Shown: positions 1 through 64,000 of the stretch, one piece after another
How the letters are laid out: every line of letters begins with the position of its first letter
Numbering within the stretch: the stretch's first letter is position 1
Source: a bacterium
GTDB taxonomy: Bacteria > Fibrobacterota > Fibrobacteria > UBA11236
Length of the DNA: 64,000 nt
Direction: 5' to 3'
Assembly (NCBI GenBank): GCA_900299345.1
Contig: OMJM01000044.1
Location: 62,001-126,000 of the forward strand
Program-made: the position numbers and the translations under genes
The notes under the pieces: generated by a model
What the model saw: only the letters and a program-made list of their open reading frames with translations
The model's database searches: none
Told to the model about the DNA's origin: nothing

Positions 1-14
1 GGAACGAAACGAAT

Positions 15-50
15 CCAGCTGCGTGTAACGGCGCTGGAATAATTTTTTTT
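15..50 (+). terminator. Rho-independent terminator of a gene left of the window
   Basis: The arms CCAGC-(T)-GC and GCGCTGG form a 7-bp GC-rich stem with one bulged T and a loop of about 8 nt. It is followed by AATAA and a run of eight T. It points rightward, so it most likely ends a plus-strand gene that stops before position 1. It abuts the stop of the convergent small gene at 49. Confidence 0.55.
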
Positions 51-234
51 ACGACAACCAGTTGTCGCGGGACCACCAAAAGGCCCAAGTCACCGCGTTG
101 CAGAATCCGAAAAACGAAGTCCACAGGAGGAGTCCAAGCAGTTTGGTGCCACCGAGCGACACGGACCAAGACGTGCAGGCCGCGATGCCGATGAGGTAAA
201 CGACGAGTATTCCGAGAATTTTTGTGCGGGACAT
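49..234 (-). CDS. Small two-helix membrane protein, unknown function
   Basis: This 61-residue protein has two hydrophobic segments, about residues 6-22 and 30-50, with a short tail ending WSRDNWLS, so it should be an inner-membrane protein. AGAGGA lies a few bases upstream of the ATG, which supports a real start. It follows the small gene at 275-508 on the same strand by about 40 bp and may be co-transcribed with it. I recognise no family and assign no function. Confidence 0.5.
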   Translation of the reverse strand: MSRTKILGILVVYLIGIAACTSWSVSLGGTKLLGLLLWTSFFGFCNAVTWAFWWSRDNWLS

Positions 235-274
235 GGATTCCTCTTGCGTTCGATTTAAAGCGGGTAAAATTTAA

Positions 275-508
275 TCATTCGGCAGGTTTCAGGGTTTTGC
301 ACCGCGCGCACTTGGTTTTTCCGTCCCAGTCGCGGATCCATGCATGGCCTTTCAGGCAAAGATTCGCCTCCGGCGCCTTGGATTTGAACAAATCGTCCAA
401 TCCCTTCTTCACCTGGTTGCGATCCACGGGTTTGTCCTGCATGCTCTGCTGGAAAAGCTTGTCGCGTTCGTCGTAGTTGGAGGAGCCCCGGTAACCCATT
501 CTGGACAT
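275..508 (-). CDS. Small charged protein with a zinc-ribbon-like tail
   Basis: This 77-residue soluble protein has a charged N-terminal half and a C-terminal part with one Cys near residue 51, a His three to four residues on, and a closing C-x-x-C (KCARC). That spacing could bind one zinc ion. No signal peptide is visible. Its start lies 47 bp from the divergent mutS start, so the two share a short promoter region. The Shine-Dalgarno is weak (CGGGAA). The family is not recognised; the zinc-binding idea is inference from the Cys spacing. Confidence 0.45.
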   Translation of the reverse strand: MSRMGYRGSSNYDERDKLFQQSMQDKPVDRNQVKKGLDDLFKSKAPEANLCLKGHAWIRDWDGKTKCARCKTLKPAE

Positions 509-555
509 TTCCCGAAACCGTACAGTCCGGCATATCCAATCTAATTTTGCAACCC

Positions 556-3213
556 ATGTCCCAGACCCCCATGATGAAGCAGTATCTGGAGATCAAATCC
601 AGATACCCGGACACACTGTTGCTTTATCGCATGGGTGATTTTTACGAAACCTTTGACGACGATGCCGTCACGGCTTCGCGTGTACTGGGTCTCACCTTGA
701 CCCGGCGCAACCACGGCGGCAAGGATCCGACGCCGCTGGCGGGTTTCCCGCACCATGCGCTGGAGCGCTACATGCCCAAGCTCATCGCGGCCGGACTCAA
801 GGTGGCGGTGTGTGAACAGACCGAGGATCCCGCGCAAGCCAAAGACGTCGTGAAGCGTGAAGTTACCGAGGTGGTGACCCGGGGCACGGCGTTGTCGGAA
901 AATTATCTGGAAGCCAAGTCCAACAACTATCTCGCGGCCGTGTATCCCGCTCCGGGCGAGGACAAGTACGGCCTGTCGTACCTCGATCTCAGCACGGGTC
1001 ACTTTGCCGTGGCCGAGGGAGGATTGGAAGAAGTCGCGGGTGAACTCTACCGCATGAACGCGCAAGAGCTGTTGTATCCCGAAGCAGCGGAACTTCCTCC
1101 TGAACTGGATCGGTTCCGCGACCGCGAGCGGCTTCCGTTCACCGCCTTACCCAAGGGATATTTTCACCTCGACGAAGGTGTCGCATCATTGCAGCGTCAC
1201 TTCAAGGTGCATTCGCTTGAAGCCTTCGGTTGTACGCATCTGCCGTTGGCGCTGCGTGCCGCATCCGCCGCACTGGCTTATGCCAAGGACAGCAAAAAAT
1301 CCGAGTTGTCCCATCTGGTGCAACTCACGGCAACGCGCTTCGACCGATACATGACATTGGACGAAGCCACGGTACGCAACCTCGAGTTGATCAAACCGAT
1401 CCATGGCGAGGATGAATCGGGCACGCTGTTCCATCTCTTGGATCGCACGGTCACGGCCATGGGCGGCCGCACACTCAAGTTTTGGTTGACGCATCCGCTG
1501 TTGGATCGTCCGGCCATCGAAGCGCGTCTCGATGCGGTGCAGGAACTTGCCGATCATCCGGAGATTTTGCGCGCTCTGTGGCAGCATTTGCAGGGCATCA
1601 ACGACATTGAGCGTATCACCGCCAAGTGCGGTGCAGCGCGTGTGCATGCCCGCGATCTTTCCGGGCTGGGTTCCTCGCTGATCGAAGCTGGCAAGCTCGC
1701 GGAAGTATTGCAAGGTTTGAAGTCCGCGTTGTTCGCCGAGTGTGCAAAGCCCCTGGAAGGGCTGGGACAAAAAGGCGCGGATCTGGCGGATAAGTTCACC
1801 GAACGTCCACCCTTGACCGTGCGTGAAGGCGGCATGATCCGCCCCGGTGTATTTCCCGAACTCGATGCGCTGAATCACAATATCCGTGATGGACGCGAAT
1901 GGTTGAACGGGCTGCAACAGCGCGAGCGGGATGCCACGGGTATTCCCAGCCTCAAGGTCGGCTACAACAAGGTGTTCGGCTATTATCTCGAAGTCACCAA
2001 GACGCACGAAGACAAGGTTCCGGTGCATTACCTGCGCAAGCAAAGCCTGGTGGGCGCGGAACGTTATATAACTCCGGAGATGAAGGAGTGGGAAAATCGC
2101 ATCCTCGGTGCCGAGGGCGAGATCAACGCGCTGGAGTACAAGATCTTCTGTCGCATTCGCGACGGTGTGACGCAGGAGGCTCCAGCCTTGCTCGCCGCCG
2201 CCCAGGCGTTGGGCGTACTTGATGTGTTGCAATGTCTGGCGTCCGCTGCCGTGGAATTGCACTTCAAGCGTCCGGAGATTTCCGAGGATTCCTCGTTGCG
2301 TATTCTGGGTGGCCGCCATCCCGTGGTCGAAGCGTTGGCAGGCGAAGGTGTTTTCATCGCCAATGACGCGGAGCTCGATGCCCGCGATCGTCAGATCGTT
2401 TTGGTCACCGGGCCCAACATGGCGGGCAAGTCCACCTATCTCCGGCAAATCGGATTGATCGCGCTGCTTGCGCAAATCGGTTCCTTCGTGCCTGCCGACT
2501 TCGCGCATGTCGGTCTGGTGGATCGGATTTTCACCCGCGTCGGCGCGGCGGATCGCCTTGCCAAGGGACAGAGCACCTTCATGGTGGAGATGATTGAAAC
2601 CGCGGCCATTCTGCGCCATGCGACGCCGCGCAGTCTCGTCCTGCTCGACGAGATTGGACGCGGCACGAGCACGTACGACGGTCTTTCGCTGGCGTGGTCT
2701 GTAGTCGAAGCCTTGCACGAGGATTCCGCCATCGCGGCGCGCACGTTATTCGCCACGCACTATCACGAGCTGACGCGTCTGGCTGAAAGGCTGCCGCGTC
2801 TGCGCAATGCACAGGTGACGGTCCGCGAAGCCAATGGCGAAGTGATCTTCCTGCGCAAGGTGGTGGACGGCGCATGCGATTCCAGCTACGGCATTCAGGT
2901 GGCGAAGATGGCGGGTGTTCCGGATCGCGTCATCCGTCGCGCTTGGGAAATCCTTTCGGAACTGGAACGCGGAGATTCGGCTCCGTTGGGTTCCAAATCA
3001 TCCGGCAGGAAGGCGGCCAAATCCCCGGAATCCCAAGTCGATCTCTTCGGCGTTTCCACGGCGAACGGCCACGCCGCGGTTCCCGTGGAGAATCCGGTTC
3101 ACCGGGAGTTGTTCGACGCAGTCATGGGGCTGGATGTGAATGCTTCAACACCCCTCGAGATTTTGTTTAAAGTCGCGGAAGCACAGCGTAAGGCGAAGCA
3201 GGGCAAATCGTAA
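556..3213 (+). CDS. mutS: DNA mismatch repair protein MutS
   Basis: MutS recognises mismatches and small loops and recruits MutL using its ATPase. The 885-residue product has the N-terminal mismatch-binding motif F-x-E (F29-Y30-E31), the connector, lever and clamp domains, and a C-terminal ABC-type ATPase with Walker A GPNMAGKST near residue 620 and Walker B LVLLDEIGRG near 695. Length is normal (E. coli 853). I chose ATG 556 over an in-frame TTG at 547 because it gives the usual short leader before the QYLEIK region. No clear Shine-Dalgarno is seen. No mutL is nearby. It converges on kbl with 25 bp between stops. Confidence 0.97.
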   Translation: MSQTPMMKQYLEIKSRYPDTLLLYRMGDFYETFDDDAVTASRVLGLTLTRRNHGGKDPTPLAGFPHHALERYMPKLIAAGLKVAVCEQTEDPAQAKDVVKREVTEVVTRGTALSENYLEAKSNNYLAAVYPAPGEDKYGLSYLDLSTGHFAVAEGGLEEVAGELYRMNAQELLYPEAAELPPELDRFRDRERLPFTALPKGYFHLDEGVASLQRHFKVHSLEAFGCTHLPLALRAASAALAYAKDSKKSELSHLVQLTATRFDRYMTLDEATVRNLELIKPIHGEDESGTLFHLLDRTVTAMGGRTLKFWLTHPLLDRPAIEARLDAVQELADHPEILRALWQHLQGINDIERITAKCGAARVHARDLSGLGSSLIEAGKLAEVLQGLKSALFAECAKPLEGLGQKGADLADKFTERPPLTVREGGMIRPGVFPELDALNHNIRDGREWLNGLQQRERDATGIPSLKVGYNKVFGYYLEVTKTHEDKVPVHYLRKQSLVGAERYITPEMKEWENRILGAEGEINALEYKIFCRIRDGVTQEAPALLAAAQALGVLDVLQCLASAAVELHFKRPEISEDSSLRILGGRHPVVEALAGEGVFIANDAELDARDRQIVLVTGPNMAGKSTYLRQIGLIALLAQIGSFVPADFAHVGLVDRIFTRVGAADRLAKGQSTFMVEMIETAAILRHATPRSLVLLDEIGRGTSTYDGLSLAWSVVEALHEDSAIAARTLFATHYHELTRLAERLPRLRNAQVTVREANGEVIFLRKVVDGACDSSYGIQVAKMAGVPDRVIRRAWEILSELERGDSAPLGSKSSGRKAAKSPESQVDLFGVSTANGHAAVPVENPVHRELFDAVMGLDVNASTPLEILFKVAEAQRKAKQGKS

Positions 3214-3238
3214 GCCGACTGCCACGGTCTTTCGCAAG

Positions 3239-4435
3239 TCAGGGAATCAGTCCCAGTTCTCTTCCCGCTTTTTGAAAAGCGAGCAATGCAGTTTCCAGTT
3301 CTTCCCTCTGGTGAATGGCCGACATCTGGGTGCGGATGCGCGCCTGTCCCTTGGGAACCACCGGATGTGAAAAAGCCATGACATATACCCCCTCCTCGAG
3401 CAGTCGGTCGGCCATGCTTTTCGCCACCGTATCATTCTCGATTCGCAAAGTCACTATGGGGTGCTGTTCACTGGAGGACACATCGAAACCGGCGGATTTC
3501 AATCCGTTACGGAAGAGCGCGGCGTTGGCGTGCAACCGTGCGCGTAACTCCACACTCTTCGCAGCAATCTCCACGGCGGCCAGTGAAATGGCGGCAATCA
3601 CCGGAGCCACGGCGTTGGAATAGAGATAGGGTCGGGAGCGCCGCCGCAGCCATTCCACAATTTGTTTGTTGCCCGCGATATATCCGCCCGAAGCCCCTCC
3701 CAATGCCTTGCCCAAGGTGCCGGTCAGGATGTCCACGCGATCGGCCACGCCGCAAAGTTCCGGAGTGCCCCGACCATTTGGACCCAGGATTCCCGCGCCG
3801 TGAGAATCATCCACCATCACCAAAGCGTCGTACTTTTCAGCCAGCTCGCAAACGCCTTTCAGCGGGGCCACAATCCCGTCCACGGAAAAAATTCCGTCCG
3901 TGGAGATGAGACGGAATCGCGCGCTTTTGGCTTCCTCCAAACATTTTTCCAGATCTTTTAGATCACCGTTGGCATACCGCAAATTTTTGGCCTTGCACAA
4001 ACGCAGTCCATCCACGCTGCTGGCATGATTGCGGGCGTCGCTGATCACCGCATCTTCCTCACCCAGCAATGCTTCGAACAATCCACCGTTGGCATCGAAG
4101 CAGGAGGAGTAGAGCAACGCGTCGTCTTTTCCGAGAAACGCTGCGAGGCGGCTTTCCAGTTGTTTGTGGATTTCCTGGGTGCCGCAAATGAAGCGAACCG
4201 ACGCAACACCGGCCCCCCATTTTTCGAGAGCTTCCTTTCCGGCGCGGATTGCGTCGGGGTGATTCGCCAATCCCAGATAGTTGTTGGCGCACAGGTTGAT
4301 GGCGCGCTTGCCGGAGGACAGCAGGATTTGCGAGCCCTGCGCGGATTGCAGCACGTGTTCCCGGTTGACGATCCCTTCCGATTGCATGGCGGCAATGCGG
4401 TTCTCAAGATGCGCTGAAAAAGTCCCTGGAATCAT
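3239..4435 (-). CDS. kbl: Glycine C-acetyltransferase (2-amino-3-ketobutyrate CoA ligase)
   Basis: This PLP enzyme cleaves 2-amino-3-ketobutyrate with CoA to glycine and acetyl-CoA, the second step of threonine catabolism. The 398-residue length matches Kbl of E. coli. The PLP-binding lysine is K243 in TGTLGKALGG, the cofactor-contacting Asp-Asp-Ser-His-Gly motif is at 209-213, and the family start NNYLGLANHP is at 51-60. Start ATG 4435 has GGAGG 5 bases upstream and is better than the in-frame TTG 18 bp earlier. The usual partner threonine dehydrogenase (tdh) is not adjacent. A related alpha-oxoamine synthase such as BioF is less likely from the length and motif context. Confidence 0.9.
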   Translation of the reverse strand: MIPGTFSAHLENRIAAMQSEGIVNREHVLQSAQGSQILLSSGKRAINLCANNYLGLANHPDAIRAGKEALEKWGAGVASVRFICGTQEIHKQLESRLAAFLGKDDALLYSSCFDANGGLFEALLGEEDAVISDARNHASSVDGLRLCKAKNLRYANGDLKDLEKCLEEAKSARFRLISTDGIFSVDGIVAPLKGVCELAEKYDALVMVDDSHGAGILGPNGRGTPELCGVADRVDILTGTLGKALGGASGGYIAGNKQIVEWLRRRSRPYLYSNAVAPVIAAISLAAVEIAAKSVELRARLHANAALFRNGLKSAGFDVSSSEQHPIVTLRIENDTVAKSMADRLLEEGVYVMAFSHPVVPKGQARIRTQMSAIHQREELETALLAFQKAGRELGLIP

Positions 4436-4573
4436 CCGTTCCTCCAGATCCAAGCGTCATCGGCCAAAATAGTCCGGTTTCTAGGTGGCGTAAACCAACC
4501 TTGCATTCGTGGAAATGCCGGAAAAACTGTTTCGAATTAGATTCATTGCAGTCCTCATTCACGGCGGCGACAG

Positions 4574-6223
4574 ATGTTTTTCGCAAGAAACATGAGAGTT
4601 CCGGCGCTGGCGTGTCTGCTGTTGAACGGTTGTCTGTTCAGCAAGGATGCAGATCCTCCGCCGCCGGATCCGGAACCCGTGTGGTTTTCCAATGATGTGA
4701 CAGGTTTGGAGTTCGCCAAGGCACCGAGCACGAAGGTTCTTAAGAATGGCGACACCATTGTACTGAACGCGGCCCCGGTGAAAAAATCCTTTCACGGGCA
4801 CGAGGTCCGGATGTTGGCCTATAACGGCTCCATCCCCGGTCCCATGATTCAGGTTCCCCAAGGCGCGACGATCACATTGATTCTCAGGAACCACACGGGT
4901 TTTAAGACCAGCCTGCATTCACACGGGGTGCGGTTGGATTATTTATACGATGGCGCTTCGGGGTTTTCCCAGAAACCCATCGCTAACGACAGCTCGTTCT
5001 CCTACCGGATCCACTTTCCGGACGCGGGCCTGTTCTGGTATCATCCGCATACGCGCGAGGATTACGAGCAGGAGATGGGGTTGTATGGCAATTTTTCCGT
5101 CACATCCCCGGACAGTGCCTATTGGAACCCGGTCAACCGGGAACAGACGCTCATTCTGGACGACTTCTATCTCGATCCCGCTACAGCTACGGCGCCTTTC
5201 CGCACCGACGGACCAAGCCACACCATGATGGGTCGTTTCGGAAACATCTTCATGGTCAACGGCGACACGAATTACACGTTGGAGGTCAAGCGCAAGGAGG
5301 TCGTCCGTTTCTATTTCACCAATGCGTCCAACGTCCGGACGTTCCATCTGGGGTTCACCCCGGATCCCACGACCACGAGCAGGTACATCCCGCTCAAGAT
5401 CATCGGCGCCGACAACGGCAAATACGAATACGATACCTTGCTGCCCAACGAATTCCTCGCTCCCTCGGAACGTACCGTGTTGGAGACGTATTTCGACACC
5501 CCCGGTGATTATTTCCTCTTGCACGACACCCGTTTTCCCGTGGGCTGCCTGCCCACGCAGGATAGCGTGTATGTAATGGGACGCGTGAGGGTCCTGTCAG
5601 ACTCGGTGAGCACAGGTTATGGCAGGACTTTTCCGGAGCGCAGCGCGCACCTTGAAACCATCCGCAGCATTGATTCGGTGCGCTCGCGATTGGACACCTC
5701 TGTGCCGCCCGACAAGATTCTCTTTCTCACGGTAAAGCTCGGGCAGAAAGGGGATGGTGCGGACATGCCCCTGATGAAGGCGTCCGCGGCGCAGCACGAT
5801 CCCGGCGATGTCGTCGGCAAATGCATCGAGTGGTACGACAACATGCCCGGCCCGAATGCGCAATCCACCGTGGACAACGTGCGATGGATCGTGCGTGATT
5901 CAACGACGGGAGCTGAAAATCACGATATCAACTGGCGGTTCAAGCAGGGATCGAAGGTGAAAATTCGCATTGTCAATGACGGCCTCCGATCCGTGCATCC
6001 CATGCCGCACCCCATCCATTTCCACGGCCAGCGCTTTCTCGTCGGCTCGGTCAACGGAATTCCCAACCGCAACATGGCGTGGAAGGATTCCTATCTGGTG
6101 GGTGTGGGGCAGGCCGTGGATATTCTGCTGGATGCCAGCAATCCCGGCGGCTGGATGGCCCATTGCCACATCGCCGAGCATCTTGAAGATGGAATGATGT
6201 TTCCCTTCTACGTGGATCCGTAG
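4574..6223 (+). CDS. Multicopper oxidase lipoprotein
   Basis: This is a secreted laccase/CueO-type oxidase that couples one-electron oxidation of a substrate (phenols, Cu(I) or other metals) to reduction of O2 to water. All four copper-ligand motifs are present: HSHG at 115-118, WYHPHT at 156-160, HPIHFHG near 479-485 and HCHIAEHLEDGMM near 530, whose Met is the axial type 1 ligand. The N-terminus is a lipoprotein signal with lipobox LLNGC (C20). An alternative ATG at 4592 would leave the same lipobox with a shorter n-region. It stands alone, converging on a small lipoprotein gene. The substrate cannot be read from sequence. Confidence 0.88.
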   Translation: MFFARNMRVPALACLLLNGCLFSKDADPPPPDPEPVWFSNDVTGLEFAKAPSTKVLKNGDTIVLNAAPVKKSFHGHEVRMLAYNGSIPGPMIQVPQGATITLILRNHTGFKTSLHSHGVRLDYLYDGASGFSQKPIANDSSFSYRIHFPDAGLFWYHPHTREDYEQEMGLYGNFSVTSPDSAYWNPVNREQTLILDDFYLDPATATAPFRTDGPSHTMMGRFGNIFMVNGDTNYTLEVKRKEVVRFYFTNASNVRTFHLGFTPDPTTTSRYIPLKIIGADNGKYEYDTLLPNEFLAPSERTVLETYFDTPGDYFLLHDTRFPVGCLPTQDSVYVMGRVRVLSDSVSTGYGRTFPERSAHLETIRSIDSVRSRLDTSVPPDKILFLTVKLGQKGDGADMPLMKASAAQHDPGDVVGKCIEWYDNMPGPNAQSTVDNVRWIVRDSTTGAENHDINWRFKQGSKVKIRIVNDGLRSVHPMPHPIHFHGQRFLVGSVNGIPNRNMAWKDSYLVGVGQAVDILLDASNPGGWMAHCHIAEHLEDGMMFPFYVDP

Positions 6224-6238
6224 ACGAGAAACCCGGGA

Positions 6239-6640
6239 TTATTTCGCGTAAAAATCCACTTCGTCTTCCATGCCTTCAATGTCGGAATGATCCTCATGGG
6301 CGCCCCCCACCGCCAAGGTATGCGTGCCGACCGGGATGGCTTTGATATCGGTAATCACGACGCTGTCCGTGCAGCAGGTCAGCACCGTTAGCACATTCGC
6401 ATCGAAACGTATGGAGTCGGGAACATCCAACCACACGTGCACATGCCCCTTGGAGAAATTTGTGGTTTTAAAACGCAGAACAATGGATGCCTTCATCACC
6501 GTGTCGCCCTCAGCAGGGGAGGTGATTGTGATGGTTGGATCCGAATTTGAATCAGTTTCACAACCCAGCAAAGCCGCTGTACCGAGAATACCGGCAGCAA
6601 GGAGGAAATGGATTGAACGGGCTTTGGGAAAGACTCGCAT
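6239..6640 (-). CDS. Small secreted lipoprotein, Ig-like
   Basis: The 133-residue product begins with a basic n-region, a hydrophobic stretch and a lipobox ending ALLGC, so it should be a membrane-anchored lipoprotein. The mature part starts with a Ser/Asp/Thr linker and then TITITSPAEGDTV, the usual opening of Ig-like or fibronectin-like beta domains in envelope proteins. A Cys pair (TCC) lies mid-domain and the C-terminus is acidic with several His. ATG 6640 has AAGGAG upstream and is preferred over an in-frame codon 48 bp earlier. It converges on the multicopper oxidase gene. Function unknown; the His/Cys content might suit metal handling, but that is speculation. Confidence 0.6.
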   Translation of the reverse strand: MRVFPKARSIHFLLAAGILGTAALLGCETDSNSDPTITITSPAEGDTVMKASIVLRFKTTNFSKGHVHVWLDVPDSIRFDANVLTVLTCCTDSVVITDIKAIPVGTHTLAVGGAHEDHSDIEGMEDEVDFYAK

Positions 6641-6742
6641 AAGGTCTCCTTGGTACTTCAGAAGCATACATAAACTTTCTTTTGTCATTATTGACCCACT
6701 ATATTTGGCATAGACAGATGTTTTTTTTCAAGCGAGATTTTA

Positions 6743-7630
6743 ATGACATCTAACTATGTCTATGCGCTCGTCAGCATCCTTGCCTGGGCGGTTTCGGGAC
6801 CCGTCATCACTTACGGCCTGAAACAAATTCCTGGGGAAACAAAAGCACGGGGAATTTTGCTTGGATTGCTGATCAGCCTGCTCAGTGGCACGGCGTCGCT
6901 ATCCTTGTGGGTTCTTCCGCATGCGCGCGGTCTCGACTTTTCCTTTCCGTTGATCGCCGCGGGTGTGTTCACGTTTCCCGTTGCGACGGGCCTCTATTAT
7001 CTCAGTGGATATGCGTTTGGAGGGAAAGTTGAAATCGCCTCTCAGTTCACCCGGGTCAAGCCGCTTTTTTCCGTGGCGTTCGCCGCACTCGTGCTCGGAG
7101 AATTGCTGACGTCACGTACCTGGATATCGCTGGCCTTTGTCGCGGTGGGCACGATTCTGTTCCTCATCGGAAGTCTGCGCGGTACGTTCAGATTTGTGGC
7201 CTTGTTGCTCGGCTTGCTGGCTGCTCTTTCGTGGGCCATCGGCGAAATTTTTATCAAGCTCGGGACAGGCGGTTCCACAGCGATCAACAGTACCTTCGTA
7301 TCCCTGTGTTCCGCAACGCTGGCATTTGTCCCCGTCGCATTTCCGGCGATTCTTAAACGTCCCTCCTATGTGACGCCGAAGTGGGCGGCGCCGTTCATCT
7401 TTCATGGCATCGTGAGTTTCGGCATCGGGTACGCCTGTTTCTATGCGTCCATTCGTGCCATCGGAGTCGGGAAAACCGCGTTGCTCACTGCGTTCTGGCC
7501 CGCCACCTCGTTGGTGCTGGGATGGGCCATCAGTCGGGCGCGCAAGGAAAACACGCGTTTGCCACGTGTCGTCTGGATCGCTTCGATACTTTTGTTGTTG
7601 GGCAGCCTGATTCAGGCTCTGGATTTCTAG
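6743..7630 (+). CDS. EamA/DMT-family transporter
   Basis: The 295-residue product is strongly hydrophobic with about ten predicted helices in two five-helix repeats, the layout of drug/metabolite transporters of the EamA type. The C-terminal repeat ends in the typical lysine/arginine-rich cytoplasmic turn (SRARKENTRLP) before the last helix. The substrate is unknown; relatives export metabolites or amino acids. It is a single gene, converging on the triheme lipoprotein with 8 bp between stops. Confidence 0.8.
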   Translation: MTSNYVYALVSILAWAVSGPVITYGLKQIPGETKARGILLGLLISLLSGTASLSLWVLPHARGLDFSFPLIAAGVFTFPVATGLYYLSGYAFGGKVEIASQFTRVKPLFSVAFAALVLGELLTSRTWISLAFVAVGTILFLIGSLRGTFRFVALLLGLLAALSWAIGEIFIKLGTGGSTAINSTFVSLCSATLAFVPVAFPAILKRPSYVTPKWAAPFIFHGIVSFGIGYACFYASIRAIGVGKTALLTAFWPATSLVLGWAISRARKENTRLPRVVWIASILLLLGSLIQALDF

Positions 7631-7638
7631 GCGTCTGT

Positions 7639-8718
7639 TTAACGGCCGTTGGCCGTGTTGGGAGAACCCCGATTCAGCCAGTCCGTGAGTATGCGTCGAT
7701 CTTCTTCGTCCAGTCGATCCGGAAAATCAAAAGGCGGCATTTCCTCGAGGTGATCGTGCATGGCGATGGAATCGCGATTCAATCGCAGCTTGAGTAAACT
7801 GTCGGCACGTTTCCAATCTTCATAGGTGTCCAATCGCAACACGTGTTCCCAGGTATTGGGGCGGAGGGGATTGCGCCCATTCCGCGTGTGGCAATCCGCG
7901 CAATAGCGATTGATGATTCTGTATGCAGAGTCATACAAGACGCCGTCTACCGCGCCGGACGTGGTGACCGTCGCAAGGTAGGCGCTGTCGCCCATGCCTT
8001 TGCCATCCGCGGTGTTTGGTGAAAAGCGCGAAATCCAGTCCAGCATTTTGACCCGTTCCGCTTGCGACGGTTTTTTGTCAGCAGGTAGAGAATCCGGGGG
8101 CATGATTCCGCTGGAGCCTGCCGATAGTCGTCGTGCGATTTTGTCCTGATGCATTCGCCACGCATCGTAAGTGTCCAGCATGAACCAGTTGGAGGCAAGG
8201 GGTTGCTGGGGATTGCGTCCCGCAATCGAGTGGCAATCCGCGCAATATTTCCCGATGAATTCCGTGGCCTCGGTGTAACGGTATCCAATGAGTTTGATCG
8301 GAGGATCGTCTTCTCCGCGTACCGCCAGATAGGCTTGAACGCGCGTCAACATATCATCGGGAACACGTTCGGAAGGCGAAGGCGGCATGCCTCCCGTCTT
8401 GGCTGCCAGCACCAGTTTTTCAGGTCCATATGCCGAGATCTCATGCCACGTGTCCAAGCGCAGGGCATGACGCGCTTGTTCGGCTTCCTGCCGTTGTCCC
8501 GAAGAGGAATGACAGCCCGCGCAGTTCCGCCAGAATTCCCGGTAGGCGGGAGGAAGATCCATGAACGGAAGATGATAAAGCGTGTCCCGCCAAACGCCCA
8601 ATGAATCACGCTTCAGTCCGGAGGCGGTCAATGCGAGATCGTCAGGTCCCGGTGGAAAGGTCAGCTCACCGCACGAAAGCGCCAACACCACCGCCAGAAA
8701 TCCGATGAACCGCCTCAT
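7639..8718 (-). CDS. Triheme c-type cytochrome-like lipoprotein (copy 1)
   Basis: The 359-residue product starts with a short signal and lipobox LALSC (C16). It contains three tandem units of about 100 residues, each with one haem c motif: CAGCH at 66-70, CADCH at 159-163 and CADCH at 273-277. Each motif is followed about 40-60 residues later by a Met-Pro-Pro motif (GGMPPSP, GIMPPDS, EEMPPFD) that could supply the axial Met. Units two and three end in the signature SPNTADG/SPNTANG. It should be an envelope electron carrier. A paralogue with the same layout lies at 57933-59006. ATG 8718 is chosen because the lipobox follows it; upstream in-frame codons give no signal peptide. Redox partner unknown. 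Confidence 0.75.
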   Translation of the reverse strand: MRRFIGFLAVVLALSCGELTFPPGPDDLALTASGLKRDSLGVWRDTLYHLPFMDLPPAYREFWRNCAGCHSSSGQRQEAEQARHALRLDTWHEISAYGPEKLVLAAKTGGMPPSPSERVPDDMLTRVQAYLAVRGEDDPPIKLIGYRYTEATEFIGKYCADCHSIAGRNPQQPLASNWFMLDTYDAWRMHQDKIARRLSAGSSGIMPPDSLPADKKPSQAERVKMLDWISRFSPNTADGKGMGDSAYLATVTTSGAVDGVLYDSAYRIINRYCADCHTRNGRNPLRPNTWEHVLRLDTYEDWKRADSLLKLRLNRDSIAMHDHLEEMPPFDFPDRLDEEDRRILTDWLNRGSPNTANGR

Positions 8719-8767
8719 ATTCGGGAAGGCCTGACGAATCACCGCAGGACGTGAAACCCGAAGCTTG

Positions 8768-9916
8768 TCAGGGCGCCACGCTTTCCTTGAAGAGATATTT
8801 CCCGTTCCGCACTTCCACGACCACGGCGTTCTTGACGGCGTTCCGGTGTTCGTCGATGGTGATCGATCCCGTGGCACCCGGGAAATTCTTGGTCGCGGCC
8901 AGCGCCATGCGGATGCTGTCGGGCGAGGCGCTGCCGGCCCGCTTGATGGCGTCGATCAAAACCAGCGCGGCGTCATAGGCTAGCGCGGCCATGGCGTCAG
9001 GTTGGCCGCCGTAGCGCGCCTTGTAGTCGACTACGAACTTCTGAAGGATCGGATTGGGATCGTCCGTGGACGAATGGTTGGAGTAGTAGCAACCATTCAG
9101 GGCCTCTCCTCCGATTTCCCACAATTTTTCCGAGTCCCATCCGTCGCCCCCGAGCAGCGGAACCGTGATTCCCAGCTTGCGCGCCTGACGTGCTATCAAA
9201 CCCACTTCCGTGTAATAGCCGGGGATGTAAATCGCCTCCGGATTTTTCGATTTGATGGCGGTGAGCTGCGCGTTGAAATCCTTGTCTCCCTGGCTGTAGC
9301 TTTCCTCGGATGTGATTTCGCCGCCGAGCTTGATGAAATTCTCGCGGAAGAAATTCGTCAGACCCACGGAGTAATCTGTCTTCACGTCCTGAAGAATGGC
9401 AATCCGCTTGACCTTGAGGGTGTTGGCGGCGAACTTGGCCATGACGAGTCCCTGAAAGGGATCGATGAAGCAAATCCGGAAGATGTAGTCACCCACCTCG
9501 GTCACCTTGGGATTGGTGGAGGAAGCGCTGATCATCGGAATGCCGTTTTGCTGGCACACCGGAGCCGCTGCGAGGCTGTTGGAGGATGCGACTTCGCCGA
9601 TCATCGCGACCACACGGTCGCTGTTGATGAGCTTGGTCACCACCACCTGGGATTCCTCGGGCTTCCCTTGTGTGTCCTCCAAAAGGACGCGCAACTTGCG
9701 GCCTCCGAGCAGGCCGCCTGCGGCGTTTGCCGCGTCAAAGGCCATTTCCACGCCCTTGTGGTTGCTCTGACCAAATGTTGCCGTGGAGCCGGTCATGGAA
9801 CCGTACTCACCGATCAAAATGTCGTTGTTCGATCCGCCGTCCTTCTTGCAACCGGACAGGCCGAGAATCATGACGGCTCCGGTGGCGGCGAGTGTTTTCA
9901 GGATGTTGCAGCGCAT
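8768..9916 (-). CDS. Branched-chain amino acid ABC transporter substrate-binding lipoprotein (LivK-like)
   Basis: This is a periplasmic-binding-protein type I fold protein of the Leu/Ile/Val receptor family, 382 residues. It has a lipobox LGLSGC (C23) and the family's opening ligand loop GSMTGSTATFGQ, followed by KGVEMAFDAANAAGG. It would capture amino acids or similar small molecules for an ABC importer. AAGGAGG sits at ideal spacing before ATG 9916. No permease or ATPase genes (livHMGF) are adjacent, so it is an orphan binding protein here. The ligand is not certain; the family also binds amides and aromatic compounds. Confidence 0.85.
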   Translation of the reverse strand: MRCNILKTLAATGAVMILGLSGCKKDGGSNNDILIGEYGSMTGSTATFGQSNHKGVEMAFDAANAAGGLLGGRKLRVLLEDTQGKPEESQVVVTKLINSDRVVAMIGEVASSNSLAAAPVCQQNGIPMISASSTNPKVTEVGDYIFRICFIDPFQGLVMAKFAANTLKVKRIAILQDVKTDYSVGLTNFFRENFIKLGGEITSEESYSQGDKDFNAQLTAIKSKNPEAIYIPGYYTEVGLIARQARKLGITVPLLGGDGWDSEKLWEIGGEALNGCYYSNHSSTDDPNPILQKFVVDYKARYGGQPDAMAALAYDAALVLIDAIKRAGSASPDSIRMALAATKNFPGATGSITIDEHRNAVKNAVVVEVRNGKYLFKESVAP

Positions 9917-9997
9917 GCGATCCTCCTTGGAGGTAATGAGCTTGGGCAAAGATAAATCCCCGCCCTGTTCTGTGCGTCGGACAAAGCCCGATCGCGC

Positions 9998-10618
9998 TTA
10001 TTGTGAAGAGAAGCTGTAAACGGTTTTGATCTCAATAGTCCCGCCGCAGATCGTGTCCTGTTGGGTTTCCGACAACTGCAGACCGGTCTTCCCCAGTTTT
10101 TCAATCTGGAAAGCGGTTGTTTTCCCTTCCGCCGTCATGTTCACCTGACTGTCGGTCACGAGGGACCATTTCCCCGTTGTCACGGCGGGCTCTCCGGCTT
10201 CGCAGTGAGCGGTCCCGGAATGAAGGGATAAAATAGAGTCCGACTGGAATTTCCAGAAATCGTCCGCAGCGCACGCGCCGGGAGAGGCCCATTTCACTGC
10301 GTAGGAACACTCACGGCTGTTCGTGAACAATTGCTTCGCGCTTCCGGAACCGTTGTACGACGTGCTGTCGGACAAAACCAGCATGGTGTCTCCGCCGAAT
10401 ACCTGCAGGCTTCCATTTCCATAAACCACGTTGTCGCCTTGCACGCTTCCAAGATCATACGTCACACCTTGGAACAGCCAGGTTTTGCCCATCAGAAGTT
10501 TTCCGGTGGAAGAGGTATCTGTGTTGTCGAGGTTGGTGCCGAAACACGCCGCGAGCAGAATGGTGAATGTTCCCAATCCCGCCATTCGAGTTGCTGTCAA
10601 TCTCCGCCTTTCGCTCAT
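9998..10618 (-). CDS. Hypothetical lipoprotein, lipocalin-like beta protein
   Basis: The 206-residue product has a basic n-region and a lipobox ending LLAAC (C25). The mature part is beta-rich and holds four more Cys (RECSY, GACAADD, AHCEAG, TICGG), which could form two disulphides. Its start overlaps the stop of the upstream gene at 10615 by ATGA, so the two are translationally coupled. A GKTW opening followed by repeated strands is reminiscent of lipocalin-like secreted domains, but I cannot assign it to a named family. Function unknown. Confidence 0.55.
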   Translation of the reverse strand: MSERRRLTATRMAGLGTFTILLAACFGTNLDNTDTSSTGKLLMGKTWLFQGVTYDLGSVQGDNVVYGNGSLQVFGGDTMLVLSDSTSYNGSGSAKQLFTNSRECSYAVKWASPGACAADDFWKFQSDSILSLHSGTAHCEAGEPAVTTGKWSLVTDSQVNMTAEGKTTAFQIEKLGKTGLQLSETQQDTICGGTIEIKTVYSFSSQ

Positions 10619-11451
10619 GGAGTTGATCCGTTTGCGGGAAACACCCGTCGAATCCGGGTCTTTCCATAATGGAAGGGCAGGTCACGGGCGGAAGAATCGA
10701 TTTTGGTGATGGAAGGGACGGAACTGTTCATGGATCCGCCGAGGAATTGAACCTCCCCGAGAAATTGATCGAGGGAGAGGGAAACTCCGGGCATCCGTTC
10801 CCCTTCAATCCCCTGCCTGTGAATGCGTCCGGCAATCAACACGTATGCGGTGGCCTCGAAATAGCAGCCGTCCGTGGGACCGAGACCCAAATGCCGCACA
10901 TGATCCGCGTCGTTGAAAAAAGAAATGAATGGAACTGCGCGTGCGCCGGAGCGGAGGATGAACCCGCCTTGTTGCTGGACGGTGGTACTGAAGAAACCCG
11001 CCATCGGCGTGTCCACAAGTCCCACATAGGTGGTGGGGGAAACGTCCGGTGGAAAATGCGGCAGGGTGTCCTTGAAGTAAAGCTGCTTTGGTGCGGTTCC
11101 CTTCCATTCGCTCAGAATGCTCATCCACAGGTTTTCTTCGTCCAACGTGTCGATGGCGACCAGTTTCCCGTTGTACCAGCTGGTGTCCAGGATGAACCTC
11201 AGTCGGAGACTGTCCAGCCTGCCAACGACGGCATGCTGCGAGTTCCGGAACTGCATGACCATTTGATCGTGAAGTTTTGCTTGATAAAAAGTGTCGCTGA
11301 CACAGAAACCAAATTGGACATAGCAGGTTTTTTGGACGGCCATTCCGGGAGAAGGATGCGTAATAGTGACCCCTGGGGGAGGATCTTGGGGGCAGTGCGC
11401 CCCGAATGTGGCTGCACCCAGAAGAATTATGAGAAGGCAAACCCGCACCAT
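10615..11451 (-). CDS. Hypothetical secreted protein
   Basis: The 278-residue product starts with a hydrophobic signal sequence. A Cys at residue 20 (FGAHC) is not a strong lipobox, so cleavage by signal peptidase I is equally possible. The mature N-terminus reads GVTITHPSPGMAV, again an Ig-like opening, similar in style to the lipoprotein at 6239-6640. The remainder is mixed beta. It is the first gene of a two-gene unit with 9998-10618, coupled by a 4-bp overlap. No known family is recognised. Confidence 0.5.
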   Translation of the reverse strand: MVRVCLLIILLGAATFGAHCPQDPPPGVTITHPSPGMAVQKTCYVQFGFCVSDTFYQAKLHDQMVMQFRNSQHAVVGRLDSLRLRFILDTSWYNGKLVAIDTLDEENLWMSILSEWKGTAPKQLYFKDTLPHFPPDVSPTTYVGLVDTPMAGFFSTTVQQQGGFILRSGARAVPFISFFNDADHVRHLGLGPTDGCYFEATAYVLIAGRIHRQGIEGERMPGVSLSLDQFLGEVQFLGGSMNSSVPSITKIDSSARDLPFHYGKTRIRRVFPANGSTP

Positions 11452-11504
11452 GGCTCAGAACCTTATATGAGCTTGTTCAAAGATACGTCCTGGCTTGTTG
11501 GGCG

Positions 11505-11539
11505 AAAAAAAAGGAGAGGGGTTCCCCTCTCCTTTTTTT
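11505..11539 (-). terminator. Bidirectional Rho-independent terminator
   Basis: A perfect inverted repeat: eight A, GGAGAGGGG, a two-base loop TT, CCCCTCTCC and seven T. The GC arm of 9 bp flanked by A and T runs works in both directions. It lies 16 bp past the stop of the minus-strand gene at 11556-13037, whose transcript it should end, and upstream of the 11451 start. Confidence 0.85.
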
Positions 11540-11555
11540 GACCGTGAAAAAAGGT

Positions 11556-13037
11556 TCAATGTTGAATCGTCAGAGCAGTGCTGGTATAGGCATCGTTTTG
11601 ACGGAGACTGGCCACATAGCTTCCGCTAGCCAGACGGTTGTCCATCGGGACGATTTGGTAGCCCTGAGCGCCTTTTCCATGGAAGCTGTAAACCGTCTTT
11701 CCAGCCGGATTGAGAATCGAGAGCAGATACTCGCCGGTTTTGGGGAGATCGAATTGAACGGATTGTCCATTCAGGCGTGAAATCGACAAGCCTTTCTTGG
11801 ATATCGAAGGCGCGACGGACACAGGATCTGTTCCCGTCTGCTTGAACGAAGCATCGGGGTTTACGATGTAAAGGCCATCTTCCATGTCGCCATGAATCAG
11901 CAGTCCGGAAGGAAACCAGTTGTAGGCTCCCCAGCTTCCAGAGAACTGGGCCGTGGCGCTGCTCGGACGGTGATAGCCTTTGGTGACCATGGCGGCGGGA
12001 TTGCTGATATCCACGACCCAAAGGCCTCCACTGTAATGGGGCACATACATGAGGTTCCTGCGAATCAGCACGTTGTGGGCAATCACATTGGCATAAGTCA
12101 GTGAACTTCCGATCCAGGTGCCCACCAATTTTGGCGCGGTCTCATTTGCGCCGGAAATGTCCCACGCTTTCACGGTAGTCCTGTCTGTTTCCTGCGTTGT
12201 GAACGCGTAGTTACCGTCCTGTGAGAGCCAGATGTTGTGGGAGTAGGTGTTGGCGGTCACCTCGTTCAGGGCAGTGCCGTTCAGTGTGGTGACATTTGCG
12301 AACGTGATGCGTGAAATGCGGGTAGGAGAAGCGACATTGGTGATGTCGTAGGCATCCCATGTGCGGGTGTAGCCTGTGGAAACATAAACACGGTTCGGGC
12401 GCACCGAATTATTGGCGTACATGTCGTGGCATTCCACAGCAATGCGTCCTACGTAGGTTGGAGAGGCGGGATTGGCGAGCGAAAGGATCAACACACCATT
12501 GGAAGTTGAAGCATTCTGAACGTACAGATAAGGCGGGTTATGCGTACTGTCCACCCAAAGATTGTGGCAGCGGTTTACGGTGACGGGCTGACTTCCCGAG
12601 GTATGATAAGCGGTCAACTCCTGCACGCTGGGAGTGGCATTGGTCAGGCCGGAAAGATCAACAATCTTCATTCCGTCCGACCCGTATTGATCGGTGCAGA
12701 GGTACATGTAATTCCTGTAGGTCTTCAATTCATGCCAAAGACTGCCGGTGGCAGTCACATAGGCGCGCTCCACTGGGGCAGAGGGAGTGCTCATGTCCAC
12801 AATGCTCACGCCGCCGTTATTGGCCGTGCCGTTAGTGCCTTCCACAGTCAACAATGCGTACTCCTTGCCGTTGGGTGCGACATAACCCCACACGCTGGCG
12901 TAGTGTTTGGAGTGGTATACGTTGTTTGGGCCTTCGTAGCGAGACACCATCGTCATGTTGCTGATGGTTTGTGTGAACGCTGCCGCTTGAAGAAGCAATG
13001 TCGCTGCGATTACTGTTTTTAAAAACTGCTTTTCCAT
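11556..13037 (-). CDS. Choice-of-anchor B / LVIVD-repeat surface protein
   Basis: The 493-residue secreted protein has a signal peptide of about 22 residues (MEKQFLK... AAAFTQ). The body is a beta-propeller-like domain of the choice-of-anchor B type, with repeated units such as GVSIVDMSTPSAP, GMKIVDLSGL, GVLILSLANPASP and GLWVVDISNPAAM. The last 75 residues form a separate beta module (GEYLLSILNPAGKTVYSF, then GSYVASLRQ) that resembles type IX secretion C-terminal sorting domains. Likely exported and cell-surface attached. ATG 13037 has GGGGAGA upstream; the earlier in-frame codon gives no signal. The terminator at 11505-11539 follows. Ligand or role unknown. Confidence 0.75.
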   Translation of the reverse strand: MEKQFLKTVIAATLLLQAAAFTQTISNMTMVSRYEGPNNVYHSKHYASVWGYVAPNGKEYALLTVEGTNGTANNGGVSIVDMSTPSAPVERAYVTATGSLWHELKTYRNYMYLCTDQYGSDGMKIVDLSGLTNATPSVQELTAYHTSGSQPVTVNRCHNLWVDSTHNPPYLYVQNASTSNGVLILSLANPASPTYVGRIAVECHDMYANNSVRPNRVYVSTGYTRTWDAYDITNVASPTRISRITFANVTTLNGTALNEVTANTYSHNIWLSQDGNYAFTTQETDRTTVKAWDISGANETAPKLVGTWIGSSLTYANVIAHNVLIRRNLMYVPHYSGGLWVVDISNPAAMVTKGYHRPSSATAQFSGSWGAYNWFPSGLLIHGDMEDGLYIVNPDASFKQTGTDPVSVAPSISKKGLSISRLNGQSVQFDLPKTGEYLLSILNPAGKTVYSFHGKGAQGYQIVPMDNRLASGSYVASLRQNDAYTSTALTIQH

Positions 13038-13245
13038 CCTGTCTCCCCTTGATTGAAGATGTATCCGGACAACGACAATTTTCTGGTATGTAATGGTAAT
13101 GCAAAAAAATATTCGTGACACTTGTTTTTTTGCTTTTGTTTACTAGGAATTGGAGGAGTGGACCACATGAAAACTTCATTTTCATGGCATTTAGACACTT
13201 CTTCCCCATAATTCCCACATCACCTTTTCCCCTCGGAGGAACTCC

Positions 13246-14775
13246 ATGTCAAAAACCGCGATTCTGACGCTTTTTGCCTTAATACTCCCACGTGCCGTGC
13301 TGGCGGAGGATAGCAGTGGACTGGATGTTCGCACCACTGGATACTTCATCTGGGACGGGGGATATCTGAAGGAAGCCAAGCTGCAAAATGGAGACAATCG
13401 CAAGTCCGTCGTTTTTGGCGATCTCATGGGAGGCATTGTTTTGTCGGCCCATCCCACGGAACGTCTGTGGTTGCGCATAAATCCGGAGCTCAAGGACTAT
13501 TACCCGTTTCCGAATGATGAGGGGCAGGATGAACAAAGTCGGAGCGCACGGTGGCTTGTTTACATGGAAGAGGCCAAGGCACAGTGGGCGATCTTGGGTG
13601 ATCCCGCCAAGCCTACTTTGGAAGCAGAATTGGGTTACATGATTTACAAGGAAAATCCCGACGCCAAAATTTTTGGCGATTATCTGTTCCGCTCCTGGAT
13701 TTATCCGGGCATTCTCTTCACCAAGTTCAACTATCCCAAGGCGCAGATTTTCGGCGTGCGCCTGGGGCATCACTGGAATGAGAGCTTCAATCAAAATCTC
13801 TTTGTCACGAGCGAAACAAAATATTATCCCTTCTTCGACGTTTCCGTTGCTTATACGGCCGATTACTCTTACAAGAATCTAGTGGAGGTTGGTGCCGGGG
13901 TGAATTTCAAATCCCTGATACCTGTACGGCCGAGTCTCACCACACCCACAGAGGATAAAAGCAACGACAATGTTTACAAGGAAGTTCCGTTTCAAACAGT
14001 CACTATTCCTGCTATTGGTTCCGATCCCGCGAAGACGGTTACCATTGCGCCATTGGGCGCTGATTCAACTCTTTTGATTGTGCAATCGGGGACCAGCCCG
14101 GCGGATACCACCCGTATAAAGGGCCGGGGAGTTAATGGATTTGCTTCTGGGGCTCTGAAAACTGATGGCATGGACGATCTCACTGATCCCTCTACCATGC
14201 ATCTGCTGCCCGGGATTCAAGGAACCGAAACCAAGTATTCCTTCGCCGGAACTCTGTTCACCGCCAGAATCTCCTTCAATCCCATGAACTTGTTGGGAAG
14301 AGAAAATCCATTGGGCCATGACGCGCTCAAAGCATATATGGAAACCGCTGTGCTGGGCTGGAAAAATTATCCGGGATTTTATGAAAAGCGTCGTGATCGT
14401 ATGCCCATCATGGGAGGCATCAATTTGCCCACGTTCAATTACCTGGACGTCCTCGCATTTGAAGCGGAGTATTATTCAAGCCCTTATTTCCCGGGCACGA
14501 CCATGCGTTCCTCTTATTTTCTGCCATACCCCGGCATTACCTCGAAATACAATACTGTATGGGGTGATCCGACCAAGGTGGGGAGTGTTTCCAAAAGAGA
14601 TGACTGGAAATGGGGCGTCACCGCCAAGAAATCGTTCAAAGGCATCACCCTCGTAGCCCAGGTTGGAACTGATCATACCAAGATGATGAATTCAGGGGGC
14701 AATGAGTATTACGACATTCTGCAAAACCCCAAAGAGTGGTATTTCCAATTCCGATTCATCGGAGGGGTTTACTAA
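13246..14775 (+). CDS. Putative outer-membrane beta-barrel protein
   Basis: The 509-residue product has a clear signal peptide (cleavage after VLA, residue 20) and many alternating aromatic/hydrophobic strands (for example DVRTTGYFIWDGG, QIFGVRLGHHW, YYPFFDVSVAY). It ends FQFRFIGGVY, close to the aromatic C-terminus typical of outer-membrane barrels. A strong GGAGGA precedes the ATG. A long loop rich in Thr/Pro (about 230-320) may be extracellular. It is followed by a strong terminator and transcribed alone, divergent from the anchor-B gene. No specific family or substrate is recognised. Confidence 0.6.
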   Translation: MSKTAILTLFALILPRAVLAEDSSGLDVRTTGYFIWDGGYLKEAKLQNGDNRKSVVFGDLMGGIVLSAHPTERLWLRINPELKDYYPFPNDEGQDEQSRSARWLVYMEEAKAQWAILGDPAKPTLEAELGYMIYKENPDAKIFGDYLFRSWIYPGILFTKFNYPKAQIFGVRLGHHWNESFNQNLFVTSETKYYPFFDVSVAYTADYSYKNLVEVGAGVNFKSLIPVRPSLTTPTEDKSNDNVYKEVPFQTVTIPAIGSDPAKTVTIAPLGADSTLLIVQSGTSPADTTRIKGRGVNGFASGALKTDGMDDLTDPSTMHLLPGIQGTETKYSFAGTLFTARISFNPMNLLGRENPLGHDALKAYMETAVLGWKNYPGFYEKRRDRMPIMGGINLPTFNYLDVLAFEAEYYSSPYFPGTTMRSSYFLPYPGITSKYNTVWGDPTKVGSVSKRDDWKWGVTAKKSFKGITLVAQVGTDHTKMMNSGGNEYYDILQNPKEWYFQFRFIGGVY

Positions 14776-14822
14776 CTGCGGAGCATTGTTTTTGGGTCAA
14801 TCGTCCAGTTGATCTGCTAACC

Positions 14823-14861
14823 AAACAGGATATGGGCAAGCTCCCCATATCCTGTTTTATT
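14823..14861 (+). terminator. Rho-independent terminator after the barrel gene
   Basis: A perfect 14-bp stem, AAACAGGATATGGG pairing with CCCATATCCTGTTT, with a 6-nt loop, runs into TTTTATTT. It lies about 48 bp past the stop at 14775 and separates this gene from the lipoprotein gene at 14917. Confidence 0.85.
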
Positions 14862-14916
14862 TAATGGATGATAAATTGTCTCTAGAGTCGTCTCGTCGAA
14901 CCAGGAGATTTTCATT

Positions 14917-15651
14917 ATGCAGCGCGTATTAATCCTTGCTGTATTGGCCGTCGCCTCCCTGTTTTTCACGTCATGCAAACTCAACGATGACACCGAATCC
15001 AAGGCAGTCGATCCTGCAGCTATGGGAGCGACTTTAAATACGGGCGCGGTCTTGATGGCGAATTGGGGGACGAGTGTCTCCGGTTCCACGGATTCTGTTC
15101 CCTCACAGGGGACAACCATGACGGTCACGTTGTCCAAGACGTCGGCGCTTGGCAAGCTTGCCGTGGCGGCGGGAAACACCGTGACCGTGGACTCAACCAA
15201 CAGGGCATTGGGCTATGTGACCATCGCGGTGACGATTCCCGGCGCGTTCGGCTTTCAGATCACCTACGATACCGCCAAGGTTAAATACGATGCGCAATTC
15301 AAGGACAATATCAAGGATAACGAGAATGTCATTGAGTTTTCGCAGACAGTGGTCTATCAGAATCCTTCGACGAGTGTTCCTACAGGAGCTGTGGATCGCG
15401 CCGCATACACTGATGTTGATGGGGATGGCATTGTCAGCCCTCCAGTCGCGGGACGAACCAATAAAGTCAAGGCCGTGTTCACCCACAGCGACAAGTTCCT
15501 CGGGCAGCCCTTACTGGCGACGGGTACGATCATCGTGGGTCCGGGCGCGGACAACAACTATAACACGGGCGGCGACAACATCGTCTATCAGGCGATTTGG
15601 GATCGGACGTGGGGGGGCACACCGACAGCGTCTATTTCAAAAACAAGGTAG
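14917..15651 (+). CDS. Hypothetical lipoprotein, 5' part of a frameshifted gene
   Basis: This frame begins with a lipobox signal (LFFTSC, C20) and a Ser/Thr-rich beta-type envelope domain with a calcium-loop-like stretch DVDGDGIVSP near residue 168. The reading frame leaves its natural continuation at a run of seven G (15611-15617) and stops at 15651. The next frame continues the same kind of protein to 16061, so the intact product would be about 381 residues (14917-16061). AGGAG lies 9 bases before the ATG. No known family; function unknown. Confidence 0.6.
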   Translation: MQRVLILAVLAVASLFFTSCKLNDDTESKAVDPAAMGATLNTGAVLMANWGTSVSGSTDSVPSQGTTMTVTLSKTSALGKLAVAAGNTVTVDSTNRALGYVTIAVTIPGAFGFQITYDTAKVKYDAQFKDNIKDNENVIEFSQTVVYQNPSTSVPTGAVDRAAYTDVDGDGIVSPPVAGRTNKVKAVFTHSDKFLGQPLLATGTIIVGPGADNNYNTGGDNIVYQAIWDRTWGGTPTASISKTR

Positions 15652-16061
15652 GGGGATTTAACATCACTCCGAGTGACACCATGCATCTCTTTCTCCATAC
15701 CACTTCTTCCGTTGCGACCGATACTCTGGCTTCGCTGCTTGTGGATATCGCTTTCAATCCGGGCGACACTCTCAACAGCCATACGGATGATCACTTCTAT
15801 TCGTTGCATATCGTCAGTCAAAAGCGCCGGGTGTTTGAGCGCGACGGAGAATTCACTTTTACTCCATCGCAGCCTGTGCCCTATGGCCAGAAACCCCAAT
15901 CCGGAACTTTCTCCGCCAGCGTTACTTTCAGCAATGACAAGACCGCAACCTTGGTCGGCTCTTTTTCTCCCACCGGATATCAGGCTACCTATACCGGTCC
16001 TGATGGGGTTACCAAGACGATTCAATACTCGACAACGGGGGTAGTGGTTTCAGAGAACTAG
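15618..16061 (+). CDS. Hypothetical lipoprotein, 3' part of the frameshifted gene
   Basis: This is the continuation of the lipoprotein at 14917 in the -1 frame, beginning HTDSVYFKNKVGG immediately after the G run and ending at 16061. It has no convincing start codon or ribosome site of its own; the nearest in-frame TTG (15597) lies within the upstream coding sequence. Composition (beta strands, Asp/Thr-rich) matches the 5' part. One extra G, or a -1 slip on G-GGG-GGC, would join them. Confidence 0.55.
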   Translation, partial: HTDSVYFKNKVGGFNITPSDTMHLFLHTTSSVATDTLASLLVDIAFNPGDTLNSHTDDHFYSLHIVSQKRRVFERDGEFTFTPSQPVPYGQKPQSGTFSASVTFSNDKTATLVGSFSPTGYQATYTGPDGVTKTIQYSTTGVVVSEN

Positions 16062-16178
16062 CCGAATTCAGGTGATTTTTTGGCTTTGGGCTTGTTTTGC
16101 CGAAAAGTCCTAGGACAAATTAGCGTAAAATATTTTGTATCAATGTCTTACTTGTGATGATGAGCACGTCTAATCCAC

Positions 16179-16439
16179 GTGTATCCGCGCAAGGCGATAG
16201 TTTTTCTGCCATATAACCGATTCTTTGGATTGGCAGTTTGCCTAGCTGCTTGCCTGTTTCTAGTGGGTTGCATGGATGTTTCGGGTCCGGTGTCTGAGCC
16301 CAATGATACGGTAAGCACTCAGAGTGCATCTTCCAAGACGAATGCGCAGACAGAGGAAGACAGTACTAGCATTGTGATTGGAAAAACTGGAAGCACCACG
16401 GCTTGTGGCACTTTTTCTAAGGCTTCTGTAAAACCCTAA
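16179..16439 (+). CDS. Small lipoprotein
   Basis: From a GTG at 16179 this gives 86 residues: a basic n-region, a hydrophobic helix, lipobox LFLVGC and a mature tail of about 55 residues that is almost all Ser, Thr, Asn, Glu and Asp, i.e. low complexity with no fold signal. It may be a surface or periplasmic tether. There is no strong Shine-Dalgarno. Moderate confidence that it is expressed; function unknown. Confidence 0.45.
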   Translation: MYPRKAIVFLPYNRFFGLAVCLAACLFLVGCMDVSGPVSEPNDTVSTQSASSKTNAQTEEDSTSIVIGKTGSTTACGTFSKASVKP

Positions 16440-16562
16440 TTGATTTGTTGATTCGATGGGGTGCGACTTGATGTCGCGGTCTTACTTCGACGATCTGTCC
16501 CGGAATAAAGGGACATAAATTTTCGAAAAATTATTTAGTGTCAAAATTGTCACGATGATTCC

Positions 16563-16991
16563 ATGAAAGCCGGTGGCTTTTTTGAAAAACCCGCTTTAAA
16601 TTTAACGCCCATGCAACTGTCGGATCATCAGGTAAAATCCTTGGAATTGCATGACGCCGAGATTCTCTCAATTGAGAACAAGGACGGGGACGTCGAGTTG
16701 GAGATCGAATCCGGTGGGAAGCAGGGGCATCCCGGAAACGGCCGCTTGGTGTTTGTGGCCGCGTATGTCGTTGAACCGGAATCCAACGACATGATTGGAT
16801 CAAAACTTGACAACGTCTTTTTCAAACGAAACGGGCACAACGTCCGCGGCAAGATTGTGAAGACGGACTTCCTGTCAGAGGAAGATGAGAAGCAGGCGCA
16901 TATCACGTTTGCAAAGAGCGAGGAAGGTCGCGGCGAAGAGGAGTTGTTTTCGTTGAACATCAAATACCTCGAAGTCAAGTGGATTGGCTGA
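16563..16991 (+). CDS. Hypothetical acidic soluble protein
   Basis: A 142-residue product, strongly acidic, without signal peptide or membrane segment. The N-terminal 17 residues before an internal ATG at 16611 may not be translated; neither start has a clear ribosome site. The core (KSLELHDAEILSIENKDGD) looks like alternating beta strands of a small cytoplasmic domain. No family recognised. It precedes the aldehyde dehydrogenase by 70 bp on the same strand. Confidence 0.5.
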   Translation: MKAGGFFEKPALNLTPMQLSDHQVKSLELHDAEILSIENKDGDVELEIESGGKQGHPGNGRLVFVAAYVVEPESNDMIGSKLDNVFFKRNGHNVRGKIVKTDFLSEEDEKQAHITFAKSEEGRGEEELFSLNIKYLEVKWIG

Positions 16992-17061
16992 GCCTTTCCA
17001 CGATTTCCTGAATTTTCCCAAATAAGTATTTTTGTCTGCTGCCAAATTTTCGGGAGCGGCC

Positions 17062-18645
17062 ATGAATATCCACGGATTCAACCAGATCGGTTTTGAGCGT
17101 TTGGGTGGTGGTACGGCATCGTATCAGGCCGTGAACCCCTCTACCGGTGAATTATTGCCGGGCGCGTTTCGTGAAGCCACGTTGTCCGAGGTGGAGAAGG
17201 CATGCGCCAAGGCGGCCTCGGCGTTTCAGGAATTTCACCGCATGACCGGCGTAAAACGTGCGGAATTTCTCGAGGCCATCGCTGTCGCTGTGCTGGAGCG
17301 CGAAGAGGCTCTGAAGAAACGCCTTGCCGAGGAAACCGCCTATCCCGAGGCCCGTATTTTGTCCGAGCGCGATCGCACCGTGGGGCAGTTGCGCATGTTC
17401 GCGACCATGTTGCGTGAAGGCTCGTGGGTGCAGGCGCGCATCGACACGGCGCAGCCGGATCGCAAGCCGCTTCCCAAGGCGGATATTCGTCAATACCAGA
17501 TCGGGATGGGCCCGGTGGTGGTGTTTGGAGCTTCCAACTTTCCGCAGGCGTTTTCGACCGCCGGGGGAGACACGGCCTCGGCGTTCGCGGCGGGATGCCC
17601 GGTGATTGTGAAGGCGCATCGCGCGCATCCCGGAACGGCGGAGATATATGCCGATGCCATCGTGGATGCGGCCCACAAGACCGGAATGCCGGACGGGGTT
17701 TTTTCCCTCATTCATTCGAGTTCGCACTCCATTGGCGATGCGTTGGTGAAAGATCCCCGCATCAGCGCGGTGGGATTCACGGGTTCCTACCGCGGCGGGA
17801 GAATGCTGTTCGATGCGGCAGCGGCGCGTCCGCATCCCATCCCTGTGTACGCGGAGATGAGCTCCACCAATCCGCTGTTCCTTTTGCCGGACGCTTTGCG
17901 ATCGCGCGGCGAAGCCATCGCCGATGGGTATTCGCAATCACTCACGCTCGGTGTGGGCCAGTTCTGCACCTGTCCCGGTATGGTGGTGGCCTTGCGCGGC
18001 TCCGACACGGATGCCTTCGCACAACGCGTCGCGGCGAATTTGGAAAAGGTTTCAGTGGGAACGATGGTTCATCCATCTATCAAGAAAGGATACTCGGCGG
18101 CGTTGACCGAACGCTGCAAGCATCCTTCGGTCAAGACGGTGTTCCAGAGTTCCGGCCACGGTGTCTTTGCCGACACTGAAGCCCCGCCAGCTTTGTTGCA
18201 GTCTACGGCGCGCGAGTTTCTGGCACACCCGGAAATCGGCGAAGAGATTTTCGGCCCGGCAGGAATCCTGATTGTGTGCGACAACCGTGAAGAGATGATG
18301 ACCGTGGCTCAGTCACTGTCCGGTCAGCTCACGGGAGGCGTACATGGAACCGATGCCGATCTGGACGCGCACAAGGATCTCTTTGCAGTGCTGGCGCAGA
18401 AGGTAGGCCGCGTTCTGGTGAACGGTTATCCCACGGGTGTGGAAGTGTGTCCCTCGATGCACCACGGTGGTCCGTTTCCGTCCACCAGCTTTCCGCATTT
18501 CACCTCGGTCGGTACGGCGGCGGTTTACCGCTTCACGCGTCCGGTGTGTCTTCAGGGTTTTCCGGAAACTCATCTGCCGCCGGAACTGCAGACAGCGAAT
18601 CCGTTGAAGATCATGCGTCTGGTGAATGGGGAATACACGCGTTAG
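17062..18645 (+). CDS. Aldehyde dehydrogenase (NADP+), alpha-ketoglutaric semialdehyde type
   Basis: This is a member of the ALDH superfamily closest to the class III alpha-ketoglutaric semialdehyde (2,5-dioxovalerate) dehydrogenases, which make 2-oxoglutarate at the end of pentose, hexarate or hydroxyproline breakdown. The 527-residue length fits. Catalytic Cys302 lies in GQFCTCPG and the general-base Glu is near 264 in YAEMSSTNP. The cofactor region is at GASNFPQAFS and FTGSYRGG. GGGAG lies upstream of ATG 17062; an earlier in-frame TTG at 17032 lacks this. No sugar-acid pathway genes are adjacent, so the physiological substrate is uncertain. Confidence 0.85.
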   Translation: MNIHGFNQIGFERLGGGTASYQAVNPSTGELLPGAFREATLSEVEKACAKAASAFQEFHRMTGVKRAEFLEAIAVAVLEREEALKKRLAEETAYPEARILSERDRTVGQLRMFATMLREGSWVQARIDTAQPDRKPLPKADIRQYQIGMGPVVVFGASNFPQAFSTAGGDTASAFAAGCPVIVKAHRAHPGTAEIYADAIVDAAHKTGMPDGVFSLIHSSSHSIGDALVKDPRISAVGFTGSYRGGRMLFDAAAARPHPIPVYAEMSSTNPLFLLPDALRSRGEAIADGYSQSLTLGVGQFCTCPGMVVALRGSDTDAFAQRVAANLEKVSVGTMVHPSIKKGYSAALTERCKHPSVKTVFQSSGHGVFADTEAPPALLQSTAREFLAHPEIGEEIFGPAGILIVCDNREEMMTVAQSLSGQLTGGVHGTDADLDAHKDLFAVLAQKVGRVLVNGYPTGVEVCPSMHHGGPFPSTSFPHFTSVGTAAVYRFTRPVCLQGFPETHLPPELQTANPLKIMRLVNGEYTR

Positions 18646-18669
18646 GAGAATTCGTCGCTGTGTGTGGGA

Positions 18670-19860
18670 CTACACTGCGCGCGGCAAGTCGAAGAAGAAG
18701 GTGGTACCCTTGCCGGCTTCGGTTTCGAATCCGATCGTTCCCTGCATGGCCTCCACCAGTCTTTTGGTGATGTTCAACCCCAGTCCCGTACTGTCCACCC
18801 CGCTACGTGATGCTTCGTTCCGGTTCTGCATGAATTTTTCAAACACGAAGGGTTGAAACGACTCCGGAATGCCGGGTCCGAAATCGCGCACAGAAAACCG
18901 CACGGTCTCCGGAAGAACCTCGGTCGCGACCCAAACTTCGCCCCCAGGTGGGGAATACTTGGAAGCGTTGGAAAGCAGATTCGCCAGTACTTGGGCGAGG
19001 CGGGCGGGATCCGCAGACGCGAGAATCCCCGCAGTTGCCCCCTTGAGAACCATATGGACTCCGAATCTGTCGGCGTAAGGGCGGTTTGACTCGAGCGCTC
19101 CTCGCAAGGCGTCCGAGGCGTCGAGTGTTTTGGTCTCCACCGAAATTTTTCCAGCCTCTATCTTTTCGATGTCGAGGATGTCATTGATGAGGCGCACCAG
19201 ATGTTCCGTGTTGCGGTAGGCGATCGCCAGCAGCTCCGAGGCTTTTTCGGGCAGGGGACCGGCAACTCCCGCGGTCGTCAGGCCCAGTGCACCCTGAATG
19301 GACGTGAGTGGAGTACGCAATTCGTGGCTTACGGTGGCGATGAAATCGTGTTTTACCTCTTCCAGTTCCTTGATGCGGCTGATGTCCCGCACAATAGCGA
19401 GCGATCCCTGTGGTTCGCCGTCCGCGTCTTTTAACTCCCACATCATCACGGCTACGGTGAGGCGGGAACCGTCGGCCCGGATGTTAATCCACTCCTGTCC
19501 GAAAGGACCGTCATCTCGAAGCGGCAGCTTGAAGACTTCGATCCCCACCGGAGGCCGTCCGTATTGTTCCTGTATGCGGCGGGCGCGTGAGGCAATCTCC
19601 TCCGGAACGCAGACTTTTTGCGAAAAAAGCATCGCATTCTGGCCTACAATCTGGGACGGGACATAGCCCAGCATGCGCTCGGCGCCCCTGCTGTAAAGCT
19701 TGAAGACGCCTTCCTCATCCACGACGAATATGGCGTAGTCCGTTCCATTGATGACGGCGTCCAGCAGCGCATTGGATTCATGGAGTTCCCGCTGCAATAT
19801 GTGGCGGCGCTTCCGGTGCACGGTTTCCAGGAAAATCATCAAAAGCAGCCCGGAAAAAAA
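18670..19860 (-). CDS. Sensor histidine kinase, C-terminal PAS-HisKA-HATPase part (frameshifted)
   Basis: This frame holds the second membrane helix, a PAS domain (AIFVVDEEGVFKLYSRGAER), a HisKA domain with the H-box FIATVSHELRTPLTS, and a HATPase with N-box NLLSNASKYSP, G1 DFGPGIP and G2 GLGLNITKRL. It directly continues the CHASE3 protein encoded at 19778-20518 once one base of an eight-A run (19854-19861, plus strand) is removed. With that correction the kinase would be about 615 residues. It has no adjacent response regulator. On its own this part could only start at an internal ATG near 19839. Confidence 0.75.
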   Translation of the reverse strand, partial: FFSGLLLMIFLETVHRKRRHILQRELHESNALLDAVINGTDYAIFVVDEEGVFKLYSRGAERMLGYVPSQIVGQNAMLFSQKVCVPEEIASRARRIQEQYGRPPVGIEVFKLPLRDDGPFGQEWINIRADGSRLTVAVMMWELKDADGEPQGSLAIVRDISRIKELEEVKHDFIATVSHELRTPLTSIQGALGLTTAGVAGPLPEKASELLAIAYRNTEHLVRLINDILDIEKIEAGKISVETKTLDASDALRGALESNRPYADRFGVHMVLKGATAGILASADPARLAQVLANLLSNASKYSPPGGEVWVATEVLPETVRFSVRDFGPGIPESFQPFVFEKFMQNRNEASRSGVDSTGLGLNITKRLVEAMQGTIGFETEAGKGTTFFFDLPRAV

Positions 19861-20518
19861 ACAATGCCATGCCACCGTACACCACCCATTTTTGCGTCCG
19901 TGATTCCCGTGCCTCCGCGAGCGCACGAATGTCTGCCAACTGCTGTTCCTTCTCCACCATGCGCCCCACAAGGGTTTCAATGCTGTCCGTCAGGCGTGCG
20001 CCGAGTCCGCTTTTGGAAAGGCTCAATGCCTCGTCCAGCCCCTTTTCCCGGCGGGTGTTGATGATAAAACGGGAATACATGAGACGGCGTTCAATCAGGT
20101 GCCGGAGAGAATCGACATTTTCCTCCTGATGCGGATTGTCGGCGATCAATCCACGCAAACTGTCGATGCCGTGAAACACGAAGGTGTCGGGAGCAATATC
20201 CCGACCGCCAGCTCCCCAGGAAGCATCCACACCCAGCAGCTGGCCGTAGGGCTTCAGGTACTCTGTATTTCCGGTGAGCACATAGCCACGCTGGGCGGAC
20301 TCCATCCGTTTCACCTTCAGAAACACCGAAAAAATCTGTTCCTCCACGGCGTGGGTATGATCCACCCATTTCCGCGATTCGTCGAGCAATCCGTTCTGGT
20401 AACGGAACACTCCTGCCAAGATTACCACGGTCAACAACGCGAAAATGACGCGATTGACGACGATCCACTTGGGGGTGGAACTTTTGACCGCAGAAGACGG
20501 AAGGGACGGGGGATTCAT
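19778..20518 (-). CDS. Sensor histidine kinase, N-terminal CHASE3 part (frameshifted)
   Basis: This gives 246 residues: a first membrane helix (about 22-41), a periplasmic four-helix CHASE3-like domain (MESAQRGYVLTGNTEYL is the family signature) and the beginning of a second helix (KWVVYGGMALFF). At the T run on the coding strand the frame turns to FRAAFDDFPG and soon stops, cutting off the kinase. Seven rather than eight T would give MALFFSGLLLMIFL and continue into the PAS-kinase at 18670-19860. CHASE3 sensors respond to unknown periplasmic or membrane cues. Divergent from the HTH gene by 34 bp. Confidence 0.75.
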   Translation of the reverse strand: MNPPSLPSSAVKSSTPKWIVVNRVIFALLTVVILAGVFRYQNGLLDESRKWVDHTHAVEEQIFSVFLKVKRMESAQRGYVLTGNTEYLKPYGQLLGVDASWGAGGRDIAPDTFVFHGIDSLRGLIADNPHQEENVDSLRHLIERRLMYSRFIINTRREKGLDEALSLSKSGLGARLTDSIETLVGRMVEKEQQLADIRALAEARESRTQKWVVYGGMALFFFRAAFDDFPGNRAPEAPPHIAAGTP

Positions 20519-20552
20519 AATGAGGAATTTAAGCTCCGTGGTGTAATATCGT

Positions 20553-21002
20553 ATGGTGCACTCTGAGGGTGGCGTTGCTCTTTTACCTCACGTCCCCGTT
20601 CTGTTAAAAACTCTGAAATCGCAGATTCCTGTGTCACCACCTCAACACTTGGGTGATCACCTTCGTTGCTGTCGGATCAAGCGAAAGCTCACCCAAGGCG
20701 AGGCGGCGGATTGCATGGCCACCCAAACCTTGAACGTCAGTCGGTGGGAGAGGGGTAAGGAACCCGAGATTGAGGCCATGCCAGGTATCCTGAAGTTCTT
20801 GGGATACGACCCGTTTCCGACTCCCCGGACTCTACCGGAAAGGATGCTAGCCAAACGCCGGGTCATGGGGTGGACGTTCAAGGAAGCAGCAGCCCGATTT
20901 GGAGTTCACCGAAAGAGGTGGAAGGCATGGGAACAGGGTGAAAGTATCCCACAGCAAAATTCTTTAAGCCATTTGGAACGATTCTTGAAGGTGCCGAACT
21001 AA
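20553..21002 (+). CDS. Helix-turn-helix DNA-binding protein
   Basis: The 149-residue product contains an XRE-like HTH at about 36-80 (LGDHLRCCRIKRKLTQGEAA, then NVSRWERGKEP) and a second, weaker HTH-like repeat at about 100-140 (FKEAAARFGVHRKRWKAWEQG). It is probably a transcriptional regulator. The first 30 residues are poorly conserved in style, so translation may begin later. It sits next to the integrase remnant at 21045-21170, so it may be a leftover of the same mobile element. Confidence 0.6.
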   Translation: MVHSEGGVALLPHVPVLLKTLKSQIPVSPPQHLGDHLRCCRIKRKLTQGEAADCMATQTLNVSRWERGKEPEIEAMPGILKFLGYDPFPTPRTLPERMLAKRRVMGWTFKEAAARFGVHRKRWKAWEQGESIPQQNSLSHLERFLKVPN

Positions 21003-21044
21003 AATGGATTTTCATTTCATTCGGTTTCGTTTACGGGGAGCAGG

Positions 21045-21170
21045 TCACTAATCCGAAGAACCAAACACCAGGCCAAAACCTTCAAGCTATTCGATGGCGG
21101 GGGGGCTTTATCTGGAAGTCAACCCCGGTGGTGCCAAGTGGTGACGCTGGAAATACCTCGGTGAAAATCG
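21045..21170 (+). pseudogene. Remnant of a phage-type tyrosine integrase N-terminus
   Basis: Translating from 21045 and correcting one frame error gives KTFKLFDGGGLYLEV and then NPGGAKW-stop-RWKYLGENR. This matches the N-terminal arm-binding domain (DUF4102 type) of P4-like integrases, whose hallmark is YKLFDGGGLYLLV...G.K.WR.KY. The frame is broken in a run of seven G at 21099-21105, which needs six, and a TGA (21142-21144) stands where Trp is expected. Only about 42 codons remain. The homology reaches the last bases before the nosY stop codon. Non-functional. Confidence 0.7.
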
Positions 21171-21172
21171 GT

Positions 21173-21958
21173 TTATTGCCAGTCCTTGCGCGCGAGCTTG
21201 CGAAGGAACAAGAGCAAGGGGGCGAGGATCCACGCCGACAATGCCCCCAGAGAAATCCAGGTGCCGGAACGTGTGCCGAAGAATTTTTGAAAGGCCGCCC
21301 CGGTGTACCCGAGCAACGCCGAGGTATCCAAGTGCATCAACACTAACACCCTTTCCAGATCGACGGGATTCAGAAGCATCGCTGCCAGCACTCCGGTTTC
21401 GAGCGGATAATCCGAGAAGCGCATCACCAGTCCCATCACCAGCGCATCGTAGCCGAACACCAGCGCAATCCAGATCAACAGGCTGGTGGAAAATCCGCGC
21501 AGGCGATCCTCGATGGACACCGCGATCCAGAACGCCAGCGCCAGAAACGCGAGATGCAGAAGCAATCCGCCACCGACAAATACCGCGAGCAATCCGATGT
21601 CCCCATTTGTTGAAAATCCGTAAGCCGCCATGGGAATGCCGGCGGCCAGTACAAATGCCAGTCCCAACGCGGAGCTCAACGCGAAGTATTGGCCGAGGCA
21701 TAATGGCGCACGGCCGATGGGTTGCGCGAACATCAATTCGTGGAACCCGCGAGATTGATAGAAGTACAGTGTTCCAAATACCAGGCAACACAAGGGCACG
21801 AGCAAGGTCACCGCACTGAGCAAGGCTCCAAAAGCCGCCGAAGCGCTGGGAGCGAAACGGAAAATTCCGAGCGAACCCAGCATGAAGAAGCCGAAATAGG
21901 CGAGCACAAAACGGCTGCGCAACAAATCCCAGAAGCAATAGCGAAAGATCCGCCCCAT
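21173..21958 (-). CDS. nosY: NosY-like ABC transporter permease
   Basis: NosY is the membrane part of the NosDFY complex that matures the CuZ centre of N2O reductase. The 261-residue product has about six hydrophobic helices and the ABC-2 style LYFYQSRGFHELMFAQP segment near 75-90. ATG 21958 starts one base after the nosF stop, so the genes are coupled; upstream in-frame sequence lies in nosF. It is the last gene of the nos operon. Length is close to the usual 270-280. Confidence 0.85.
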   Translation of the reverse strand: MGRIFRYCFWDLLRSRFVLAYFGFFMLGSLGIFRFAPSASAAFGALLSAVTLLVPLCCLVFGTLYFYQSRGFHELMFAQPIGRAPLCLGQYFALSSALGLAFVLAAGIPMAAYGFSTNGDIGLLAVFVGGGLLLHLAFLALAFWIAVSIEDRLRGFSTSLLIWIALVFGYDALVMGLVMRFSDYPLETGVLAAMLLNPVDLERVLVLMHLDTSALLGYTGAAFQKFFGTRSGTWISLGALSAWILAPLLLFLRKLARKDWQ

Positions 21959-21959
21959 A

Positions 21960-22688
21960 TCATCCTGCCTTGGGTGCCGACTCTTCGAGACACACGGCGA
22001 CCGCCTGCTCAAAGGCGTTGCGATGCGGAGAACCCGCCAGTTCCAGCATGAGTTCCTTGGACACGCGATGCGCTTTTCCATTTCGCAGGAACACGAGATA
22101 GTCCGCGATTTCCCGAATGTCTTCAAGAAGATGCGTGCTGATCAGTAGCGTTTTTCCCCGTTCTTTTTCAGCCATGGCCAATTCCATGAACCGGAGCCGC
22201 GAGGCTGGATCCAGACTGGCGGTGGGTTCGTCCAGAATCAGCAGGGAAGGGTTGAACGCCATGGCGAGAAACGCGTTGACCCGCTGTTTCATTCCCCCGG
22301 ACAGTGTTTTCCAACGCTGACTAAGACAGGCTTCGACCTGCAAGGCTGCGCAACGGGTGAAATCCGGTGCAACGCCGCGCGTTCGGGAAACCAGTTGGAG
22401 AATTTCATGCACGGTGAGATTCTCGGGAAAGCTGGGATGTTGCGGCATGTAACCCAGATGACGGCGATAGGAGGGAGCAGCGAACACATCCTCTCCGAAC
22501 ACGCGCAAGGTTCCGGATTCAGGCACGTTCAATCCGAGGATGCAACGGATCAAGGTGGATTTTCCGCTGCCATTGGAACCCAGCACCGCGGTCACGGTAC
22601 CCGCCTCGCAATGCAGATCGATTCCGCGCAAGACGGCTTTGCGTCCGTAGGACTTACGCAATCCTTCGATGCGGATGGGCAAGGTCAT
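21960..22688 (-). CDS. nosF: NosF-like ABC transporter ATP-binding protein
   Basis: The 242-residue cytoplasmic ATPase partners NosY and NosD in NosZ maturation. Motifs: Walker A LGSNGSGKST near 36-45, signature LSGGMKQRVN near 125, Walker B LLILDEPTASLD near 148-159, and an H-loop STHLLEDI. Order, overlap (4 bp with nosD) and size all fit NosF. It could serve a general ABC-2 exporter, but the position between nosD and nosY makes NosF the clear reading. Confidence 0.92.
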   Translation of the reverse strand: MTLPIRIEGLRKSYGRKAVLRGIDLHCEAGTVTAVLGSNGSGKSTLIRCILGLNVPESGTLRVFGEDVFAAPSYRRHLGYMPQHPSFPENLTVHEILQLVSRTRGVAPDFTRCAALQVEACLSQRWKTLSGGMKQRVNAFLAMAFNPSLLILDEPTASLDPASRLRFMELAMAEKERGKTLLISTHLLEDIREIADYLVFLRNGKAHRVSKELMLELAGSPHRNAFEQAVAVCLEESAPKAG

Positions 22689-23935
22689 GAGTCCTTCCTC
22701 GGTGGGAACAACGGCGAATCATCTTCGAGGCTTCTCGGTGCGAGCGCGGGAAATTGTTTTTCGATTAGATTCAGCAGGGTCAGAAAGTGTCCGCGCATCA
22801 GAATGAGGGCTTCGGGATAGCGGTCCATGAGCACGGATTGCAATTCCACGGGCCGGTAGGGAACATCGCCCAATCCATCGCGGTTCAGATCGTATCCCCG
22901 ATATTTATCCCATGAATTTCGATGAAAGGCGTTGGAGTTGTGTGCGGACGAATTGTAGGACACATCGAAGGTGTTCCCGGAAAAACGGTTGTTTTCATAA
23001 ACGTTGTCGTCGCAGTTCGCGACCATCTTGAGCGCCCAACCATTGCGGACAAAGGCGTTTTCTTCAAACTGGACGCGCGACAAACCCTCCTGAAAAACGC
23101 CCACGGTGTTTTCCACGAAGATGTTGCCGCGAACCTTGCTGTCCTCGATCCCCTTGCACAACAGGCCGTAGGCGGCGCTGCCCCAGTTATGCTCGAAGCG
23201 GTTGTCTTCCATGCGCACGTCGTTGGAATACATCACCGCCACGCCGGAGCCGTTGTTTCGAAAGGTGTTTTCCGCATACCGGCTGCCGTTGCTGAACATG
23301 AAGTGCAGTCCATAGCGGATGTTTTTTTCGGCGAGATTTCCCGTGACCGTGGAGTGACCCGTGAATTCCAGGTAAATGCCGTCGCGATGGCCCCGGGCTT
23401 TGTTGTTCTTCACGGTCATGCTGTCGCATTGCCAGAGGTGGACGCCGTTGCCGTTGGCGACCTCGTTGTTGTACCGGCCGGTGATGTCGTTGTTGTCGAT
23501 GCGGGTGTTGCGGGAGCGTGAACCGTAGATCGAAAAAAAATTGTGCACGAAGCGGTTGGAGTCGATGCGGGCGCCGCGTGTTCCCGTCATGTTGACGGCG
23601 GCCTGATCCTTGAGATAGCTGACGCCCACATTTTTGAAGACAAAACCTGTGATCCGCACGTTGTCGGCCGTGATGTTCAACAAAGCTCCCAAACCTCTTG
23701 CATCAAGGGCGGGCCATCCCATTCCTCGCAAAGTCATCGGTTTGTTCACCACAAGCCCTGTTTCGGGATAGACTCCGGGGTGGACGACTAACACCGCGTT
23801 TGAATCCGCAATGGCCAATGCTTCGCGCAACGTTTTGAAAGGTCGATTCCATCCGATATCAAAGCGCTTCGAAGCCGACCTGCCGTGTCCAAAGCCTGCA
23901 ATGATACCGACAAGAAAAAGCATTCGCAAGCGCAT
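22685..23935 (-). CDS. nosD: NosD-like periplasmic copper-site maturation protein
   Basis: NosD is a periplasmic right-handed beta-helix (CASH domain) protein needed for CuZ assembly in N2O reductase. The 416-residue product has a signal peptide (residues 1 to about 20) and stacked repeats of Asn-rich turns such as NNDITGRYNNE, VKNNKARGHRDGIYLEFTG, YAENTFRNNGSG and MEDNRFEHNWG. Start: ATG 23935, nine bases after the preceding stop; a TTG at 23944 is the alternative. It overlaps nosF by ATGA. Length is typical. Confidence 0.92.
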   Translation of the reverse strand: MRLRMLFLVGIIAGFGHGRSASKRFDIGWNRPFKTLREALAIADSNAVLVVHPGVYPETGLVVNKPMTLRGMGWPALDARGLGALLNITADNVRITGFVFKNVGVSYLKDQAAVNMTGTRGARIDSNRFVHNFFSIYGSRSRNTRIDNNDITGRYNNEVANGNGVHLWQCDSMTVKNNKARGHRDGIYLEFTGHSTVTGNLAEKNIRYGLHFMFSNGSRYAENTFRNNGSGVAVMYSNDVRMEDNRFEHNWGSAAYGLLCKGIEDSKVRGNIFVENTVGVFQEGLSRVQFEENAFVRNGWALKMVANCDDNVYENNRFSGNTFDVSYNSSAHNSNAFHRNSWDKYRGYDLNRDGLGDVPYRPVELQSVLMDRYPEALILMRGHFLTLLNLIEKQFPALAPRSLEDDSPLFPPRKDS

Positions 23936-23944
23936 GGTTGCCAA

Positions 23945-25003
23945 TCAGGATTTGAGCAAGTCGTTGAACGAGACGAACTCACCGCCGATACGCGCCTGGC
24001 AGGCCTTGGCTGAATCCATTCCCGCAAAAGCCGCCAGTCCCGCGCCCATTGGGCTTTGCAGGCCTTTGGCGCGCAGATAAATCGCGGATTCAGCAGGACC
24101 GAGGGTGCCAGGGCGGCTGAAATCAACGACGTAAATCCGATCTCCTTCCCGGCCTTCCTGTCGCAGACTTTCCAGCAGGCATTCAATGGAGTCGAACTTG
24201 TAAACTTTTCCCTTGGCCGTGATGCGTTCCGCCCCGAAACTTTTCTGTGCCAGCTTCATCTGGCAGAAGTGACAGGAGTCCGTTCCATATTGGAGTGGAA
24301 CAGGTCCGCTGCTGCAACCCATCAGAACGGCAATCAACAAACCCAGCCCATGGCGTAAGGGCGGACGGCCGTCCGCCCCAACTCTGCGCGGCCACACGAT
24401 CCAAAGCGCCAGAAACATCAGGAGGCCGCTGCCGAACATCATCCATCCCCCGAGGGCGGGCCACGACTGGGAGGTGAAGTTGAGCAGTTTGGCGGTGCCG
24501 ATGAGCGGCGGTTGGTAGGTCATTCCGGGAATGTTGATTGCCGCATGCGGATCGAGGTGGTGGCCGTAGTCGTATTCCCAACGCCAGAAGTCCCACATTC
24601 CCAAACCTCCGGCGCCCGCATAGCCTACGAGTAAAATCCCGATCAGCCAAAACGTGGGCCACAAGGCGATTGCGGCGCTCAGTCCCGCGAACAGCAGCAT
24701 CAATTTTGGAATGAAGCGAAGCTCGGGGATGTCCTCAGGGACAATTTTTTTCATCCCGATGTAATGGTTCAATCCGTTGATGATGTCCAAATCATTCGGG
24801 CTCTGTCCTTTGATTCCGTTGGGCCAGATGTACATCCCAAGCCCTTCGGGATATTGGGGTGCGCCGAGCTTGATGTGCCACATGGGAAACAAAAGGGACG
24901 CGCCGAGCAATGCCGCCGCGCCCAGAAGCAAGAGGGAGGCCACGCGCTTTCCACTGCGGGTTTTTGCTTTACGTTCCCCGTCCCGCAATGGAATTAGAAT
25001 CAT
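23945..25003 (-). CDS. NosB-like membrane protein fused to the NosL copper chaperone
   Basis: The 352-residue protein has two parts. Residues 1-205 form a membrane protein with about four helices (22-41, 101-113, 116-135, 187-204) and a conserved-looking loop (PNGIKGQSPNDLDIINGLNH); this is the kind of protein (NosB) found directly downstream of clade II nosZ. Residues 220-352 are NosL: a hydrophobic stretch with a lipobox-like AVLMGC (C230), the metal site CHFCQM at 244-249 and GKVYKFDSIECL. NosL delivers copper to NosZ. The junction (209-215, GADGRPP) is encoded by a perfect 20-bp palindrome. Whether C230 is processed in the fusion is unknown. Confidence 0.85.
   Translation of the reverse strand: MILIPLRDGERKAKTRSGKRVASLLLLGAAALLGASLLFPMWHIKLGAPQYPEGLGMYIWPNGIKGQSPNDLDIINGLNHYIGMKKIVPEDIPELRFIPKLMLLFAGLSAAIALWPTFWLIGILLVGYAGAGGLGMWDFWRWEYDYGHHLDPHAAINIPGMTYQPPLIGTAKLLNFTSQSWPALGGWMMFGSGLLMFLALWIVWPRRVGADGRPPLRHGLGLLIAVLMGCSSGPVPLQYGTDSCHFCQMKLAQKSFGAERITAKGKVYKFDSIECLLESLRQEGREGDRIYVVDFSRPGTLGPAESAIYLRAKGLQSPMGAGLAAFAGMDSAKACQARIGGEFVSFNDLLKS
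24359..24378. repeat. Perfect 20-bp GC palindrome inside the nosB-nosL fusion
   Basis: GGGCGGACGG is followed directly by its reverse complement CCGTCCGCCC, flanked by TAA and CAAC. It lies exactly at the junction of the membrane part and the NosL part and reads through in frame as GADGRPP. It resembles dispersed extragenic palindromes, though I saw no second copy in this window. Confidence 0.6.
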
Positions 25004-25027
25004 GGCCCGCCTCCGCTCCGTGGTTCG

Positions 25028-26965
25028 TTAAAGCGTGTTGGTGCCGAATGCGAAGGGAATCTTCTCCCCGGGCGCGGACACGCGCACATATCCCTGCATC
25101 TCCTGATGAAGCGCGGAACAGAAATCCGTGCAGTACATGGGCATCACGCCGATGCGGTTGGCAATCCACTTGAGCGTGCGCGTTTGACCCGGCATCACCA
25201 GAAGTTCGGCGTTGTTGTTTCCGATTATCGCGAAGCCGTGCGGCGTGTCCCAATCCTGCTCGAGGTTGGTGACATGGAAATACACCGTGTCTCCCAACTG
25301 AACACCTTCAATGTTGTCCGGCGAGAGATGGCTGCGGATTGTGGTCATGTAAATATCCACACGTTTGCCCTTGCGGTCGATGCGGGTTTCCTTTTCGCTC
25401 TTGATGGCGTAGGGGCTCTGATTGTCCGCAAGCTTGTAGATCTTCACGCTCTGAGCCATGATTTTTTCCGCGGGCATGGCTTGGGCGTAGTGCGGTTCAC
25501 CGTGCGTGGGGAAGTCCAGCAACATCTTCATCTTGGGGCCGCTAATGTCGATCAACTGGGCGGATTGCGCGAGTTCCGGTCCGGTGGGCAGGTAGCGATC
25601 CTTGGTAATTTTGTTGAGCGCGATGACGTACTTGCCATAGGGCTTCTTGGTGTCGCCCATGGGAACCATGAGATGGCCGATGGAGTAATAGGCCGGGATC
25701 CGATCCACGATTTCCCAGGTGCCCAGTTTCCATTTCACAATCTCGGAGCTGATGAAGAACGAGGTATAGGCGTAACCTTTGCCGTCGAATTCCGTGTGAA
25801 GAGGTCCGAGGCCCGGCTTCTGCACTTCGCCTGCAATCACCTGATCGTACTTGATGACCGGGATGCCCTCGACTTCGCCGTCGAATGCCTTGTTTTCAAT
25901 GGCTTTCGCCATCTTGGAGAAGCTGTGCACCGGAATCACCGAGGCGAGCTTGCCTCCGGCCACGATGTATTCACCGGTGGGATCTACGTCCACGCCATGC
26001 GGGGATTTGGGAGTGGGTAGATAATAAACCACTCCCGGACACTCGCTGGGGATGAGGAGTTTGACTTTCTTGCGTACATCGCTGGTGGCGGTCTGCGTCT
26101 TTTCATCGAGGTAATTGTCGTAGTGCAGGCCGTCCACTTCGTGTGCCTTGCCCGCCGCGACGTATTCCTCGGCTTTCTTCCAGTTGATGGCCACGATGAA
26201 GTCCTTGTCCTTCTGCGAGGAGTTGACTTCCTTCAGCGTGTGCGCCTGCTCGACGTTGTAAGAGGACATGAAGGCCCAGTCCTTCGAAGGACCTTTGCCG
26301 CAATGCGCCTTGTCATAGTCAAAGCCGGGTAGCAGGACCTGGAAGGCGACGGCCATGCGGCCGGTGTTCTTGTCCAGGGAGACGAAGCTTTGCAGGCCTT
26401 TGAACTTCTGCGCGAAATCCTTGATGGCCACGCTGGCCTGCGGGTAGGGAACTGAGAAGCGCGTTCCGGCGACCAGATATTCGGTATTTTCGGTGACAAA
26501 GGGAGAGCTGTGATTGCCACCGCTGTTGGGAATCTCGATGGTCTCCACGGTTTCAAAGGTTTTAAGGTCAACCCGGGCAATGCGCGGCGTATTGTTGCCG
26601 TTGATGAACACATAGCGTCCATCCGCTTCGCCGTTGGTTTGGGATAACTGGGGATGGTGTGCATCGTCCCAGGGAATGAAACCGAAACTGGTGTTGAGTA
26701 GCGGTTTGGTTTCCTCGGAATAACCGTAACCGTTTTCAGGATTCTGGGAAAACACCGGGATCACCTTGAGCAGTCTGCCCGAGGGAATACCGACCACGGA
26801 AAGCTGGCCGCTGAAGCCCCCGGAGAAAAATCCGTACAGCTCGTCGTATTTTCCGGGCGCGACGTAAACCTTTTGCGCTGCGTCATCCATTTGTTGTTGC
26901 TGGCAGCCTGTGAAGACGGCGGCGAGCGCCGCTCCGATCAGCCACGAATACTTGTTGTGTATCAT
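25028..26965 (-). CDS. nosZ: Nitrous oxide reductase, clade II Sec-dependent lipoprotein
   Basis: NosZ reduces N2O to N2 in the periplasm using the CuZ cluster and a CuA electron-entry site. The 645-residue product has a Sec lipoprotein signal (VFTGC, C21) rather than a twin-arginine signal, which marks clade II. The seven-bladed propeller carries the His ligands, for example DDAHHPQLS near 100 and NGNNTPRIARVD. The C-terminal cupredoxin has the CuA motif YCTDFCSALHQEM near 620. A good AAGGAG precedes ATG 26965. It is second in the operon, right after its cytochrome c. Confidence 0.97.
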   Translation of the reverse strand: MIHNKYSWLIGAALAAVFTGCQQQQMDDAAQKVYVAPGKYDELYGFFSGGFSGQLSVVGIPSGRLLKVIPVFSQNPENGYGYSEETKPLLNTSFGFIPWDDAHHPQLSQTNGEADGRYVFINGNNTPRIARVDLKTFETVETIEIPNSGGNHSSPFVTENTEYLVAGTRFSVPYPQASVAIKDFAQKFKGLQSFVSLDKNTGRMAVAFQVLLPGFDYDKAHCGKGPSKDWAFMSSYNVEQAHTLKEVNSSQKDKDFIVAINWKKAEEYVAAGKAHEVDGLHYDNYLDEKTQTATSDVRKKVKLLIPSECPGVVYYLPTPKSPHGVDVDPTGEYIVAGGKLASVIPVHSFSKMAKAIENKAFDGEVEGIPVIKYDQVIAGEVQKPGLGPLHTEFDGKGYAYTSFFISSEIVKWKLGTWEIVDRIPAYYSIGHLMVPMGDTKKPYGKYVIALNKITKDRYLPTGPELAQSAQLIDISGPKMKMLLDFPTHGEPHYAQAMPAEKIMAQSVKIYKLADNQSPYAIKSEKETRIDRKGKRVDIYMTTIRSHLSPDNIEGVQLGDTVYFHVTNLEQDWDTPHGFAIIGNNNAELLVMPGQTRTLKWIANRIGVMPMYCTDFCSALHQEMQGYVRVSAPGEKIPFAFGTNTL

Positions 26966-26977
26966 TGCGATCTCCTT

Positions 26978-27475
26978 TTAGGGTTTGTTTGGGTTGGTTG
27001 CGTCATTCTTGCGGAAAAATTCCAGCACGGACCGCGCCTCGTCCTCGGTCACGGAAACCGACATCTGGGTCATGTATTGCGCCAGAAGTTCCCTGGCCGT
27101 ATCATCCTGCTGGGTCATGCCCGTGGGATTCATAATCATGTTCATGATCCATTCCGGCGTACGACGGAGAGTGACGCCGTTCAGAGCGGGTCCGACATAG
27201 CGTGCATCCAGTTTGTGGCAGGCCGCGCACGTTCCGGAAAACAGTTTTTCACCCTTGGCGGCGAGCGCCTCGTCAATTCCGGAACCCAATTCCACGGACT
27301 GGATCGGTCCCACGCCTTTGGATGGAGTCGATGAAGTGGCTGAGGCAGTTTGGGATGTCTCCTCCGCTTTTCCGGCGTCATCCTTTTTGTCGCATCCCGC
27401 CAGCAAGAGCGCAGCGCCCATCAAGCTCATGGCGATGAGGCTCCAGATCGAGCGAAACTTTCCTGTTGATTTCAT
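26978..27475 (-). CDS. Monoheme cytochrome c lipoprotein of the nos operon
   Basis: The 165-residue product has a lipobox LLLAGC (C28), an Ala/Ser/Thr linker of about 35 residues and one class I cytochrome c domain with haem motif CAACH at 83-87 and a Met ligand in NPTGM near 125. It lies 12 bp upstream of nosZ and is first in the operon, so it probably passes electrons to NosZ in place of NosR/NirI, as in other clade II clusters (NosC type). AGAGGAG precedes the ATG. Confidence 0.88.
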   Translation of the reverse strand: MKSTGKFRSIWSLIAMSLMGAALLLAGCDKKDDAGKAEETSQTASATSSTPSKGVGPIQSVELGSGIDEALAAKGEKLFSGTCAACHKLDARYVGPALNGVTLRRTPEWIMNMIMNPTGMTQQDDTARELLAQYMTQMSVSVTEDEARSVLEFFRKNDATNPNKP

Positions 27476-27665
27476 TTTCTCATCTCCTCTTGCGAAAAAC
27501 CTCGAAGCGGTTCTCTGTCATCAATTGTCAGCAAGGGGTGTGCCCGTTGCGGAAACCGGGAAATTCAAAGAATTAGGCAATTGGTATCGATGATATCGCT
27601 GGAGTTATCGGGATCTCGGCCATAGCGTCAATTTGGCGTGACAGAAAGTCAGGGATCCAGAATGG

Positions 27666-28829
27666 TCAAAGTGCTTTGTCGGATGGAGTGACGAAGATCA
27701 GTGGGATGTGAATCCGCGTCCAAATCACCAATGCGGAGATTACAAACGTTGAGGCGAGCGCCAAATGCAATGCGTGGGCGCCCGGCCAAATATCCGTGGA
27801 TACCCGCGCGGCGGTTGCCAGAACAATCAAAATGCCATAAGCCAATGTTTGTCTTCGGTTTCTATCCAGGAGATCAAGCCGCCCGCCATGCGCTGTGACG
27901 ACGCGCGTGGCAATGGAAAGCGTCAGCCACAGAAATCCGGTGATGAAGATCAGATGTTCCCAAGCCAGAGTATATGTCGGGAAGAAAACGGGCAGCACCA
28001 AACCCATCGCGATGAAATATGGTGCGACCCGGCCGCCTGTCAGATAGGCCGGAAATTTGGATGGCACATGTTGAACCCGAAGACTGCAAGACAGGAACCA
28101 CAGCCAGACCACCGCTCGGATTCCATATCCTATGCGTGTCGAAAGGGCATGGACTCCCCAATACTGTACTCCATAACTCAGTAAAAAGGTGAGACCCAAC
28201 AACAAAAGAAACCGGATCGAAGAGTTCGATTGCGAGCTCAACGACTTTGGATCAATCACAGCATTACCAAATAATTTTGGCAGCAAAAATCCTCCGACTC
28301 CCATAATCAGCAACAAAGGGAACGCCTGATACTGCAACAATATTTCCGTCCGGGAGGGTATGACATCCCACCAACCCGCCAGTATCAGCAAACGAAGCGT
28401 TGTTCCCTTGAGATCCGCCAACATGGCGAGTGCGATGAAGACGAAGAATGCGGGCGGATTGTTGCGGCGTTTGGGAAATCGTATGAGAATGAACGTTCCA
28501 AAATTGAGAAGCAGAAACAGATGAAACATCTGGCTCAGGCCATATTCACCGAATAATGCCGCAACAGTGGTCCCTGCCAACCCGATGATGAACAGGGCCA
28601 GGGTCAGTGCTCCAAGAGGAGGTACGCCCAAGACCTTCGGCAGCATGGTGCAGAGAAATCCGAGAATAAAGCTGAAGAGAAACCCCTGTATCTGTATGAT
28701 GGCGTGGCCTTGTCCTGGATAAGGGAATAGTTGCGGCCAGAAATAACTGGGGATCCACACCCCCAAACCGATGAGAGCACAGAATAATCCCAAGGGGAAA
28801 AGCAGTCGATAAGGTTCATGTCGAATCAT
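27666..28829 (-). CDS. nnrS: NnrS family membrane protein
   Basis: NnrS is a haem- and copper-containing 12-helix membrane protein that lessens nitrosative stress from NO in denitrifiers. The 387-residue product is very hydrophobic and has the family features: HEPYRLLFPLG at the N-terminus, GHAIIQIQGFLFSFILGFL with its conserved His near residue 43, and WEHLIFITGFLWL near 300. ATG 28829 begins at the conserved MIRHEPYR; an in-frame TTG 15 bp earlier is less likely. It is transcribed with, or just upstream of, the nos operon (190 bp gap) and divergent from the cbb3 operon. Confidence 0.85.
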   Translation of the reverse strand: MIRHEPYRLLFPLGLFCALIGLGVWIPSYFWPQLFPYPGQGHAIIQIQGFLFSFILGFLCTMLPKVLGVPPLGALTLALFIIGLAGTTVAALFGEYGLSQMFHLFLLLNFGTFILIRFPKRRNNPPAFFVFIALAMLADLKGTTLRLLILAGWWDVIPSRTEILLQYQAFPLLLIMGVGGFLLPKLFGNAVIDPKSLSSQSNSSIRFLLLLGLTFLLSYGVQYWGVHALSTRIGYGIRAVVWLWFLSCSLRVQHVPSKFPAYLTGGRVAPYFIAMGLVLPVFFPTYTLAWEHLIFITGFLWLTLSIATRVVTAHGGRLDLLDRNRRQTLAYGILIVLATAARVSTDIWPGAHALHLALASTFVISALVIWTRIHIPLIFVTPSDKAL

Positions 28830-28871
28830 GGCTGATGAGAGCAAGCAAATGAAGTGCCATGTTCAGCTTTT

Positions 28872-28889
28872 CATCTTAAAGACAAGATG
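28872..28889. promoter_or_regulatory. Candidate operator between nnrS and the cbb3 operon
   Basis: A perfect inverted repeat CATCTT-N6-AAGATG sits in the only sizeable intergenic space between the divergent nnrS (starts 28829) and the UreH-like gene (starts 28965). Its position suits a shared operator. It is not a canonical FNR site, and its half-sites are in the opposite order to those of NsrR. Confidence 0.35.
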
Positions 28890-28964
28890 TCAAAATCCTC
28901 GCGCATTCTGGCAGAACAAACTCTTTGAAGCCGTACCCGTTGCGTCCGTAGTATTAGCGGCGCC

Positions 28965-29651
28965 ATGAGGTTCCTTGACTCCACCGTCATCAACTCCGAC
29001 ACGTTCTGGTTTTTTGGTGTGTTCGCGTTTCCCATCGCAATCGGATTGCTCAGCGGATTGACCCATTGCGCCGCCATGTGCGGGCCCATTCATTTCTTCC
29101 TGATGCGGCGCGGGACACGCTATGGCCTTTGGTTCTATCACTTGGGGCGCGTCGCGACCTATGCGGTTTTGGGAGTCATTGCGGGAACCTTGGGACATTG
29201 GTTCAAGGTTCCCGGCGCAGCGTGGATCTGGATCGCGCTCTACGTAGTGATGGGATTGAAGATTCTCGGTGTGCCTCTGTGGCCCCAATCGTGGGAAACG
29301 CGTTACGGCGCATGGTTGATGCGGCGTTTGAGTCCGATGATGTCCAATGCGGAATCCCAATCGCGAAGCATTTTGTTTTTGCCTCTGGGGTTTGCCGCGG
29401 GATTTCTTCCCTGCGTCACCACTCAAGCGGGTTTGGCATGGGCCGCCGCAGCTTCCAATCCGCGTATCGGAGGAGCGGGCATGCTGTTGTTGGGAGTGGT
29501 AACCTTGCCGTTGTTCTTGGCCTGGCCGCGCAAATGGTTTCCAGTCAAGGGAAGCCGCTATCACATCCTGTTGGGAATCGGTTTGCTGGTGCTTGCGGCG
29601 TGGCGCGCGCATGGCGTGATTTTTGCAAACCACCCGGTGACGTGCCATTGA
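28965..29651 (+). CDS. UreH/DsbD_2-like membrane protein of the cbb3 cluster
   Basis: The 228-residue protein has about six helices and the family motif LTHCAAMCGP near residues 28-37, with a second half-motif GFLPC near 148. This is the sulfite exporter TauE/SafE-like, UreH-type transmembrane domain that is often encoded beside ccoGHIS genes; the Cys/Met pairs suggest copper or thiol handling in oxidase assembly. No strong ribosome site is seen. It appears to be the first gene of the operon that runs to 40218. The biochemical role is not established. Confidence 0.75.
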   Translation: MRFLDSTVINSDTFWFFGVFAFPIAIGLLSGLTHCAAMCGPIHFFLMRRGTRYGLWFYHLGRVATYAVLGVIAGTLGHWFKVPGAAWIWIALYVVMGLKILGVPLWPQSWETRYGAWLMRRLSPMMSNAESQSRSILFLPLGFAAGFLPCVTTQAGLAWAAAASNPRIGGAGMLLLGVVTLPLFLAWPRKWFPVKGSRYHILLGIGLLVLAAWRAHGVIFANHPVTCH

Positions 29652-29673
29652 AAGGCCAGTGAAGGAGACGCGC

Positions 29674-30222
29674 ATGAGCGAACACAATGACTCCATGAAG
29701 AACCAGAGATTGGCGGAATATTTCATCCTTTCGATGATTATCGCCATTGGAACACCCGTATGTCTCCTGTGGGGATTTCAAAATGGCGAACGCATGGGCG
29801 CCAAGGCGTTCCTGTCAAACGGACAAAATTCCTCTGTCATTTCGTCCAAAACTTCCATGGAGATGTTTCTGTCGTCGACGCACAACATCGAAGAAGGCAA
29901 GGAGTTGTTCCAGAAGAATTGCACAGCCTGTCATGGCGAACAAGCGGATGGAAAGGGACCGGCAGCCACCGCTTTAACCCCGCCGCCGCGCGACTTCATG
30001 AACCCGGATGCCAAATGGACACGCAGTCGTGAGCCACAGGATGTTTTCAAAACCATTTCCGAGGGCAGTCCGGGCACGGCCATGCCGTCCTTTTCCGCTT
30101 CGCTTGCAGTGAAAGAACGCTGGGCGCTGACGCATTATCTCGGCACATTGCCTGGGATGAAGGGACAGTTCAAGCCGGTGGATGAAGCGACCGCACGGAA
30201 TCTTGCCGGGGAGACACCCTGA
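29674..30222 (+). CDS. Membrane-anchored monoheme cytochrome c
   Basis: The 182-residue protein has an uncleaved N-terminal helix (about 20-40), a short linker and one cytochrome c domain with CTACH near residue 86 and an axial Met in AMPSF near 145. GAAGGAG precedes ATG 29674; the earlier in-frame codon is 15 bp upstream. Its TGA overlaps the ccoS ATG by one base. It probably donates electrons to, or is an extra subunit of, the cbb3 oxidase. It is distinct from CcoP, which is encoded downstream. Confidence 0.8.
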   Translation: MSEHNDSMKNQRLAEYFILSMIIAIGTPVCLLWGFQNGERMGAKAFLSNGQNSSVISSKTSMEMFLSSTHNIEEGKELFQKNCTACHGEQADGKGPAATALTPPPRDFMNPDAKWTRSREPQDVFKTISEGSPGTAMPSFSASLAVKERWALTHYLGTLPGMKGQFKPVDEATARNLAGETP

Positions 30223-30383
30223 TGTCCGTGCTCTACATCCTGATACCGGTTTCCATCGCGTTGGCCGCCGGTTTTGTCCTCGTGTGTCTGGCCGCGATTC
30301 GCGGAGGTCAGTTCGACGATCTCGAAAGTCCGCGGTGGCGGGTGCTGTTTGACGAAAAAGTCCAAGGGAGAAAACAGAAATGA
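30222..30383 (+). CDS. ccoS: Cytochrome oxidase assembly protein CcoS
   Basis: This 53-residue gene begins [15 protein letters not shown], a single membrane helix, followed by the CcoS hallmark [18 protein letters not shown]. CcoS is needed to insert haem b and copper into cbb3 oxidase. The ATG overlaps the preceding stop (TGATG) and the stop overlaps the ccoN ATG (ATGA), so it is translationally coupled on both sides. Its place ahead of ccoNO, rather than after ccoI, is less common. Confidence 0.92.
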
Positions 30384-32485
30384 TCAAAGTCAAATACGAC
30401 GACGCCATCGTGAAAATGTTTCTCATCGCATCCCTGTTCTGGGGCGCGGCGGGAATGCTGGCGGGTCTGACGCTGGCGCTGCAACTGGCGGACTGGCACT
30501 TCAATTTCGGGTTGAAGTACATCAACTTCGGACGCCTGCGCCCGTTGCACACCAACGCGGTGATTTTCGCTTTTGCGGGGAACGCCATTTTTTGCGGTGT
30601 CTATTACTCCATGCAGCGCCTGCTCAAAACCCGGCTATACAGCGATCTGTTGTCCCGCCTTCATTTCTGGGGATGGCAGATCATCATCGCACTGGGTGGA
30701 ACGGGATTCCTCTTCGGCATCACGGCGGGTAAAGAATACGCCGAGCTGGAATGGCCCTTGGACGTTCTCGTCGCCGTGGTGTGGTTGGTTTTCGCGGCCA
30801 ATTTTTTCGGAACGCTGTTCCGGCGGCGCGAGAAACAGCTCTATGTCGCCATCTGGTTTTACATGGGAACGATCGTGACCATCACCGTGCTGCATGTGGT
30901 GAACTCCTTGGAGATACCCGTGTCGCTCACCAAGAGCTATCCCATTTATGCCGGTGTCCAGGACGCACTGGTGCAGTGGTGGTACGGCCACAACGCCGTG
31001 GGATTCTTTTTGACCACTCCCTTCCTCGGACTCATGTACTACTTCATGCCCAAGGCCGCCGAACGCCCGGTGTATTCCTACCGGCTTTCCATCATGCACT
31101 TCTGGGCGCTGGTGTTTCTCTACATCTGGGCGGGTCCGCACCATCTCCACTATACGGCGCTCCCGGACTGGGCGCAATCGCTTGGAATGGTTTTCTCGGT
31201 CATGCTGCTTGCGCCCTCATGGGGAGGCATGATTAACGGCTTGCTCACCTTGCGCGGCGCATGGGACAAACTGCGCATCGATCCCGTGCTCAAATTCTTT
31301 GCCGCCGCAGTGACGTTCTATGGCATGTCCACCTTCGAGGGTCCGCTCATGTCGATCAAGAGCGTAAACGCCCTGTCGCATTACACTGACTGGACCATCG
31401 GTCACGTGCACAACGGCGCGCTGGGATGGGTGGCGCTGCTCATCTTCGGCATGGCCTACTGGCTGGTTCCGCGCCTGTGGCGCACCAAGCTTTACAGTAT
31501 CGGCCTGGCCAATGCGCATTTCTGGCTGGCGATGGTGGGCATTCTCTTTTACATCGTCTCCATGTGGGCGGCGGGAATCACGCAGGGATTGATGTGGAAG
31601 GAATTCACGCCGGACGGCATGCTCGCCTATCCCAATTTCGTGGAGACGGTGACCAAGCTGATTCCGTTCTATTGGGGCCGTGCCCTGGGTGGTTCCCTCT
31701 TTCTCGCGGGCCTTGTGCTGATGTTGTTCAACCTGGTGAAAACGGCGGGTACCGGCAGTTTTGCCGACGAGGAAGTGACATTGCCGGATAATCAAGAGGA
31801 GACGCATAAGATCGCGCACTGGCATCAGATCGTGGAACGCAAACCTTTGCTGCTCGCCTTCCTGACCTTGGTGGTGATTTTGATCGGCGGACTGGTGGAA
31901 ATGGTGCCCACCTTCCTCATCCGCAGCAACATACCCACCATCGCCTCGGTCAAACCTTATACTCCGCTGGAGTTGGAAGGCCGCGACATCTATGTGCGGG
32001 AAGGTTGCTACACGTGCCATTCGCAAATGATCCGTCCCTTCCGCGACGAAGTGGAACGCTACGGAGACTATTCCAAGCCCGGGGAATTCGTGTATGATCA
32101 TCCCTTTCAGTGGGGCTCCAAGCGCACCGGGCCTGATCTGCAGCGCGTGGGCGGCAAGTACAGCAACTTGTGGCACGCCCGCCATCTGGACGATCCCCGA
32201 GTGACTTCGCCGGGATCGGTGATGCCCCCATATCACTTCCTGCTGGTCGAGAAACTCAACTTTGGTCATGTTGCCAGAAAAGTTCATGTCATGCGCAAAC
32301 TCGGTGTGCCCTATTCCAATGAAGAAGAACAGAACGCGGTTCAGATAGCGCGGGAACAGGCTCAAGGAATTGCGGACGATTTGCAAAAGGAAGGTCTGGA
32401 AAACATGGCCGACAAGGAAGTCGTGGCCTTGATCTCCTACCTGCAGCGTTTGGGAACGGATATCAAAAAAGGAGGCGCACAATGA
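30380..32485 (+). CDS. ccoNO: cbb3-type cytochrome c oxidase, fused subunits I and II (CcoN-CcoO)
   Basis: This is the catalytic core of a high-affinity, proton-pumping haem-copper oxidase. Residues 1 to about 470 are CcoN with 12 helices; ligands include H57 in [10 protein letters not shown], the CuB region [12 protein letters not shown], the tandem His in AGPHHLHYT, and the haem pair in [12 protein letters not shown]. Residues about 485-701 are CcoO: a helix, then [22 protein letters not shown] with haem c at about 543-547 and the Met ligand in SVMPPYHFL. The fusion is known in Bacteroidota and some other phyla. It overlaps ccoQ by 4 bp. Confidence 0.96.
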
Positions 32486-32673
32486 CGCGTTTGGTGATGG
32501 AAAATTCAGGTTTGGCCCTGTGGCCGGTAATCTCGCTTTTCATTTTCGGTGGTTCGTGCATCGGCATGGTCTTGTGGCTGTTCCGTTCGGGTTCCGGCGA
32601 GGTTTACCGCCGGATGGGTGCCATGGCGCTCGATGATGTGGATCGCGCGCCGATCGGAGGACGTCAGCCATGA
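32482..32673 (+). CDS. ccoQ: cbb3 oxidase small subunit CcoQ-like
   Basis: The 63-residue protein has one helix (about 12-34) followed by a basic cytoplasmic tail beginning [12 protein letters not shown]. Size, topology and position between ccoO and ccoP identify it as CcoQ, which stabilises the complex. It overlaps both neighbours by 4 bp. Sequence similarity alone would not be diagnostic. Confidence 0.8.
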
Positions 32674-33266
32674 CGGAGCACGATCAGATATTGGATCACG
32701 GGCAGGACTACGACGGCATCCGGGAGTACGACAATCCGCTTCCCCAGTGGTTCGTGCTGATGTTTTACGCCACCATCGCGTTCGCGTTTCTCTACATGGC
32801 CTATTACGGTGGAGTGACTTTGGGTGTGATGCGCGCCGCCGGAGTGGAACAGAACCGGGCGTATTCGCAGGCGCGGCTGGCGCTCCAGTTGAACGAGGCG
32901 GCCAAAGCGAAACAACCGTTTATGGAACCGCAGGATCATGAAGGTCTCATGGTGCTGTTGAAGACTCCGTCCAGCATTTCGCGCGGCGAAGCGCTGTTCA
33001 AGGCGAATTGCGTTCCATGTCACGGAGAGCAGGGGCAGGGGGTTATTGGCCCCAACTTGGCCGATAATTTCTGGCTGCATGGCGGAAAGCCCGAAGAAAT
33101 CGTGCAAACGATTTCGCACGGCTGGCCCGACAAGGGCATGCCCGCATGGGAAGCCGCTCTGGGCCCGGAGAAGGTCCATTGGCTCGCCGCCTATGTGCTC
33201 ATGTTGAAGGGAAAACCGGTGGATAATCCCAAGCCCCCGCAGGGCGTGGAGGAAACCGTCGAGTGA
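32670..33266 (+). CDS. ccoP: cbb3 oxidase subunit III, monoheme CcoP
   Basis: The 198-residue protein has the family N-terminus (YDGIREYDNPLPQWF), one helix at about 27-47 and a single cytochrome c domain with CVPCH at 114-118, NLADNFWLHGG and the Met in KGMPAWE. Proteobacterial CcoP carries two haems; here there is only one, as in some Bacteroidota. It passes electrons to CcoO. Overlaps ccoG by GTGA. Confidence 0.94.
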   Translation: MTEHDQILDHGQDYDGIREYDNPLPQWFVLMFYATIAFAFLYMAYYGGVTLGVMRAAGVEQNRAYSQARLALQLNEAAKAKQPFMEPQDHEGLMVLLKTPSSISRGEALFKANCVPCHGEQGQGVIGPNLADNFWLHGGKPEEIVQTISHGWPDKGMPAWEAALGPEKVHWLAAYVLMLKGKPVDNPKPPQGVEETVE

Positions 33267-34690
33267 ATTCCGGAGCCGGAACGGTGGAGGCGCCGCGTCT
33301 GGATTTGAGACTGGGTGAAAACGACACTCAGCCCACCATTGGTGTGGGTGGTCGCCGGGTCTGGCTCTATCCCCGGGAAACCAAGGGACGAAAAACCACA
33401 AATCGAACACGCGTCGCGTGGCTGTTGCTTGCCATCTATCTCGGCGTTCCGTGGTTGCAATGGCATGGCGCTCCTTTGATCCAAGTGGATGTCTTTGCGC
33501 GGCGACTGCTTTTGCTGGGGCATTCCTATTACCCGCAGGACATCAAGCTTTTTCTGCCGGGATTTTTTGCCTTCATCATCGCAGTCTTCTTTGTGACCGC
33601 GAAATTCGGACGCGTGTGGTGCGGGTGGGCATGTCCGCAAACCGTATTTCTCCAATTCGTATTTGCACCCATCGAGCGTTGGATCGAAGGACGTTCTTTC
33701 GCGCGCCGTTCACGCGATGCCGCGGGATTATCGGTTGATGGGTTGTGGCGAAAAATCGCCAAGCACCTTGTCTTTTTCGTGGTGGCCTTTCTCATCGGCA
33801 ATACGGCGCTGGCTTATTTCTGGGGACGCGACAATGTTTTGTGGGCACTCTCCCACCCTCCGATGGAAAATCCGGCGGGGTTTGCGTTCGTCGTCGCGTT
33901 CTCGCTCTTGTTTTACTGGGTGTTCTCGTATTTCAAGGAACAGGCTTGTGTGTTGATTTGCCCCTATGCCCGGCTCCAGAGCGTGTTGCTGGATGAGCGC
34001 AGTTTGATTGTGGGGTACGACGCACGGCGCGGTGAGATGCGCGGCAAGGGGGTGAAGGGAAACCGCGAAGGGTTGGGCGATTGCGTGGATTGCCGCCATT
34101 GCGTGCAGGTGTGTCCCACAGGCATCGACATCCGCAAGGGCGTGCAGTTGGAATGCCTCGCCTGCACCCGCTGCATGGACGCGTGCGACTCCATCATGAC
34201 AGCGTGGAAAAAACCGACGGGCCTCATCCGCTATGACTCGCTGTCGGGACTGGAAGGACACCCTATCCGGGGAATTCGCAAACGCCTGACCACTTATTTC
34301 ATCCTCGCATGCGTACTGGCGGGTTTCTCTGCAGTCCTGATCGTCACCCGTCCCGAAACGGCGGTGGATGTGGTGCGTCGCGGGTCCAATCCGTATTACC
34401 ACATCGGCGCGGATTCCATCCTGAACACGTTCACCGTGCACATCCGCAACAAGGGGATGCAGCGACGCACCTTCGAAGTGCAGTTCGGCGAATCCTTCCG
34501 CGGCCGCCACAACTGGCAGGGCCGCAAGTTCGCGGTCGGCGCCGGTCAACTGCAGACGTTGCAGCTCGACGTGACCTCTCTCCGCGACGAGTTTCGTTTC
34601 GGAAAGCGCGATCTCAAACTCGTTCTTGAAGGCGATGGAACACAACGGAAATTCGGCGCCATGCTCGTCGGCCCGTTCGGGAGTCATTGA
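33263..34690 (+). CDS. ccoG: Cytochrome oxidase maturation protein CcoG (FixG), ferredoxin-type
   Basis: CcoG is a membrane-bound bis-[4Fe-4S] protein that reduces Cu(II) for cbb3 copper loading. The 475-residue product has about five helices, the motif WCGWACPQTVFLQF near 115 and two cluster motifs, CVDCRHCVQVCPTG near 274-287 and CLACTRCMDAC near 298-308. The C-terminal 120 residues form an Ig-like periplasmic domain (FTVHIRNKGMQRRTF). Start is GTG 33263, coupled to ccoP. Confidence 0.95.
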   Translation: MNSGAGTVEAPRLDLRLGENDTQPTIGVGGRRVWLYPRETKGRKTTNRTRVAWLLLAIYLGVPWLQWHGAPLIQVDVFARRLLLLGHSYYPQDIKLFLPGFFAFIIAVFFVTAKFGRVWCGWACPQTVFLQFVFAPIERWIEGRSFARRSRDAAGLSVDGLWRKIAKHLVFFVVAFLIGNTALAYFWGRDNVLWALSHPPMENPAGFAFVVAFSLLFYWVFSYFKEQACVLICPYARLQSVLLDERSLIVGYDARRGEMRGKGVKGNREGLGDCVDCRHCVQVCPTGIDIRKGVQLECLACTRCMDACDSIMTAWKKPTGLIRYDSLSGLEGHPIRGIRKRLTTYFILACVLAGFSAVLIVTRPETAVDVVRRGSNPYYHIGADSILNTFTVHIRNKGMQRRTFEVQFGESFRGRHNWQGRKFAVGAGQLQTLQLDVTSLRDEFRFGKRDLKLVLEGDGTQRKFGAMLVGPFGSH

Positions 34691-35176
34691 ATGCGCATTC
34701 CGGCATGGATGATTTTGTTGGGGGCTTCGGCCATCATTGCCATCGGTTCCTCACTGGGACTCGTGTATGTGGCGGATCATAACCAGCGAGGGTTGGTGCG
34801 GGGCGATTATTACGAAGCCGGCGTGCGTCTGGACGAGCAGCGGCTACGCGAGGCACGATTCGATTCACTGGATTTCGATCTCGAGCTCATTGAACAGGCA
34901 AATGGGTTGGTAGTGAAAAACCATGCGGTGAACAAAGCAGCAAGGGAACGGATGCGTTCCTATCGTCTTTCCTTGGAATTGCAAAGGCCGGATGATCCCG
35001 GCGCGGACCGGAAATTGAATCTCGAACCGAATTCTCTGTCCTCTTCGGACACGACATTGCGTTGGTCGATCCAAACGCCGCCGCTGCGTAAAGGCCGATG
35101 GAATTGCCGTATGATTTTCATGGAGCAAGGGCGCCCGATCATGGAGCGTTCCTTCACGCATTATGCGGGTGGATAG
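34691..35176 (+). CDS. ccoH: cbb3 oxidase assembly protein CcoH (FixH)
   Basis: The 161-residue protein has one N-terminal helix and a periplasmic beta domain with the CcoH features GDYYEAGVRLDEQ and LRKGRWNCRMIF. CcoH stays with the oxidase and helps assembly. The ATG follows the ccoG stop directly and the 3' end overlaps ccoI by 14 bp. Confidence 0.85.
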   Translation: MRIPAWMILLGASAIIAIGSSLGLVYVADHNQRGLVRGDYYEAGVRLDEQRLREARFDSLDFDLELIEQANGLVVKNHAVNKAARERMRSYRLSLELQRPDDPGADRKLNLEPNSLSSSDTTLRWSIQTPPLRKGRWNCRMIFMEQGRPIMERSFTHYAGG

Positions 35177-37619
35177 TGCCGTCGCCTGCGCCCACTGCGG
35201 CGCGGACGTGTTGGGATCGGGTTTTCGCGGGGGGGACCACGGCGAGGAATTTTGCTGCGATGGGTGCCGTATCGTTCACGGCATTCTCGTGCAGCAGGAC
35301 GGCGGACGCTACTACGATCTGCTGAAACTGGAAAAGATCCGGCCGCCGCGTGCGGGCGTCTCCAGCGAAATCCGCGAACTGTTTTCAGGCTTTCGCAATC
35401 CCGAGGTGTTGCGTCGCATCGGTCGGTGGAACGGCAGCATTCACCGGCTTTCTTTGGGTTGCGCAGACATGCAATGCGCGGCCTGTGGTTGGTTGATGGA
35501 ACGCGTACTTGGCGGGATTCCCGGAATCATCGGCTATCAGGTGGATTTCCTCCATGGAGAGATGGACGTTTCCTACGACGCGAGCCGCATTGCGCTTCCG
35601 GATATTCTCGAAGAGATCGGCCGCTACGGATACGCTTTCAAACCCAAATCCTCCTCCGAATCGCGTCCGGCATTGGATCGCAGTGCATGGATGCGTCTGG
35701 CGGTCGCGGCTGCCTGCTTCATGAACGCGATGGCATTCGCCTTCGGACCGTATCTCGGCTTGACGCAAGGAATGCCGGACTCCTGGCGAAAATTCCTGGG
35801 CGCATGGAGCTTTGCCAGCGCCCTGCCCGCCGTGTTTTATTCGGCCTTCCCATTCTACCGCGGCGCATGGCGATCTTTGGGTTCGCGCGCATTCACCATC
35901 GATGTCACCATTACGCTGGGCATCGTCATCGCCTTCTCCACATCGCTCATGGCGGTGCTGCGCGGCGGCAGTTCCAACTATTCCGACACTTTGGCCGGGC
36001 TGGTGTTTTTTCTGTTGTTGGGCCGCTATGTGGTGCGTCGGTTCGAGGGAAGTTTGATGCTGCGGGACAACTGGCATGAGTCTTTGCATCCCGGCGTGGT
36101 ACGCGTGCTGCGTGGGACGGGGGAGGAATGGATTTCCTTGGAGGAGGTTCAATCAGGCGATCTCCTGCAAATCGAAGCTGGGAATTATCTGCCGGTGGAT
36201 GGAATCCTGGAGAACGAATCCGGACGGATCGACACGGCATTTTTGACCGGTGAAGATCGGCCACGTTCCTGCAAGCAGGGCGATTTTCTTTTCGCAGGGT
36301 ATCGCGCATTGGGTTCCGCGCTGCGGTTGCGCGTGGTCAACACGCATCGTGAAACGCGGGCCGCTTCCCTGCAGCGTTCTCTGGAATCCATGTCGGCGCG
36401 CAAGAAGCAGCGGAACCTCCGGCGTGAGCGCGTGGCGCTGGGATTCACTTTGGTCGTGGTCATGGCTGCGATCTTCGCTTTCTTTGTGCATCGGAGCGCA
36501 GGGTGGGAAAAAGCGCTGGAGATTTCCGCATCGGTGTTCATCGTCTCATGTTCCTGCGCCCTGGCGCTGGCCGTTCCCGTCAGCCGGGGAGTGGGTCTTT
36601 TGCGCGCGCACAAGCTGGGACTGCATTTCCGCGATCAAGAAACCTTGGAACGGTTGGCCGGGGTTGAATCGGTGATCTTCGACAAGACCGGCACGTTGAC
36701 ATTCACGCGCCGCAAGATGGAACGCTGGGAGTGGATTTCCGGAACACACGAAATGGATCGCACTCGGATTCTTGCAGGAGTGGAACGATTGACCCGCATG
36801 AGCAGCCATCCGGTGTCCACTGCCATTCACGACAGCCTTGCGGAGGGGGCGGGAGAGATATCGGAATTTCAGGAACTCCAGCATTTCGGGGTGTGCGGGG
36901 TTTGGAAGGATACCGGAAAGTCCATGCCGCTTTGCCTTTGCCGCTTCGGCGCTTGGGAGGATGTGACAGGTCCGTTTTATGAAATGGGATTGACCCCGCC
37001 ATCTTCCGGCTTCTTGTCGGCTTCGGAAATTCCGCCTCAATCTTGCGTCTTCGTCAATGGATGTCTCGTGGCGTTCATCTGGATCACGGAAGAGTTGAAG
37101 CCCGGTGTTCAGACATTGGTGCGGGAACTGAAGGAAAAGAATATTCCCGCGCTGTTGCTCTCGGGAGATCATCCACACCGGGTCCACGAATTTGCGCAGC
37201 GCTGCGGGTTCGAAAAACATTTCGGGGGACTTTCTCCCGAAGATAAACAGGTTGAGGCGCGCACCTTTCAAAAACTTTATGGACGTGCGCTGGCAGTGGG
37301 TGACGGGTTCAACGACAGTCTTTTGTTCGGCGAAGCCGAGGCGGCGCTTGCCGTGCAGGGCGCGGCCGGTCCGATGGCCGAAGGCGCGGACATTTTCATG
37401 ACGTCGCAAAATCCGGAGGCCGTCTCGAGCCTTTTTCGCATTGCATCGGGAACACGCCGGGCCTTGACTGCCTGTTACTGGGTTTCAGGCATTTACAATG
37501 CCGCGGCCATCTCGCTGGCGGTGACCGGATTCGTGTCCCCTCTCGTTGCAGCCGTCCTGATGCCCATGGCCAGCCTGTCGTTGTGTGCGACGGCGTGGTT
37601 TGTAATTCCCAAACGCTGA
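35163..37619 (+). CDS. ccoI: Copper-transporting P1B-ATPase CcoI (FixI) with CSC motif
   Basis: CcoI exports copper to the periplasm for the CuB site of cbb3 oxidase. The 818-residue product has an N-terminal Cys-rich domain (CAHCG near 9-13, FCCDGC near 31-36), an HMA domain with CAACGW near 107, eight helices, TGE (FLTGED), the phosphorylation site DKTGTLT (D507), the HP motif and GDGFND. The ion-binding motif in helix 6 reads C463-S-C465 (VSCSCALALA) instead of the canonical CPC; all other catalytic motifs are intact. It ends 9 bp before hemN. Confidence 0.93.
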   Translation: MRVDSAVACAHCGADVLGSGFRGGDHGEEFCCDGCRIVHGILVQQDGGRYYDLLKLEKIRPPRAGVSSEIRELFSGFRNPEVLRRIGRWNGSIHRLSLGCADMQCAACGWLMERVLGGIPGIIGYQVDFLHGEMDVSYDASRIALPDILEEIGRYGYAFKPKSSSESRPALDRSAWMRLAVAAACFMNAMAFAFGPYLGLTQGMPDSWRKFLGAWSFASALPAVFYSAFPFYRGAWRSLGSRAFTIDVTITLGIVIAFSTSLMAVLRGGSSNYSDTLAGLVFFLLLGRYVVRRFEGSLMLRDNWHESLHPGVVRVLRGTGEEWISLEEVQSGDLLQIEAGNYLPVDGILENESGRIDTAFLTGEDRPRSCKQGDFLFAGYRALGSALRLRVVNTHRETRAASLQRSLESMSARKKQRNLRRERVALGFTLVVVMAAIFAFFVHRSAGWEKALEISASVFIVSCSCALALAVPVSRGVGLLRAHKLGLHFRDQETLERLAGVESVIFDKTGTLTFTRRKMERWEWISGTHEMDRTRILAGVERLTRMSSHPVSTAIHDSLAEGAGEISEFQELQHFGVCGVWKDTGKSMPLCLCRFGAWEDVTGPFYEMGLTPPSSGFLSASEIPPQSCVFVNGCLVAFIWITEELKPGVQTLVRELKEKNIPALLLSGDHPHRVHEFAQRCGFEKHFGGLSPEDKQVEARTFQKLYGRALAVGDGFNDSLLFGEAEAALAVQGAAGPMAEGADIFMTSQNPEAVSSLFRIASGTRRALTACYWVSGIYNAAAISLAVTGFVSPLVAAVLMPMASLSLCATAWFVIPKR

Positions 37620-37628
37620 GGGTGGAGC

Positions 37629-39035
37629 ATGACGATAACCGAAGAAAAAACACTTGAACAACTCCTGCTGAAATACGACGGAGCGGTTCCCCGCTATACG
37701 TCTTATCCTCCCGCCAATTTTTTCACCGAAGATCCCGCGGTGGCGGATTGCGAAGAACTTCTGCGTACCTCCAATCATGTCGGGCCACGGAACATCTCCC
37801 TGTACATCCACATTCCCTTTTGCGCGCGTCGTTGCCTGTTCTGCGGATGCCACACCGAAACTGGGCGGCCCGGAGTCTTCATCCGGCAGTATCTGGAAAT
37901 GCTCCAGAAAGAATTCAGGCTGCTCTTGAGTTATCTCGATCGATCGCGTCCGGTAACCCAGATCCATTTCGGAGGTGGCACGCCCAATTTTGTTCCGTTC
38001 GCTAATCTGGAAGAGTTGATGAAATGCATCACCGGCGAACTTCATCTGGATCCTTCTGCAGAGATCGCCATGGAGTGCGATCCATCCTTGATCAGTTTGC
38101 CACGGCTTGAAGAGTTGCGGCGTGTGGGGTTCAATCGCCTCTCGTTCGGCATTCAGGACGTGAACCCTCAGGTGCTGGGGGCGGTAGATCGCAGGCCTTC
38201 CAGGATAGCGGCGGAGGAACTCGTTCACATTTGCAGAAGCCTGGGATTCACCGGGATTAATCTCGATCTCATTTATGGCCTTCCGTTTCAGACGCGGGAA
38301 TCTTTCCAAAAAACCGTGGACGCCATCATCGAGGCGGATCCGGATCGCGTTTCATTATTTCCGTACGCCCATGTTCCGTGGGTCAAGGGTCATCAGGCGG
38401 CGCTCCAGAAATTTCCCATGCCCGACTCCATGGATCGCCTGCGAATCGGCGCGGAATCACGGGAAGCGTTCCTGCGAGCGGGTTACGATGCCATTGGCAT
38501 GGATCATTTTTCAAAGCCGGACGATGCGCTTGCCATTGCACAACGCGAGGGACATCTGCACCGCAATTTCCAGGGCTATTGCTCCGCCACAAATGCCGGG
38601 CAAGTTTACGCCCTGGGCGCGTCGGGCATTTCACAATTGCATCAGGGATATTTTCAGAACGAAAAGGAAATCGCCCGGTATGAGGCTAAAGTGAATGAGG
38701 GGAAACTGCCGATTCACAACGCCTACCGCATGACTCCAGTCGACATATCCGTGCGCAAGATCATCAATTCGTTGCTGTGTCAGGGCAAGGTTGACGTGGA
38801 GCGCGCCTTGTCGGAACCCGGCTTGGAACTACCGTGGAAATTCTCCTACCAGATGAATTCCCGCCGCCAACTCGCATCTTATGCGCAGGACGGACTTGTG
38901 CGCGAGGAAAACGGGATGCTCGTCCTGACCGACACCGGCCGTCCTCTGGCGCGAATGGTGGCCTCCGCTTTCGACCCCCGGGCCGCATCTTCCGGTCCCG
39001 GCACCCTTGAGACGCGCTATTCGCGCGCCATCTGA
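37629..39035 (+). CDS. hemN: Oxygen-independent coproporphyrinogen III dehydrogenase (HemN)
   Basis: This radical SAM enzyme makes protoporphyrinogen IX without O2, supporting haem synthesis under the low oxygen at which cbb3 is used. The 468-residue product has the HemN N-terminus PRYTSYPPANFF and the cluster motif in HIPFCARRCLFCGCH near 60-74 (C-x3-C-x2-C-x-C, diagnostic of true HemN rather than HemW). It continues with FGGGTPNF and a C-terminal HemN domain. GGTGGAG precedes the ATG. Its stop is one base from the histidine kinase start. Confidence 0.92.
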   Translation: MTITEEKTLEQLLLKYDGAVPRYTSYPPANFFTEDPAVADCEELLRTSNHVGPRNISLYIHIPFCARRCLFCGCHTETGRPGVFIRQYLEMLQKEFRLLLSYLDRSRPVTQIHFGGGTPNFVPFANLEELMKCITGELHLDPSAEIAMECDPSLISLPRLEELRRVGFNRLSFGIQDVNPQVLGAVDRRPSRIAAEELVHICRSLGFTGINLDLIYGLPFQTRESFQKTVDAIIEADPDRVSLFPYAHVPWVKGHQAALQKFPMPDSMDRLRIGAESREAFLRAGYDAIGMDHFSKPDDALAIAQREGHLHRNFQGYCSATNAGQVYALGASGISQLHQGYFQNEKEIARYEAKVNEGKLPIHNAYRMTPVDISVRKIINSLLCQGKVDVERALSEPGLELPWKFSYQMNSRRQLASYAQDGLVREENGMLVLTDTGRPLARMVASAFDPRAASSGPGTLETRYSRAI

Positions 39036-39036
39036 T

Positions 39037-40218
39037 ATGATCCTTGTCGACGCCCCATCCCGTTCTTGCGGACCTCAGGACAATCGGGTAGATTTACCCG
39101 GGAATTTTCCAGATCCCGAGACACGCCGGACCATGCTTGAAGATGCTTTCACCCAGGCGGATTACGCCATCAACATCACCGACCCCGCCGGGCGGTTGTT
39201 GCGCGTCAACAACGCCTATCTCAAGCTCTACAAGTTCACCTCGGAACAGGAAGTGCTGGGTCAGACCCAGCGCATCATCCGTTCCCCAAGCACGCCGGAC
39301 AGTCTGTACAAGGACATGTGGCAGACTATCACGCGGGGTCAGACATGGCGTGGTGATCTTGTTAACAAGGCGCTCGATAACAGCGAGGTCCATATCCATC
39401 TCACCATCTCGCCCATCCGGCGCAACGGGGAAATCGTGGGCTATATGGGGTTTTCCCTGGATCGCGCACAACAGGTCATGCTGGAACGCCAGTTGTTGCA
39501 TGCCAACAAGCTAATGGTGTTGGGAACCTTGGGTGCAGGTCTGGCCCACGAGATGAACAACCCGCTGGCCAGCATTCTGCTTGATGCCGAATACCTGAAG
39601 GAAATTCATTCCCAACCGGAAACGGCGCTGGACCACAATGCGGCGCTGTCCGCGGCGGAATCGGTGATCCGGGGTGTGGAGCGAATGCGCCGCGTGCTCA
39701 AGCACCTGCTGCAATATTCCAAGAAGGACACACCTTCTGAAGCCGGAGAGGTCACGGTACAGGAGCTCATCGAAGAGGCGTTCCTGTTCGTGAACCGGCA
39801 GTTGATGAACCGGGGCATCGACATCCGCATCAACATCCAGGAAGGATTGAACGTCCGGGGCATCCGCACGCAACTGGAATCCGTCTTTCACAACCTGATA
39901 TCCAATTCGCGTGACGCGTTCGAGGAGCGGGGACAGGGAGGGGAAGGGAAATACATCTCCATCACAGGCCGTAGAAATGCCCGCGGCATGGTGGAAATCA
40001 TTTTTGAGGACAACGCAGGCGGGATTTCATCCGAGCATTTGGAACAGATTTTCGAACCCTTCTTCACCACCAAGGAGGGACAGATGGGAACAGGCCTCGG
40101 CCTGTCGTTGTCCCGCAACATCATCGTGGATCACGGCGGGACGATTCAATGCGAATCGTCGGGCGGGAAGACCCGGTTTACCCTCCAGCTGCCGCACGAA
40201 GCGGCGTTGCCCAAATAA
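39037..40218 (+). CDS. PAS-domain sensor histidine kinase (NtrB-like)
   Basis: The 393-residue cytoplasmic kinase has no membrane helix. A PAS domain lies at about 30-150 (DYAINITDPAGRLLRVNNAY), followed by a HisKA domain with the phospho-acceptor H171 in AGLAHEMNNPLASI and a HATPase with N-box NLISNSRDAFE, G1 FEDNAGGI and F/G2 EPFFTTKEGQMGTGLGLS. ATG 39037 lies one base after the hemN stop, so the kinase is probably transcribed with the cbb3 genes. The NtrC-type regulator on the facing strand is its likely partner. The PAS ligand (redox, haem, flavin or none) is not evident. Confidence 0.85.
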   Translation: MILVDAPSRSCGPQDNRVDLPGNFPDPETRRTMLEDAFTQADYAINITDPAGRLLRVNNAYLKLYKFTSEQEVLGQTQRIIRSPSTPDSLYKDMWQTITRGQTWRGDLVNKALDNSEVHIHLTISPIRRNGEIVGYMGFSLDRAQQVMLERQLLHANKLMVLGTLGAGLAHEMNNPLASILLDAEYLKEIHSQPETALDHNAALSAAESVIRGVERMRRVLKHLLQYSKKDTPSEAGEVTVQELIEEAFLFVNRQLMNRGIDIRINIQEGLNVRGIRTQLESVFHNLISNSRDAFEERGQGGEGKYISITGRRNARGMVEIIFEDNAGGISSEHLEQIFEPFFTTKEGQMGTGLGLSLSRNIIVDHGGTIQCESSGGKTRFTLQLPHEAALPK

Positions 40219-40230
40219 ATCGGGGCTTTT

Positions 40231-41598
40231 CTAACCCGCCTGAACTTCCGGCTCAGGGGAGTGGATCTGATCCAGCTTCCGGTAAATGGTGCGCAGGCTG
40301 ATTCCCAGCTCTTCAGCGGTTTTGGCCTTGTCACCGTGATTGCGCTTCAGGCCGTTCTGGATGACCATGAGCTCGATTTCATCCATGGTCATTCCCTTCG
40401 CGATGTTCATCTGCGCCAGCCCTTCGCCGTCGCCGCTCAATTCCGCGGGCAGATCGTCCACGGTAATCTGGTGGCCGAGGCACAGGATGACCGCCCGTTC
40501 GATGGCGTTTTCCAGCTCGCGGATGTTGCCGGGCCATGCGTAGTGTTCCATGAGCCGCAGCGCATCCGCGTTCACGGAAAGGTTTTCCCGCTTGTTTTTC
40601 TTGCAGTATTTCCCGATGAAAAATGAGATCAGGGAAGGAAGATCCTCGGGTCGTTGGCGCAACGGAGGAATGTTCAACGGAATGACGTTCAAGCGGTAGA
40701 ACAAATCTTCCCGGAATTTTCCGGCCTCGACCATTTTACGCAATGGCTTGTTGGTGGCGGCCATCACGCGCACATTCACTTTCTGCGCGGCCCCTCCCAC
40801 GGGACTGACTTCGCCGTCCTGCAGAACGCGCAACAGCTTGCCCTGCACAGGCAACGGCAGTTCGCCGATCTCGTCGAGGAAAATCGTCCCGCCGTTGGCG
40901 TCCTGAAATTTTCCCTTCTTGTCCTGGTATGCGCCCGTGAAGGCGCCCCTCTTGTAGCCGAACAATTCCGCCTCGATCAGGTTTTCGGGAATGGCGGCGC
41001 AGTTGAGCGTAATGAAAGGCTGGGCCGCCCGCGGAGAGTTGGACACGATGTAATTGGCCAGCACTTCCTTGCCCGATCCCGACTCGCCCAGAATGAGGAT
41101 GGTGGCGTCACTGTTGGCCGCCTGCACAGAACGGTTGAGCAATTCCTTGAAGATCCGATTCTTCCCTACTTCGAAATTCGGCAGCTGGCTCTTGCGCAGT
41201 TTTTCCCGGAGAAGAAAATTTTCTTCCAGCAATGAAACCTTTTCAAAGGCGCGGTTGACCACGGCCGTGATCTCCTGCCGGTTAAAAGGCTTGGGGATGA
41301 AATCGTAGGCGCCTTTTTTCATCGCCGATACAGCTTCGTCGATCGAGCCGTGACCGGTGATGACGACCACCTGGATGTGCGGATTGACGGACTTGATTTG
41401 TTCCAGCAGCGCCAGACCGTCCATCCCCGGCATCTTGAGATCGGTGATGACCACCGGCGGCGTTTCCGTTTTGACCAGTTCCAGCGCCTTTAATGGGTCC
41501 GGACTGGTGAGCAGCTCATATCCCTGCCCATTCAATGCTCGGGTCAGTGAGTCCAGAATGCTTTGCTCGTCATCCACAATCAACAGTTTCTTTTGCAT
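40231..41598 (-). CDS. Sigma-54-dependent response regulator (NtrC family)
   Basis: The 455-residue protein has a receiver domain with the acidic pocket VDDE at 8-11 and phospho-acceptor D53 in VITDLKMPG. An AAA+ domain follows with Walker A GESGSGKE near 167-174 and the sigma-54 contact loop GAFTGAYQ, then a Fis-type HTH at the C-terminus ([17 protein letters not shown]). It should activate sigma-54 promoters when phosphorylated, probably by the kinase whose stop lies 12 bp away on the opposite strand. An in-frame ATG at 41610 is the alternative start. Target genes are not identified; I found no convincing -24/-12 site upstream of the cbb3 operon. Confidence 0.92.
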
Positions 41599-41781
41599 GG
41601 TCTCTTTCATAAGCAAAACCCAAGCCCTTTCCGTTCAGGACTGTGCGGACTGTTCAATTCCTGTTTTTTGAGAGAATTTGGACACTTAGATTCCATTCCC
41701 GAAGAACGCGCTTTAATGTTACTCCTCAGAGTTATGACAGAAAAGAAAAGATATTTGCCGTTTTGGCAGGCACTCTGAAAT

Positions 41782-44460
41782 TCAAAATTTCCTGAAAAAA
41801 ACTTTTCTCGCTTCCAGTACGATCAACGGAATCAGGCTTAGGCCAATCATAATGCCGGAAGATTTCCAATCCCGCGATTCAACGCGAAGCACCTGCTCGA
41901 ACAATGGAATTTCGTGAACCGCGATCTGCAGCGCCAGGCTCCCGAACACCACTCCCAATAAAAGCCGCAGGCTTCGCCATTTGGATCGCCAGAATGGACG
42001 TTCCTCGGAATAATACGCCAATGCGCGGAACACTTCCGAAAGCACCAAGGTGTCGAAGGCGTCGGCCCGGGCTGCCACGATGTCACCCGAGCGCAACCCG
42101 ATCCAGAAAGCAATAAGTGAGACTCCCGCCGTGAGGCAACCGGTTCCGAGAAGTCCGAGAATGAAGGAGCGATTGGCGAGTTGTTCGCCGTGATTCCTCG
42201 GCTTGCGGCGCATGAGTGAGGCGTCGGCGGGGTCGGCGGCGAGAACGAGCGCAGGCAATCCGTCGGTGACGAGATTGATCCACAACAGATGAACAGGCAG
42301 CAGTGGCAGTGGCCATCCCCATAGCATGGGAAGGATCATCACCAGCAGTTCCCCGGCATTTCCGGCCAGCAGGTATTGCAACGATTTACGGATGTTAAAA
42401 TAAACTCCACGTCCTTCTTCCACGGCCGCGACAATCGAAGCAAAGTTGTCGTCAGCCAGTACCAGATCCGCAGCCTGTTTGGTCACTTCGGTGCCGCCGC
42501 GCCCCATGGCGATACCGATGTCCGAGGCCTTCAATGCCGGGGCGTCATTGACACCGTCGCCGGTCATGGCCGTCACCGCACCATGTGAACGCAGCGCTTT
42601 GACAATACGCAGCTTGTGCCCGGCGGTGACGCGTGCAAATACCGTGGCACGTTGAACGGCTTCGCGCAGTTGTTCCTCAGGCATCGCATCCAGTTCCGAT
42701 CCGGAGATGACTTCCGTTTCATCACGGGCAATTCCCAGTTCGCGCGCCACGGCCAACGCGGTTCTCGGGTGATCGCCGGTAATCATGAGGACGCGGATTC
42801 CCGCTTCATGGCACTGTGCCACCGCGACTGCCGCTTCGGGACGCGGAGCATCCTGGATTCCCGCCAGTCCTGTAAAGACGAGATCGCGCTCCGCTTCGGC
42901 GCGCCCGGGAAGGGGAGATAAACCGTCAAAATCGCGGTAGGCAGATGCAATTACGCGCAATGCCCGTTCCGCCATGCCGGCATTGGCTTCGAGGATCTGG
43001 CGTCGCATTTCTTCAGTCAGCGCTTGTTCACCTTCCGCCGATAACTCTCGGGAACACAAGCCGAGCAGCACATCGGGTGCACCGTTCATCAGCAGCCGGA
43101 TTTTCCCGTCGGGCAGGCGCCGGAAGATACCGTGCCGTTTCGTATCGGAATCAAAGGGATATTCCTGAAGAAAACCGTCCTTTTCGGAAATGCCATGGTA
43201 GGTTCCGATCTTGCGCCCCGACGAAAGCAAAGCGGCCTCCGTGGGGTCCCCGCTCGAGTGCCATGCGCCCTCTTCCTGATAGAGGTCGGCGTTGTTGCAT
43301 CCTACGTGAATCGAGGCCAGATGCCGCAGCCGCCACATCTGTGAATCATCCGGCGCGGCGTCTCGGTGCAGGATTTCACCGGCGGGTTCCAGACCGGCGC
43401 CGGTGAGGCGAAAAACTTCTCCGGCCACATACAGTTCACGCACCGTCATTTCGCCGCGCGTCAGCGTTCCGGTCTTGTCCGTGCAGATGATCTCGGTTGC
43501 TCCCAAGGTTTCCACCGAGGGAAGCCGGCGGATGAGTGCGCGACGGCGCGCCATGCGTTTCACGCCCAGCGCCAGTGCGATGGTGACCACGGCTGTGAGT
43601 CCTTCGGGAACGGCGGCCACGGCAAGGCTGACCGAAGTGAGGAACATCGGCATCGGCCGCAATCCGCGCAGCAATCCGAGCACAAACACCAGCCCCACCA
43701 GAACAAGACACACGCGTAACACCCATTTTCCGAATAGCGTCAATTGTTTTTGAAGCGGCGTGTCGTCGTCCGATTCGGCTTCCAGCATTCCGGCAATGTG
43801 TCCGATTTCGGTGTTCATCCCGGTGGCCGTCACCACGGCGCGTCCGGTTCCCGTCACAACCGAGGTGCCCATGAGCGCGAGATTCATCCGGTCCGCCAGC
43901 GGGGCTTGCGTGTCGAGCAGGATTTCCGCGTCTTTTTCCACCGGCAAGGATTCACCGGTGAGCGCCGCTTCGCGGACGTGCAGATCCGAGACTTGCAGCA
44001 AGCGTGCATCTGCGGCCACTAGGTCGCCGCTTTCCATCAACAGCACGTCGCCAACCACGATCTCCGCGGCGGGTATCAATACGGCGCGTCCATTGCGCAG
44101 CACCCTGGCCGAAGGTGCGGTCATTTTCTTCAAGGCGGCGATGGCCTGTTCGGCGCGATACTCCTGAAAGAATCCGATCACCGCATTCAGAATCACGATG
44201 ATCGAAATCGCCGCCGAATCCACCCATTCCCCGACAGCACCCGAAACCAATGCGGCGGCGAACAGAAGCAACACCAAAGGACTCTTGAATTGTTCCGCCA
44301 GCAATTTCCAGGGACGGATGGGCGCGGCCTCCCGCAATACGTTCGGACCGTTTGCAGTGAGCCGTCGTTGCGCGGTTTCCGAATCCAATCCCCGCAGTGA
44401 ATTGGTCTCGAGTCGGGCGGCGGCCGTGGCGGCGTCGAGAGTATGCCATGCGGTCGTCAT
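41782..44460 (-). CDS. P2-type cation-transporting ATPase (calcium type)
   Basis: The 892-residue P-type ATPase belongs to the PMR1/SERCA-like P2A group. It has an N-terminal cation-ATPase domain (VLREAAPIRPWKLL), TGES, the helix-4 ion motif VAAVPEGLTA, the phosphorylation motif CTDKTGTLT, TGDHPRTA, MTGDGVNDAPAL, and helix 6 LLWINLVTDGLPAL whose Asn and Asp are Ca2+ ligands in this group. It most likely exports Ca2+ (or Mn2+). Monocistronic, between the response regulator and the divergent RNA hydrolase. Confidence 0.9.
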   Translation of the reverse strand: MTTAWHTLDAATAAARLETNSLRGLDSETAQRRLTANGPNVLREAAPIRPWKLLAEQFKSPLVLLLFAAALVSGAVGEWVDSAAISIIVILNAVIGFFQEYRAEQAIAALKKMTAPSARVLRNGRAVLIPAAEIVVGDVLLMESGDLVAADARLLQVSDLHVREAALTGESLPVEKDAEILLDTQAPLADRMNLALMGTSVVTGTGRAVVTATGMNTEIGHIAGMLEAESDDDTPLQKQLTLFGKWVLRVCLVLVGLVFVLGLLRGLRPMPMFLTSVSLAVAAVPEGLTAVVTIALALGVKRMARRRALIRRLPSVETLGATEIICTDKTGTLTRGEMTVRELYVAGEVFRLTGAGLEPAGEILHRDAAPDDSQMWRLRHLASIHVGCNNADLYQEEGAWHSSGDPTEAALLSSGRKIGTYHGISEKDGFLQEYPFDSDTKRHGIFRRLPDGKIRLLMNGAPDVLLGLCSRELSAEGEQALTEEMRRQILEANAGMAERALRVIASAYRDFDGLSPLPGRAEAERDLVFTGLAGIQDAPRPEAAVAVAQCHEAGIRVLMITGDHPRTALAVARELGIARDETEVISGSELDAMPEEQLREAVQRATVFARVTAGHKLRIVKALRSHGAVTAMTGDGVNDAPALKASDIGIAMGRGGTEVTKQAADLVLADDNFASIVAAVEEGRGVYFNIRKSLQYLLAGNAGELLVMILPMLWGWPLPLLPVHLLWINLVTDGLPALVLAADPADASLMRRKPRNHGEQLANRSFILGLLGTGCLTAGVSLIAFWIGLRSGDIVAARADAFDTLVLSEVFRALAYYSEERPFWRSKWRSLRLLLGVVFGSLALQIAVHEIPLFEQVLRVESRDWKSSGIMIGLSLIPLIVLEARKVFFRKF

Positions 44461-44567
44461 GCGAACCTAAGGATAATAGCACGCGGTTCATCTAAGGTGT
44501 CCGGGATTTCCCGTGCCAAAACGTCGCAAGTGATCCTGAGCGAACCTTTCCGAACTACAATTGGACC

Positions 44568-45926
44568 ATGCGGATCGCGTTTCTTGGAGCCACCGGGACG
44601 GTCACGGGTTCCCGATATCTGTTGGAAAAAAGCCGCGGTCGCATGCTGGTGGATTGCGGTCTTTTCCAGGGCCTGAAAACCTTGCGCTTGCGCAACTGGT
44701 CTCCCATTCCCACGGATGCATCCAAACTCAATGCCGTATTGCTGACGCACGCACACCTCGATCACAGCGGATATCTCCCACGGCTGGTTCGAGAAGGTTT
44801 TCAGGGAACAATCTTCGGCACTGAACCCACGTTGGAGATCGCCCGCATCCTTCTGTTGGATTCGGCAAAATTGATGGAGGAAGATGCTGATCATGCCCGG
44901 CGACATGGGTATTCCAAGCACAAGAAACCAGTGCCTCTTTATACTCAAAGAGACGCCGAACTTTGCTTCCGGAGGTTTTCCCCGTTGCGATGGGGAGATT
45001 CGCAGCGTCTCCCCGGCGGATTCGAAATCGAAATCCGGCGGGCAGGACACATCCTCGGCGCATCCAGTGTCAGTGTACGATCCGGAAACATTCGCGTTGC
45101 ATTTTCCGGCGATCTAGGACGCACCGGCGATCCGCTCCTGCCGGATCCGGAACCACCGCCCGCTTCCGATTATGTCGTGATCGAGTCCACGTACGGGAAC
45201 CGCGTACATCCCGCCGCTAATCCCATGGGCCAGTTGGAACAACACATTCTCGCCGTCAACGCGCGCGGCGGAAAGGTGATCATCCCGGCCTTTGCAGTGG
45301 GTCGTACACAGTACATCCTGTATTGCCTTAGCGAACTTCGGAAACAAAAGCGCATTCCCGATCTGCCGGTGTTCGTGGACAGCCCAATGGCATCTAAAGT
45401 CACGGGGCTGTATGCGCGACACGCGAGTGAACATTGCTGGGATGCGCAGGCCTGCGAAAGGATTTTTGCCAGCGCGCATTACGTGGAGGATCGCGAAGAA
45501 TCGATGCGGTTGACGCAACGGGAGGGTTCTTGCGTCATTCTGAGCGCGTCGGGGATGGCCACCGGCGGCCGTGTGTTGAATCATTTGCAGGCCTGCGCGG
45601 GTGATGCCCGAAACTTGATTCTGTTCTCGGGATACCAAGCTGCGGGGACACGCGGAAGCGATCTCGTATCGGGACGCAAGGAAATCAAAATTCACGGGGA
45701 GTATGTTGAGGTCCGGTGCGAGGTTGCCCAGCTTGAAAGCGCTTCAGCGCATGCCGATGCCCCGGGGTTGCTTGCCTGGCTTGGGAAGATTCCCTCCCCG
45801 CCACGCCGCGTTTTCGTGACGCATGGCGAACCTTCCGCAGCGGATGCGTTGCGCCGGCAGATTGTGGACAAATTGGGATTCGACGCAGTAACACCGGAAT
45901 ACGGTGACAAAGTGGAGTTAGGGTAA
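44568..45926 (+). CDS. Beta-CASP metallo-beta-lactamase-fold RNA hydrolase
   Basis: The 452-residue protein has the MBL zinc motif LLTHAHLDHSGYLP near 58-71, further His/Asp ligands (SGDLGR), the beta-CASP motif A/B region VIIPAFAVGRTQ, VDSPMA and a C-terminal RMMBL domain (SAHADAPGLLAWL ... VTHGE). This is the YsH1/CPSF-like prokaryotic family of RNA-processing nucleases. Cytoplasmic. Its start is 107 bp from the divergent Ca2+-ATPase start. Specific RNA target unknown. Confidence 0.88.
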   Translation: MRIAFLGATGTVTGSRYLLEKSRGRMLVDCGLFQGLKTLRLRNWSPIPTDASKLNAVLLTHAHLDHSGYLPRLVREGFQGTIFGTEPTLEIARILLLDSAKLMEEDADHARRHGYSKHKKPVPLYTQRDAELCFRRFSPLRWGDSQRLPGGFEIEIRRAGHILGASSVSVRSGNIRVAFSGDLGRTGDPLLPDPEPPPASDYVVIESTYGNRVHPAANPMGQLEQHILAVNARGGKVIIPAFAVGRTQYILYCLSELRKQKRIPDLPVFVDSPMASKVTGLYARHASEHCWDAQACERIFASAHYVEDREESMRLTQREGSCVILSASGMATGGRVLNHLQACAGDARNLILFSGYQAAGTRGSDLVSGRKEIKIHGEYVEVRCEVAQLESASAHADAPGLLAWLGKIPSPPRRVFVTHGEPSAADALRRQIVDKLGFDAVTPEYGDKVELG

Positions 45927-45967
45927 TTCTACTTGCATCGTATTACGAGAATGTGTTGCTCTCTCAA

Positions 45968-46227
45968 CTAATTCTGCGAGAAATTTGATTCGGATAGAAT
46001 CGCGCCGCCATGGTCAGTGATGATTTTTCGTGAGAGGGAGAGGTCCGGCCCTGTTCCGGCCTGCTCTTCCTTGGTTATGAAGAAAGGTTCGAAGATTTTA
46101 TCGAGATGATGCTCGGGAATCCCCCGGCGTTGTCTTCAAACAGGATGTCCAGAAAACCGACCGACGTTTTTCCGGCAGAGATGCGGATGTACTTCTTCCC
46201 CTCCCGATCCGTATTCGAAGCATGCAT
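45968..46227 (-). pseudogene. Remnant of a histidine kinase HATPase domain
   Basis: The 335-bp space between 45926 and 46263 carries a decayed kinase tail. On the minus strand, with one frame correction at the five-C run 46121-46125, it reads REGKKYIRISAG, DILFEDNAGG, IPEHHLDKIFEPFF, ITKEEQAGTG and LSLSRKIITDHGGAIL, then stops at 45968. It lines up with the last 90 residues of the kinase at 39037-40218 (IIFEDNAGGISSEHLEQIFEPFFTTKEG) but is clearly diverged. No PAS or H-box region is present, so it is non-functional. Confidence 0.7.
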
Positions 46228-46262
46228 CTTTATTTTCGATCATACGCTATGGGGCTGTTTTC

Positions 46263-47033
46263 TCATTTTTTGGCATATGCCAGAACGGGCCTACCGTTTT
46301 CAAAGCGTGTAAAGATCGCGAATCTTTTTTCCATTTTCAGTGCGCGCGAAAACAAATAACGCGTCTCAATACTGTTGTGGCGGGAGAGTAGTTTTTCGAA
46401 CTGATCCAGTTCCATGCGAAGCTCGTTGGCGATCGAAATCAAAGGTTCTTGAATGTGATGTGCGCGGATCTTATCGAAAATGTTTGCCACAGTTTTCTTG
46501 AGATGGTCTTCGAGGATATTCAGATCTTCGGTCGCGAAGGTTTCCAGGGCAATCTCGCTGAGAAGCGACTGCGCGTGCGGGTCGCACAGAAACGCCTCGA
46601 GGCGGAGGATATGGGGAAAGATCCGGTTTTCCTCCTCGCGCATGTGGGCGAGGAACACCTTTTTGAAGGAGAGGAACGCCCGGTGGACATGTTGCAGCCA
46701 GAAAGCATCCGGATAAATGGGAAGCCCTTCTCTTTCGAGCAGGTGGAGGATGTTGCTCAGGTGTTTTGTCCGAAATTCCCGATGCTGCGCCGTTAGATGA
46801 TCCATGATGAGGTAGAGCGGTTCCTTGGCCCAATCTGAATCTTCAGGCGGAACCGGCAAATCTTGTACCTGACGTATCCAGGACGCGGTGTCAAGACCAG
46901 ATATCCGGCAAAACTCTTCCAAAGGAAGGTCCAATTGATGCCAGAATTTCAATCCAGAGGCGTTGAGCAACCCGACAGCGGCGGGCCGTATCCTCAGCAG
47001 GTGAGATAGGGGGATTTTTTCCGTTAATTCCAT
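46263..47033 (-). CDS. Hemerythrin-domain iron-sulfur repair protein (RIC/YtfE/ScdA-like)
   Basis: RIC proteins bind a non-haem di-iron centre and restore Fe-S clusters damaged by NO or peroxide. The 256-residue product has a DUF542-like N-terminal domain (about 15-60) and a hemerythrin-like four-helix domain with likely ligands H79/H84, H130 with E133/E134 in HMREEENRIFPH, H177 and H219. The N-terminal CCGG motif usual in ScdA/YtfE is absent: the corresponding stretch reads GLKFWHQL. Its presence near nos and nnrS fits NO exposure. The iron ligands are assigned by pattern only. Confidence 0.75.
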   Translation of the reverse strand: MELTEKIPLSHLLRIRPAAVGLLNASGLKFWHQLDLPLEEFCRISGLDTASWIRQVQDLPVPPEDSDWAKEPLYLIMDHLTAQHREFRTKHLSNILHLLEREGLPIYPDAFWLQHVHRAFLSFKKVFLAHMREEENRIFPHILRLEAFLCDPHAQSLLSEIALETFATEDLNILEDHLKKTVANIFDKIRAHHIQEPLISIANELRMELDQFEKLLSRHNSIETRYLFSRALKMEKRFAIFTRFENGRPVLAYAKK

Positions 47034-47274
47034 GTCATGTGTTTATGCAAGATCCGTGCCGTACTGGATGCCCTTAAGACACCGCTCATTCGAACCCACT
47101 CTCCGTTGAGGAAGGCTGTTGCTCGCTTTCTGACAAAGTCTTTTGCAAGAGTGGCAAAAAAAGGTGTCTCGACATTGCCTGTTTTCGGGTTTCTTCCTCA
47201 TGTCAGCAAGGGGAGGGACGGTATGGGTTTTGCTCCGGAATACCATCATTCAGTCCACTTGCAAGGGAGGTCAA

Positions 47275-48330
47275 TTGGTCAGGATTAATATCACGGGATT
47301 GCTGGGAGATGAATCCGAATATCTTCTGAACCATGCATGTCGGACTTTCCCAAAGGAAAAACTCCACGTTCCTGGACCCGATTTCGTGGACCGGATTTTT
47401 TGTCAGTCAGACCGTCCCAATCCGGTGCTGAGGAGTCTGCAGTCCCTTTTCAATCATGGTCGATTGGGGGGTACGGGTTACCTTTCGATTCTTCCCGTAG
47501 ATCAAGGCATCGAACACTCGGCGGGTGCCTCCTTTGCTCCCAATCCCGCTTATTTCGACCCGGAAAATCTGGCGCGACTTGCCATGGATGGCGGCTGCAA
47601 CGCCTTCGCCTCAACATTGGGTGCGATGGGGATCGTGGCAAGGAAGTATGCCCACAAGATCCCCTTCATCGTAAAGCTCAATCACAACGAGCTATTGAGC
47701 TATCCAAATCGCAGCGATCAAATTTTTTTCGGTCAAGTGCGTCAGGCATGGGACTTGGGCGCAGCCGCTGTCGGTGCTACGGTTTATTTCGGTTCTCCTG
47801 AAAGTTCCCGACAGATTCATGAAGTTTCCCATGCGTTCCGAGAAGCGCACCAGCTTGGAATGGCGACGGTATTGTGGGCCTACCTGCGCAATCCGGCTTT
47901 CAAAACCTCGGAGACCGATTATCATCTCTCCGCCGACCTCACGGGACAGGCCAATCATCTGGCCGTGACGCTTGAAGCCGACATTGTCAAGCAAAAACAG
48001 GCGGAGAACAACGGTGGTTACCTAGCTCTGCAACATGGAAAGACCAGCCCCAAGGTCTACGAAGAACTGACTTCCTCCCACCCCGTCGATCTAGTTCGTT
48101 ACCAGGTTCTCTCCAGTTATTCGGGCCGGATAGGACTGATCAACTCCGGCGGCGCTTCGGGTCATGATGATTTGCGCCAAGCGGTTCGAACGGCGGTTAT
48201 CAATAAACGCGCCGGTGGCATGGGAATGATTTCCGGGCGGAAGGCTTTTCAAAAGTCTTTCAAGGAAGGAGTCGACTTGTTGAATGCCATTCAGGATGTG
48301 TATCTGGATAAGACCGTCACCTTGGCCTAA
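47275..48330 (+). CDS. fbaB: Class I fructose-bisphosphate aldolase, FbaB/DhnA family
   Basis: This enzyme cleaves fructose 1,6-bisphosphate (or runs in reverse in gluconeogenesis) through a Schiff base. The product from TTG 47275 is 351 residues, close to E. coli FbaB (350), and shows [12 protein letters not shown] near 74-84, VKLNHNE near 133-139 and the Schiff-base lysine K239 in [14 protein letters not shown] lies at good spacing before the TTG; the longer open frame back to 47143 adds an unlikely leader. The 240 bp between this gene and the divergent hemerythrin gene holds no other gene I can support. Confidence 0.9.
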
Positions 48331-48452
48331 TCGGTATGTCGGTGCAGTTCAAAGCTTTCCAGTTCATCTTTTTGAATTGTGATTATGCATGACGTGACAC
48401 TTATATGTGTTTTCCGTGTGTTCTACGGGATAGAAACAATGGCAAGGCAGGT

Positions 48453-48529
48453 TGGTGCACTCTGAGGGACTCGAACCCCCAACCCAGAGCTTCGAAGGCT
48501 CGTACTCTATCCAGTTGAGCTAAGAGTGC
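48453..48529 (-). tRNA. tRNA-Arg (anticodon TCG), CCA encoded
   Basis: The reverse strand folds as a full cloverleaf: acceptor GCACTCT/AGAGTGC, D-arm GCTC..GAGT, anticodon stem GAGC/GCTC with loop CTTCGAA giving anticodon TCG (reads CGA), variable loop GGGTT, T-arm GGGGG/CCCTC with loop TTCGAGT, discriminator A and an encoded CCA. The top pair of the anticodon stem (27-43) is a C-T mismatch. Confidence 0.93.
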
Positions 48530-48543
48530 ATGGGGGAGGAAAA

Positions 48544-49647
48544 CTAATTCCCCCGCTGCAACCCCGGAAACAGGCCGATGCTGGGAATTCCGCGATAATA
48601 TTTCTGTAAACGAATCAGTGTACCGGTGGAATCGTAGAATCGGCGATCACCGTGCAGTTCCCCGTTCACGTATTCCGCGGATTCACGCAATTTGCCTTGA
48701 CTATCCCACATTTTCCACATGCCGGATTTTTTCCCATCGAGGAAGATTCCTTCCGCCTGCAGTTTTCCATTCGCGTGCCATCGTTTCAATGCCAGCGGTT
48801 TTCCATTCTTGAAGGATTTGATTTCCAAAACGCGGCCCGTTGAATCGTAGCGGGTCTTGGTTCCCGTACCGAGGCGGAAAAATCCGCGCTCGATGACACG
48901 TCCCGTGCTGTCCCAAGCCAGGGAGCTGTCATCTGGCAATCCGTGGTGAAAAGAGCGATGTGCCGCGGGAAGTGCGTTGGGGTGGAATTGCTGCCACAGT
49001 GAATCCTGTTCTCCGATGCTGTCGTAGAATCCGCGAGTCAACGTCTTGCCGTCCGGATCTTTTTCAACGTAAGGCCCGACATGTTTCCCGTTCCGGCAGG
49101 CGTAATCTTCCTTCAACGAATCATTGCCGTAAAAACTTCGAAAGTGGCCTGAGGCGTTGGACTCGAAACACGAGTTGCGCAAGATCTCCGTGCCCGCGGG
49201 ATTCCATTCGATCCACTCACCGGTTTGTTGGCCGTTCGCGTAGGTGCCGCGTCGACGCGGGTTGGAGTTTTCCCAGAACTCCGTCCACAAACCTTCTTTC
49301 TGGCCGTGGAGGAAGGCGCCCTTCGCCGCCACGGTATAGGCGTTGTAGTAATACTCCCACTTGCCTTCGGAATTCCCCGTCGTGTAATTCCCGCGCGCCT
49401 TGAGATCGCCGTTGGGCCAGAAGTCCTTGAATTCACCGTCGACATCGCCGTTGCGGAAATGGGTTTCAGTTTCGATCTTGCCGTTGGCGAAGTACGCGAT
49501 TTCACGGCGGAGATGCAGCGAATCCTTCGGGCCGAACCATCCGTACTCGCGGACGAGCTTGGGTTTGTTTTCGAGGTAGGTTTCGACGGTTTCCCTGCGG
49601 CCGCACGCGGCAAGCAGGAGCGACCCGATCAGAACAAGCGCACGCAC
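48544..49647 (-). CDS. MORN-type (YwqK-like) repeat lipoprotein
   Basis: The 367-residue product starts with a lipobox LLLAAC (C15) and then carries about ten MORN_2-type repeats of 20-25 residues with the pattern Y-x-NG-x-x-x-G-x-W-x-x-x-x-xNG, for example FWPNGDLKARGNYTTGNSEGKWEYYY, broken by charged segments (only part of the array shown in the motif). Such repeats are common in envelope proteins of FCB bacteria. It overlaps the upstream FAD oxidoreductase gene by 19 bp, so it is co-transcribed with the lipid genes. Its role in that unit is unknown. Confidence 0.75.
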   Translation of the reverse strand: MRALVLIGSLLLAACGRRETVETYLENKPKLVREYGWFGPKDSLHLRREIAYFANGKIETETHFRNGDVDGEFKDFWPNGDLKARGNYTTGNSEGKWEYYYNAYTVAAKGAFLHGQKEGLWTEFWENSNPRRRGTYANGQQTGEWIEWNPAGTEILRNSCFESNASGHFRSFYGNDSLKEDYACRNGKHVGPYVEKDPDGKTLTRGFYDSIGEQDSLWQQFHPNALPAAHRSFHHGLPDDSSLAWDSTGRVIERGFFRLGTGTKTRYDSTGRVLEIKSFKNGKPLALKRWHANGKLQAEGIFLDGKKSGMWKMWDSQGKLRESAEYVNGELHGDRRFYDSTGTLIRLQKYYRGIPSIGLFPGLQRGN

Positions 49648-50960
49648 TTTTGATACAGATCCTTGAGCCGTGAGCCCGGATCGTACTTGGCTTTGAGGCG
49701 GTGGTAGGTGTCCCCATTGTAGCGTCTCCAGAATTCCTCTTCGCCGAGGAAGGTGGAGGAATACAGCATCTTCACACCACCGAGTTCAAAACACTTCGCA
49801 TCCAGGATGCGCGTGTAGTGCTGATCTTCCCTGCCTACGGGGCGTTTCACCTTGCAGTAGCAACCGAGATTGAAATACAGCGTCTCGGGGCGAATCGGGT
49901 ACAGGGACGGAGCGCGCGGCGTGCGGATGGCCACGGCAAGCCACGGGACTCCGTCAAGATCAACGTTGTCGAGCGCAAAGCGGAGCATTTCTCCGGCGCG
50001 ATCCCAAGGCACTTCCCAATCCTGGATCAGAAAGTCGCGTCCATCATCGCCCTTCCACGGCAGACTGTTTTCAAAATCCATGAACCGCTTGTAGAATCCT
50101 GAATGACGCATCGAAGAAGGCGCATATCGGCGGAGCAGGCGATAGGGAAGGCTTTCGGGAAGATTCCAGAACCATTCCGGATCGTAGCGGAAGAGATAAT
50201 CCTTGGCCGTCAGGTACACGTCCGGTTTTTCCGCCAGCAGTTTGTAGAAGACGTTTTTCCGCAGGATGTCATCCACGTGCGGCACTTGCTCCACGTAGCG
50301 TGCCACGGTGAGCATCAACCGGTCGGGGTCGTACATGAGGGCTTCGACGAAATCCACATCCGACTGTTCCGTGGCCGCGCGCATGGCGTCCAGAAATGCC
50401 TCGGGATTGCGGTGGGTTGTGGTGCGCAGATGCACGAACGGCATGGCGCGCATGAGCCGGATCTTCGCGCGAAGCACATAACCCAGCGAGCCGTAGGAGT
50501 TGCCGAGGGCGCGGAACAAATCCGCGTGCTCATTATCCGCGGTGCAGGTGACGATGCGGCCATCGCCGAGCAACACTTCAGCTTCGACGAGGCTGTCGTG
50601 TACGAAGCCGTGGAGATGACAATTCGATTCGATGCCGATGCCCACGGTCGCGCCCCCCAGCGTGATATGCTTGAGTTCCGGAGTGATGAGGGGGGCAAAG
50701 CCCCGCGGCAAGGTGGTGTCCGCAATGGACTCGAACGTGGCCAGTCCTTCCACGTCGAGAATGCGATTGGCGGTATCCAGATTCAGGACGTGATTGAATC
50801 CGCTCAGATCGAGCGAACGGCTACGCTTCTGGCGCGGCGCGTAGCGAAACAGATTGGAGGAGGTGCGTTTGCGCAGGGAGAATTGACCGCCAAGCGCCGC
50901 GATGCCTGCCAGCAACGCGGCTTTGCGCTTCTCGTATTCGACCGGATTGGAAAGGGACAT
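49629..50960 (-). CDS. FAD-binding oxidoreductase (DHCR24/TmsA-like)
   Basis: The 443-residue protein has an N-terminal PCMH/FAD_binding_4 domain (LNLDTANRILDVEGLATFESI, LGGATVGIGIESNCH, VLLGDGRIVTCT, GSYGSLGYVLRAKI) and a C-terminal substrate domain. It starts directly after the stop of cfa, so it should act on the same lipids. In actinobacteria a related FAD enzyme (TmsA) reduces the 10-methylene acyl chain made by a Cfa-like methyltransferase (TmsB) to a 10-methyl chain. That role here is inference; other desaturase or reductase reactions are possible. No signal peptide. Confidence 0.7.
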   Translation of the reverse strand: MSLSNPVEYEKRKAALLAGIAALGGQFSLRKRTSSNLFRYAPRQKRSRSLDLSGFNHVLNLDTANRILDVEGLATFESIADTTLPRGFAPLITPELKHITLGGATVGIGIESNCHLHGFVHDSLVEAEVLLGDGRIVTCTADNEHADLFRALGNSYGSLGYVLRAKIRLMRAMPFVHLRTTTHRNPEAFLDAMRAATEQSDVDFVEALMYDPDRLMLTVARYVEQVPHVDDILRKNVFYKLLAEKPDVYLTAKDYLFRYDPEWFWNLPESLPYRLLRRYAPSSMRHSGFYKRFMDFENSLPWKGDDGRDFLIQDWEVPWDRAGEMLRFALDNVDLDGVPWLAVAIRTPRAPSLYPIRPETLYFNLGCYCKVKRPVGREDQHYTRILDAKCFELGGVKMLYSSTFLGEEEFWRRYNGDTYHRLKAKYDPGSRLKDLYQKCVRLF

Positions 50961-52115
50961 CTAGCGCACCGAGACGTATCCGCCCGGAACGCCGTATTTG
51001 GAAAGAACGATTTGCCAGAGCTGGTTCTTGCGGCCCCGGAAGGAGCCTGCGCAGTTCAGCAGGTAGTAGGACCACATGCGGTAAAAGCGTTCGCCGTATT
51101 TCTCCTTGTGGCGCGGCCAGTTGCGGACGAAATTCTCGTACCAAGCCATGAGGGTTTTGTCGTAATCCGGTCCGAAGTTGTGCCAGTCCTCCACCACGAA
51201 CCGGTGCTCCATCTGGTGGCTCAACTGGCGGATGGAGGGCAGCACGGCATGGGGGAAGATGTATTTGTCCAGCCAGGGCTCCATGCCGACCACGGAGGCG
51301 TTGCCGCCGATGGTGTGCACCAGTGCCATGCCGTCATCCTTGAGGCTGCGGTGGATGACCTCGAAAAAAGTCCCGTAGTTTTTGTAGCCGATGTGTTCGC
51401 ACATGCCGATGGACACAACGCGATCATAAAGGCCGGTTGCATCGCGGTAATCCTTCAGCTGGATGTCCACGGGCAGATTCCTGTTGTACTCCCGGGCATA
51501 GGCGACCTGTTCCTCGGAGATGTTCAACGCTGTGACCTCGCAACCGTATCTCTCTGCCGCGAAATGCGCGAAACCACCCCAGCCGCAACCCAGCTCGAGC
51601 ACCTTCATGCCTCGCTTCATGCCGAGCTTGCGGCATATCAGATCCAGTTTTTGTTCCTGCGCCTGGTTCAGGTTCTGCGCGTCTTTCCAGTAGGCGCACG
51701 TGTATTGCATGAACGGATCGAGCATGTCCTTGTAAAAGTCGTTGCCCAGATCGTAGTGCTGCTGGGCGACGGTCTTGGACCAGCGCTTGTTCTGGCGGTT
51801 GATGAGTTTCGACTTGATCACGTCCATCACCAGAATCCAATTGGTGGGCAGTTCGTGATCCAGGCGCGCGCCGAGAAGGCGACTGAACATCTCATCCATT
51901 TGTTCGCAATCCCACCAGCCATCCATGTAGGATTCGCCCGAACCGAGGCTGCCCTGCGCCATGATGCGCGGGTAGAAGTCGGGATTATGAACCTGAATAT
52001 CCCACGGACGATCCCCATTGAAACGGATGTCGGCCTTCGCGAGCCACTCCGTGAGAAAACGTTCGGCGCGTGCCGTACGGGAGGATGTCTGTGAGGATTG
52101 AATACCCAAGGTCAT
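50961..52115 (-). CDS. cfa: Cyclopropane-fatty-acyl-phospholipid synthase family methyltransferase
   Basis: This enzyme uses S-adenosylmethionine to add a methylene bridge to cis double bonds in membrane phospholipids. The 384-residue length matches E. coli Cfa (382). It has the N-terminal lipid-binding domain (GESYMDGWWDCEQMDEMF), SAM motif VLELGCGWGGFAHFAAERYG near 170-189, ALNISEEQ, SIGMCEHIGYKNY with the bicarbonate-site Glu, and the C-terminal FRGRKNQLWQIVLSK. The downstream FAD oxidoreductase raises the possibility that the final product is a methyl-branched rather than cyclopropane chain. Confidence 0.9.
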   Translation of the reverse strand: MTLGIQSSQTSSRTARAERFLTEWLAKADIRFNGDRPWDIQVHNPDFYPRIMAQGSLGSGESYMDGWWDCEQMDEMFSRLLGARLDHELPTNWILVMDVIKSKLINRQNKRWSKTVAQQHYDLGNDFYKDMLDPFMQYTCAYWKDAQNLNQAQEQKLDLICRKLGMKRGMKVLELGCGWGGFAHFAAERYGCEVTALNISEEQVAYAREYNRNLPVDIQLKDYRDATGLYDRVVSIGMCEHIGYKNYGTFFEVIHRSLKDDGMALVHTIGGNASVVGMEPWLDKYIFPHAVLPSIRQLSHQMEHRFVVEDWHNFGPDYDKTLMAWYENFVRNWPRHKEKYGERFYRMWSYYLLNCAGSFRGRKNQLWQIVLSKYGVPGGYVSVR

Positions 52116-52180
52116 TGATGCAAACCTTCAGTCAGATTTCAAATTAAATAAATCGGGACTCCGATTTTGCCAAGTAAGGC

Positions 52181-53629
52181 TCAGGATTTGTTCGAAAATT
52201 TCAATCCTAGCAAGGGGATTTCCACCCAGTCCGGACGGTTGTTCAGTTCGTAGTGAAGCTCGTAGGCCGTTTTCTCCAACACATAAAGATCGAGCAGGTC
52301 GTCTCGTACGGAGGGGGTCTGCGGCAACAGCCGGGAATCGGAAAAGATTTCGAAATAGCTTTCCAGAAAAAGCCGGGTCATCGTCGTTGCCAGTGCCGGA
52401 GCTTTGGCCACATGGCTGGCGTAATGGAAGGAGCGCAACATGCCCGCGGTATCTCGAAGCGGGGAATATTTGCGGCGTCGTTCTTCCAAGATCCGCGTCG
52501 GCTCGCCTTCGAAGTCGAGAAACCAGAAATTGTGACCGCTGTGCAAAATCTGTCCGAGATGGAGATCGCCATGCACACGGATCTTTTGTCCCAACGCATC
52601 TTTTGATAAAGCGGTTTCGAGTTCTATCAGCCGTGCCAATGCGGATTCGACAATGTCGGCTGCCTCAGGATGTCGACCTTTGATTTGCTCCAGGGAATCG
52701 TTCAAAATCTTTTCCGTACTTGTGCGAATTGCCGTGATATCATCCGGCAACAACGGCTCGGGCGCAAAAGCCGAATCGTCGTGACACGATCCCAATACCA
52801 GATGCAAACCCGCGGTGCGTTTGCCCAGCAACTTGACCCAGTCAGCGAGATGGCCAGGGAAAGGAACCGTCTCCATCTCGAGGTTTCCTGCGATGCGTGC
52901 CAATGGCGACATGCGTTCGAGCACGTACTCCCAGGCGTTTTCCCGTGCATCGATTCTTGCCTGTGCCACAGCGACGACCACAGGAGTTGATGACGCAGGT
53001 TGCCACGCCACGTTTCCCAGAAACGACGGGATGCTGGGATAACCGGCCCGTTCCAGAAACGCCAGCATTTCCGGTTCCGGATTGATTCCATCCTCGATCC
53101 GGCGGTACAGTTTCAGAAAATGGCCCGAAGAGAACATCATCGAAGTATTGCTCTGTTCGCCTCTTATCAGTTCCGAAGAAGTTTCCGGTCCCATGTTTTT
53201 CTTCAATGCTTCTCTCAGCAACGCCACGCGATAATCCGCGGTTTCCGTGGCATCGACGATCCAAGTTGCGTTGTGATCGTTCAGGAGCCGGCAGAGAATT
53301 TTGTCACGGGGGAAATCTTCTTTCAACCCGGATATCTCCACCAATGGAAGAACATATCGTTCCGTATTGCCGTCGTTGAGCACGACCTTAACCACGGTGA
53401 AGTTTGCCTTGTCGCCGCTTGTTGTTGGGAAACGTTCCCATGTATCAAAGGATGCTTTCGCGATCTGTTTCGCTTTGGAGCGGTACCAACGCTGGCGGAT
53501 GAGATAATCCGGCAGTATTTCCCGTTCCAGCCGCGAACATGTGGCGTCCTGCGTCAGCGCCTCCTCCAGTGAAGCTGCAATGACAGCCGGGAATTGCGCT
53601 ACATTTTCCGAAACCACGGAGTTGCTCAC
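52181..53629 (-). CDS. mak: Maltokinase (Mak/Pep2-like)
   Basis: Maltokinase phosphorylates maltose to maltose 1-phosphate for the GlgE glucan pathway, usually together with trehalose synthase. The 482-residue protein shows RQRWYRSKAKQI near 46-57, the catalytic IRVHGDLHLGQIL, FLDFEGEPTR, LRDTAGMLRSFHYA and the C-terminal YELHYELNNRPDWVEIPLLGL. No treS or glgE is adjacent. The GTG start at 53629 lies one base from the divergent moaD GTG, so the true start of one or both may be a little downstream. Function is assigned from conserved motifs. Confidence 0.85.
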   Translation of the reverse strand: MSNSVVSENVAQFPAVIAASLEEALTQDATCSRLEREILPDYLIRQRWYRSKAKQIAKASFDTWERFPTTSGDKANFTVVKVVLNDGNTERYVLPLVEISGLKEDFPRDKILCRLLNDHNATWIVDATETADYRVALLREALKKNMGPETSSELIRGEQSNTSMMFSSGHFLKLYRRIEDGINPEPEMLAFLERAGYPSIPSFLGNVAWQPASSTPVVVAVAQARIDARENAWEYVLERMSPLARIAGNLEMETVPFPGHLADWVKLLGKRTAGLHLVLGSCHDDSAFAPEPLLPDDITAIRTSTEKILNDSLEQIKGRHPEAADIVESALARLIELETALSKDALGQKIRVHGDLHLGQILHSGHNFWFLDFEGEPTRILEERRRKYSPLRDTAGMLRSFHYASHVAKAPALATTMTRLFLESYFEIFSDSRLLPQTPSVRDDLLDLYVLEKTAYELHYELNNRPDWVEIPLLGLKFSNKS

Positions 53630-53630
53630 G

Positions 53631-53888
53631 GTGCCAAAGTTAGTCAGAGTCGAAATCCGCTATTACGCGCAGTTGCGGGAAGACTTGCGCCTTTCCAATG
53701 AAGAGATCGAACTGGAGCTCCCGGCCACCGAAGAGGACATTCTCAACCGCCTCGCACAACTTCATCCCAAACAAGCGGCATTGTTCCTTGCTTCCCGCGC
53801 CGCTGTGGAGGATGAGTATCTGCCTCGCGGAACCGTGGTGCAGGATCTTCGGGCCGTGGATGTGATTCCTCCCGTGAGCGGCGGTTGA
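53631..53888 (+). CDS. moaD: Molybdopterin synthase sulfur carrier subunit MoaD
   Basis: MoaD carries sulfur as a C-terminal thiocarboxylate for molybdopterin synthesis. The 85-residue product has the ubiquitin-like fold pattern (VRVEIRYYAQLRE, then LELPATEEDILNRL) and the essential C-terminal Gly-Gly in VIPPVSGG. GTG 53631 is the best start by length. It is followed after two bases by moaE. Confidence 0.88.
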   Translation: MPKLVRVEIRYYAQLREDLRLSNEEIELELPATEEDILNRLAQLHPKQAALFLASRAAVEDEYLPRGTVVQDLRAVDVIPPVSGG

Positions 53889-53890
53889 AG

Positions 53891-54319
53891 ATGGAATCGT
53901 TTTTCACGGACAGCCCATTGGATCACGAAACGCTCCGGCGTTCGGTGGAAGATGATGCCGCGGGCGCGGTGCTGGTGTTCGATGGCACAGTGCGCAACCA
54001 CAGCGAGGGGCATACGGGCATTGTGGCGCTGGAATATGAAGTCAAGTTGCCGATGGCGGATAAACTTGTCGCCCGCATTCTGGAAGAGGTCCGGACAGAG
54101 ATCCCTGTGCTCAAGATCGCGGTGGGGCATCGCATGGGTCGGGTTTCTCTGCGCGAACCCACGGTGATCATCGCCGTGAGCGCGGCGCATCGTGACGAAG
54201 CTTATCGCGCTTCACGGAAAATCATCGATCGTATCAAGCACGAGGCGCCGATCTGGAAGCGTGAGATTTTCGCAGATGGTACGTCGGAGTGGAGTCTGGG
54301 GTGCACGGCATGCAAGTGA
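53891..54319 (+). CDS. moaE: Molybdopterin synthase catalytic subunit MoaE
   Basis: MoaE converts precursor Z to molybdopterin using sulfur from MoaD. The 142-residue product has LVFDGTVRNHSEG near 29-41, LEYEVKLPMADK, the HRMGRVSLREP stretch, SAAHRDEAYRA and the active-site lysine region RIKHEAPIWKREIF. ATG 53891 follows the moaD stop by 2 bp. Its 3' end overlaps mqnC by 10 bp. Confidence 0.92.
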   Translation: MESFFTDSPLDHETLRRSVEDDAAGAVLVFDGTVRNHSEGHTGIVALEYEVKLPMADKLVARILEEVRTEIPVLKIAVGHRMGRVSLREPTVIIAVSAAHRDEAYRASRKIIDRIKHEAPIWKREIFADGTSEWSLGCTACK

Positions 54320-55368
54320 AGGCCATTCTCGATCATGCCGTCGCAGGTAATCGGATTTCACCCGAGGATGCGTTGAAATTATTGACGTCGGAAGACTGGA
54401 CTTCCATCGTTTCGGCCGGGCATATGCGGCGCAACAAGCTGCATGATCCGAAAGTGGTCAGCTACACGGCCTACCGCGTGGTCAACTACACCAACTTTTG
54501 CGATGTGGACTGCACGTTCTGCAGTTTCAAGGACGAGATCGACAGCGATCGCGGCTATACGCTGACACTTGAACAGATCGCAACCAAGACCGAAGAAACC
54601 CTGGCGCTCGGCGTGGATCAGATCTTCTTCCAGGGCGGGGTGAATCCCAAGCTGCCGCTATCCTACTATCTCGACGCTTTTACGATGCTGCGCGACAAAT
54701 ACAAGGTGGCGATTCGCGCCTTGTCGCCCATCGAATTGAAACGGCTTTCCGGGCATATCGCCATGCCGCTGCCGGAATTGTTGCAGAAGTTCAAGGATGC
54801 AGGTGTGGGGTCGGTTCCGGGCGCGGGCGCGGAGATTCTCACCGAGCACATGCGCGGCGTGCTGTCGCCGAAAAAACTTTCGGGTGAGGATTGGTGCGCG
54901 GTGATGGGGGAATGCCACAAGGCTGGGCTGCCCGGTTCGTGCAATATCGTGTTCGGCTCCGAGGAGACGCCTGAGGATATCGTCGAGCATCTGCGCCTGT
55001 TGCGCGAACAACAGGACAAGACCGGTGGATTTTTTTCCTTCATCCCGTGGGTATTCCAACCACAGACCAAGCGATTCCCGATTCGACACGTCACAGGACG
55101 CGAGTATCTGCGCCTGCTGGCGGTGTCTCGCCTGTTTCTCGACAACATCGCCAACATCGAGGTGTCGGTGATGGTAATGGGGAAGGAACTCGCTGAGCTC
55201 GGGCTTTATGCCGGAGCCAACGACATCAACAGTATTGTGATTGAGGAAAACGTTCTGCGGTCATCCGGACTCAAGACGTTGAACGGCGCGCAACGGTTCA
55301 TCCGCGAGGCTGGTTTTACGCCGAAGCGCAGGACGATGAATTATGAGTTTGGAAGGTATCCGGACTAA
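54310..55368 (+). CDS. mqnC: Cyclic dehypoxanthinyl futalosine synthase (MqnC)
   Basis: MqnC is a radical SAM enzyme of the futalosine route to menaquinone. The 352-residue product has the cluster motif YTNFCDVDCTFCSF with C64, C68 and C71, then QGGVNPKLPLSYY, LSPIELKRL, SVPGAGAEIL and GFFSFIPWVFQPQT, all typical of MqnC. The related MqnE has a different cluster context and lacks the IPW..QP segment. ATG 54310 lies inside the moaE end; an in-frame upstream start 21 bp earlier is possible. The 3' end overlaps the convergent yceI gene by 4 bp. Confidence 0.88.
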   Translation: MQVKAILDHAVAGNRISPEDALKLLTSEDWTSIVSAGHMRRNKLHDPKVVSYTAYRVVNYTNFCDVDCTFCSFKDEIDSDRGYTLTLEQIATKTEETLALGVDQIFFQGGVNPKLPLSYYLDAFTMLRDKYKVAIRALSPIELKRLSGHIAMPLPELLQKFKDAGVGSVPGAGAEILTEHMRGVLSPKKLSGEDWCAVMGECHKAGLPGSCNIVFGSEETPEDIVEHLRLLREQQDKTGGFFSFIPWVFQPQTKRFPIRHVTGREYLRLLAVSRLFLDNIANIEVSVMVMGKELAELGLYAGANDINSIVIEENVLRSSGLKTLNGAQRFIREAGFTPKRRTMNYEFGRYPD

Positions 55369-55916
55369 GGCCCTTCGGCCGCAACGTCGATATCGATCTT
55401 CAAATCATCCGCCGTTGGAATCATCAGCAAGGTCGGGCGCTTTAGCTTGAAGTCCGACAGCTTCACCATAAAATTGCCTTTGATGTGGACGCGATCCTTC
55501 GAATATTCCGGCGTCACCATAAAATCAACGGACCGCTTCACTCCGTGAAAGGTGAGCTGGCCGAACAACCGGTATCCCTTTTCCACCCTGATGGCCGAGT
55601 CGGCGGAGAATTCCACGGAGGGATATTTGAAGGCGTCGAGGATTTCCAAAGTGTGTGAATCGCGGTTGGAGTTGCCGCTGTTGAAGGAGTCGATCGAAGC
55701 TTTGACGTGAACTTGCGGCCGCGTCGTATCGTTGCCCAACTCCACCGTGCAATTGAAATCCTGGCTCACGCCCTCGACTTCATGCAACGGATGGTGAATA
55801 TGGTAACTGATGCGAGACTCGCCCTTGAGCGCCGTGTAGGATTTCGCGGAAACCGCGGTTGGAAAAGCGGCGAAGGTTGAAATCAACAGGGCATGTGCTA
55901 AACGGAAATTTTCCAT
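55365..55916 (-). CDS. YceI family periplasmic lipid-binding protein
   Basis: YceI proteins are lipocalin-like beta barrels that bind polyisoprenoid lipids, including quinone-like molecules. The 183-residue product has a signal peptide (cleavage after VSA, near 23) and the family pattern: SRISYHIHHPLHEVEG, VKASIDSFNSGNSNRDSHTLEILDAFKYPSVEF, FGQLTFHGVKRSVDF and a closing DIDVAAEG (motifs listed in order, not contiguous). GGGAGA precedes ATG 55916. It lies downstream of two paralogous four-helix membrane proteins on the same strand, a setting like YceI-YceJ pairs. Confidence 0.88.
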   Translation of the reverse strand: MENFRLAHALLISTFAAFPTAVSAKSYTALKGESRISYHIHHPLHEVEGVSQDFNCTVELGNDTTRPQVHVKASIDSFNSGNSNRDSHTLEILDAFKYPSVEFSADSAIRVEKGYRLFGQLTFHGVKRSVDFMVTPEYSKDRVHIKGNFMVKLSDFKLKRPTLLMIPTADDLKIDIDVAAEGP

Positions 55917-55936
55917 GGTATCTCCCTGAACGGCCA

Positions 55937-56548
55937 CTAGAAGGTCACGACCATCATGGCCGCTGCGAATGCCACCGTGGTTGTGTATCCCGAAATCATG
56001 TGCACCGTCTTGATGGTGTGCGAACCGCCCCCTTTTTGATCCTCAATCATGGTAGCAAGAAGCGGAGTCAGAATCATGCCCGTGAAATGGATTCCTCCCA
56101 GTAGCTTGTGCGTGGATACCGTATTCCATTCTCCCCGGCGGATCATGGGCGGAGGGGTGAATAGCGCCAGCGAGGCCGTAGTGAAATACATGGTGACCGT
56201 GGTCCAGCCCAGGGTGGATTTCACGTCGCCGAGACTTTCGTTACCGTTGTAGACCATCTGTCCCACCGCGACCGTGGCGATCATGCTGGCAAGAGTCGCA
56301 AATCCACCGATTTGATGTGCCGTCAGGAGGGTGCGCCGGAGTCCCATTTCCTTTTCCCGGCCTTCTGGCGTGAGAGGGAAGTCGAACATCTTGCGCATCG
56401 CCCCATGTTCGGACCACATGACGGACTCAATGGGGCCGAGCCTTTCTGGAAGCAGCGAAAGATGCGTTTCAAGAGTATCAGCGGCGTGCGCCGCCGTGAT
56501 GCAAAACAACATTGCAATGGTCGGCTGGAGAAAGCGTTTTAAAGTCAT
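55937..56548 (-). CDS. Four-helix membrane protein with conserved histidines (paralogue A)
   Basis: The 203-residue product has a signal peptide (to about residue 22), a periplasmic segment with MWSEHGAMRKMFDFPLTPEGREKEM and four membrane helices starting near 80, 112, 148 and 178. Conserved His lie at or in helices: HQIGGFAT (helix 1), STHKLLGGIHFTGM (helix 3) and VHMISGYTTT (helix 4), a pattern that could bind haem b. It is closely related to the protein at 56673-57263 and ends 20 bp upstream of the yceI start. I do not recognise a named family. Confidence 0.65.
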   Translation of the reverse strand: MTLKRFLQPTIAMLFCITAAHAADTLETHLSLLPERLGPIESVMWSEHGAMRKMFDFPLTPEGREKEMGLRRTLLTAHQIGGFATLASMIATVAVGQMVYNGNESLGDVKSTLGWTTVTMYFTTASLALFTPPPMIRRGEWNTVSTHKLLGGIHFTGMILTPLLATMIEDQKGGGSHTIKTVHMISGYTTTVAFAAAMMVVTF

Positions 56549-56638
56549 GGGATTTTTCCATTGCGCGGTGAGAACTGGAATCTACAAAGCTCACAGTTCT
56601 AAAGGCGTTATTGTTTCCGGAGAAACGGAGATTTTTTT

Positions 56639-56653
56639 CTGTCAAGATGACAG
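56639..56653. promoter_or_regulatory. Short palindrome upstream of paralogue A
   Basis: CTGTCA-AGA-TGACAG is a perfect inverted repeat in the 124-bp gap between the two membrane-protein genes, about 91 bp before the 56548 start. There is no T run on the correct side for a minus-strand terminator, so an operator is more likely. The regulator is unknown. Confidence 0.3.
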
Positions 56654-56672
56654 AGTTATCGCATCTTGCTTT

Positions 56673-57263
56673 CTAGAAAGTCACCACAAGCAATGCCGCC
56701 GCGAAAGCCGCAGTGGTGGTGTATGCCGAGGCCAGATGAACGGTTTGCATTTGCCGGTTGTCCTTGGCGAGCTGGCTTCCGAGATAGGGTGTCACCATCA
56801 TGCCCGTGAAATGGATGGCGGCCAGCAGCTTGTGGGTGGACACGGTGCTCCATTCCCCCCGGCGGATCATCGGGGGTGGCGTGAATAAACCGAGCGATGC
56901 CGTGGTGAAGTACATGCCTACCGTGGTCCACGCCATGGCCGAATGCAACTGCAGCAGATCGCGATCGCCGTTATAAACCTTCTGTCCCAGTATGACCGTG
57001 GCCGTCATGGCCGCCAGCGTCGCGAACCCACCGAGTTGGTGCAGGCCAAGCATGTTGCGGCGCAGGCGCATTTCCTTTTCCCGGCCTTCGGGCGTCAGGG
57101 GAAAATCAAATATCTTGCGCATGGCTCCATGTTCGGACCACATCAGGGATTCCATCGGTCCCAGCTGCGAAGGCAACAGGGGCATGGTGGTGTCCTCCTG
57201 CGCGTGAATCGCGGCGATACACAGCACAAGAAGGCCCCCGGTCAGTATGTGGGAAAAGCGCAT
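56673..57263 (-). CDS. Four-helix membrane protein with conserved histidines (paralogue B)
   Basis: The 196-residue paralogue of 55937-56548 has the same order: signal peptide, MWSEHGAMRKIFDFPLTPEG, helix 1 with HQLGGFAT, helix 2 YFTTASLGLFTPPPM, helix 3 THKLLAAIHFTGM and helix 4 VHLASAYTTTAAF. The shared runs (EHGAMRK, FTPPPMIRRGEW, VSTHKLL) point to a tandem duplication. All His of copy A are kept. Probably in the cytoplasmic membrane; function unknown. Confidence 0.65.
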   Translation of the reverse strand: MRFSHILTGGLLVLCIAAIHAQEDTTMPLLPSQLGPMESLMWSEHGAMRKIFDFPLTPEGREKEMRLRRNMLGLHQLGGFATLAAMTATVILGQKVYNGDRDLLQLHSAMAWTTVGMYFTTASLGLFTPPPMIRRGEWSTVSTHKLLAAIHFTGMMVTPYLGSQLAKDNRQMQTVHLASAYTTTAAFAAALLVVTF

Positions 57264-57345
57264 GAGATTCCGTTATTCATGAATGGAAACATTGAACCAT
57301 GAAATAACAATTCGGTTAGCTTTAAGTCACAAGGGAGGAAAGGTT

Positions 57346-57936
57346 TTGCGTTCCATCCTGCGAATCCTGACGTTGTTATCGCTTGCCGTGCTCCCGGCTT
57401 TCGGTGCCGGGAAAAAGACTGTTGTTTCTTTTGTTGGCGGGGCGACACGCTCCCTTCCGTTTCATGCGAGTCCAAATGTCGGCGGCGATTACGGCTTTCG
57501 CGGTGGCGTGGGATATTTGGGGTCCATTCCTGCCGGTGAACTGGTGCTGCCGGTGGAAGTGGATCTCATCTACCGCAGAATCTCCCTTGGTTTCACCGAT
57601 GAATTCGACAAGGCGACGTTCACGGATCTCCAGATGCCCGTGATCTTCCATGCGCCATTCTCTTCGTGGCGCTGGCTGGAGGCCATGGCCATCTGGGCGC
57701 CTTCGTACACGCTGGGAATGGTGTCCGAAAGTCCCGACGCCGGAAAGATTACCTACACCGATGCATTGCGCACGCGTTTCAACATGGGATTTGGCGGAGG
57801 GCTTCAGGCTTCCTTCTTCGGGGCAGGCCTGCGTTCTTACTGGGTCTATGACATCTTCTCGCCGTTTCCTGCGTCGAGACTGACCTTTGCCGATTGGGGC
57901 GTGGAGATCACAGTACCTCTTCTCCGCAGGGAATGA
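57346..57936 (+). CDS. Hypothetical outer-membrane beta-barrel protein
   Basis: From TTG 57346, with GGGAGG at good spacing, this gives 196 residues: a signal peptide ending near AFGA and a small barrel-like domain of alternating strands (YGFRGGVGYLGSI, LVLPVEVDLIYRRISLGF, MGFGGGLQASFFGAGL) ending VEITVPLLRRE. The longer open frame back to 57283 has no ribosome site. Its last bases overlap the ATG of the triheme lipoprotein gene, so the two are coupled. Family not recognised. Confidence 0.55.
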   Translation: MRSILRILTLLSLAVLPAFGAGKKTVVSFVGGATRSLPFHASPNVGGDYGFRGGVGYLGSIPAGELVLPVEVDLIYRRISLGFTDEFDKATFTDLQMPVIFHAPFSSWRWLEAMAIWAPSYTLGMVSESPDAGKITYTDALRTRFNMGFGGGLQASFFGAGLRSYWVYDIFSPFPASRLTFADWGVEITVPLLRRE

Positions 57937-59006
57937 CCGTGAAGCGCATTCTCTGGACGCTCGTTGCGTTGCTGGTGTTGTCCTGCGATGAACTTTCCTC
58001 CCCGCCGCCGGCTCCGGATACGGGTCATTTGTTTCAGGATTCCCTGGGAATCTGGCGCAGCACGGATGCGGATAGCCTGCCGTTTCTGGACATGCCGCTT
58101 TCTTACCGGGAGTTTTGGCGTTACTGCGCCAACTGTCATTCGGGTTCCGGTCAAAGTCCTCTTGCCGTGAAGGCTCGGCGGGCGCTTCAAATCAACACCT
58201 GGGAGCAGATCCTTTCCTACGGACCCGAGAAACTGGTGCTGGCCGCAAAGTCCGGAGGCATGCCATTGCCGCCTTCACCGTCTGTTCCCGATGAAGTACT
58301 GTCGCGCGTTCAGGCGTATCTTGCGGCATGGCCCGCGCCAGACACAGCGCAACCGCTGCGCCTCCGGGGTTATCGCTATGCAGCGGCGGAAAATTTCGTG
58401 CGCACCTATTGCGCCGATTGCCATACGCCCGGAGGGAAGAATGCCGACAAACCCGTGGCCGCGTTGCATCTGATGCTGGATGACTACGAAGAGTGGCGCA
58501 AGCACGAGCATTACATTCAGGAGCGGCTGGATACGAACAACTTGTTGCCTATGCCGCCGCAGGAGTACACGGATGCCTTGGATCCTGCGGTACGCGCGGC
58601 GTTGCCCGCAGCGCGGACGCGGATGATCGCGTGGATCGACAGCCTGTCTCCCAACACAGCCGATGGAAGCGGAAAGGGAGAGCCTCCGGTTCACATCGCC
58701 GTCAAGGATGTCCAATATGAGCCCGCCTACCGCCTTATCAACCATTATTGCGCCGATTGCCACACCGAGGGTGGTTTGAATGTGCGACAGTTGGACGGCT
58801 GGACCGCATTACCATTGGATGCTTACACAGGCTGGAAAAATGCGGCCTCGCTTTTGTTGAAACGACTGGATTCGGCGGATGCCGTGCATTTCAACTTGGA
58901 AATAATGCCCCCCGCCAATTTCCGTTATCAGCCCACCCGCGCCGAACGCGACTCGTTGTTGGAGTGGCTGCGGCTCGGCTCTCCCAACACGGCGAACGGG
59001 AGATAG
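57933..59006 (+). CDS. Triheme c-type cytochrome-like lipoprotein (copy 2)
   Basis: The 357-residue paralogue of the gene at 7639-8718 has a lipobox LLVLSC (C18) and three haem motifs, CANCH, CADCH and CADCH, in three repeat units. Each is followed by a Met-Pro motif (GGMPLPP, LPMPPQ, EIMPPAN), and units two and three end in SPNTADG and SPNTANGR. The shared N-terminal block (DSLGIWR, LPFLDMP, YREFWRYC) leaves little doubt about common origin. ATG 57933 overlaps the barrel gene by 4 bp, and the sugar dehydrogenase follows after 40 bp, so it may carry electrons from that enzyme. The partner is inference. Confidence 0.78.
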   Translation: MTVKRILWTLVALLVLSCDELSSPPPAPDTGHLFQDSLGIWRSTDADSLPFLDMPLSYREFWRYCANCHSGSGQSPLAVKARRALQINTWEQILSYGPEKLVLAAKSGGMPLPPSPSVPDEVLSRVQAYLAAWPAPDTAQPLRLRGYRYAAAENFVRTYCADCHTPGGKNADKPVAALHLMLDDYEEWRKHEHYIQERLDTNNLLPMPPQEYTDALDPAVRAALPAARTRMIAWIDSLSPNTADGSGKGEPPVHIAVKDVQYEPAYRLINHYCADCHTEGGLNVRQLDGWTALPLDAYTGWKNAASLLLKRLDSADAVHFNLEIMPPANFRYQPTRAERDSLLEWLRLGSPNTANGR

Positions 59007-59046
59007 ATTTATTCCACAGCCAAATCTGGAAAAACAGGGAGGCCTC

Positions 59047-60456
59047 ATGCACGTATCAAGTATTTCGATCCTGGCAGGTTTCGCAATGAGTCTCGGCGTA
59101 TCCGTCGCCGCCATTCCCAACACCGTCACCTTGCGAGATTTTTTCGGTCTCACGTTCAACCGTCCGCTCTATGTGGCGGAAGTGCCAGGGCGCGACAGCA
59201 ATTTTGTGGTGGTGGAACAACTTCCGGCCACCGGCACAGCGGCATCGGTCATTGCTGTGCGCCGGGTCAACGGTACGTGGACAAAGTCCACCATGGTCAC
59301 GGTGACAGTGGTGACGAACCAGAACCAGATGGGGCTGCTGGGTTTTGCCTTCCATCCCCAGTTTCACACCAACCGCAAGTATTATCTCAGTTATAATCCC
59401 AACGCCGCCACGAGTTTGATCGTGGAACGTGTTGCCGACACCTCGTTCATCCGCGATGGCGGCACTGCGCAGAAAACGATCTTGCGCGCCGTGCAACCTC
59501 AGACCAATCAAAATGGTGGTGGCATCGGCTTCGGGCCCGATGGATTTCTCTACATCGGTTTTGGAGATGGAGGTGGCAACGGAGATCCACAGGGTCGTGC
59601 GCAGAATATGGACTCACTGATGGGTAAAATGTTGCGAGTGGATGTGGATGGGGCTGACGCTTTTCCCACGGATACCACGCGCAATTACGCCATTCCCTCG
59701 GACAATCCGTTTGTGGGAGGCGGGCATAAGGCCGAGGTTTGGGCCTATGGATTGCGCAACCCGTGGAGATGGTCTTTTCATCCGGTGACGGGAGAGCTCT
59801 GGGCAGGTGATGTCGGACAGGGGAATCCGAATACCACCGGTTATGAGGAGATATCACGCATTACCAAGGGCGGTAATATGGGCTGGCCCGTCATGGAGGG
59901 GGCGCATTGCTATCCACCCGGGACCGCGACGTGCAACAGCGCCGGAATGATCGCGCCGGCGCAGGAATTGACGCGCACCCAGAGCAACGCCGTCATTGGT
60001 GGGATGTTTTTTTCCGGTAATGCGTCCGCGGCCTTGAATGACGTTTATTTCTACGGCGACAACGCCAGCGGAAGGCTATGGGGCGCGCGTGCGGATCGCG
60101 GCGGCGCATTCACAGAAACCCAGCAATTGACACCCACCGTGGCCAATCTCAGTTCCTTCGGAATGGATTCTCGCGGCCGCCTCTTCGCCCTGCGTCTGGG
60201 AACCGGTACCACAAACATCGCGTCCAACACCGGGGCGGTCATGATACTTGAATCTCCCGACATGGTGCCCTCCGCCATCCGATCCACATATCGCAATGGA
60301 TCACGTCCCATCGCACGCAGTGATTTGATGAATCCGGGAAAATATTCCCTGCGATCGCTTGATGGCCGCGGAGTCGGTCCGGGATCGCGGGGCGTGTTCA
60401 TCGCGGTGGAGAAAAATTCCACGGCCACGCCGCGTCTGGTGCCTTTACTGGATTAG
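59047..60456 (+). CDS. Secreted PQQ-type glucose/sorbosone dehydrogenase-like protein
   Basis: The 469-residue secreted protein has a signal peptide (to about residue 20) and a six-bladed propeller of the soluble glucose/sorbosone dehydrogenase family: GLLGFAFHPQFHTNRKYYLSY, GGGIGFGPDGFLYIGFGDGG, GLRNPWRWSFHPVTGELWAGDVG and GGNMGWPVMEG (listed in order). It would oxidise sugars with PQQ. The last 60 residues form a short beta module (GKYSLRSLDGRG ... GVFIAVEK) like a type IX secretion sorting domain. GGGAGG precedes the ATG. Upstream lies a triheme lipoprotein that could accept its electrons. Confidence 0.82.
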   Translation: MHVSSISILAGFAMSLGVSVAAIPNTVTLRDFFGLTFNRPLYVAEVPGRDSNFVVVEQLPATGTAASVIAVRRVNGTWTKSTMVTVTVVTNQNQMGLLGFAFHPQFHTNRKYYLSYNPNAATSLIVERVADTSFIRDGGTAQKTILRAVQPQTNQNGGGIGFGPDGFLYIGFGDGGGNGDPQGRAQNMDSLMGKMLRVDVDGADAFPTDTTRNYAIPSDNPFVGGGHKAEVWAYGLRNPWRWSFHPVTGELWAGDVGQGNPNTTGYEEISRITKGGNMGWPVMEGAHCYPPGTATCNSAGMIAPAQELTRTQSNAVIGGMFFSGNASAALNDVYFYGDNASGRLWGARADRGGAFTETQQLTPTVANLSSFGMDSRGRLFALRLGTGTTNIASNTGAVMILESPDMVPSAIRSTYRNGSRPIARSDLMNPGKYSLRSLDGRGVGPGSRGVFIAVEKNSTATPRLVPLLD

Positions 60457-60469
60457 TTATATAGGCCCC

Positions 60470-62503
60470 GTGGCCGGCGCAGCGCAACAAGAACTGAAAG
60501 CCCTCGTTTTGATCGGCGGGGGAATGCCCAAGGCCTATTGGTACCGCGCCGGTGAGATTACGGCTTCCGATCTTCGGCCCGGAACGTTGGTCGAAGTTCC
60601 CCTGCAAAAGCGCAAAGTGCCCGGCATCGTAGTTGAAACCGGTCATCCCGATCTCGGTTTCGACACCAAGCCCATCCATCGCGTAGCGCCGGATTCGGCC
60701 CGGTTGTCGGCTGAATGGCTGGAGCTGCTGCGCTGGATCAGCCAATACTATCTCACACCATTGCCGTTGGTGCTGCAAGCGGGCTTGCCCAAGGCGGCCA
60801 CCCGGTTTTTATTTCATCCGCCCAAGCGCGCAACAAAACAACCGATGGAAAAATCCATCATGCCCGTTGGGAAAAATCTGGATCCGACGGCCGGGCAATC
60901 CATTGCGATCGAAACAATTTCAAAATCGTTGGAATCCGGCTCTCATGGTGCGTTTCTGTTGCATGGAATCACCGGCAGCGGCAAAACCCTCGTGTACCTC
61001 CATCTCGCGAAAAAGGCATTGGCACTTGGCAAACGTGTGCTTGTCCTGCTTCCCGAAATCGCGCTGACGCCGCAGACTATCGGACGCTTCGAATCCTTCC
61101 TCGGTCGCAAGGTTCCTGCGTTTCACAGCGGCTTATCCGAACCGGAACGGCGCGATTTGTGGAAAAAGATTTTCGCCGGGGAAGCCGACATCGTCGTCGG
61201 CGCGCGATCGGCGGCTCTGGCTCCGCTGGAAAATCTCGGTCTTATCGTCGTGGATGAGGAGCACGATTCCAGCTACAAGCAGAACGATCCGGCTCCGCGC
61301 TATCATGCGCGAGATGTGTCCTTGTTTCGCGGCAAGCAGGCAGGCTGTCCGGTTGTTCTCGGCAGCGCCACGCCATCGCTTGAGTCCTATCATGCGGCAC
61401 TCACCGGAAAATTCACCTTGCTTGAGTTGAAGGAACGCGCCACCTCCTCGCCGTTGCCCGAAGTGGAGATTGTGGACATGAAGGCGCAGCAGGAAATGCA
61501 GGGGTACCAGCATCTTTCCATTCCCTTGCGCGACGCTGTGCAGCAGGCATTGGATCGCGGCGAACAGGCGATTCTTTTCCTGAACCGCCGCGGTTATTCC
61601 ACGCGCCGTGTGTGCCGCGCCTGCGGAGAGACGCGCATGTGTCCGCACTGTGCCGTGGCGCTCGTGCATCATCGCTCCACACGGACCTTGCGATGCCACT
61701 ATTGCGATTTCTCTATCTCCGCCGATTCGCCGTGTGTGAAGTGCGGGGAACATGAAATGCTCGACACGGGACGTGGCGTGGAAAAGGTGGAAGAGCATCT
61801 CCACAAAATCTTTCCCGGAGTCGGAGTGGCGCGGTTGGATCGCGACAGCGTGTCGCGCGCGGGGGAGATGGAACGTATTTTGGAGGAATTCAAGGCGGGA
61901 GAAACGCGGATTTTGCTCGGCACGCAAATGGTGGCCAAAGGTCACGACTTTCCCAAGGTCAATGTGGTGGGTGTGCTGGACGCGGACGCGGGATTTGGTC
62001 TCGCGGATTTCCGCGCCGGTGAACGCGCCTTTCAGCTCATCACGCAGGTGGCGGGCCGCGCTGGGCGTCACAAAGGATCGGGTCGTGTCTTTCTGCAGAC
62101 GTACAATCCCGACAGCGCGTTGCTTCAGCATGCCTTGAAACACGACCACGCCGGTTTTTTCCGCGATGAAATCGAACGGCGTCGCGAACACGGCTATCCG
62201 CCGTTCCGTCGATTGTTGCTGTTCGAAATGCTGAGCCGCAAGGAAGAGGAAGTCGTGAAGGCCATGGAAGTGTTCGCCCTCATCCTCAACGAACTTGCGC
62301 CACAAGCCCACGCTGATGTGTTGGGTCCCGCCTACGCTGCGCTGAAAAAAATCCGCAATGAACATCGTCTGCACGTTCTCGTGAAAGGGGATTATCCCAA
62401 CCAGTTGCAATGGTTGGCGGACGAAGCCGTAAAGCGATTCGCACCAAGTCAACCCAAGTCGGTGAAGCTGCGGATGGATCGCGATCCGGTTTCTTTGTTG
62501 TAG
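60470..62503 (+). CDS. priA: Primosomal protein N' (replication restart helicase PriA)
   Basis: PriA reloads the replisome at stalled forks as a 3'-5' helicase. From GTG 60470 the product is 677 residues (E. coli 732). It has the N-terminal 3'-DNA-binding domain (WYRAGEITASDLRPGTLVEV), Walker A GITGSGKT near 166-173, VDEEHD near 260, GSATPS, eight zinc-binding Cys between about 381 and 425 (CRACGETRMCPHC and CHYCD...CVKCG), LLGTQMVAKGHDFP and ITQVAGRAGR. The open frame extends upstream into the previous gene, so the start is a best guess. No priB or dnaT nearby. Confidence 0.93.
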   Translation: MAGAAQQELKALVLIGGGMPKAYWYRAGEITASDLRPGTLVEVPLQKRKVPGIVVETGHPDLGFDTKPIHRVAPDSARLSAEWLELLRWISQYYLTPLPLVLQAGLPKAATRFLFHPPKRATKQPMEKSIMPVGKNLDPTAGQSIAIETISKSLESGSHGAFLLHGITGSGKTLVYLHLAKKALALGKRVLVLLPEIALTPQTIGRFESFLGRKVPAFHSGLSEPERRDLWKKIFAGEADIVVGARSAALAPLENLGLIVVDEEHDSSYKQNDPAPRYHARDVSLFRGKQAGCPVVLGSATPSLESYHAALTGKFTLLELKERATSSPLPEVEIVDMKAQQEMQGYQHLSIPLRDAVQQALDRGEQAILFLNRRGYSTRRVCRACGETRMCPHCAVALVHHRSTRTLRCHYCDFSISADSPCVKCGEHEMLDTGRGVEKVEEHLHKIFPGVGVARLDRDSVSRAGEMERILEEFKAGETRILLGTQMVAKGHDFPKVNVVGVLDADAGFGLADFRAGERAFQLITQVAGRAGRHKGSGRVFLQTYNPDSALLQHALKHDHAGFFRDEIERRREHGYPPFRRLLLFEMLSRKEEEVVKAMEVFALILNELAPQAHADVLGPAYAALKKIRNEHRLHVLVKGDYPNQLQWLADEAVKRFAPSQPKSVKLRMDRDPVSLL

Positions 62504-62519
62504 GATTATTTTTCTCTGG

Positions 62520-63257
62520 ATGGATGCGCACAGCCTCTGGCTGCTTTTCGCTGCAGTGTTGCTGGTGGCTTTTCTGTATTCCTCCGTCGGCCATGCCGGT
62601 GCATCGGGATATATCGCGGTAATGTCGCTGTTGGGGCTCTCCGTCTCGGTCATCAAGCCCACTGCCCTGATCCTCAACATTTTCGTGGCCATCATTGGAT
62701 CCTATCAATTTTGGCGCGCGGGATATTTTTCCTGGAGTCTATTCTGGCCGTTCGCACTGCTGTCGATCCCTGCCGCTTATTTCGGCGGCTATCTGCATGT
62801 GCCCGTGCAAGTCTTCAAGGTGATGCTGGGAATTGTCCTGTGGCTTTCCGCAGTCCGATTGTTCTTCCGTCAGGGCGATCCGCCTGCAGTCAAAGCTCCG
62901 TCCGGACTCGTGTCTCTCGGAGTTGGCGGTGGAATTGGATTCCTGTCCGGACTCACGGGAACCGGCGGAGGAATTTTTCTGACGCCATTGATGCTTTTCC
63001 TCCGCTGGGCCAAAACGCGGAACGTTGCCGCCACTTCTGCGCTTTTCATCCTCGTCAATTCCATCGCAGGCTTGACGGGTTATTTCGCCGGCGGCCGACC
63101 CGTTCCCTCTTTCGCGTGGATTCTGGCCCCTGCGGCTGTGGCGGGCGGAGTTATGGGATCCTATTTCGGCAGCCGGAAATTTCCGGTATGGCTCATGCAA
63201 TTTATGTTGGGTGTTGTGTTGATGGTCGCGGGGTTCAAGCTGATGTTCACAAAGTAG
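62520..63257 (+). CDS. TauE/SafE-family membrane exporter
   Basis: The 245-residue protein has about eight helices in two halves, each opening with a family motif: SSVGHAGASGYIAVMSLLGLS near 21-40 and GVGGGIGFLSGLTGTGGG near 140. This group (UPF0721) exports sulfite, sulfoacetate or related organic anions. It is unlike the shorter UreH-type protein at 28965. It starts 16 bp after priA. Substrate unknown. Confidence 0.82.
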   Translation: MDAHSLWLLFAAVLLVAFLYSSVGHAGASGYIAVMSLLGLSVSVIKPTALILNIFVAIIGSYQFWRAGYFSWSLFWPFALLSIPAAYFGGYLHVPVQVFKVMLGIVLWLSAVRLFFRQGDPPAVKAPSGLVSLGVGGGIGFLSGLTGTGGGIFLTPLMLFLRWAKTRNVAATSALFILVNSIAGLTGYFAGGRPVPSFAWILAPAAVAGGVMGSYFGSRKFPVWLMQFMLGVVLMVAGFKLMFTK

Positions 63258-63277
63258 GGGTGATTACCTTTGACCCC

Positions 63278-63736
63278 ATGAGCTCCCCCGACAAACTCGA
63301 TCAGCTTTTTTCCCTGCAAACCGAACTCAACGACCGAATCTTCGCCAAGAAGGACATCCGCGATCGCGAAGGGAAAACGCTTTCGATGGAGGCAATTCTC
63401 AGGGAGGCGCGCTCCGGCGCCGCCTTGGGGCCCAACACGGTCGTGAATGAGTGGCTGGGAAAATATCTCACCGCCCTCGACGACGAGTCCCGTGAATTGC
63501 GCGAAGAGTTGCTGTGGAAATGGTGGTCCAAGGATCACCTGGATATGCAGAATATCCGCGTTGAAATCGTCGATCAACTGCATTTCTGGATTTCGCTGGC
63601 GCTCACGTCGGGAATGTCGGCTTCAGATGTGTTCGATGCCTATATGCAGAAGAACGCCATCAACCACGCGCGGCAGGATCAGGGGTATTCGCGGGACAAC
63701 AAGAACGAAGGCGACAACAAGTCGATCCGGGTTTAA
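63278..63736 (+). CDS. Dimeric dUTPase-like (dUTPase_2 family) protein
   Basis: The 152-residue all-alpha protein matches dimeric dUTP/dUDP diphosphatases: LDQLFSLQTELNDRIF at the N-terminus, the metal-binding EELLWKWWSKDH near 85-96, VEIVDQLHFWIS near 104-115 and the closing YMQKNAINHARQDQGY. It would hydrolyse dUTP to dUMP and keep uracil out of DNA. ATG 63278 follows the exporter by 20 bp. It is unrelated to trimeric Dut. A MazG-like pyrophosphatase is the alternative. Confidence 0.8.
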   Translation: MSSPDKLDQLFSLQTELNDRIFAKKDIRDREGKTLSMEAILREARSGAALGPNTVVNEWLGKYLTALDDESRELREELLWKWWSKDHLDMQNIRVEIVDQLHFWISLALTSGMSASDVFDAYMQKNAINHARQDQGYSRDNKNEGDNKSIRV

Positions 63737-63748
63737 TCCCGGCTGCGA

Positions 63749-64000
63749 TTATTTCTCGTCGCTGACGTTGTAGTCGGGCTGGATGATGTTCGAGGTTCCG
63801 CCCTCGACAATGCTCTGCTCGGAAACCTGCGTCAGCACCGCCTTCTCGTTGAACTCCCGAAGATTCATCGCGCCCACGTTGCACATCGTTGCGCGCAGCT
63901 TGGCGAGGGTGACCCCCAGCACTTCGGCTGTGGAACCAACCACCGGCACATAACCGTCCACACCTTCCTCGAACTTCAACCGTTCAATGGAGCCGTCGTC
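63749..64000 (-). CDS. IMP dehydrogenase-like protein, 3' end only
   Basis: The last 83 codons of a gene that continues past the right edge. The visible part reads RLKFEEGVDGYVPVVGS, TLAKLRATMCNVGAMNLREF and SIVEGGTSNIIQPDYN, which is the C-terminal portion of the IMP dehydrogenase/GMP reductase family (flap-side loop and terminal helix). It probably acts in guanine nucleotide synthesis. It converges on the dUTPase gene with 12 bp between stops. The catalytic Cys and CBS domains, if any, lie outside the window. Confidence 0.75.
   Translation of the reverse strand, partial: DDGSIERLKFEEGVDGYVPVVGSTAEVLGVTLAKLRATMCNVGAMNLREFNEKAVLTQVSEQSIVEGGTSNIIQPDYNVSDEK

Follow-up and report, generated by a model that had tools for sequence, protein, structure and literature searches.

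Did the perfect palindrome that lies at the joint of a fused nosB-nosL gene bring about the fusion, and is the NosL half of the fused product still handled as a lipoprotein? The gene in question lies in a window of 64,000 nucleotides, by which we mean the whole stretch of Fibrobacterota DNA that was analysed, and consists of a single frame of 352 codons (nosB-L, 23945–25003, minus strand) that starts with ATG and is open throughout. Residues 241–349 match the Pfam NosL family (PF05573, 46.3 bits at a cut-off of 24), and the NosL domain, at 23957–24283 (minus strand), carries its CxxCxM motif at 24257–24274. The NosB part (24383–25003, minus strand) comprises residues 1–207, with the Arg pair R206-R207 at its end. 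A Pfam search with this N-terminal part gave no match; it was recognised by hydropathy, with four hydrophobic segments near residues 21–39, 97–115, 118–136 and 185–203, by its alignment with the standalone NosB of split relatives, and by the NosB signature LNHYIGM (PMC9697520), which is found within it. The open frame, the PF05573 match, the NosB motif and the alignment thus bear out the proposal of the first-pass annotation that NosB and NosL share one frame, and the NosB tree places the gene with other fusions (see below).

The gene belongs to a clade II nos cluster, with nosZ on one side and nosD on the other; all cluster genes listed here lie on the minus strand. By family match, nosZ (25028–26965) encodes a clade II, Sec-dependent nitrous-oxide reductase (TIGR04246), nosD (22685–23944) belongs to TIGR04247, and a nosF-like ABC ATPase (21960–22688) occupies the nosF place. 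The nosY place is taken by a membrane protein gene (21173–22126) that is probably nosY, an assignment made from position only, without a family match. Adjoining the cluster is a gene for an NnrS-family membrane protein (PF05940, 27666–28844). Elsewhere in the window, the cbb3 oxidase subunits CcoN and CcoO are apparently joined in a single frame of 701 aa (30380–32485), as judged by sequence.

The window gene encodes a NosB-L fusion of a kind already known from clade II nos clusters and previously reported in Dyadobacter and Flavobacterium (PMC9697520). As in those genera, NosB precedes NosL in one frame, the gene lies between nosZ and nosD, and LNHYIGM is present; the window gene differs from the published proteins in the palindromic element in its linker and in a second NosB motif, which reads YGHH instead of YGHN. 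A protein search of 168 Fibrobacterota genomes gave six homologues, including the window protein, and all six were fused in one frame. They form one clade in the NosB tree (support 99/95), and the fusion would have been inherited from an ancestor within Fibrobacterota. When the genome collection was scanned more broadly, 80 loci were recovered, with 18 distinct proteins (the window protein among them) fused without a stop. Most of the remaining loci had split nosB and nosL, and in several split relatives the two genes overlap by 4 bp or are separated by a single in-frame stop. Fusions were also found in Bacteroidota (with Kapabacteria), Gemmatimonadota, Zixibacteria and Bdellovibrionota, and the fused/split label requires nine changes on the NosB tree, at least five of which are forced by supported branches. 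The fused comparison set consists mostly of MAGs, and identity to the window protein drops to 35–50% in most fused proteins.

At the joint, residues 209–215 (GADGRPP) are encoded by GGGCGGACGGCCGTCCGCCC (24359–24378). The inverted symmetry of this stretch is exact, so that the perfect 20-bp palindrome claimed in the first-pass annotation is indeed there, and it forms the core of a 28-bp palindromic element (24355–24382; GTTGGGGCGGACGGCCGTCCGCCCTTAC in the coding direction) that encodes VGADGRPPL and the first base of R217 and that family comparison identifies as a type B copy. Could such a palindrome have arisen by chance where coding sequence is rich in GC? Short inverted repeats do arise in GC-rich linkers, for example the 8-bp arms found in one fused relative (G156), but for the window palindrome we find chance hardly credible. 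No other perfect palindrome in the window reaches 20 bp, and a first-order Markov model predicts 0.075 of such length per window; GGGCGGACGGCCGTCCGCCC has five exact copies in the 2.24-Mb genome, and 13 with at most two mismatches, while the reversed control has none; and in the sister species (G163) the same codons also hold a palindrome. Because the sister's palindrome comes from an independent assembly of the same fused gene, an assembly error at the joint is also unlikely. As a separate matter, a role of the palindrome as an mRNA hairpin in the window genome was considered and rejected, given that the window copy folds no better than shuffled sequences (z −0.13).

The element lies exactly at the joint both in the window genome and in its closest sister, and the first-pass annotation had proposed that the fusion arose when a mobile palindromic element inserted in frame and did away with the stop of nosB and the start of nosL. 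The part of this idea that holds is the existence of a dispersed family, probably mobile, some copies of which lie in frame within genes; the part that fails is the making of the fusion. Fused relatives without the element exist in the same genus and family, which is the very observation that the annotation itself had named as speaking against insertion. In G155, G156, G159 and G161, all within the 99/95 clade, no copy of the element is present at the joint, where the longest inverted repeats have 4–8 bp per arm and are unrelated to it in sequence. Since four of the six fused Fibrobacterota homologues lack it, and proteins of four other phyla are fused as well, the palindrome, by this comparison, did not create the NosB-NosL fusion and had no causal role in it. 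Moreover, the fusion clade predates the split of the window genome from G163, and to rescue creation by the element one would need traceless loss of the copy in every lineage, which makes it very improbable. A second fused gene points in the same direction. In the GlyRS alpha/beta fusion of the window genome (L147, 700-3300, G000 contig C55), a palindrome of the same family again lies at the joint, with alpha ending at residue 293, the element at 307 and beta starting at 329, yet the sister has the same alpha/beta fusion without a palindrome at the joint.

By our preferred reading, then, the element would have reached the nosB-L linker after the fusion already existed, at a tolerant site that could take a small number of added or changed residues in frame without harm, and the palindrome is probably without a role in NosL function. 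The linker of the window gene is no longer than that of relatives lacking the element, and a clean insertion is therefore not visible at this site. More generally, a conspicuous repeat found where two proteins are joined is not necessarily what joined them, as linkers are where such inserts are tolerated.

The fusion places the NosL signal inside a longer protein, and it had been suggested that NosL would consequently be anchored by a helix and not by a lipid. Our comparison does not support this. The NosL lipobox cysteine is C230 (LMGC230), and the internal lipoprotein signal, seen by hydropathy as an h-region with lipobox (24314–24346, minus strand; LGLLIAVLMG followed by C230), has a counterpart in all 18 distinct fused proteins, each of which keeps the h-region and a Cys preceded by G, A or S at position −1. 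Because the lipobox is intact throughout this set, we argue that lipidation of the internal signal persists, and that cleavage probably does too. Hydropathy and the positive-inside rule predict four membrane helices for NosB, with an N-in start and the C-terminus inside, and the Arg-rich linker RRVGADGRPPLRHG would be cytoplasmic. The h-region could then act as an internal lipoprotein signal that leads C230 to the outside, as a normal lipoprotein signal does, and NosL would most likely be exported and receive its lipid at C230, and would probably be released by cleavage. We infer membrane topology, lipidation and cleavage, like the mobility of the element, from sequence. An internal translation start giving a separate NosL was also considered and was rejected for this gene, since in-frame start codons around the joint are limited to TTGs that lie within the h-region and would leave no charged n-region. 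We suggest that NosB-L works as a maturation factor resembling a polyprotein, with a NosL half that is still handled as a lipoprotein. Overall, we consider it quite probable that the window gene is a known fusion to whose linker the element came later, without a causal role, and that NosL is most likely exported and lipidated at C230.

The element belongs to a family with the consensus GTAGGGGC-N12-GCCCCTAC. Allowing up to three mismatches, we found it at 29 places in the window genome and at 43 in the sister (control 8 and 6, respectively). Exact consensus matches occurred in 35 of the 168 genomes of the phylum, where the core often differed from genome to genome, and in three of 40 genomes of other phyla, the 40 being those reached through loci. 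A broad pattern, GGGCGRNC...GNYCGCCC, was abandoned as too loose, with control counts no lower than the real ones in genus g2, and a literature search with the string GTAGGGGC returned just unrelated sequences, such as primers. The copies fall into two sub-types. Type A is symmetric (GTAG...CTAC), and its pairing continues beyond the 28-mer, through outer arms that differ from locus to locus, with 97, 92, 90, 79, 77, 69 and 59% pairing at outer positions 1–7, compared with 25–40% for pairs of flanks taken from different loci. Type B has a core like GGACNGCCGTCC and mismatched ends without outer pairing; these ends, including those of the window copy, are GTTG, GTAA, GTAC and similar. Some contigs end within or beside a palindrome (L141, at the end of G000 contig C26, and G163:C9:1-28), and the elements may thus break assemblies. 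In a more distant member of the phylum, three identical palindromes, GTAGGGGCACGCCATGGCGTGCCCCTAC, form a local cluster within 1.4 kb (at 793, 1161 and 2200 of L259, G022:C42:5500-8500).

Many copies are in frame within conserved genes, among them those for GlyRS, 3HCDH-ECH, RecG, a class I aminoacyl-tRNA synthetase, TldD and GcpE, and further ones in those for RsmB, SMC, QueG, a UvrD/RecD-like helicase and penicillin amidase. Such in-gene copies frequently fall between Pfam domains and are usually read as VGAxxxx(S/P)PL; in RsmB, the copy of the sister adds nine residues relative to the window-genome ortholog. Other copies provide neighbouring genes with their TAG stop codon, and in one case (1558–1585 of L173, G163:C1:484800-490400) a single palindrome is the TAG stop for two convergent frames, one on each strand. 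In TldD, where the window genome has a type B palindrome, the sister linker VVGARHPSTGSGTMPV (L214) contains a different repeat-like stretch with CCCTTCGACAGGCTCAGGG.

Comparison of the two species showed that a site may hold a palindrome in both while its sequence differs. At the codons of the window palindrome, G163 nosB-L has GTAGGGGCGAGGCATGCCTCGCCCCTAC, which is part of a perfect 46-bp palindrome whose RNA is predicted to form a stem of 23–25 bp (−58 kcal/mol, z −9.9). The 28-bp register is the same in both species, with sub-type B in the window genome and A in the sister. Different palindromes were also found at matching sites in a glycosyltransferase gene (L160/L170) and at L144/L194, L145/L198 and L148/L166. 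A comparable case has been described in two Xanthomonas species, which carry different REPs at about the same recB site (PMC3733652).

One way to account for this pattern would be a single entry in the ancestor of the window genome and G163, after which the arms drifted and each change was copied to the other arm by hairpin template switching. Arm-to-arm conversion of this kind has been proposed for coding palindromes of nematomorph mitochondria (PMC6649704), and it agrees with the different perfect palindrome at the same codons and in the same register, with the like pattern at several other orthologous sites, and with type A outer arms that differ among loci while pairing well above control over seven positions. 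The combination of sub-types B and A at nos, however, fits replacement better than drift, and no intermediate states were seen, and we thus regard hairpin copying as possible but somewhat doubtful. Alternatively, permissive linkers or existing hairpins could be hot spots at which copies are repeatedly replaced or re-inserted, either by some enzyme or by ectopic conversion between copies. We take this to be a serious candidate, if a little short of an even chance. It is in line with the sub-type differences at matching places (nos, L161/L181 and L164/L187), with the genome-specific cores in other Fibrobacterota, which are expected of recent spread, and with the different repeat-like stretch in the sister TldD linker; against it, PF01797, the REP-type (RAYT) transposase, is absent from the four genomes of the genus; in the phylum, 80 of the 168 genomes have the family, and at none of the loci examined do these palindromes flank it. 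A bolder reading, which we hold to be possible but less likely than not, is that coding palindromes of these Fibrobacterota genomes persist at fixed linker sites while their sequence is rewritten between sisters, with hairpin copying or some enzyme renewing them and only GTAGGGGC staying constant. The sister comparison provides a set of matching sites for testing palindrome persistence in coding genes, with arm-to-arm copying set against replacement.

The element family is probably mobile, and a RAYT/Y1 transposase was sought as its mobiliser, but no mobilising enzyme was found in the genus or at the examined loci of the phylum. A partner transposon, as expected for a MITE, was likewise not found. 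In its behaviour, the element is like a GTAG REP. It is a palindrome in the 20–40 bp range with many dispersed copies and a GTAG-like end, some copies being intragenic and others serving as TAG stops, both of which have been described for GTAG REPs (PMC3733652). It differs from them in that symmetric type A copies pair GTAG with CTAC, so that neither these nor type B copies, with ends such as GTTG, GTAA and GTAC, have an unpaired GTAG at one end; in addition, the outer arms are locus-specific, and no RAYT gene flanked by the element was found. We do not claim GTAG-REP membership because PF01797 is absent from the genus and the examined loci are unflanked. The presence of palindromes in frame within a range of unrelated protein genes also recalls the Rickettsia palindromic elements (RPE), including the occurrence of orthologs that lack the insert (the nine residues of RsmB and the empty GlyRS joint of the sister), but the host is different and the unit here is short, and the likeness drawn is one of insertion pattern. 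Lastly, the coding palindromes of nematomorph mitochondria (PMC6649704) resemble those described here in being perfect palindromes in coding genes, both arms of which change together; there, however, the arms encode conserved protein regions, whereas here a fixed GTAGGGGC recurs in a linker.
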